From positions 1 to 24,931 of IMG/VR virus record IMGVR_UViG_3300008264_000022: a stretch of DNA of 24,931 nt, one strand, 5' to 3'. The translations under genes were made by a program, and so were the position numbers. The notes below the pieces were generated by a model. The model had not been told where the DNA came from. It did not search any database and saw only the letters and a list, made by a program, of their open reading frames with translations. Positions 1 to 24,931 of the stretch are shown here, piece by piece. The stretch comes from a virus. Numbering within the stretch: the first letter of the stretch is position 1; every line of letters begins with the position of its first letter.

Positions 1-138
1 GCTGCCAGCCGGGAAATCCGCGAGGTTATCGAAGCCCGGCAGGAACGGCTTGACCAAGCTGCCGCTTATGCCCGTGAGCAGCTTAATGCAAAGCGCCGCG
101 AACAGTATGCCGAGCGCAATGTCGTGAACATGCGCTGA
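1..138 (+). CDS. C-terminal fragment of a plus-strand gene, function unknown
   Basis: An open frame enters from the left edge in frame 1 and ends at a TGA at 136-138, giving 45 residues of a protein whose start lies outside the window. The fragment is rich in Glu, Arg, Gln and Ala with a spacing typical of a charged alpha helix or coiled coil (it contains REIREVIEARQERLDQ). It is the only convincing plus-strand coding sequence and it converges on the end of the minus-strand late operon. No function can be assigned from this much sequence. The alternative is that it is a chance open frame, but its charged helical composition argues for real coding. Confidence 0.55.
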   Translation, partial: AASREIREVIEARQERLDQAAAYAREQLNAKRREQYAERNVVNMR

Positions 139-143
139 AACGC

Positions 144-188
144 AAAAAGCCCCGCCCACGCGACCAGAAGGTCAATGCGGGCGGGGCT
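144..188 (-). terminator. Rho-independent terminator of the late operon
   Basis: A perfect 10-bp inverted repeat (148-157 and 179-188, AGCCCCGCCC against GGGCGGGGCT) encloses a 21-base loop, which itself can form a 4-bp GACC/GGTC stem with an AGAA loop (162-173). Read on the minus strand, the hairpin is followed at once by TTTTTGCGTTT, the expected U-rich tail. Read on the plus strand, the bases after the stem are not T-rich, so it should mainly stop transcription coming from the late operon. It lies between the last minus-strand gene and the convergent plus-strand gene. The other intergenic bases (189-263) show nothing recognisable. Confidence 0.85.
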
Positions 189-263
189 CCGCTTTCCGGT
201 GGGGCTGGGGTGCTTCCGGTCAGCGTTCAGATTGTGCGGGGGGAATGTGGCGAGCGTGGGGCG

Positions 264-653
264 TCAGCCGAGCGGGTTGTAAGCCTTCGCGCAAGCGTTC
301 ATCACCGCACTGTTTAACACCGGCACGTCACTGTCCGGCGTCGGCATGGTCCACATCATCGAGTTTTCGGCTGAGCAGGTGATCTCGCCAACTTCGGCCA
401 GCGCCAGCGTGCGGTGAACATAGAACCCCGCCGCAAGCACCGTCAGCAGCAGCGCAGCGAAGGCCACGTATTGCAGCCAGATTACGCCGTGGAAGCCTGC
501 CGCCGAGACATAGTGCGCCTTGACCTTCCCGGCGTTGATGGGCGCCAGGGCCTCGTCTGAGGCTTTTACGAGCGCAGGCTTGCGAACGGGAAAGACCGGC
601 TTGTGTGGCGGCTTGGGTGCGTAGCGCGAGGAGCGGGTTATTTTTGTGGGCAT
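264..653 (-). CDS. Single-pass membrane protein at the end of the lysis block
   Basis: This 129-residue protein is not recognised as a named family. The N-terminal 50 residues are basic and proline-rich. One hydrophobic helix spans about residues 56-80, followed by a roughly 45-residue tail with two cysteines (C93 and C121). By the positive-inside rule the basic N-terminus is cytoplasmic and the cysteine-bearing tail periplasmic, where a disulfide could form. The ATG overlaps the end of the Rz1 gene by 16 bases and has no clear ribosome binding site, suggesting coupled translation. It is the last gene before the terminator. Its position after the spanins makes a lysis-related role (for example regulation of holin timing) conceivable, but nothing in the sequence proves it. 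Confidence 0.7.
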   Translation of the reverse strand: MPTKITRSSRYAPKPPHKPVFPVRKPALVKASDEALAPINAGKVKAHYVSAAGFHGVIWLQYVAFAALLLTVLAAGFYVHRTLALAEVGEITCSAENSMMWTMPTPDSDVPVLNSAVMNACAKAYNPLG

Positions 654-892
654 AGGGCACCGAAATACAGGTTGACCCGCTCGATCTGGCGAACGGTTTC
701 CTCGCTGTCGTAAATGTTCAGCGGGTCTTCAATCGTGCAACTATCGGCCACGCAATAGGAATACGTGATCGGCTTCCAGTCACGGCAGGCGGCTTCTGTT
801 GTTTGGATCACGGGCGCGGAGCTGGCGCAGCTGCTCAGCGTTAAGATCGTCAGTGCTGCGAGCAGCTTCGCGGGCGTCTTCAACACGTTCAT
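638..892 (-). CDS. Rz1: Outer-membrane lipoprotein spanin subunit (o-spanin, Rz1-like)
   Basis: The protein has 84 residues. It begins with a lipoprotein signal peptide: basic start, hydrophobic stretch at residues 8-19, then the lipobox LSSC with the lipidated cysteine at residue 22. The mature part is short (about 63 residues), with cysteines at 36, 47, 52 and 81 and the motif CRDWKPI, similar to small Rz1-like proteins of many prophages. In the family, the o-spanin sits in the outer membrane and binds the inner-membrane spanin to fuse the membranes in the last step of lysis. The open frame extends upstream to 976, but the start chosen (ATG at 890-892) has GAGGA eight bases before it and gives the correct signal peptide. 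The first 113 bases overlap the Rz gene in another frame, the classic Rz/Rz1 arrangement. Confidence 0.88.
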   Translation of the reverse strand: MNVLKTPAKLLAALTILTLSSCASSAPVIQTTEAACRDWKPITYSYCVADSCTIEDPLNIYDSEETVRQIERVNLYFGALCPQK

Positions 893-1097
893 TGGTGTGG
901 TCCTCGATCTGTTGGGTAATCTCTTCACGCACCTCGATGCGCGCTTGACGCTTGAACTTCCGGTCCCGCATGGCAAGCCAGATGCGATGAATGAAAGCGC
1001 CGGTCAGTATGATGGCAATCCAGCGTGTAACCGGGTTTGCCCAGATAGCTTTGCCAGCGCGTTCTGCGAAGTCGAAGATGGCGAACATGAACGGCAT
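780..1097 (-). CDS. Rz: Inner-membrane spanin subunit (i-spanin, Rz-like)
   Basis: This 105-residue protein has one N-terminal membrane helix (about residues 24-42) followed by a strongly charged helical segment (about 45-95) rich in Glu, Arg and Gln, the layout of Rz-type i-spanins. It would be anchored in the inner membrane with the coiled coil in the periplasm, reaching to the Rz1-like lipoprotein encoded within its 3-prime end. Assignment rests on topology, position directly after the lysozyme and the overlapping lipoprotein gene. Its ATG shares one base with the lysozyme stop codon (TGATG) and AGGGG lies eight bases upstream. An in-frame ATG three codons further (1086-1088) is a possible alternative start. 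Confidence 0.85.
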   Translation of the reverse strand: MPFMFAIFDFAERAGKAIWANPVTRWIAIILTGAFIHRIWLAMRDRKFKRQARIEVREEITQQIEDHTNERVEDAREAARSTDDLNAEQLRQLRARDPNNRSRLP

Positions 1098-2134
1098 CAG
1101 TACATCCCCTGCGATGCCGATTCCTCGCCCCGCTTGCGTCTCCAGTCGCCGTATTGTTTGGCCACGAACGCAATCACAATGCCCGTGACGAACACCAGCA
1201 GCGGAATGGTCAGGTCCAGCAAAGCGGTCCCCAGCACCGCATCAGACTGGACAACGTTGGCCACACCCGCCGCTGCGGTGCCGAACGTGCCAAGGCCGGT
1301 CAGGCGCAGGAACAGGCGGGCGAGGTTCTGCCAGAAATACCCGATGGCGCGTTCGCTTTCTTCCAGCGGCTTGAGGCCAGCGTTCGGGTCGATCTTGTAA
1401 GGCACTTCTTCCGGTTTGACCGTCTTGGGGCTGATGGGTTTTGTTCCGATCTGCGGCTCGGGTTTGACTTCCGGCAGCGGCTCGACCTTGACCGGGACAA
1501 CCGGCTTTGCGGGCTTTGGCGGATCGGGGAGGCTGGCGATGGGTTTGGCTTGTTCGGCCAGTTCAAGGATATAGTCCGGGGGCGTCATGTCCACGATGTT
1601 GCCGTTCTCGCGTTTCAGGACGGCGCTTAGGGCGAAGTGCCACGGCCAGCCAAAGAACATGCACAGCTCTGCCAGACGGCGCCGGTAGAGGCCCTGCTCG
1701 AAGATCGTGCCGGGGTTTTTGTATTGTATCCACTTTGCAATGACTGCATCGAGGTCACGGGCGCGAAGGTTCACCAGCGCGGGGAGCGAATACTCGCCGC
1801 GTTCCAGCTTGCCCTGATTGATGTTGAACACCCAGGATGACAGGGCATCGAACTCGGCCTGTGACTGCGCGTTGAAGTGCTTGCGGGTCAGCGGATCGGA
1901 GACGCTGCGGACGAACCATTCCAGAGCGGTGTCAGCTTCCTGCTGCGTGATGACAAGGCCATCGGTGACAGGGCGACCGTCAGGCATTGCGCCTGTGATG
2001 CCCCAGCCGATTGTCCACGGGTCGCCCGGCTTCTTGTAGGCCTTCAGGCGCCCGTCAGGCAGGCGCTCGGCACAGCCTTCGAAGCGCTTGATAAGCTCCA
2101 TTCCGGCTGGCGAAGTCTCGTACCACTTGCTCAT
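1097..2134 (-). CDS. GH24-type lysozyme fused to a C-terminal holin-like membrane domain
   Basis: The 345-residue protein has an N-terminal lysozyme domain (about 1-160) with the family signatures LIKRFEG (candidate catalytic E19), AYKKPGDPWTIGWG (T41) and GLYRRRLAEL. GH24 enzymes cut the glycan strands of peptidoglycan. A Pro/Val/Lys-rich linker (about 195-245) leads to a weakly hydrophobic Gly/Ala segment (278-295), a strong membrane helix (305-325) and a basic tail. No signal peptide is present. Phage GH24 endolysins are usually about 150-180 residues, so the length is unusual. The residue aligned with the usual catalytic Asp/Cys is lysine (K35); D38 lies nearby. The ATG overlaps the upstream TGA by one base; a GTG immediately before it (2135-2137) sits six bases from AAGGA and may be used instead. 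Spanin genes follow directly. Confidence 0.88.
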   Translation of the reverse strand: MSKWYETSPAGMELIKRFEGCAERLPDGRLKAYKKPGDPWTIGWGITGAMPDGRPVTDGLVITQQEADTALEWFVRSVSDPLTRKHFNAQSQAEFDALSSWVFNINQGKLERGEYSLPALVNLRARDLDAVIAKWIQYKNPGTIFEQGLYRRRLAELCMFFGWPWHFALSAVLKRENGNIVDMTPPDYILELAEQAKPIASLPDPPKPAKPVVPVKVEPLPEVKPEPQIGTKPISPKTVKPEEVPYKIDPNAGLKPLEESERAIGYFWQNLARLFLRLTGLGTFGTAAAGVANVVQSDAVLGTALLDLTIPLLVFVTGIVIAFVAKQYGDWRRKRGEESASQGMY

Positions 2135-3495
2135 CACGCAGCTTCCTTGTCGTCTGGTTTGTCGTTTGCAGGCGGCTCGTAGGGCGCCACAGGATACTCA
2201 AGTGGTTCGGGCGGAATGTCCAGTTCATCCGTAGCCGGAGTTTCTGGTTCTGGCTCCGGTTCCGGCTCTGGCGCAGGTTCTGCCGCCTCGCCTGTGAAGA
2301 ACAGCGCTGCGTGTTCCTCGGGGGTCATGTGCGGGCCATATGTCATCCGCATCTGCGCCAAGGTCAGCCCCGAGCCGTTTGCAATCGTGACAGTCGGAAC
2401 CCCTTGGTTATGGGCCACCATCCATCCTGCGATCTTGTCTCGGTAGTATTCGTCACCGGCTTCGATCTTGTTGCCCTGCCGTCTCGTGCGGGCGCCCTTC
2501 TTTGCGCCGGTCTGGATGTTGCGATGCACTTCCATCGCCCGTTCGTACTCGGCCCATTCTTCCTCGGTCATCTCCATGCGGACATGGCCGGGAGGAACGT
2601 CAGGCGAGATGCTTTCAGTGATGTCAGATTTTTTCTTTGCCGTGATCGTTGTCACCAGCGCCCAGAGGCCAAACGTCCGAGCCAGCTCGAACACCCACAG
2701 CATGACTTCCACCCAGATGGTTGCCTCGCGGGCCTTGCGCGCCCGGTCTGCCAGATCGGCTTGCAGGACGGCGGGGTTAGTCGCCGCAGCCGCTACACCT
2801 GCCGCCGCTGTAACAGCGCCTGCCGCGAGGGCTTCTTCCCGCAGGCCAAGGTTAGTTAGCTCACGGGAGATTTCTTCGCCCCGTGAGCGCATGGCAGCTT
2901 CGGTCAGTTCGGCCCTGATCCCGTCCACCCGCCCGAAATACTTGCCCTGCGCGATCAAGAGCGATTGCGCTTCCTTGACCTTCTCAGGGCTTTGCGAGGA
3001 CATAAGCTGCTGTTCGGCTTTCAGCGCGGCAATGTCTGTTCGCACCCGCGCAAGCTCTTCCGGCGTGGCGTCGATGGCCTTGCTACGCGCCTCTGCGATC
3101 AGTCCCGCCTCAGTCCCGGCGATGCCTGCTTTGGCTTCCAGCAAGGCAGCGCTTTCGGCAAACTCGGGGTAGATCAGATGAACCGCGCGCTTGCCGTTCT
3201 GGATACACGCCCACGCTACGCCGATCATGATGATTGCACCTGCCGCACGCCGCCACCAGTTCGGGGCGAGCATGACGCGCACCAGAATCACCGCGCCAAG
3301 CAGTTCTGCCCCGCACACGATAATCGCCAGCGCAACACGGATGATCAATTGCCCGACAGACGAGCCTTGCGAACCCGCAAGCACGCCCATGACGTTCATC
3401 GTGGCAAGGCCAACGGTGATAATGCATACGGCAATAAAGGCCGCTGCCTGAGTAGCGGTTTCCTCGCTCTCAGCCTTTAAGAATGGTAATGACAT
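2134..3495 (-). CDS. Four-helix membrane protein with long coiled coil, unknown function
   Basis: The protein has 453 residues and is not a family I recognise. Membrane helices are visible at about 18-38, 50-74, 84-99 and 261-284. Between helices three and four lies a charged, helical region (about 113-260) that looks like a coiled coil. Basic residues flank the helix 2-3 loop (RVMLAPNWWRR) and follow helix four (TAKKKSD). By the positive-inside rule this places the coiled coil in the periplasm and the C-terminal 165 residues in the cytoplasm. The tail includes a segment with a helix-turn-helix look (about 350-390) and an acidic Glu-Pro repeat. AGGGG lies five bases before the ATG. It sits immediately before the lysozyme, so a role in lysis or the host envelope is plausible but unproven. 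Confidence 0.75.
   Translation of the reverse strand: MSLPFLKAESEETATQAAAFIAVCIITVGLATMNVMGVLAGSQGSSVGQLIIRVALAIIVCGAELLGAVILVRVMLAPNWWRRAAGAIIMIGVAWACIQNGKRAVHLIYPEFAESAALLEAKAGIAGTEAGLIAEARSKAIDATPEELARVRTDIAALKAEQQLMSSQSPEKVKEAQSLLIAQGKYFGRVDGIRAELTEAAMRSRGEEISRELTNLGLREEALAAGAVTAAAGVAAAATNPAVLQADLADRARKAREATIWVEVMLWVFELARTFGLWALVTTITAKKKSDITESISPDVPPGHVRMEMTEEEWAEYERAMEVHRNIQTGAKKGARTRRQGNKIEAGDEYYRDKIAGWMVAHNQGVPTVTIANGSGLTLAQMRMTYGPHMTPEEHAALFFTGEAAEPAPEPEPEPEPETPATDELDIPPEPLEYPVAPYEPPANDKPDDKEAA
2240..2285 (-). repeat. Glu-Pro dipeptide repeat in the membrane protein tail
   Basis: Short imperfect tandem repeats of GGTTCTGGCTCC-like DNA encode alternating Glu and Pro (APEPEPEPEPETP, about residues 408-420). 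Such runs form stiff, extended acidic linkers. They separate the helix-turn-helix-like segment from the proline-rich C-terminus of the membrane protein. The repeat could vary in copy number by replication slippage. Confidence 0.75.
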
Positions 3496-3503
3496 GTCAG
3501 CCC

Positions 3504-3857
3504 CTAGAACAGGAAAGAGATCGCGTGCCCGGCCAGTTCAGGCCGTAGGACAATCACGAGAATGACTATGGCGGCGACCCATCCCCAGTTGCGCCCGATG
3601 AAGGCTTTCAGTGGGTTTGCAGTCGTCACGCCAAGCCTTTCTTTCAGCTTGCGTTCTGCTTCTTCTTTCTCGGCCTCGTAAGCCTTCATCGCCCGCGTCA
3701 TCACGTCAGGCAAACGGCTTTCAAGAAGGGTCCAGCCCTTGTCCATGTCGCTCAGCCACATAGACTGAAGGCCAATCTTCAAGTCCGTTGTGGACACCAT
3801 GACGGGTTTTTCCTCGCCATCTATCCGCATGAAGACGCGGTGATAATCATCTGCCAT
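3504..3857 (-). CDS. C-terminally anchored small membrane protein
   Basis: With the chosen start this is a 117-residue protein. A soluble N-terminal part contains a charged helical stretch (VMTRAMKAYEAEKEEAERKL). A single strongly hydrophobic helix close to the C-terminus (about residues 92-108, WGWVAAIVILVIVL) anchors it with the N-terminus in the cytoplasm. The frame is open to 3908, but that start would overlap the preceding gene by 34 bases. The ATG at 3855-3857 has a G-rich GGGG/TGGGA stretch just upstream and a natural-looking start (MADDYHRVF). No family is recognised. Its place between virion and lysis genes, next to another membrane protein, suggests the two may act together at the inner membrane. 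Confidence 0.65.
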   Translation of the reverse strand: MADDYHRVFMRIDGEEKPVMVSTTDLKIGLQSMWLSDMDKGWTLLESRLPDVMTRAMKAYEAEKEEAERKLKERLGVTTANPLKAFIGRNWGWVAAIVILVIVLRPELAGHAISFLF

Positions 3858-3874
3858 TCCCAGCCCCAGTTCGG

Positions 3875-4444
3875 TTAGATCACTTCCGCGAGACGCCCGC
3901 GATTCCACCGTATCCCGCTCTCCAGCCGGTCCTTGCGCCGGTACAGTTCGGGAGCGGCCCGCCCGCCCGCATCTTCTGCCAAGCCAATCAGGCCCAGCAC
4001 TTCACGCAGGCGGACAAGCAGCTTTTCGTTTGACTCCGGCGCGGTGTCGGCTGGGTCGAACAGGTCAGCAAGTTCAGCAGGCGGATTGTCTTGCAGGAAC
4101 TCCGGTATCTCCACAGGCTCCGGTGCCTTCGCCAGCGCTTCGGCAAGCTGGGCCTTGAGCCCTGCAATGATCGCGTCATAGTCCGTTGCCGGAGGGGTTG
4201 GCTTTGCTGCCAGAGGCGCGGTGAGGGGCTGGGGCGGGACAGCTTCTGGAATTGGAAGTTTTCTGGGCTGTCGGGTTTCTGCGCGGACCTTCTTTCCAAG
4301 TTCAATGGCAAGCGAAAGGCCGTCTTCACGCCCCCCGGCATGGCTTCCAATCCACACCTCCCAAAACTTGCCGTTGAACTCGGCGCCTGTGTCATATCCT
4401 TCCCGCTTGAACGGGCGAAGGATGGCGTCAATTTGCTCTTGCAT
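3875..4444 (-). CDS. Hypothetical protein with proline-rich centre
   Basis: This 189-residue protein is not recognised. It has a small folded-looking N-terminal part (about 1-55, with WEVWIGSHAGG), a Pro/Ala-rich linker (about 60-90), an acidic middle (about 105-140) and a basic helical C-terminus (RRKDRLESGIRWNRGRL). No signal peptide or membrane helix is visible. The start is well supported: GGAGG lies six bases before the ATG. It overlaps the upstream zinc-ribbon-like gene by 17 bases, so the two are probably translated together. Function cannot be assigned; a minor structural or host-takeover role is equally possible. Confidence 0.7.
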   Translation of the reverse strand: MQEQIDAILRPFKREGYDTGAEFNGKFWEVWIGSHAGGREDGLSLAIELGKKVRAETRQPRKLPIPEAVPPQPLTAPLAAKPTPPATDYDAIIAGLKAQLAEALAKAPEPVEIPEFLQDNPPAELADLFDPADTAPESNEKLLVRLREVLGLIGLAEDAGGRAAPELYRRKDRLESGIRWNRGRLAEVI

Positions 4445-4640
4445 GGGATACCTCCACAGGACATTCGGGGCAGATATGGATGATGGGATGCGCCTTGCGC
4501 CGGACGGCCCACGCCTTGCGCTTCAGTTCGTGCCACGCATCGGCAAAATCATTGGCGTACAGCGTCTCTTTCCGTCCGCACACGTCGCACTTGGCTTCAA
4601 ACTCTCCGGCGCGCTTGGTGAGCATCACGCTACCGAACAC
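4428..4640 (-). CDS. Small zinc-ribbon-like protein
   Basis: The 70-residue protein carries two CxxC pairs, C18/C21 (CDVC) and C57/C60 (CPEC), separated by a basic helical region, consistent with one zinc-binding ribbon. The protein is small and strongly basic in its centre (ELKRKAWAVRRKAH), which suggests nucleic-acid or protein binding. The first possible start is GTG at 4638-4640; an ATG five codons in (4623-4625) is an alternative. A five-codon mini-frame (4625-4642, MCSVA) ends in a TGA overlapping that ATG. Neither start has a strong ribosome binding site. It follows the tailspike gene after a 42-base gap, in which nothing else is seen. Confidence 0.65.
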   Translation of the reverse strand: MFGSVMLTKRAGEFEAKCDVCGRKETLYANDFADAWHELKRKAWAVRRKAHPIIHICPECPVEVSHARAN

Positions 4641-4682
4641 ATTTTGACAAGGGAGCCCTCAAGCGTGAGCGTATCTGCTGTT

Positions 4683-6692
4683 TCATTTCGCCGCCCATCC
4701 CGTGTTTCCAGTGCCGGTTTCTTTCACGTAAAGCGTCGTTCCAGCGCCCCCGCTCGTGTCAGTGTATAGGGAGCCAACCGGCGCGGTGACCGCACCCTCT
4801 GGCGTTCCAGCCCCAGATGTCCAAATTACAGCACCCCCGCCGGGTCTAAATTCTGTCGAATGCGTGCGCCGATACCGGAAACTAGAAGACCCAAAATCAT
4901 ACGTGTTGTCAGTTTGTGGCCGCGCGACCGATGAAAAAAATCTCAGTACGTCTGTCGCGTTTACACGCAGCAACCAGAAGTCATTCGCGCCTGATGTCGC
5001 CTTTGCATACGAAAACTGCCCCTGACGAGATGTTCCGTTAATGTTTACAACTATGCCAGCCTCATCCCCGTTAGCGCCGGGAATACCGAAAGCGTGGAAT
5101 GCGAGCTGTTCACTATCATAACGCCAGAAATGACTGCTGCTGTGTGTCGCAGTAGAAGTGCCAACTACATCCCGAAAGAAGCCGGAAATTGTGCCGACAC
5201 GCTCGCCCGAGGCTTGGCAATGCACCACGTTAGCCGTCGCGCCTCGAAGCGTTGTTACATCTCCGTAGACAATTCGGCTCAAGATTGAGTTGGTCGGCCC
5301 CGGATGCAAAACGTCAACAAAGTTGCCTTCGCTCGTGCCGTCAAAGCGAGCAAGAACCGTGGCGCTGTCATGCGCTGCGACAGATGTGTAATTCTGATCG
5401 GAATCTGTGTGGCGAACCGTTTGGGTCACACCCGCGCCAAGAGAAACTGCTCCGATAGTTATATTTTGAGTGGCCCCGTTTTCATAGCGGATTGCGTTTT
5501 TGGTTACTTCACGGCCAGGGCTGTCGGTCTCACTGGACACCAAACCTACGAGAACGTTTCCGAAACCTTCGCCAACCAAATATCCGCCGTCACATGATGC
5601 AGCTATAACCCCAACCGCAACGTTCATGTCACAGCCGTCTACGCCAACCGTCTCCTGGCCATAGGCAAGGCACCAATTGCTGTCATGACCGATAAGTCCG
5701 ATCATCACATTGAACCGGCTATCATCCTTCAGTTCGTGCGCGTAGCCAACCGCATGGCGCGAATAAAGGTTGGATGCGAAAGAAAAGTCCACCTCCGAGA
5801 AAATCCAACCATACGACCTGTCGCAGGTTGGATCACTTACAAAGTTGCTATTCATCAACCGGACGCGCTCTGGCTTTGCTCCAGAGGTCGGCTTGACCAC
5901 AAGCACGCCGCTCCCGCCGCCCGTAATTAGGTCGGAGCCAAAATCAAGGACGCGCAAGTGCTCAAATGTCGAATCACTTGCTACGCTTGATATGCCGTGG
6001 CCGGACCATCCATTGACGCTGCGCTTCAAATCAAGCGTTAGGCCACTTACGTGAACGTTTTGTGCGGTTGGAGCGTTAAGGAAATTGCCAGCCGCTTGCC
6101 GCACAAGTGACGTGACGTTAGAACCAGCCCCGAAAATGAATCCGCCATCTGGTATTCCGACCTGTCCAATTAAATATTCACCAACTGGCACATACCCCAC
6201 GCCGGTTGCAGCAGCGGCTTGAAACAAAAGCCAATCCGCAGTGTCTATGGTTACGCCATCTCCCGTTGCCCCAAAATCCCGAGCATTATTAACCTCAAAC
6301 AAATCGCCCGAAAACACATTTTCCGCCGTATCCCCTCCGGTGCCCCGGATCAGCTTGCGGTTCTCAAGCCCAAGCCCCGCAAGCGCTGTCAGGGTAGCAT
6401 CTACGGGCTGCGAGCCGGTTGCGGAGGGGCTGACGCTCGTGGACTGATACGTGATGCTTTCATCGGCAGACTTGATCTGGATGTCATAGTTGACCGTCGG
6501 AGAAATATACGTCGCAAACCACCCTGCCGCGTCTGCTTGAACCGGGTTAGCTGCCGGAACGGTCAGCGCGCTGTCCGTGTACGTCGTGGCGTTGGTAGAC
6601 GTGCCCTTGATCTTGAAGAACACCTTTGCGCCTGACACAGGTGTGCCAGACGAGTTCTCGACCTGCCAGCCGTATGCGATGCCAACAGCCAT
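4683..6692 (-). CDS. Tailspike with pectate-lyase-type beta-helix
   Basis: This 669-residue protein is probably the receptor-binding tailspike. The N-terminal domain (about 1-95) is likely the virion-binding part. A tail-fiber-type segment follows (about 97-122, PVDATLTALAGLGLEN). The motif NARDFGATGDGVTIDT at about 136-151 marks the start of a pectate_lyase_3-like right-handed beta-helix, which runs to about 450. The C-terminal region ends in YTDTSGGAGTTLYVKE, a tail commonly seen on phage tail proteins. P22 gp9 and similar spikes are trimers that bind and often cleave surface polysaccharide; which sugar is recognised cannot be read here. The central DNA looks clearly more AT-rich than the flanking genes, suggesting module exchange. 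AAGGAGG lies seven bases before the ATG. Confidence 0.88.
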   Translation of the reverse strand: MAVGIAYGWQVENSSGTPVSGAKVFFKIKGTSTNATTYTDSALTVPAANPVQADAAGWFATYISPTVNYDIQIKSADESITYQSTSVSPSATGSQPVDATLTALAGLGLENRKLIRGTGGDTAENVFSGDLFEVNNARDFGATGDGVTIDTADWLLFQAAAATGVGYVPVGEYLIGQVGIPDGGFIFGAGSNVTSLVRQAAGNFLNAPTAQNVHVSGLTLDLKRSVNGWSGHGISSVASDSTFEHLRVLDFGSDLITGGGSGVLVVKPTSGAKPERVRLMNSNFVSDPTCDRSYGWIFSEVDFSFASNLYSRHAVGYAHELKDDSRFNVMIGLIGHDSNWCLAYGQETVGVDGCDMNVAVGVIAASCDGGYLVGEGFGNVLVGLVSSETDSPGREVTKNAIRYENGATQNITIGAVSLGAGVTQTVRHTDSDQNYTSVAAHDSATVLARFDGTSEGNFVDVLHPGPTNSILSRIVYGDVTTLRGATANVVHCQASGERVGTISGFFRDVVGTSTATHSSSHFWRYDSEQLAFHAFGIPGANGDEAGIVVNINGTSRQGQFSYAKATSGANDFWLLRVNATDVLRFFSSVARPQTDNTYDFGSSSFRYRRTHSTEFRPGGGAVIWTSGAGTPEGAVTAPVGSLYTDTSGGAGTTLYVKETGTGNTGWAAK

Positions 6693-6737
6693 GAGGCAGC
6701 CTCCTTGCGTTTCAATTTTTGGGGAAAGTGGGGCGCG

Positions 6738-6761
6738 CTATTGCGCGAGTGCGTTGCGCTT
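6738..6761 (-). repeat. 3-prime copy of the NALAQ-encoding tail (second copy)
   Basis: The last 24 bases of the 64-residue gene match the last 24 bases of the 1628-residue gene (7027-7050) at 19 positions, including the stop codon region. Both encode K-x-N-A-L-A-Q then stop. The match ends sharply upstream, so the two proteins are otherwise unrelated. It may be a short duplication or a selected C-terminal signal. Confidence 0.7.
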
Positions 6762-6932
6762 GCCCATTGGGGGCATCGCAGAAGGACCGCCGGGGGACAT
6801 CATCTCAGGCTCGGGGGGCATTTCGCCGCCCTGTCCGGTTTCCTGAAGGCCAGCGTTCAAAAATTCAAGCGTCCACTCCAGGCCATTGGCTTGCATAAGG
6901 GCTTCGAGTGCGGCAATGATTTCTTCTTCCAT
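6738..6932 (-). CDS. Short acidic protein between ejection protein and tailspike
   Basis: The protein has 64 residues and no recognised family. It begins with an acidic amphipathic helical segment (MEEEIIAALEALMQANGLEW), continues with a Gly/Pro/Met-rich stretch (about 32-56, GGEMPPEPEMMSPGGPSAMP) and ends in KRNALAQ. The gene is convincing because AAGGAG lies seven bases before the ATG and it fits neatly between the giant ejection protein and the tailspike. The same last five residues, NALAQ, end the preceding 1628-residue protein. The upstream 94-base gap (6933-7026) holds only a 20-codon frame with no ribosome binding site. Confidence 0.7.
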   Translation of the reverse strand: MEEEIIAALEALMQANGLEWTLEFLNAGLQETGQGGEMPPEPEMMSPGGPSAMPPMGKRNALAQ

Positions 6933-7026
6933 GGGAGGGCTCCTTTGTGGACCAGATTCAGATTGAAATGATGGGCAGAGTGTTCCGCATGGCGGCTCTC
7001 TGCATTCCGTTGATTGTCATTGTCGG

Positions 7027-7050
7027 TTATTGCGCGAGCGCGTTCTTCTT
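7027..7050 (-). repeat. 3-prime copy of the NALAQ-encoding tail (first copy)
   Basis: These are the last 24 bases of the giant ejection gene. They match 6738-6761 at 19 of 24 positions and encode the same terminal NALAQ. The differences are at codon third positions and within the one codon that encodes Lys here and Arg in the other copy, so the peptide is better conserved than the DNA, hinting at selection on the protein tail. Confidence 0.7.
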
Positions 7051-10000
7051 CTGACGTCGGTCGATTTCAGCTTTTGAGGCAACCACCGCGCCGCCTCCAA
7101 GGATTGCGCCGCCGGTCAGGCCGTAGACGCGAGGGCGCTTAAGAATTTCGGCGCCCGCGTCTCGTGCCATCTTTTCGCGTGGGCTGACCTTGCGAAGGTT
7201 TTCTGTGTCCAGCGGCTCGGTAAAGGTGTTGCGATACCATTCTGGCTGCTTAGCGCGCGGCATTGCAGAGATTTGCCACAGCTCAAAAAACGCTTCGTCA
7301 AGGCTTTTGTATTGCTTGCCGTCCATCAAGGCCACCGGCTCCCATCCAGTTACGCTTGCGGCGCCTTTCCGGGGAATAACAATCTGCCCGGCTTCGTCCT
7401 TCAAAACAACAACGATTCCCGTCTCTTCCCAGATGTCGCGGATAGGGACGGTTTCAGAATTTCTTCCAATGGCTTTTCTGGCGACTTCAAGACGGTCATC
7501 CACAGGCTTGCGCGCTACGCTGTTCGGACCCATAGGCCAGATGCCTTCGGTGCCAGTCTTCGCCCAATCGGCGCGCTTGCTGTAGGGCTTTGCCATTTCC
7601 TGCCAGAACGCGGCTTGCACGTCTTCGGGGTTCTTGCCTGGGGCGCGCGTGAGGATTGTGCGACCCTCGATTTTGATTGGCACGCGGTTAGTTGCCTCCC
7701 AGATTTCCTCTGGTGAACGTCCGGCTTTTAGCATGTCTTCGGCAACGCGCATGGACATTGCCGGATTGTCCTTAATGCCAGCCAGCTTGGCGATGCCTTT
7801 GCCTACTCGCATTTCAGGCTGTTGCGGCGTTGGCTGGATGCCTTTGGCGTTAATTTGCTCTGCAATCTTGCGAACGCTTTCCTCAATGGCGCGGGCCTGC
7901 TTGTCCATTTTCGGAGCGCGGGGCTTACGCGGGCCTCCTACGCCAGCCGTCGCCACATCATCCGCGCCGATTGCGACTGTGCGGACAGGCCCGAACTTTC
8001 TTTCAACGTCAGACTTTGGCTTTCGTGTGATAACGAATGTGCCGTCTGCCGTTTCGTATGACCGCAGATCATCGCCGGTTTCGCGGGCCAAGAGCTTTCG
8101 GTAAATGTCAGCTTTTTTCGGCTCGTTTGCCTTGAATGTATAGTACGGTTTCGCGCGTCCGCTTTGTGCGTGTTCCCGCAAGGCCATGATGACCTTGCTA
8201 ATGGACTGACGAAGCTCCTGAGCGCCCTCCGTAGACGGATCGCCGGGGCGCACTGACTGGCGATAGAGGGTAAACGCCACCTCACCGTCCTTGCCGATGG
8301 TCAATTCCAATCCGCGATTTTCTGGTCCAAATGTTGCGGACTCAACAGACTGACCGTTGTATTGCTTGACCTTGCCCCAGTCAGCGCCGGATTTAGGGAC
8401 ACCAACTGTGCGGCCACCAGACGAGAGCGCATTGCGGGCAACGCGGATCGCGCCTGGAGTGAGGCCAACACCAAGGCCAATTCCAATGTTCCGAAGCCGC
8501 TCCTCGTTGCTGTCTGCCGGGCCAAATGCGCCAATGCCTGCGCCTGCTAGGGCGTTGCCGAGGTCGCCTCGGAGGGCGCCAATACCGCTGGTCTTCGGAG
8601 GCTGATCATAGCGAGGCTGAAGCGCTGTCACGTTCTCCGTGCCGCCTTGGCGGGTCGTTACTGAGAACTCGCTACCATCAAGACCAATGCCCTTAAGCAG
8701 TTCGTCAGCACGGTTCTCAACATCGCGGCGCGTGTATCCTGCCTGACCCCTGCCAGCGACAAGCTGTTCGCGTGCCATCTCCCATGCGGCTTGGTATTCG
8801 TCCTGCGTTGCCGTTCGCTCAATCGGCGGCGGCGCATCCGGATTGCCGTTCCGCATCCGGTTTACAATAGCCTCGCGCGGCGTGTCTCCGGTGCCTGACA
8901 GGCGGTTAGCCATGTCGCGGGCTGCTTGGCTTGCCTTGTTCGGAACTGCGCGCTCTGCGTTGGATTGGCGACGGGCAACAAGCGGCATGAACACCGGATC
9001 AGGGTCAAGGCCCTGACTGCGAAGTTGAGCGGCGGCCAAGTCTTCCCAGAGGTAAGCCCGGCGCGCATCTGGATTGGTGAGGTTGTCCGTGCTGCGGTTT
9101 TGCGGGCGCTGGCCGGGCACATCACCGCGTTTGCCGAACCGCTCCATCAGGTCTTGCGCGTTTTCAACCGCCGCCTGCCATTCTTCCGGCGTAGCAGCGC
9201 GTTCAATACGCTTGGGCTTTGCGAGCTTGATCTGAGCGTCAACAAAGCCCTCGATGTTTTCAGCTTTCCACGGGCTTGGGTTTCCAAAGCCACCAAACCC
9301 AGCCGCCCGTATCGGCCCTTGCGGGGCGAGGGCGTTGGGGGATGGTGTGGGAGAACCGGAGGGGGGGGTTCCGCGTGGGGGCGTGCCCGGTGCGGTGGGG
9401 GGAGCGCCACCAACAGGCGGGTGCAAGCCGCGCGACGTGATGCGGCCCATTTTGCGAGACGCAGCACGCGCAGCCAGCTTGGCCACTTGCGCCGGAATCT
9501 GGTCGCCGGTCGAAAGCAAGATGTCAGTAGCCGCCCGGTTAATGTTCGGGCGAAGGATACGGGGCTGGCTGATGGCGCGGCCAATGTCGCGGCCAAAGCG
9601 TTGCGCCACTTGGCTTGCTGCCATCGCCGGGCCGCCTGCCAACAGGTCAGAGACGCTTTGCCCGATCTGTGCGGAGATGCCATCATCAGCCAGCGCATCG
9701 GTCACGTCACCCTGACGGAACGCGGTCTTGCTGTTGCCCACCATGTCCACGCCAAACTGAGCGCGGTTAGATGCACGTTCGATGGCTTCATCTAGCGCAG
9801 CGTTGGCTTTGGTTTGAACCGAGCCAATTTTTTCAGCAAACTGCGGCCCCAGCTTATCAACTCGGGCCTGTTGCTTTTTGTTGAGTTTCTTCCCTGCCGC
9901 AAGGCGATTGCGGATGGCCAGGATTTGCGGATCAGTGACGAGCACCTTCGGACGCGCGGCTTCCAGCTTGTCGCGTAGCGCTGGCGTGCGGGCAACTTTG

Positions 10001-11913
10001 CGGGTCGCATCTGCAAAGCCGCCCATGTTCGGCGCGTTGCGAAGCTCGTTTGCAATGGCACGGGCAGCACCGACGCCATAAGCCCTGCGGCCCTCGTCTG
10101 ATGCGGCAGGAATGTTTGCATCTGGAATGCCTTGCATGATGCGGTTCACGTCGTCCACATCGACGGAAGGCTTCATGATGTCTAAGCCTTCCTCCAGCAA
10201 TTCGCCGCGCCGGATGCGTTCAGCGGCAGTTGCCCGCGCGTCACCGATGCCCGTATCGTCAATAATCGCGCGCACGTTGTTGCGAAGCGCACGCCAGCCC
10301 GCAATGCTCCCTGAGATTTCGCCCGATCCGCCGCCGACAGCCTTGTAACTTTGGTTGATGGCACGTTCGATATAGTCCGCAGCCTGAACAGACAGGTTGG
10401 GGATTTGCACCCTTTCACCGCGCCGGGCTGCTTCAAGGGCTTGGCCATACATCCGGACTTCATCGCGGGCTGCTTTGTGGCCCATACGGTTCAAGTCCGC
10501 AGCGGCATCCTTGATGATCCGGCCAACGTCATCTTCGTCGGCAAGGATGTTGTTAAGGCTGGCCTGCTTTTGCGGGTCAAGCGGTTTGAGGGTTTTGTTC
10601 TTACCGTAGTGCGCGGCTGCATAAAGCGGTTCCGGGTCTTCTACGCGCGCTCTTGCCGCTTCTGACTGCGCCTTGGCATAGTCACCGCGCCGTGCTCCGA
10701 AGCTGCGCGCAAACGCATCTTCCAGCCGGTCCACCTCGCCCCGGCCACGGTTGACGAACACGTTAGCCGCCTGTTCCCGGCTTTCACGGTTCACCGTAAT
10801 CATTGCCGACAGGAGGCTGCGCTCGTTCGGCCCCATCAGTTCGGCCAGCGTCTCGGGCACCTCGCCGGACTTCTGCCAGCGGTCGAAATCGTCACGCACC
10901 TTTTGCAACGACGTGCCCGACCGCTCGGCGCGGGTCAGGATCATATCAAGCGCTTTGTTCTCGGCGTTGGTGAACAGGCTATAGCCAGCCTTGCCGACAA
11001 TCGGGGCCACAACAAACTGCGCCGCCGGGCTAAGAACACCGCCCACCGCTGCGCCAAATGCTGCGCCTTGTGCCGCTTCGTCCAGACGCTCGGGGATACC
11101 ACCCTCTGCCGTGCCTGCCGCATACAGGCCACCATAAGCAGCGCCGTAGCCTATTCCCTTGCCGGTAGCTTCAGCAACCCGACCGCCAGCGCGGGAAACA
11201 GCCTGCCCCACGTTCTGCGCTGGCAGCGCCAGCTTTGCGGCTTTGGCTTTCAGGGCAGCCGATTTTGCAGCCAGTCTGGCTTGGCGGGCGCCTGTCGATG
11301 CCTGAGCCAGCTTTGCCAGCTTGTCGCCCTTCGCGCTGGCCTGGAGGCCAACCTGAGCCGTTGTGCGGGCACCTGCGCCCGTCAGGCCCACTGGCAGCGG
11401 CGCGGTCGTAACGACACCGCCGGTCAGCTCGCCCGCGATGTAGGTGTAAGGATTGTCAGCCTTCGCCTTGTTGATAACGGCGCGGTCCTTGGCCACCCGT
11501 TCAGAATACGCCTGCTTGCCGGACTCGATAGCGCCAAACCCTTCGCCGCGCGCAATGCCCATTGCCGTGCCGCCCACGAAGTCAGCCGCGCCGGAGATTT
11601 CCTCGCCAAACCCGAACGTACCGCCTTGGCCGTATGCCGTGGCAAACGTTGCCAGACGGCCCAGCTTGTCGTCTTGCTTTGGCGGTTGGTAGCCGTTGCG
11701 CTCTGCTTCAATCTCAGCCATGCGGCGAAGCGTGGCAGGGTCTTGCAAGCGGGACGCCACAGCGCGGTCATAAGCGCCGCCTTGAACGCGGCGCTGGATG
11801 TCAGCGGCGTACTCGTTGATCACGTTTTCGCGGTTCGGATCAACGGCAGCATATTGAGCAAAGCGGTTGCCCGTCTGCGTCTGGCCTTCAGCGTATTTAG
11901 CAAAACGGCTCAT
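7027..11913 (-). CDS. Giant putative ejection (internal virion) protein, gp16-like position
   Basis: The protein has 1628 residues and is the third of three consecutive putative ejection proteins, matching the gp7-gp20-gp16 order of P22. Such proteins travel in the capsid and form the conduit for DNA entry. The N-terminal part contains Gly/Ala-rich, weakly hydrophobic stretches (about 85-125, 250-310) that could insert into membranes. A long helical region (about 310-820) follows. A Pro/Gly/Ser/Thr linker lies at about 826-868. The C-terminal third looks like a collection of polyvalent-protein-like modules, including EEIWEATN (about 1400) and DIWEETG (about 1490). A Gly-rich hydrophobic segment precedes the C-terminus (TGGAILGGGAVVASK). 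It ends in KKNALAQ. P22 gp16 is far shorter (about 600 residues). AAGGGG precedes the ATG. Confidence 0.8.
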   Translation of the reverse strand: MSRFAKYAEGQTQTGNRFAQYAAVDPNRENVINEYAADIQRRVQGGAYDRAVASRLQDPATLRRMAEIEAERNGYQPPKQDDKLGRLATFATAYGQGGTFGFGEEISGAADFVGGTAMGIARGEGFGAIESGKQAYSERVAKDRAVINKAKADNPYTYIAGELTGGVVTTAPLPVGLTGAGARTTAQVGLQASAKGDKLAKLAQASTGARQARLAAKSAALKAKAAKLALPAQNVGQAVSRAGGRVAEATGKGIGYGAAYGGLYAAGTAEGGIPERLDEAAQGAAFGAAVGGVLSPAAQFVVAPIVGKAGYSLFTNAENKALDMILTRAERSGTSLQKVRDDFDRWQKSGEVPETLAELMGPNERSLLSAMITVNRESREQAANVFVNRGRGEVDRLEDAFARSFGARRGDYAKAQSEAARARVEDPEPLYAAAHYGKNKTLKPLDPQKQASLNNILADEDDVGRIIKDAAADLNRMGHKAARDEVRMYGQALEAARRGERVQIPNLSVQAADYIERAINQSYKAVGGGSGEISGSIAGWRALRNNVRAIIDDTGIGDARATAAERIRRGELLEEGLDIMKPSVDVDDVNRIMQGIPDANIPAASDEGRRAYGVGAARAIANELRNAPNMGGFADATRKVARTPALRDKLEAARPKVLVTDPQILAIRNRLAAGKKLNKKQQARVDKLGPQFAEKIGSVQTKANAALDEAIERASNRAQFGVDMVGNSKTAFRQGDVTDALADDGISAQIGQSVSDLLAGGPAMAASQVAQRFGRDIGRAISQPRILRPNINRAATDILLSTGDQIPAQVAKLAARAASRKMGRITSRGLHPPVGGAPPTAPGTPPRGTPPSGSPTPSPNALAPQGPIRAAGFGGFGNPSPWKAENIEGFVDAQIKLAKPKRIERAATPEEWQAAVENAQDLMERFGKRGDVPGQRPQNRSTDNLTNPDARRAYLWEDLAAAQLRSQGLDPDPVFMPLVARRQSNAERAVPNKASQAARDMANRLSGTGDTPREAIVNRMRNGNPDAPPPIERTATQDEYQAAWEMAREQLVAGRGQAGYTRRDVENRADELLKGIGLDGSEFSVTTRQGGTENVTALQPRYDQPPKTSGIGALRGDLGNALAGAGIGAFGPADSNEERLRNIGIGLGVGLTPGAIRVARNALSSGGRTVGVPKSGADWGKVKQYNGQSVESATFGPENRGLELTIGKDGEVAFTLYRQSVRPGDPSTEGAQELRQSISKVIMALREHAQSGRAKPYYTFKANEPKKADIYRKLLARETGDDLRSYETADGTFVITRKPKSDVERKFGPVRTVAIGADDVATAGVGGPRKPRAPKMDKQARAIEESVRKIAEQINAKGIQPTPQQPEMRVGKGIAKLAGIKDNPAMSMRVAEDMLKAGRSPEEIWEATNRVPIKIEGRTILTRAPGKNPEDVQAAFWQEMAKPYSKRADWAKTGTEGIWPMGPNSVARKPVDDRLEVARKAIGRNSETVPIRDIWEETGIVVVLKDEAGQIVIPRKGAASVTGWEPVALMDGKQYKSLDEAFFELWQISAMPRAKQPEWYRNTFTEPLDTENLRKVSPREKMARDAGAEILKRPRVYGLTGGAILGGGAVVASKAEIDRRQKKNALAQ

Positions 11914-11922
11914 GAAAGCCCC

Positions 11923-13230
11923 TTAGAACGTGATCCGGGAAGGTGCGCGGCCTTGCTGCTGCATGATCTTCTGCGCTTGGCCTCGGCCAAACACTTCATC
12001 AAACTCGCGCATGGCTTCCGGCGAAGGATCGCTCAAAAGCTCTTGCACGGCAGGCTGTGGAATGCGGTTGACGGCGCCGCCTTGGAACACGGTGCCTGTG
12101 GTCCTTCCAGTCGCAAGGTCTGGGACCGTTCGCTCTGGGTCAAACCCGTACATGCCCGCAAGGCCTTCATAGGTCGTGCGCGCTTGGTCGTAATCTTCCA
12201 AGGACCGAGCATAAAGGCGATCAGCCTGATTAGTGAAGTCTGCCACTTGAGCGGCAGAAAGCGGCTTTCCGAGAACGATCTGGTTGTAAAGGTTGCGGGT
12301 TGCTTCAGGCACACCGCGCGCATTGGCGGCAGAGGCCTGCTCGCCCTGCATAACGGTCGAACCTGGGTCCAGCATCTTCATGTATTGATACACGAGCGAA
12401 AGCTGACCGGCTGGCGTTGTTGCGTCCGTCGCTTTGATGCGGCCATAAGAGGCTTGCACGTCGCGGAACCCGCTGGTGATCGAGTTGTATTCGCGGCGGA
12501 AGGAGGCTTCGTCGTCAACGTTGATTTCTGGACTTGCGGCAGCCTTCGCCTCGCGCTCTGCTGTCGCGGCCTCAGCCTCATCTTCCGCAATCTGCACACC
12601 ACGCAGGCGAAGGTTATAATCTTTTGTCCAGCGCTCTGCTTCCGTTTTGGCAGCGGCGTCAGCGCGGCGCCCGGTCATAATATCCCCGAGCGTCTGCGCC
12701 GCAAATAGCGCGTCGTTGATGTCATTTGGATCAGTCGGGTCAAACTGCGCCAGTTCCTCAGGGCTGAACCCTTGGGCCTGCAATGCAGGCATATCCTGTT
12801 GCCAACGCTGCGCGGCCTGTTCGGGCGACATGCCTTGGTAATTGATGGCGACCTTGGCGAAGCTCTCAGCGCGGCGCGCCGCTTCTAGGCGTTGCTGTTC
12901 AGTTGCGGTCTGTTTGAACTGGTTGAGCTGTGCCATCAGCTCAAGGTTGCCAGACGGTGCAGCAAGCGTTGTTGCCTCGTCATATTTGCCAGCCGCCATC
13001 AGCGGGGCAATCTGCTTGTTCAGCGCCAAAGCGTTCTGGCCTTCGCCGTATTGCCGGGCCTGCATCCCTAGCGCCGGATCGATCTGGAACCCGAGTGAGG
13101 CTGCCGAGTCATAATTGCCCTGAGCCAAAGCGTTTCCGAAGTCTTTCATCTGGACTTCGCGCTCACGCTCCTTGCGCCGCGCGCTGCCCGCTTCAAATGC
13201 CTGTATCGTATCAAGGGCGTTGAAATACAT
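11923..13230 (-). CDS. Putative ejection protein, gp20-like position
   Basis: The 435-residue protein is soluble and mostly helical. It is rich in Ala, Gln and Glu, with charged helical stretches at about 14-30 (SARRKEREREVQMKDFGNAL) and about 185-235. The repeated phrases GNYDSAASLG (about 38) and GKYDEATTLA (about 81) look like two short helical repeats. No membrane helix or enzyme motif is visible. Position between the 309- and 1628-residue proteins corresponds to P22 gp20, a DNA-ejection protein; direct similarity to gp20 is not evident. The start has AGGAAG upstream and lies three bases after the previous stop. The gene ends nine bases before the giant ejection gene, whose ribosome binding site overlaps this stop. 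Confidence 0.72.
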   Translation of the reverse strand: MYFNALDTIQAFEAGSARRKEREREVQMKDFGNALAQGNYDSAASLGFQIDPALGMQARQYGEGQNALALNKQIAPLMAAGKYDEATTLAAPSGNLELMAQLNQFKQTATEQQRLEAARRAESFAKVAINYQGMSPEQAAQRWQQDMPALQAQGFSPEELAQFDPTDPNDINDALFAAQTLGDIMTGRRADAAAKTEAERWTKDYNLRLRGVQIAEDEAEAATAEREAKAAASPEINVDDEASFRREYNSITSGFRDVQASYGRIKATDATTPAGQLSLVYQYMKMLDPGSTVMQGEQASAANARGVPEATRNLYNQIVLGKPLSAAQVADFTNQADRLYARSLEDYDQARTTYEGLAGMYGFDPERTVPDLATGRTTGTVFQGGAVNRIPQPAVQELLSDPSPEAMREFDEVFGRGQAQKIMQQQGRAPSRITF

Positions 13231-13233
13231 GGC

Positions 13234-14163
13234 TTACTTCCTCGGCATACCAATCGGGTTAAACGTGTAGCCGTCTGTGCTGACGCTCGGAGGCTTTTCA
13301 AACCAGCCAGAACCTTTGCCATAGGCGTAAAGCCCTGCCGCACTTTGCAGGCCACTTCCAAGCGCATTGGCCGTGTTCATGTAGCTGGACCCGCGTGCCG
13401 CTGCCGATTGCATGTTGTTGGCGCCGATCTGCTGCGCGGTCTGCATCCCCTGTGCGCCAAGGTTTGACGAAAGCTGTGCGCCTTGGCTGCTGAGGCCAGA
13501 GAGTGCGTTGGTATAGTCCGAGTACGCACCGTATCGGTTTCGTGCGAGACGGTCGCCCATTGCACCGACCGCTGATCCTGACAGGGATTTTCCGCCAGCC
13601 CCGAACGCACCCGCAACCTGTTGCAAGTCCGCGTTGGTGAAGTCCGTCATCGCCCGGTTGTTACCCGAGTTGAGGAACGTCTGATAAGCCTGATCCGAGA
13701 TTTGCTGCTGTGTGAGCGGCTGGCCATCGGAGCCAACCGGCCCCGCAACCTTCGGGATTTCGTGGCCCTTCATCTGGCCGACTTGCTTGTAGTATTGCTC
13801 TGCCGCTGCGGTCCAGTCTGACCCCAGCTTCTTGAACGCCTTGCCGTAGCGATTGTAGAACGCCTGGATTTCAGGGCCGTATTGCTTCAGGTATGCGCCC
13901 CAGTCGGTTGATCCGACCGGCATCCCGTTTGCCCCGACACCGCCGCCAATGCCTAGCAATGCCTGTTGGGGGGCAAGGGCATTCGTGCCTGCGTTCCGGT
14001 AAGGCTCGGTGTATCCAGCCGCCTGCCTTTGGGCGAGCGTCAATTGCTGGTTAGCCTGTTCCGCAGCTTTGCGCTGCGCGCTTGCCGCCGCGCCGCCAGC
14101 AACCGCCGAACCTATCGTTGCCAAGGCTGTAGAGCCAAGCACCATGCCAATAGGAAACGCCAT
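13234..14163 (-). CDS. Putative ejection protein, gp7-like (DNA transfer)
   Basis: The protein has 309 residues. It begins with a hydrophobic Gly/Ala segment (about 5-28, GMVLGSTALATIGSAVAGG) that could insert in a membrane, then a Gln/Ala-rich helix (about 28-50). The rest is low in charge and rich in Gly, Ala, Ser, Gln and Tyr, with LSGLSSQGAQLSSNLGAQG in the C-terminal half. This composition and the position just before two other ejection proteins match the gp7-type DNA-transfer protein of P22-like phages. In that family the protein is packaged in the head and delivered to the cell during infection. TAGGAG lies about six bases before the ATG. A small hairpin lies further upstream. Confidence 0.75.
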   Translation of the reverse strand: MAFPIGMVLGSTALATIGSAVAGGAAASAQRKAAEQANQQLTLAQRQAAGYTEPYRNAGTNALAPQQALLGIGGGVGANGMPVGSTDWGAYLKQYGPEIQAFYNRYGKAFKKLGSDWTAAAEQYYKQVGQMKGHEIPKVAGPVGSDGQPLTQQQISDQAYQTFLNSGNNRAMTDFTNADLQQVAGAFGAGGKSLSGSAVGAMGDRLARNRYGAYSDYTNALSGLSSQGAQLSSNLGAQGMQTAQQIGANNMQSAAARGSSYMNTANALGSGLQSAAGLYAYGKGSGWFEKPPSVSTDGYTFNPIGMPRK

Positions 14164-14177
14164 CTCTAACTCCTACT

Positions 14178-14192
14178 CGGTCGCAACGACCG
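14178..14192. promoter_or_regulatory. Short perfect hairpin before the gp7-like gene
   Basis: A 6-bp perfect inverted repeat with a 3-base loop (CGGTCG-CAA-CGACCG on the plus strand) lies in the 36-base gap between the Ig-like gene and the gp7-like gene, a few bases before the TAGGAG ribosome binding site on the minus strand. No U-tract follows, so it is not a terminator. It might be an mRNA processing or stability element or affect translation; this is a structural observation only. Confidence 0.35.
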
Positions 14193-14199
14193 TTATGCC

Positions 14200-14790
14200 C
14201 TACAGGCCAGAATCGCTTTCAATGTAGACGGACACGTCTACCGCCACGGTTGCCGCCAAGCTGTCCGTCACCGTACAAGCCCAGATGTGAGACCGTGCCG
14301 CCCCGGAAATCAGCACACCAGAAAAGTCCGTGCTTGCTGCCGTGGGCGAGTTTGCCGTAATCGTTCCGGGCCCGGACTTCTTCGCCCATGCGTAAGTGTA
14401 CGGCCCAGTTCCGCCTGAAGCGAACACAGACACCGAATTTGTCGTTGCCGTGCCAGCACCTACAATGGCAGCGTAAGCATATGTCGGCAGCACATAAGCC
14501 GACAATGCCCCGCCTGATGCCGCCGCTGTTGCGGCTACCGCCACGTTTTCGGACACGCTCGATAGCTGGCCTGAGACTGACCCCGTGCCAGAGATGATCA
14601 CATCTGCTAGGGGCTGCGTGCCATCAAGGATGGCCTGCTGCGTCTGGTTCACACCGGCAAGGATCGTGCCCACCGAACGGATGCTGTCGCTGGCGCCGTT
14701 GTCGAGGTCGTTGAGGTAGCGAATGGCCTCCATCGTCAACTGGCCGGTTGCCAAATCCACAAACTGCACAGGGATGACGCGCTTAGCCAT
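14200..14790 (-). CDS. Virion protein with C-terminal Ig-like domain, tail-needle position
   Basis: This 196-residue protein has an N-terminal region (about 1-65, VIPVQFVDLATGQLT) followed by a low-complexity, probably helical segment (about 70-100) with Ser/Val/Ala repeats. The C-terminal domain (about 115-192) looks like an Ig-like/PKD-type beta-sandwich: VFASGGTGPYTYAWAKKSG, then SHIWACTVTD. Ig-like domains are common on phage surfaces and bind carbohydrate weakly. The gene lies after the gp10-like gene and before the gp7-like gene, where P22 encodes the tail needle gp26 and gp14. A rod plus terminal knob would suit a needle, but this is inference from position and shape. Ribosome binding site GAGGT lies five bases before the ATG. 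Confidence 0.7.
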   Translation of the reverse strand: MAKRVIPVQFVDLATGQLTMEAIRYLNDLDNGASDSIRSVGTILAGVNQTQQAILDGTQPLADVIISGTGSVSGQLSSVSENVAVAATAAASGGALSAYVLPTYAYAAIVGAGTATTNSVSVFASGGTGPYTYAWAKKSGPGTITANSPTAASTDFSGVLISGAARSHIWACTVTDSLAATVAVDVSVYIESDSGL

Positions 14791-14956
14791 TCAGCACCTC
14801 GATAACCAAGGCTTGCCGGACTTCCTCGGGGCTCATGTTGTCCGTGATCGGAACAAGCACACCGCGTACCTCTATCCCCGTAGGCACCGCACGAAACGCC
14901 ACATCTGGATACCTGTTCTGCACCCTGCGTGCTGCTGCCAACTGATCGTTTCTCAT
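14783..14956 (-). CDS. Small 57-residue protein between gp10-like and Ig-like genes
   Basis: A 57-codon frame exactly fills the gap between two larger genes. Its ATG overlaps the gp10-like stop as ATGA (14953-14956), and its TAA at 14783-14785 lies within the start of the next gene, an 8-base overlap. The peptide is protein-like: a basic helical N-terminus (MRNDQLAAARRVQNRYPD), a short beta-like middle (VAFRAVPTGIEVRG) and an acidic helical end (MSPEEVRQALVIEVLNG). No family is recognised. The two precise overlaps and the lack of any other content in this 162-base stretch make it a likely real gene translated by coupling. A minor tail or assembly factor is possible from its place. Confidence 0.75.
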   Translation of the reverse strand: MRNDQLAAARRVQNRYPDVAFRAVPTGIEVRGVLVPITDNMSPEEVRQALVIEVLNG

Positions 14957-16392
14957 CGCTCACCCACTGGCACACGGGATGGCAGGAACCCGACCGGATC
15001 ACTCAGGCGGAACAGGAGCACAGTCTGTTCAGGCATGGCCCGTCCGTTCTGTTCCCATGACGTGCGGGCGCCGTATTCACCAATTGCCCCCAAAGACCGA
15101 TCCCGGTACGCCCCGAACGTGTTGCCCTTGTCCCGGCTGATGGCCATCGAGAGCAGCGGGTTTGATCCTTGCCCAGACACAAGCCCGATGCCCTTTGTGC
15201 CCTCAACACGGACTTGGCCAAGCGGCTGGTTGCCCATGTTCACCGGCAAGTGCGCCGAGAAGTACCGCACGATTTCCGTGCCAAACGTCGAGGCATCCGC
15301 CATCCGGTCAGACTTGTAGGACCGGCTCAGCTCTACCAGCGTCCTGCCTTCCGGTGCTGCAAACTGCTGGCCGTCCACAGTGACCTGAAACACCCATTCC
15401 CAAGTGTCTGACCCGTAGGTCTGGCGAAGGTGCCAAGCGCCGGTTGCAACATCGAGCGCGATGCACTTTTGAGGGGTCCAGATTAGGTAAAACTTGTGCG
15501 CCTCGGTCTCGATTGCGCTGCACACGATGTCGGATCGATCGACAGTGGCCAGATACCGGCTCACCCACGGGTCATTGGCGTTCAATAGCTGAGGCGTCAG
15601 GCCGTTAAGTCGGTACACGCTCAGGTCATCCCCGATAAAGAACAGCGTGTTGTCCAGCTTGACAATGCTGTCACGGCAAGCCGCGCCACGGTCGATTTCC
15701 TGCCCCACGATAGGGCTGAACGGATCGTCATTGTCGCCCGTCTCGATCCACGGCTGTATCGTCTGCGTACCGAACACCATCAACGTGTTGGAAATCACCG
15801 CAAGGCCCACGATCCCGTCAGGGGCGTATTCTGCGGTGTAATAGCTCAGCGTGGTCGTCGTGTTGAACTGGAGCGTTGTGGAGAACGCAAACCGCGATCC
15901 ATAGCTCGCAAGGAGCCGCTGGCCCATTGTGGCAATCGACGTGTAAGCCGTCTCGCCTGCGTCACTCAGCAAGGTTGCCCAGTCCGCGTCCGACAGCGCC
16001 GCAACACTGGCGCCGCCGGACTGGAAGAGGCTGCCTCCGCTAAGGAATCCCGCCTGGACTTCCCCGAAGACTGCCTTGACCCTGTCCGTTCCCGTCAGAG
16101 ACCCGGTCAGGGCGCTCCATGTGTTAGCACTCACATCATAGAGCCGAACCGTCGTCCCATCAGGCACAACGACGTCACCACCTGCAAACCCATCTGCCTG
16201 AAACAGCCCGCGCACATTTGTGGTCAAGACCGTCCCGTTATCCACGATCCGGCTGCCCGGCGTGTTGACGTGACGCACTGGCCTTTGCGGATCGCCCCCG
16301 TTCGGTTCAACGTAATAGTTGATGACGAACTTCCGCGCATCCCCGTAGCCATCGGGCTCGAAATGCGAGGATGCAATCGCGGCTTCGGGCAT
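14953..16392 (-). CDS. P22 gp10-like packaged-DNA stabilisation / tail hub protein
   Basis: The 479-residue protein matches the length of P22 gp10 (about 470 residues) and sits in the corresponding place, after a gp4-like gene. The sequence is rich in beta-strand and propeller-like repeats, with phrases common to the family: VNTPGSRIVDNGTV near 43-56, RGLFQADGFAGG near 61-72, a central DNTLFFIGDDLSVYRLNG near 256-273, and YLIWTPQKCIALDVATGAW near 314-332. In P22 gp10 forms a hexameric hub below the adaptor ring that seals the filled head and receives the needle. GGAG lies eight bases before the ATG, and the start shares one base with the preceding stop (TAATG). The end overlaps the 57-residue gene by four bases. 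Confidence 0.8.
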   Translation of the reverse strand: MPEAAIASSHFEPDGYGDARKFVINYYVEPNGGDPQRPVRHVNTPGSRIVDNGTVLTTNVRGLFQADGFAGGDVVVPDGTTVRLYDVSANTWSALTGSLTGTDRVKAVFGEVQAGFLSGGSLFQSGGASVAALSDADWATLLSDAGETAYTSIATMGQRLLASYGSRFAFSTTLQFNTTTTLSYYTAEYAPDGIVGLAVISNTLMVFGTQTIQPWIETGDNDDPFSPIVGQEIDRGAACRDSIVKLDNTLFFIGDDLSVYRLNGLTPQLLNANDPWVSRYLATVDRSDIVCSAIETEAHKFYLIWTPQKCIALDVATGAWHLRQTYGSDTWEWVFQVTVDGQQFAAPEGRTLVELSRSYKSDRMADASTFGTEIVRYFSAHLPVNMGNQPLGQVRVEGTKGIGLVSGQGSNPLLSMAISRDKGNTFGAYRDRSLGAIGEYGARTSWEQNGRAMPEQTVLLFRLSDPVGFLPSRVPVGER

Positions 16393-16760
16393 TACTGCGG
16401 CTCCAGCGCCTCTCTAAGGGCTGCATCGGCCTCTGTGCCGTTGGCGCAATCCTTGCCAGTCAATTCCTTGGCCAGCTTGACGCGCTGCTTCCAGTGCATC
16501 TTCTCCCAGCCGTCCGGCAACATCCCCTCACCCACCACCGGGATTTTCAGCTCGTCAAACGCGGCGGGCTCCGGAGAAGCCGGGTAGTCTTCCGGCGCCG
16601 GATCAAGCACCGGCTCAACATCCAGGCGCTCAAACCCGTCAAGGCGAATAGCCTTTGCAATCAGGTCCGGGTCATTGGTCTCCACGCTCGCGCCGCGCGG
16701 GAAACTGAACCCCCACAATTCACGTACGTCATGCGGCCCATTGTATCGAAGGATTGCCAT
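16392..16760 (-). CDS. Small protein with SAP/HeH-like C-terminus
   Basis: This 122-residue protein starts with a beta-like segment (WGFSFPRGASVETNDPDLI) resembling short phage proteins found near head-tail connector genes. The middle (about 50-75) is acidic and proline-rich. The C-terminus (about 82-120) reads as a helix-extension-helix or LEM/SAP-like unit (MHWKQRVKLAKELTGKDC followed by EADAALREAL). Such small helical units in phage structural proteins are thought to bind other proteins or DNA. The gene lies eight bases after the gp4-like gene and ends overlapping the gp10-like start by one base. The exact role is unknown. Confidence 0.7.
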   Translation of the reverse strand: MAILRYNGPHDVRELWGFSFPRGASVETNDPDLIAKAIRLDGFERLDVEPVLDPAPEDYPASPEPAAFDELKIPVVGEGMLPDGWEKMHWKQRVKLAKELTGKDCANGTEADAALREALEPQ

Positions 16761-16768
16761 GTCTCACC

Positions 16769-17113
16769 TCAAAAGTAATTCTGCGGAACGGTCTGGTGGT
16801 CCTGCTGCATCGCGATCACCTCGCGGATGCGCCTCATCCCGAGTTCCCGCATCTGCTCGCACTCACCGACGCTCATGTCAGGCACAAACCTGCGCCCCAC
16901 ATTCCCGGCTACCATGAGGGTCAGCCCCCTCATCACCGCTTCGGGAATGTCCGTCAGTTCCCAATACGCAATGCGCCGTTCCTGCAATTCCGCATGAACC
17001 TCGGCAATGCCTTCATCCACGGTTGCGTCATCGGTTGCATTCGGCGTTGCCCCGCCTTCAAGGACGTAGAGTTCCTTCAGTACACGAGCGACAAGGTCAG
17101 CCTGCGTTGCCAT
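16769..17113 (-). CDS. Head-tail adaptor, gp4-like
   Basis: With the start at 17111-17113 the protein has 114 residues. It is helical, beginning with ATQADLVARVLKELYVLEGG, the kind of opening seen in gp4-type tail accessory (adaptor) proteins that attach below the portal ring and allow gp10 to bind. Assignment rests on that pattern, size and position between capsid and gp10-like genes. The frame is open to 17146, but the chosen ATG has GGAG seven bases upstream and the longer N-terminus is unlike the family. It overlaps the glycosyltransferase gene by 17 bases. P22 gp4 is somewhat longer (166 residues) and has a reported peptidoglycan-cleaving activity; no such motif is visible here. Confidence 0.7.
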   Translation of the reverse strand: MATQADLVARVLKELYVLEGGATPNATDDATVDEGIAEVHAELQERRIAYWELTDIPEAVMRGLTLMVAGNVGRRFVPDMSVGECEQMRELGMRRIREVIAMQQDHQTVPQNYF

Positions 17114-17807
17114 CAGCCATCTCCATCGCCTGCATGATGTCTGCAAGGCTCAGCGTGTGCTCCACAAGGCCTTCAAAATGGGACAGCCTCACGTCAGGAT
17201 CGCACCAGCATTCATAGTCGAGCTTCTTGGCCTGGTTGCAGAAGTAATAGTCCTCGCCAACGTCATAGCCTTCAGCGTCCACGTCGAACCAGAACCATTT
17301 ACGCATGGTCAGATCACCATGCGCGCCGTCACGGGTCTTGTACTCGGGAGCAAGGCCAGAGGCAGCAAGGTCAGTGAACACCGACCCACGCACTAGCAGA
17401 AACCCCGTACCCACACGGTTTGCCTTGATGAGGCCATCCGGCCCACGCTTCAGCTCGCCGTCAAACATCATTGCGCCGGGCTCACCCCATTTGTGCGTCC
17501 GCTTTTGTGCGGCGCCCGCAATGATGTCCTTGTCATGCGCGATCAGCCGGAACACGTCTTCCGCCTTGAACGCAATGTCATCATCGACCCAGAGCACCCA
17601 GTCCGCCCCGAAATCCACCGCGCATTGCGTTAATGCGTTGCGGTTCTTGCAGAGGACCGATGAGCCCTTGTTGTAGAACCTGCGGAATGCAATGCCCCGC
17701 TTGAGGCATTGCACTCTCAGGTCCGCAATCGCCTCGCCATGCTCAATATGTACCTGCCCCGTAAGGCTGGGCGTAAGCACGGCAAGGCGGAGAGGACGGT
17801 CTGTCAT
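17097..17807 (-). CDS. GT-A-fold glycosyltransferase (phage GT2-like)
   Basis: The protein has about 236 residues and carries the features of small phage glycosyltransferases: KNRNAL after the nucleotide-binding strand, the acidic metal and nucleotide-sugar motif WVLWVDDDIAF (DDD at about 75-77), VGTGFLLVRG (about 132-141), and GEDYYFCNQAKKLDYECW followed by a conserved-looking His (about 184-210). The family transfers a sugar from a nucleotide donor; donor and acceptor cannot be read. It lies between the decoration gene and the head-tail adaptor gene, overlapping both, so it is made with virion proteins. A virion protein or a host surface sugar are the likely acceptors. No membrane helix is visible. 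ATG shares one base with the upstream TGA; a GTG just before it is an alternative start. Confidence 0.8.
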   Translation of the reverse strand: MTDRPLRLAVLTPSLTGQVHIEHGEAIADLRVQCLKRGIAFRRFYNKGSSVLCKNRNALTQCAVDFGADWVLWVDDDIAFKAEDVFRLIAHDKDIIAGAAQKRTHKWGEPGAMMFDGELKRGPDGLIKANRVGTGFLLVRGSVFTDLAASGLAPEYKTRDGAHGDLTMRKWFWFDVDAEGYDVGEDYYFCNQAKKLDYECWCDPDVRLSHFEGLVEHTLSLADIMQAMEMADGNAG

Positions 17808-18187
17808 CACGCTGCCGGGATGTAGCCGATATAGACATGGCCCACACCGGCAGTTGCCGTGGTGCCCGTCGAAGCGGCCTCACAGGTGATCGTCACTTCA
17901 GACGCGCTGTACAGGTCGTTCGACGTGGCCAGTTCGTCCCAGACGATATTGCCAATCGTGCGGAGCGAAAGGTCCGTTGCGAACCCGTCGCCATCGCCAG
18001 ACGTGCCAATGTCCAGAACATCCGACGTGCCGGAGTTCCATGCCGTCGAGACGACAACACCGGCAGACACGACAATTGCCCCCGCCGGAAGAACGCCAAC
18101 CGTCTGAACGCCCGTGTTGGCAAACGTCAGGTCCTTGCGGAGGTAGTGGATTTGGTTTGTGTGATACACACGAGCTTGAGAGCCCAT
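17807..18187 (-). CDS. Putative capsid decoration (cement) protein
   Basis: This 126-residue protein is beta-rich and low in charge, with VGVLPAGAIVVSAGVVVSTA near 30-49, then LDIGTSGDGDGFATDL near 58-73 and many Thr, Ser and Gly residues to the C-terminus. Proteins of this size and style follow the major capsid gene in many podoviruses and serve as head decoration or cement proteins. Identification is from position and composition, without a specific motif. AAGGAG lies about seven bases before the ATG. Its TGA overlaps the glycosyltransferase ATG by one base. It could instead be another minor head protein. Confidence 0.7.
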   Translation of the reverse strand: MGSQARVYHTNQIHYLRKDLTFANTGVQTVGVLPAGAIVVSAGVVVSTAWNSGTSDVLDIGTSGDGDGFATDLSLRTIGNIVWDELATSNDLYSASEVTITCEAASTGTTATAGVGHVYIGYIPAA

Positions 18188-18212
18188 AGCTTAGTCTCCT
18201 TCAGTGTTCGGA

Positions 18213-19328
18213 TCAGGTTGCGGCGAAGAAGCCGGTGATCATGCCGTGGTCGATGCCGTTGTAACGCAGCTTTTCTGCGCTCCAGAGGCTTTCGACGCCG
18301 ACGCCCTTGACGAACCCAAAGTCGTCTTCCTTGCGCTGCGTGGCACGGGTCGTCTGACCCCACGCAATGCCAAGCGCCTGCGCGCCTGTGAAGTAGACCG
18401 GGTACACACGGGCCGAGCTGTTGCCGATAAGGCCAACGTTGCCGATCTCGGGGATTTCCCGGACCACAACGCCGTCAACGATCAGGTCACCGTCCTGGAA
18501 GATCGGATTGCTTTCCGGGTCACGCGGGCGGCCATCAAGGTTGATGGTACGCATGTCGAGCTTGAGGTCAGCAAACGTCTCGGGGCCAGCAAAGCACACG
18601 AAGAACTCGCGGCCCTGCGTGCCAGTGCGGATCGGGCGGATCGACGGCAGGTCAATCGCGTCACCTTTCTGGATGCGGAACCGGCGCTTGGCCATGCGCT
18701 TCAGGAGGGCCAGCGACGTCACCGAGAACTTGTCGTTCGTGGTGTCAACGTTACCGGCGCCCGTGGCGAACGTGGCGTTGTAGTTGGCCTCAGCGTTGCC
18801 GAACAGGATGCGGTACTGGTTAGCAGCCGTCCATGTGTTCTTCTGCGCCGTGGTTGCCTCGGAGAAGAAGACTTCTTTCGAGTGGCCGGGGGCATCGGTG
18901 TAGGAGCTGGAAGCCTCAACAACAGACGAGAGAGCATTGATGATGCTATCCCGCATGTCGTCCATGTCGCGGACCTTGAGCATGTCACGCGAGGCGTTCA
19001 GGAGGTCGATGACCGAGTTCTGCTCATCGGACTTCTTGATGGCGACCGCATAACGGTGCCAGTAGGGCTTGAGGTCGTACGAGTAGTTGCCGAGGCTTTC
19101 CTCGTTACCAACCAGCGTGCCAGTACCAACGTTGGAGCCGGTCAGCGCCGAGACGAGCGGAACGGTGATAACCTGTCCGCCCTGAATGAGCTGCTTCTTG
19201 ACCACGAACGGGGAGTTCGTGCCCGAGCCCATGTAGGGATTGAACCCACTCTCGCGGACGTATTCCGCAAAGTAGTCTGTCTCCCATTTCTTGAGAATGT
19301 TGCCCGTTGCCGGGGTCGTATAGGCCAT
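18213..19328 (-). CDS. Major capsid protein, N4-gp56-like HK97 fold
   Basis: The 371-residue protein begins with MAYTTPATGNILKKWE and carries patterns seen in N4-gp56/DUF4043-type coat proteins: a conserved N-terminal region with GGQVITVPLVSALTG (about 51-65), a long helical spine containing NSVIDLLNASRDMLKVRDMD (about 104-123), FVCFAGPETFADLK (about 239-252), then NPIFQDGDLIVDGVVVREIP and YFTGAQALGIAWGQ near the C-terminus. The length is close to that family's. Its place directly after the scaffold confirms the role as the shell subunit. AAAGGA lies seven bases before the ATG. P22 gp5 is larger (430 residues) with an inserted domain that I do not see here. Confidence 0.9.
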   Translation of the reverse strand: MAYTTPATGNILKKWETDYFAEYVRESGFNPYMGSGTNSPFVVKKQLIQGGQVITVPLVSALTGSNVGTGTLVGNEESLGNYSYDLKPYWHRYAVAIKKSDEQNSVIDLLNASRDMLKVRDMDDMRDSIINALSSVVEASSSYTDAPGHSKEVFFSEATTAQKNTWTAANQYRILFGNAEANYNATFATGAGNVDTTNDKFSVTSLALLKRMAKRRFRIQKGDAIDLPSIRPIRTGTQGREFFVCFAGPETFADLKLDMRTINLDGRPRDPESNPIFQDGDLIVDGVVVREIPEIGNVGLIGNSSARVYPVYFTGAQALGIAWGQTTRATQRKEDDFGFVKGVGVESLWSAEKLRYNGIDHGMITGFFAAT

Positions 19329-19350
19329 AGCCTTGTCCTTTCAGGGGTTG

Positions 19351-20136
19351 TTAGCGTTTGAAAAGGACGTCGAAGCCGTCTGCGGGCTCACCGGTTGCAT
19401 CTGAAGTGCGGGGCTTGCCTGTGCCTGCCAATGATGGCGGGACGTTTGGCCTTCCCTGCGTCTGGACCTGCGGTTGCCCGCCTTGCATGGCTTGAAGACG
19501 CTGTTCAATGAGGGCCTCAAGTGACCCCGCCTCGTTCAACATCTGCAATTGCTGTTCGCGCTTGTACCATTTCACCAGCTCGCCCATCGGGTGAGGATGC
19601 TGAAGAAGCGTGTAGCTGTAGGCCGAAGTCGCCGGGTCATTCCGGCAGGCCTCGTCAAAGGCTGACCATGCTTCACGAACGGTTGCCTCGTCATGCTGCT
19701 GGCTTGCCATGAACATGCTCATCTGCATCTTCTGGGCGTGCAGCGTCTGTTCGAGGTAAGAACGCGGGTCCTGTTCAAATGCGACCTGTGGCCCGGTAAA
19801 CTCCGGCGCCTTGGGTTGCGTTTGGGTTGCCTGTCCCTGAGAGCGTTTTAGCTCCTGGAGTTCCTTGCGTAGGGCTTTGACAACCGAAAGAGGGACTTGG
19901 GCACCTTCTTCATCATCCGACGGCGGCTCGGTGATCTGCTGCATTCCGGCAGCTTCTTTTGCGCCCGTTTCGGCTTGCGTTGCTTTTTCGGCTGCTTCCT
20001 TCCGCACGAACTTCCCATCGGGTCCGCGCAGTGATCCGCTTCCAGCGGGCTCCACGTTTTCCCGGGGTTGTTGAACGGGTTCAAGGGCAGCATCCTGCTC
20101 GGCAAACTCGTCAAGAAAGTCCTTTTCTCCACTCAT
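19351..20136 (-). CDS. Capsid scaffolding protein
   Basis: With the ATG at 20134-20136 this is a 261-residue protein lying between portal and major capsid genes, the normal scaffold position. It is acidic at its N-terminus (EKDFLDEFAEQDAALEPV), charged and Gln-rich in the middle with a probable coiled coil (LSVVKALRKELQELKRSQGQ) and helical near 110-190. The C-terminus has a short basic end (FDVLFKR) that could contact the coat protein, as in P22 gp8. The scaffold would guide capsid assembly and then leave. An in-frame TTG and two further ATGs lie upstream, but GGAG is six bases before the chosen start. The 94 bases up to the portal stop hold only a doubtful 26-codon frame. Confidence 0.85.
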   Translation of the reverse strand: MSGEKDFLDEFAEQDAALEPVQQPRENVEPAGSGSLRGPDGKFVRKEAAEKATQAETGAKEAAGMQQITEPPSDDEEGAQVPLSVVKALRKELQELKRSQGQATQTQPKAPEFTGPQVAFEQDPRSYLEQTLHAQKMQMSMFMASQQHDEATVREAWSAFDEACRNDPATSAYSYTLLQHPHPMGELVKWYKREQQLQMLNEAGSLEALIEQRLQAMQGGQPQVQTQGRPNVPPSLAGTGKPRTSDATGEPADGFDVLFKR

Positions 20137-20230
20137 CATCATCTCCAAACGCCCGTAACAGCGGCGGCCTGAATCGCCCGAGTACGCCCGGCGGCGGCGC
20201 TATCGGCCTTGCGGCCCATGTCTGGTGAAC

Positions 20231-22318
20231 TCAGCCTTTCGGCGGCGCCTTGGGCGCTGGCGGCGGACGGTTGGCGTCCTCTACCGCTTTGTAAGCACTG
20301 GCCTGCGCCTGCGTGGCCTGAGCGGCCTTCAGGGCAATGCCTGCGTCTGTGTCGCGTATCGTGGCCTGCGCCAGCGCATCGTCTCTGTCAGCCTTGCGGG
20401 CGAGGTCCTGAGCGCGTGCCATGTCCAGCGGGTTGATAGCTTCCGGCTTGGGCATCTGCGCCTTCTGCAATTCGGCCTGTGCCTGCTGAAGCTGCTTCTG
20501 CATTTCCTGCAATTGCTGCTGGGCTTGCTGGAGCTGCATTCCTGCGTCCAGCTTCTCGGCAAGCTGCTTCTTGTTGCGGAGCTGGCTGGCCTCGATCAGC
20601 ACATCCGGCGGGATCGGAACCCCGGCCTGTACCATCGCGGTCAGTTGCTCGAACTGCTCATGCTGCAGCGTGATCATGTCCGGAGCGGCTTCAATGATGA
20701 TGTCCACATCCATTTCAGCGAGCGCGTTTTGCACAGGGGGCTGCATCGGAGGCATACCCATCGGCATGGGCATCACATTGCCCATCTGGGGCGGCATCTG
20801 GGGCATCTGCGGCGGCATCTGACCCGGCATCCCCATCCCCGGCACACCGCCCATCGGAGGGGCTTGCGCCGGCATTGGCTGGCCCGGTTGCATTTGGCCC
20901 GGCATCATCGGCTGGTTGACCGGCGTGAACCGTGCGCCTTCCGGTGCCTCGTCATCCGAGATCCGCAGGAACATGGGCTCGGTCCAGAACTGCTTCGCCC
21001 TAGCCCAGAATGCGCGGTAGACACGCAGCTTCCAGTCATTGTGCGTGTCGTAGAGCGTGTTTTCTTCAGCGAGGCCCGCGTTCTGCTGGGCAAGGATGGC
21101 CCGGCCTGACTGGTTCTCAACGCCGCGCCCTTGAAGTCCAGCGTTCGGACCCTGCGCGTCAATCTCGTTTTTCGCGTCCTGAAGCAGCTCGAAGTTCTGT
21201 GAAACCTCGGCCTGGCTTTCAATGAACCCCCAATCCGTACCATATTCCCCGTTCGCAATCAGGTGCGCGTCAGCCCGTGCTACTTCTTCCTTCGGGTTCG
21301 TGTCCGGCGGGAAGACGCCAGCCTTGGACCAGATGCGGCGGTTCTTAATCAGGAACAGCGACATCGACCGGCGATAGTTCATCTCGGACTGAGGCCCGAT
21401 CATGTCGCGCACAACGCCGTACCGCTCGTTCTCGCGGGTCACATAAGCAGACGCTGCAATGATGGGGCATGTGGGCACGCCTTTGTCATCGACGTACTTG
21501 CTCTCGCCTTCGTCCAGCACACCGCCGCCAGAGAAATACGCATAGTTCCAGACGCCATCAGGAGCGCGCCAGTAGATACACGCCACACGGACCCGCTGCC
21601 GGTCTTCATCACCCCAGCGGAACCGGGGCTTGTCGTCATAGCCTTCGTCCGTCGTGTCGCCCGTCAGCGAGCCTTTGAGCGCGGCCTCAGCGTCCGGGTT
21701 GTCCGGGAACAGCGCCAGCGCGTCTTCAAGGTCGTACCAGTTGTGATACCCCAGATACCGGGCGTCGGAGAAGTCAGCACGGCGCGAGCGCGGGTCATAG
21801 AAGAACTGGTCAAAGTCGATTTCCTTGCCGACAATGCCAAACGCGCCTTCGCCTTTCTCGTAACAGATGTCGATGGCCGCTATGCCTTCAATGGCGAGGC
21901 ACTTGAACGAGGACGAGGCGATCTTGTCAAAGCGGATCGTGTTCTCGATGTAGTCAAGGACGTCCGTGGCAACCTGGGCCTGTTCCTCGTTCCCCGGCTT
22001 GCGGGCAAAGGCTTTCGGATCAGAGCGCGCCTTCTGCTCGATACCGCACAGGAAGTTCACCTTTCGCTTGATGCGGTTCATGGTGACAATCGGCTGGCCG
22101 CGCCGCATCAGGATTTGCTTTTCGCGCTCGTCCCATTGCGTGTCATTGTAGTTGTCGTACCAGTCGCGGTCACGGTGAGACAGCTTGCGCGCCTCGTTGT
22201 GCGCGTCCTCGGCTTGGCGCACCCACTTCTTGTAGGTCGCAATGTCCTTCCCGGCGAACTCGCTGTTCACCGGATCAGGCCCGCCGTATTTCTCTGTCTG
22301 AGGCTTGCCCGCAATCAT
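20231..22318 (-). CDS. Portal protein, P22-like
   Basis: This 695-residue protein is the dodecameric ring at the packaging vertex. Early residues match P22-type portals: SHRDRDWYDNYNDTQWDERE near 47-66, RGQPIVTMNRIKRKVNFLCG near 72-91 and a central SEMNYRRSMSLFLIKNRR. Length is near the 725 of P22 gp1. The C-terminal part is unusual: a Met/Pro/Gln/Gly-rich stretch (about 467-525), then a Gln-rich helical segment containing QQAQQQLQEMQKQLQQAQ that may form the barrel seen in P22-like portals. The ATG at 22316-22318 overlaps the terminase stop as ATGA. A TTG three codons upstream is possible. The chosen start has no ideal ribosome binding site, so coupling is likely. Confidence 0.9.
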   Translation of the reverse strand: MIAGKPQTEKYGGPDPVNSEFAGKDIATYKKWVRQAEDAHNEARKLSHRDRDWYDNYNDTQWDEREKQILMRRGQPIVTMNRIKRKVNFLCGIEQKARSDPKAFARKPGNEEQAQVATDVLDYIENTIRFDKIASSSFKCLAIEGIAAIDICYEKGEGAFGIVGKEIDFDQFFYDPRSRRADFSDARYLGYHNWYDLEDALALFPDNPDAEAALKGSLTGDTTDEGYDDKPRFRWGDEDRQRVRVACIYWRAPDGVWNYAYFSGGGVLDEGESKYVDDKGVPTCPIIAASAYVTRENERYGVVRDMIGPQSEMNYRRSMSLFLIKNRRIWSKAGVFPPDTNPKEEVARADAHLIANGEYGTDWGFIESQAEVSQNFELLQDAKNEIDAQGPNAGLQGRGVENQSGRAILAQQNAGLAEENTLYDTHNDWKLRVYRAFWARAKQFWTEPMFLRISDDEAPEGARFTPVNQPMMPGQMQPGQPMPAQAPPMGGVPGMGMPGQMPPQMPQMPPQMGNVMPMPMGMPPMQPPVQNALAEMDVDIIIEAAPDMITLQHEQFEQLTAMVQAGVPIPPDVLIEASQLRNKKQLAEKLDAGMQLQQAQQQLQEMQKQLQQAQAELQKAQMPKPEAINPLDMARAQDLARKADRDDALAQATIRDTDAGIALKAAQATQAQASAYKAVEDANRPPPAPKAPPKG
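20745..20915 (-). repeat. Met/Pro/Gln-rich imperfect repeats in the portal gene
   Basis: Short degenerate repeats of a CCGCAGATG-like unit encode a low-complexity region including GQMPPQMPQMPPQMG and MPMPMGMPP. It lies between the portal body and the Gln-rich C-terminal helices. The repetition suggests growth by slippage. A methionine-rich flexible linker of this kind is not part of the P22 gp1 structure as known. Confidence 0.7.
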
Positions 22319-23838
22319 ACCCGCCAACTATCCCCGTCTGGCGCCTTGGCGCGGTAATCGCTGAACGCTTGCGGCTTGGGCTGGGCGAGCGGCACAATGG
22401 CCGGGTGCGCCATGTCCAGCGCAAGGCCCATCATCGAGCACACGTCTACAGCGTCGTCATGCTTACCGGCTGGGAAGGCTAACAACTGTTTCAACACGCG
22501 CTCTCCCCTCTCATCGTCCAGTAATGAAACCTCGCCCATTGCAGCCCGGCTCTGGAACGCACGGGCACGGGTCGCCTTGTCGTGAATGCTTGGCAGCCAT
22601 TCCATGCGGCAGCGCGTCGATGTCTCGGTCATGCGGCGTTTCAGCATCGGCTCGATTGCTTTCTGGATCACACCGGCTTCGCCAAACGCACAGATGGGCT
22701 TCCACTTGCGGATCATGTGCAGCTTCTGTTCGATCCACTCGTCCGAAGCGGTCTGGCCATGCCACCAGTCAAGCTGGAAGATGCGGCCAGTGCCATCTAC
22801 GCCCCAGATGGCGTGTTCGGTGTAATCGCCGTCACCCTCGGTCACCGCGTAGTCGCTGGTCATGTAAACGTGGCAGCGCTCAGGCGGGTTTTCGTGGCGT
22901 TTGAACCAGGCTTTCAGGAAGAACGTACCGTCGTCGGGCGCTGGCTCTTGCTGATACAGTGAAGCCCAGTCACGCGGGCCAATCGCTGCCTTGATCTTTT
23001 GCAGGCGGTTCAGCGGGTACTTCTGAGGCCACAGCGCTTCGCCGTTGCTCATGATTGCGGGCAGGATCAGCTTTTCCCATTGATCGCCGCCTTTGGCTTC
23101 GGCTTCCAGCAAGCGGCCTGACAGGTCGTCTTCATGCCAGCGGGTTTGAATGACCACCACGGCGCCTTCAAACGGCTCGGCCTGCCCTGTCTCTACCTGT
23201 GCCTCAAAGTCCCGCCAGATGTCGTCGTCTTCAAGTTCTTCTTCAGTCAGGTCGCCTTCCAAGCGGGTGTAGGCTGTCGAAGTGTACCAGCGATACACCT
23301 TCTCCCGCATTGTCTCGCTTTCGGCTTCCTCGCGGTCCTTGAACGGGTCATCAATCAACAGAACGTCAGCGCCGCGCCCCGTAACCGCTGTGCCCACACC
23401 TGCCGACACATACGATCCGCCAGTGTTGAGCCGCCACCTGTTTGCCGCCTGGCTGTCCTTTGCCAGCCCAACACCATCAAACACGTTGCTGAAATGGTTC
23501 TTCCTGACCACTTCGCGCACCTTGTAACCAAAGTCTCCGGCTAGGTCGCTGTTATAGCTTGCGGCGATAATTGACCGCGTGGGGTTGCGCCCAAGGAACC
23601 AAGCCGGAAAGCGGATCGATGCCAGCTCGCTCTTTCCGTGGCGCGGCGGCATGAAGATCATGAGCCGCTTGATTTCGCCGCGCTCTACCGCTTCCAGCTT
23701 CTCAGCAATCAGCCTGTGATGCGGCGCCGGGCGATAGTCGCGGTACGTGTAGCGCGTGAAGTCAATTAAGCTGTCCTTGGCCAATTCCCGGCGCAGCAGT
23801 TCCTTCGCGGCTTCCTCTGGCGATACGGTAAAGTTCAT
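22315..23838 (-). CDS. terL: Terminase large subunit
   Basis: The 507-residue protein is the packaging motor and nuclease. Its N-terminal ATPase has a Walker A motif PPRHGKSE (about 64-71), Walker B DVLLIDDP (about 158-165) and the downstream IQTRWHEDDL motif (about 230-239). The C-terminal RNase H-like nuclease shows TSDYAV (candidate D at about 329) and HDDAVD (about 460-465). It cuts concatemeric DNA and pumps it through the portal. The ATG at 23836-23838 is preceded by a GTG (23839-23841) that may be used instead; GAGGA lies too far upstream to decide. The 5-prime end overlaps the small-subunit gene by 77 bases, and the stop overlaps the portal ATG. The packaging type (cos, headful) cannot be read. 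Confidence 0.95.
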   Translation of the reverse strand: MNFTVSPEEAAKELLRRELAKDSLIDFTRYTYRDYRPAPHHRLIAEKLEAVERGEIKRLMIFMPPRHGKSELASIRFPAWFLGRNPTRSIIAASYNSDLAGDFGYKVREVVRKNHFSNVFDGVGLAKDSQAANRWRLNTGGSYVSAGVGTAVTGRGADVLLIDDPFKDREEAESETMREKVYRWYTSTAYTRLEGDLTEEELEDDDIWRDFEAQVETGQAEPFEGAVVVIQTRWHEDDLSGRLLEAEAKGGDQWEKLILPAIMSNGEALWPQKYPLNRLQKIKAAIGPRDWASLYQQEPAPDDGTFFLKAWFKRHENPPERCHVYMTSDYAVTEGDGDYTEHAIWGVDGTGRIFQLDWWHGQTASDEWIEQKLHMIRKWKPICAFGEAGVIQKAIEPMLKRRMTETSTRCRMEWLPSIHDKATRARAFQSRAAMGEVSLLDDERGERVLKQLLAFPAGKHDDAVDVCSMMGLALDMAHPAIVPLAQPKPQAFSDYRAKAPDGDSWRV

Positions 23839-24214
23839 CACGGGTCAGGTCACTCGTATCCTCTACGGTGCGGTTCGTGCGGTCAGACTTCTCAACGCGG
23901 AATCCGGTCAGAATGCCCAGTTCTTTGAGGGAGCCGTTTGCAGCGGCGTACTGGCCAGCGGCTTGCGCTTCGATCAGCAATTCCTTGGCTTTGTCCTGAA
24001 GCCATTTCAGCGTGACTTCGGCTTCACCCGCTACGGACTGGCGAAGCTCTTGCACCCTGTTAGCAATGTTAACATTAGCAAACAGGCGGCTTGCAGCGGC
24101 TTTGGCCACGATAGCATCCTTGGCTTTGTAGCCTGCTTCCATGTAGGCGTCGGTCTGGTTCTTGCCCTGCGCTATGAGCTGGCAGAAGCGCTCTTGCTGC
24201 TGTGTGAGGCTCAT
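23762..24214 (-). CDS. terS: Terminase small subunit
   Basis: This 150-residue protein has the Terminase_2-type N-terminus: LTQQQERFCQLIAQGKNQTD followed by AYMEAGYKAKDA, a helix-turn-helix that recognises the packaging site (about residues 3-50). A helical oligomerisation region follows (about 55-100), then a flexible charged C-terminus (about 105-150) including DLTRDELYRIARG that should contact the large subunit. The ATG is preceded by a modest GAGA ribosome binding site. The 3-prime end overlaps the terL gene by 77 bases in another frame. The 60-base gap upstream (24215-24274) contains a short GAGGC/GCCTC inverted repeat but no convincing promoter or terminator. Confidence 0.9.
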   Translation of the reverse strand: MSLTQQQERFCQLIAQGKNQTDAYMEAGYKAKDAIVAKAAASRLFANVNIANRVQELRQSVAGEAEVTLKWLQDKAKELLIEAQAAGQYAAANGSLKELGILTGFRVEKSDRTNRTVEDTSDLTRDELYRIARGSREGTAAPGIGQGQLN

Positions 24215-24274
24215 TTGCTATCTCGCGTAGTGTAGAGGCGTCAATTCGTCTGCCTCAAACCAAAAACCCGCAAC

Positions 24275-24637
24275 TTAGGCGCGGATGCGGAGCCCATAAT
24301 CGTCCTTCACCGGATACCCAGACACCTCCAGCAGGATCAGCAACTCCTTGGTGCGCCCGCCTGCTGTGGTGATACGGTGTTCCAGCCAACCAGAGATGCT
24401 TCCAGAGAGGCGGAACGTTGCCGTTGTGGTCGTGTTGCTGGCATTGGATATGCTGAGGCCGGTGACGACGTTAGAGACGCTTGCAATGGTGTCAGAGCCA
24501 AGCCAGCCGGACCAGTTGACGCTGTAGTCTAGCGTCTCGTTCTCGTCCTGTGTGGCAACAATGGCGTTCCCGCGAGGCTTGAGGCCGCGCATGATTGTTT
24601 TCGCCTGTTGCAACACTTTGATGTAGCGGTCGGTCAT
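24275..24637 (-). CDS. Ig-like fiber-tail adaptor-type protein
   Basis: The 120-residue protein has the order of motifs seen in phage fiber-tail adaptor-type proteins found beside terminase genes: LDYSVNWSGWLGSDTIASVS (about 36-55), a Ser/Thr-rich stretch with SNASNTTTTATFRLSG, then HRITTAGGRTKELLILLEV near the C-terminus. The predicted fold is a small beta sandwich. In characterised relatives the protein is thought to connect the tail with receptor-binding parts. The start is strong: GGAGG lies five bases before the ATG inside the end of the preceding micro-ORF, and the stop of that ORF abuts the ATG. Confidence 0.78.
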   Translation of the reverse strand: MTDRYIKVLQQAKTIMRGLKPRGNAIVATQDENETLDYSVNWSGWLGSDTIASVSNVVTGLSISNASNTTTTATFRLSGSISGWLEHRITTAGGRTKELLILLEVSGYPVKDDYGLRIRA

Positions 24638-24721
24638 TCACCCCTCCGGCCAAGCCTGGCTGGCGATTGCGATGAACAGGCCAAGCCCGAGGCAGAACAG
24701 GATGGCGGCTGCGAACAGCAT
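24638..24721 (-). CDS. 27-residue hydrophobic micro-ORF
   Basis: A 28-codon frame fills the gap between two genes exactly. Its ATG shares one base with the upstream TGA (TGATG) and its own TGA abuts the downstream ATG. The peptide is almost entirely hydrophobic (MLFAAAILFCLGLGLFIAIA then SQAWPEG), one membrane helix with a short polar end. Ribosome binding is weak, so translation would depend on termination of the preceding two-helix membrane protein gene. It may be a small membrane partner of that protein. The exact fit argues for reality, but chance or simple leader use to position the next ribosome binding site is possible. Confidence 0.5.
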   Translation of the reverse strand: MLFAAAILFCLGLGLFIAIASQAWPEG

Positions 24722-24912
24722 CAGGCGTTACGCTTCGCGGCCTTGTAGCCGTAGAACGCTGCGCCAGCGAAGATCACGAAGCCAACGAGGGCGACGAACT
24801 CGGACGGCAGGGCCTTTGTGACAGCGCCGTCAAGGGCGATGTTGTCCACCAGGAACGCAAGGGCGAGGCCAGCGAGGGCGTTGCCGATCGTGGGGAGGTC
24901 AATGTTCTTCAT
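24721..24912 (-). CDS. Small two-helix membrane protein, holin candidate
   Basis: The 63-residue protein has two hydrophobic segments, about 8-24 (IGNALAGLALAFLVDNI) and about 36-56 (PSEFVALVGFVIFAGAAFYG), and a basic end (YKAAKRNA). That is the layout of small class II-type holins, which make the membrane lesion that lets endolysin out. Evidence is topology only; it lies beside the terminase genes, far from the lysozyme and spanins. AAGGG is seven bases before the ATG, so the start is good even though the gene is near the window edge. The next small frame overlaps its stop by one base. Other functions for a two-helix protein are possible. Confidence 0.65.
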   Translation of the reverse strand: MKNIDLPTIGNALAGLALAFLVDNIALDGAVTKALPSEFVALVGFVIFAGAAFYGYKAAKRNA

Positions 24913-24931
24913 GGGTCAGCCCTTTCGTGGG

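Follow-up and report, generated by a model that had tools for sequence, protein, structure and literature searches.

Is a phage lysozyme with a membrane segment at its C terminus a lysis protein that releases itself, or an anchored enzyme that works together with other proteins? The question is raised by a gene in the window, by which we mean the whole 24,931-nucleotide stretch of viral DNA analysed (IMG/VR record IMGVR_UViG_3300008264_000022), which is part of a phage genome and encodes terminase, portal, and capsid proteins. An earlier note had read positions 1097-2134 as a lysozyme followed by a holin-like membrane hairpin and had suggested a self-releasing lysis protein. As described below, the fusion of a GH24 domain and a C-terminal membrane segment in one polypeptide is real, while hairpin and self-release fared less well.

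Gene organization of the lysis cassette

The endolysin gene is located on the minus strand (read on the plus strand, 1097-2134 contains stop codons) and forms a single intact ORF of 345 amino acids, from an ATG at 2134 to a stop codon at 1097-1099. Its start overlaps the stop codon of the upstream gene (GTGATGAG), and its own stop codon shares bases with the start of an Rz-like gene (TGATG). These overlaps on both sides resemble the arrangement in a translationally coupled operon. The Rz-like gene (780..1097, minus strand) encodes an i-spanin candidate of 105 amino acids, recognized by its position, its overlap, and one TM segment (residues 23-43, dG -0.9) followed by a charged coil; no family match was obtained in Pfam or PHROG searches. 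The gene for an Rz1-like o-spanin lipoprotein with the lipobox LSSC (638..892, minus strand) begins inside the Rz-like gene, and its product matches the Rz-like spanin family phrog_1275 (E 2.4e-6). The endolysin gene is thus directly upstream of the pair, and downstream of Rz1 a 129-amino-acid protein with one strong TM segment in the TM scan is encoded (264..653, minus strand).

The gene coupled upstream of the endolysin (2134..3495, minus strand) is an ORF for a 453-amino-acid protein, in which the TM scan found three strong TM segments and one or two weaker ones. Its counterparts are found in the related contigs L003 (2597-3991), L004 (4622-6001), and L007 (2325-3548). The protein is a mosaic: the N-terminal membrane half is of one type in the window and L007 and of another in L003 and L004, and the window, L003, and L004 have a conserved C-terminal half in common. 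Residues 171-203 contain a faint PG_binding_1-like motif (E 0.079). More distant phages carry a DnaK/Hsp70-like gene of about 510 codons directly upstream of the endolysin (L007 3545-5086, L008 3515-5038, L020 466-1983, L021 4638-6176), where the window has the 453-amino-acid gene instead. A convergent gene for a 214-amino-acid multi-pass membrane protein faces the lysis operon (window 1-137, plus strand; L002 7997-8641, minus strand) and is kept in L003 and L004. Among the structural genes, the product of 17097-17810 (minus strand) matches phrog_1574 and by eye resembles a glycosyltransferase (VDDDI).

The GH24 domain

The enzyme domain (residues 18-156; 1667..2083, minus strand) matches Pfam Phage_lysozyme (PF00959; E 6e-17, 62.6 bits with a cut-off of 22.3) and the PHROG endolysin family phrog_7 (E 1.8e-26). 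In a fold search, its best matches to solved structures were phage and prophage GH24 lysozymes. The Glu-Asp/Cys-Thr triad of these enzymes is a feature of activity, and a GH24 domain match holds without it. By alignment, the window endolysin has the catalytic Glu (E19) and T40; its triad is incomplete, with Lys34 (2033-2035, minus strand) in the usual Asp position. The window protein and L003 share this Lys, L004 has the usual Asp, and the distant group has Cys. The Glu is invariant among the aligned relatives, and the Thr position is variable. Because of the Lys, activity is not assured for the window protein and L003. That the domain is still under purifying selection (see below) suggests that it is probably functional.

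The C-terminal membrane module

We scanned the window protein, its relatives, and control proteins for TM segments using a Hessa-type insertion energy. Since the scale is our own re-implementation and two of the control sequences are presumed ones, the dG values are to be read as relative guides. The scan identified one strong helix at residues 304-326 (dG -1.1; 1157..1225, minus strand), which agrees with the helix at 305-325 in the earlier note and provides the membrane segment on which that reading depended. The six relatives scanned have a counterpart (dG -1.2 to +0.6), so that a single strong TM segment followed by a basic tail is present in seven of seven proteins. A helix as good as 304-326 arose in 7 of 300 residue shuffles. 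The claims of a Pro-rich linker behind the GH24 domain and of a basic tail also held: a Pro/Val/Lys linker spans residues 196-262 (1349..1549, minus strand), delimited by codon comparison and an abrupt shift in divergence at its start, and the tail spans residues 327-345 (1100..1156, minus strand) and is nearly invariant in the alignments (YGDWRRKRGE..QG.Y). Its YGDWRRKRGE part and the pre-helix segment VPYKIDPNAGLKPLEESERA are the most conserved stretches. In the N-terminal 140 residues, no segment scored below +4 in the same scan, which indicates that there is no N-terminal signal; the absence of a signal peptide is therefore upheld.

The most fitting description of the element preceding the strong TM segment is a markedly amphipathic helix plus a short Gly/Ala piece, and not a clear first TM segment. 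Residues 262-279 have the highest hydrophobic moment of the protein (0.71) and belong to a Trp/Phe/Arg amphipathic helix (residues 261-280; 1295..1354, minus strand), placed at 259-280 by AF2 with low confidence. The Gly/Ala-rich segment, which we delimit at residues 281-297 (1244..1294, minus strand) and which had been assigned to 278-295, does exist; it is weakly hydrophobic, residues 271-291 scoring +1.6 in the window protein and their distant counterparts between +3.0 and +3.3. Of the class II hairpin pattern, the second TM segment is thus strong and the first ranges from +1.6 (window) to +3.3 (relatives). The control holins, with sequences presumed to be correct, include real TM segments scoring +1.9 to +3.8, and the presumed sequence of pinholin S21 gave +3.8 and 0.0. 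In AF2 models of two family members, the tail forms, at low confidence, an amphipathic helix followed by a short and then a long one. A two-TM hairpin is possible, but because of the weak first segment and the low-confidence three-helix order, the C-terminal holin-like hairpin of the earlier note is not established. Searches of the module against Pfam, PHROG, and holin-family profiles, the latter suggested in the same note, gave no holin match.

The number of spanning helices bears on the side at which the enzyme is located. The RRKR motif within the K/R cluster behind the last helix predicts a C-in orientation, and consequently N-out if only one helix spans the membrane. One spanning helix would place the enzyme in the periplasm and two would place it in the cytoplasm. 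The cytoplasmic location assumed before does not follow.

Conservation of the module and divergence of the enzyme

The module is carried by eight IMG/VR contigs (L002, L003, L004, L007, L008, L009, L020, and L021); an additional one, L022, is cut at the contig end and was left out of this count. The L002 sequence is the same as that of the window, L003 and L004 are closely related, and the other five have about half of the tail residues in common, with the L009 endolysin being the same as that of L008. Over the parts compared, the window itself matches a 36.9-kb IMG/VR contig at 99.95-100% identity. A GH24 domain was found in all six distinct relatives scanned, and in each of five distant phage contigs it was the only GH24 match. 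In the relatives read, the Pro-rich linker and the module always follow, and then come an Rz-like gene and an embedded or overlapping lipoprotein gene.

When codons were compared between the window and L003 or L004, the respective omega values were 0.31 and 0.25 for the enzyme, 0.04 and 0.02 for the linker, and 0.06 and 0.04 for the membrane module, at a synonymous divergence of 0.18-1.0 in linker plus module. By this measure, and in the comparison with these two close relatives, purifying selection acts far more strongly on the module than on the enzyme. Near residue 196, nucleotide identity to these relatives climbs abruptly from some 60% to some 90%; the enzyme domains are 52-64% identical, and the membrane module is near-invariant. 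The simplest account of this pattern is that enzyme heads have been swapped onto a retained anchor; differing constraint alone is the other possible account. What is new is a distinct anchor module that stays almost unchanged between related phages while the enzyme in front of it differs strongly. Domain order, cassette position, module conservation, and strong purifying selection are demonstrated by these comparisons, and the endolysin is a real, conserved, and functional-looking protein with its own conserved C-terminal membrane module in a lysis cassette.

Scans of a collection of genome contigs for the module gave no match except L032, a chance hit in a 79-amino-acid Verrucomicrobiales ORF unrelated to endolysins. 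No match of the module was obtained by tblastn against phages at E 10. When the endolysin of a distant relative was compared to plasmids and phages by tblastn, the matches listed covered GH24 only and ended by about residue 200; Azospirillum lysozymes inspected here are encoded by 474-bp genes and are too short for a membrane module.

Comparison with known endolysins

The earlier note had contrasted soluble endolysins with SAR endolysins and thereby missed a third known kind, the endolysins with a C-terminal TMD (LysAP, M4Lys, Enc34, and Siskin), which the study of Siskin suggested to be a class of their own (PMC6498227). The window protein has an N-terminal peptidoglycan hydrolase encoded in a lysis cassette, a C-terminal TM segment with basic residues, and no N-terminal signal. 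By these features it belongs to the LysAP/M4Lys kind, which is defined by architecture and not by homology of the modules.

LysAP of Acidovorax phage AP1 is a GH24 enzyme proposed to be a C-terminal SAR endolysin; it lyses E. coli alone, needs its TMD, and synergizes with a proposed pinholin (PMC8879335). Compared by its description, LysAP likewise has GH24 first, no signal peptide, and a C-terminal TMD beside cationic residues, and is part of a lysis cassette. It differs by its canonical E-D-T triad, shorter length (TMD at 194-216), and adjacent holin gene, whereas the window protein has a region of about 100 residues with Pro-rich linker and amphipathic helix and a Lys in place of the Asp, and its gene is not adjoined by a holin gene. 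M4Lys, Enc34, and Siskin, from Chi-like phages, share the order of enzyme, weak amphipathic segment, strong TM segment, and basic tail, and the TM profile of M4Lys is also weak-then-strong (dG +3.3 and -0.8). In contrast to the window protein, they have an unrelated catalytic domain and an adjacent candidate holin with one TM segment, and the tail of M4Lys showed no detectable sequence similarity to our module (hhalign probability 0.8%). M4Lys expressed alone lyses E. coli and requires its C-terminal TMD, and this TMD alone is bacteriostatic and not lytic (PMC7143992). For the Siskin endolysin, two C-terminal TM segments with an N-in, C-in topology are predicted (PMC6498227).

The SAR endolysins P1 Lyz and R21 are GH24 enzymes tethered to the membrane as well, but their anchor is N-terminal, and that of the window protein is C-terminal, with no N-terminal hydrophobic segment under dG +4. 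The best NCBIfam match of the GH24 part was NF058676 (BgtA, the endolysin of the Bartonella gene transfer agent; E 5.3e-11), with 42.5 bits against a cut-off of 315 and with the part past position 144 of this 220-residue model unmatched. The polarity factor SpmX of alphaproteobacteria reportedly descends from a phage lysin, according to the title of a 2019 paper by Randich that is cited in PMC12364344. Like the window protein, SpmX has GH24, a Pro-rich middle, C-terminal membrane segments, and a conserved catalytic Glu, and in Caulobacter its lysozyme domain is thought to be largely on the cytoplasmic side (PMC5347347). The SpmX model NF051871 matches our lysozyme part weakly, far under the equivalog cut-off (E 8.9e-8, 31.7 of 700 bits), and leaves the C-terminal part unmatched; unlike SpmX, the window gene is part of a phage lysis cassette.

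Separate holin candidates and a model for lysis

There is no holin gene between endolysin and Rz. The TM scan revealed a candidate holin encoded upstream of the terminase genes (24721..24912, minus strand). It has 63 amino acids, two predicted TM segments, and a basic tail, and is 98% identical in the L003 phage and 89% in the L004 phage. Thirteen related contigs, many short ones among them, carry it in nearly invariant form (89-100%). In the phages of the distant group, a two-TM protein of 65-77 amino acids is encoded after Rz1. Profile searches gave no holin-family match for these small candidates, and the 63-amino-acid protein resembles the post-Rz1 proteins only weakly (hhalign probability 9.9%). 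In Pam1, the closest phage by terminase (58% identity), the gene for a soluble lysozyme is followed by genes for a two-TM-like and an Rz-like protein. No support was obtained for a shared origin of the module with this two-TM-like protein, the 63-amino-acid protein, a small L007 protein, or M4Lys. Since separate two-TM candidates exist, in the window and behind Rz1 in distant relatives, self-release is not needed, and the suggestion of a self-releasing lysis protein is not supported in the form given.

We favor the view, with a probability of about 65%, that the gene encodes a GH24 endolysin whose own C-terminal module anchors it in the inner membrane, within a cassette of endolysin-TM, Rz, and Rz1. 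The module would insert after translation and hold the enzyme at the membrane. Lysis would be triggered by depolarization of the membrane, with a small holin or pinholin encoded separately (the 63-amino-acid protein, for example) as the probable cause, or alternatively by build-up of the anchored protein. The enzyme would then reach and cut the peptidoglycan, and the spanins would breach the outer membrane last. A comparable mode of action is assumed for LysAP and M4Lys. We know of no mechanism by which a C-terminal signal would export a domain at the N terminus of a protein.

It is unlikely that the module is a passive tether, tail-anchored or an N-in/C-in hairpin, which only concentrates or delays a cytoplasmic enzyme released by a separate large-hole holin. 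The predicted topology of the Siskin endolysin, the largely cytoplasmic work of SpmX with its same domain order, and the presence of small holin candidates are all consistent with such a tether, but LysAP and M4Lys require their TMD for lysis, beyond the expectation for a passive tether, and the charge bias favors N-out if one helix spans. Rather unlikely, too, is a self-sufficient protein whose module oligomerizes like a holin, opens the membrane, and passes its own lysozyme domains, making any other holin unneeded. Pam1 has its two-TM protein in the very interval that lacks a holin gene here, the weak Gly/Ala segment, strong TM segment, and basic tail resemble pinholin S21 (as we presume its sequence to be), and M4Lys and LysAP lyse cells when expressed alone; this is opposed by the candidate two-TM holins elsewhere in these genomes, the missing holin-family match of the module, and the bacteriostatic, non-lytic effect of the M4Lys TMD alone (PMC7143992). 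An internal start producing a free holin was rejected as well, because none is conserved with a ribosome site. Slightly less probable again is the version in which the module both times and opens the membrane for its own lysozyme, with interchangeable heads on a fixed module. The reading that two genes were joined by a frameshift or misassembly, or that a soluble endolysin carries a chance hydrophobic tail, found nothing in its favor and has practically no probability left: the low module omega (0.04-0.06), the abrupt change in divergence, and the recurrence in related contigs, which keep the fusion in one intact frame, refute it already and exclude the sequencing frameshift considered before.

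Implications

The authors of the Enc34 study have posed the question of how C-terminally anchored endolysins move an N-terminal enzyme across the inner membrane, and state that no known mechanism explains this export (PMC8943055). A survey of viral lytic proteins from 2025 left out endolysins with TM regions (PMC12596118), so that the class may be under-counted. With its same domain order, the window protein offers a phage-side counterpart for comparison with SpmX, a bacterial protein thought to be derived from a phage lysin. The relatives described here would provide a natural experiment, in which one near-invariant membrane module is combined with enzyme domains that are only 52-64% identical.
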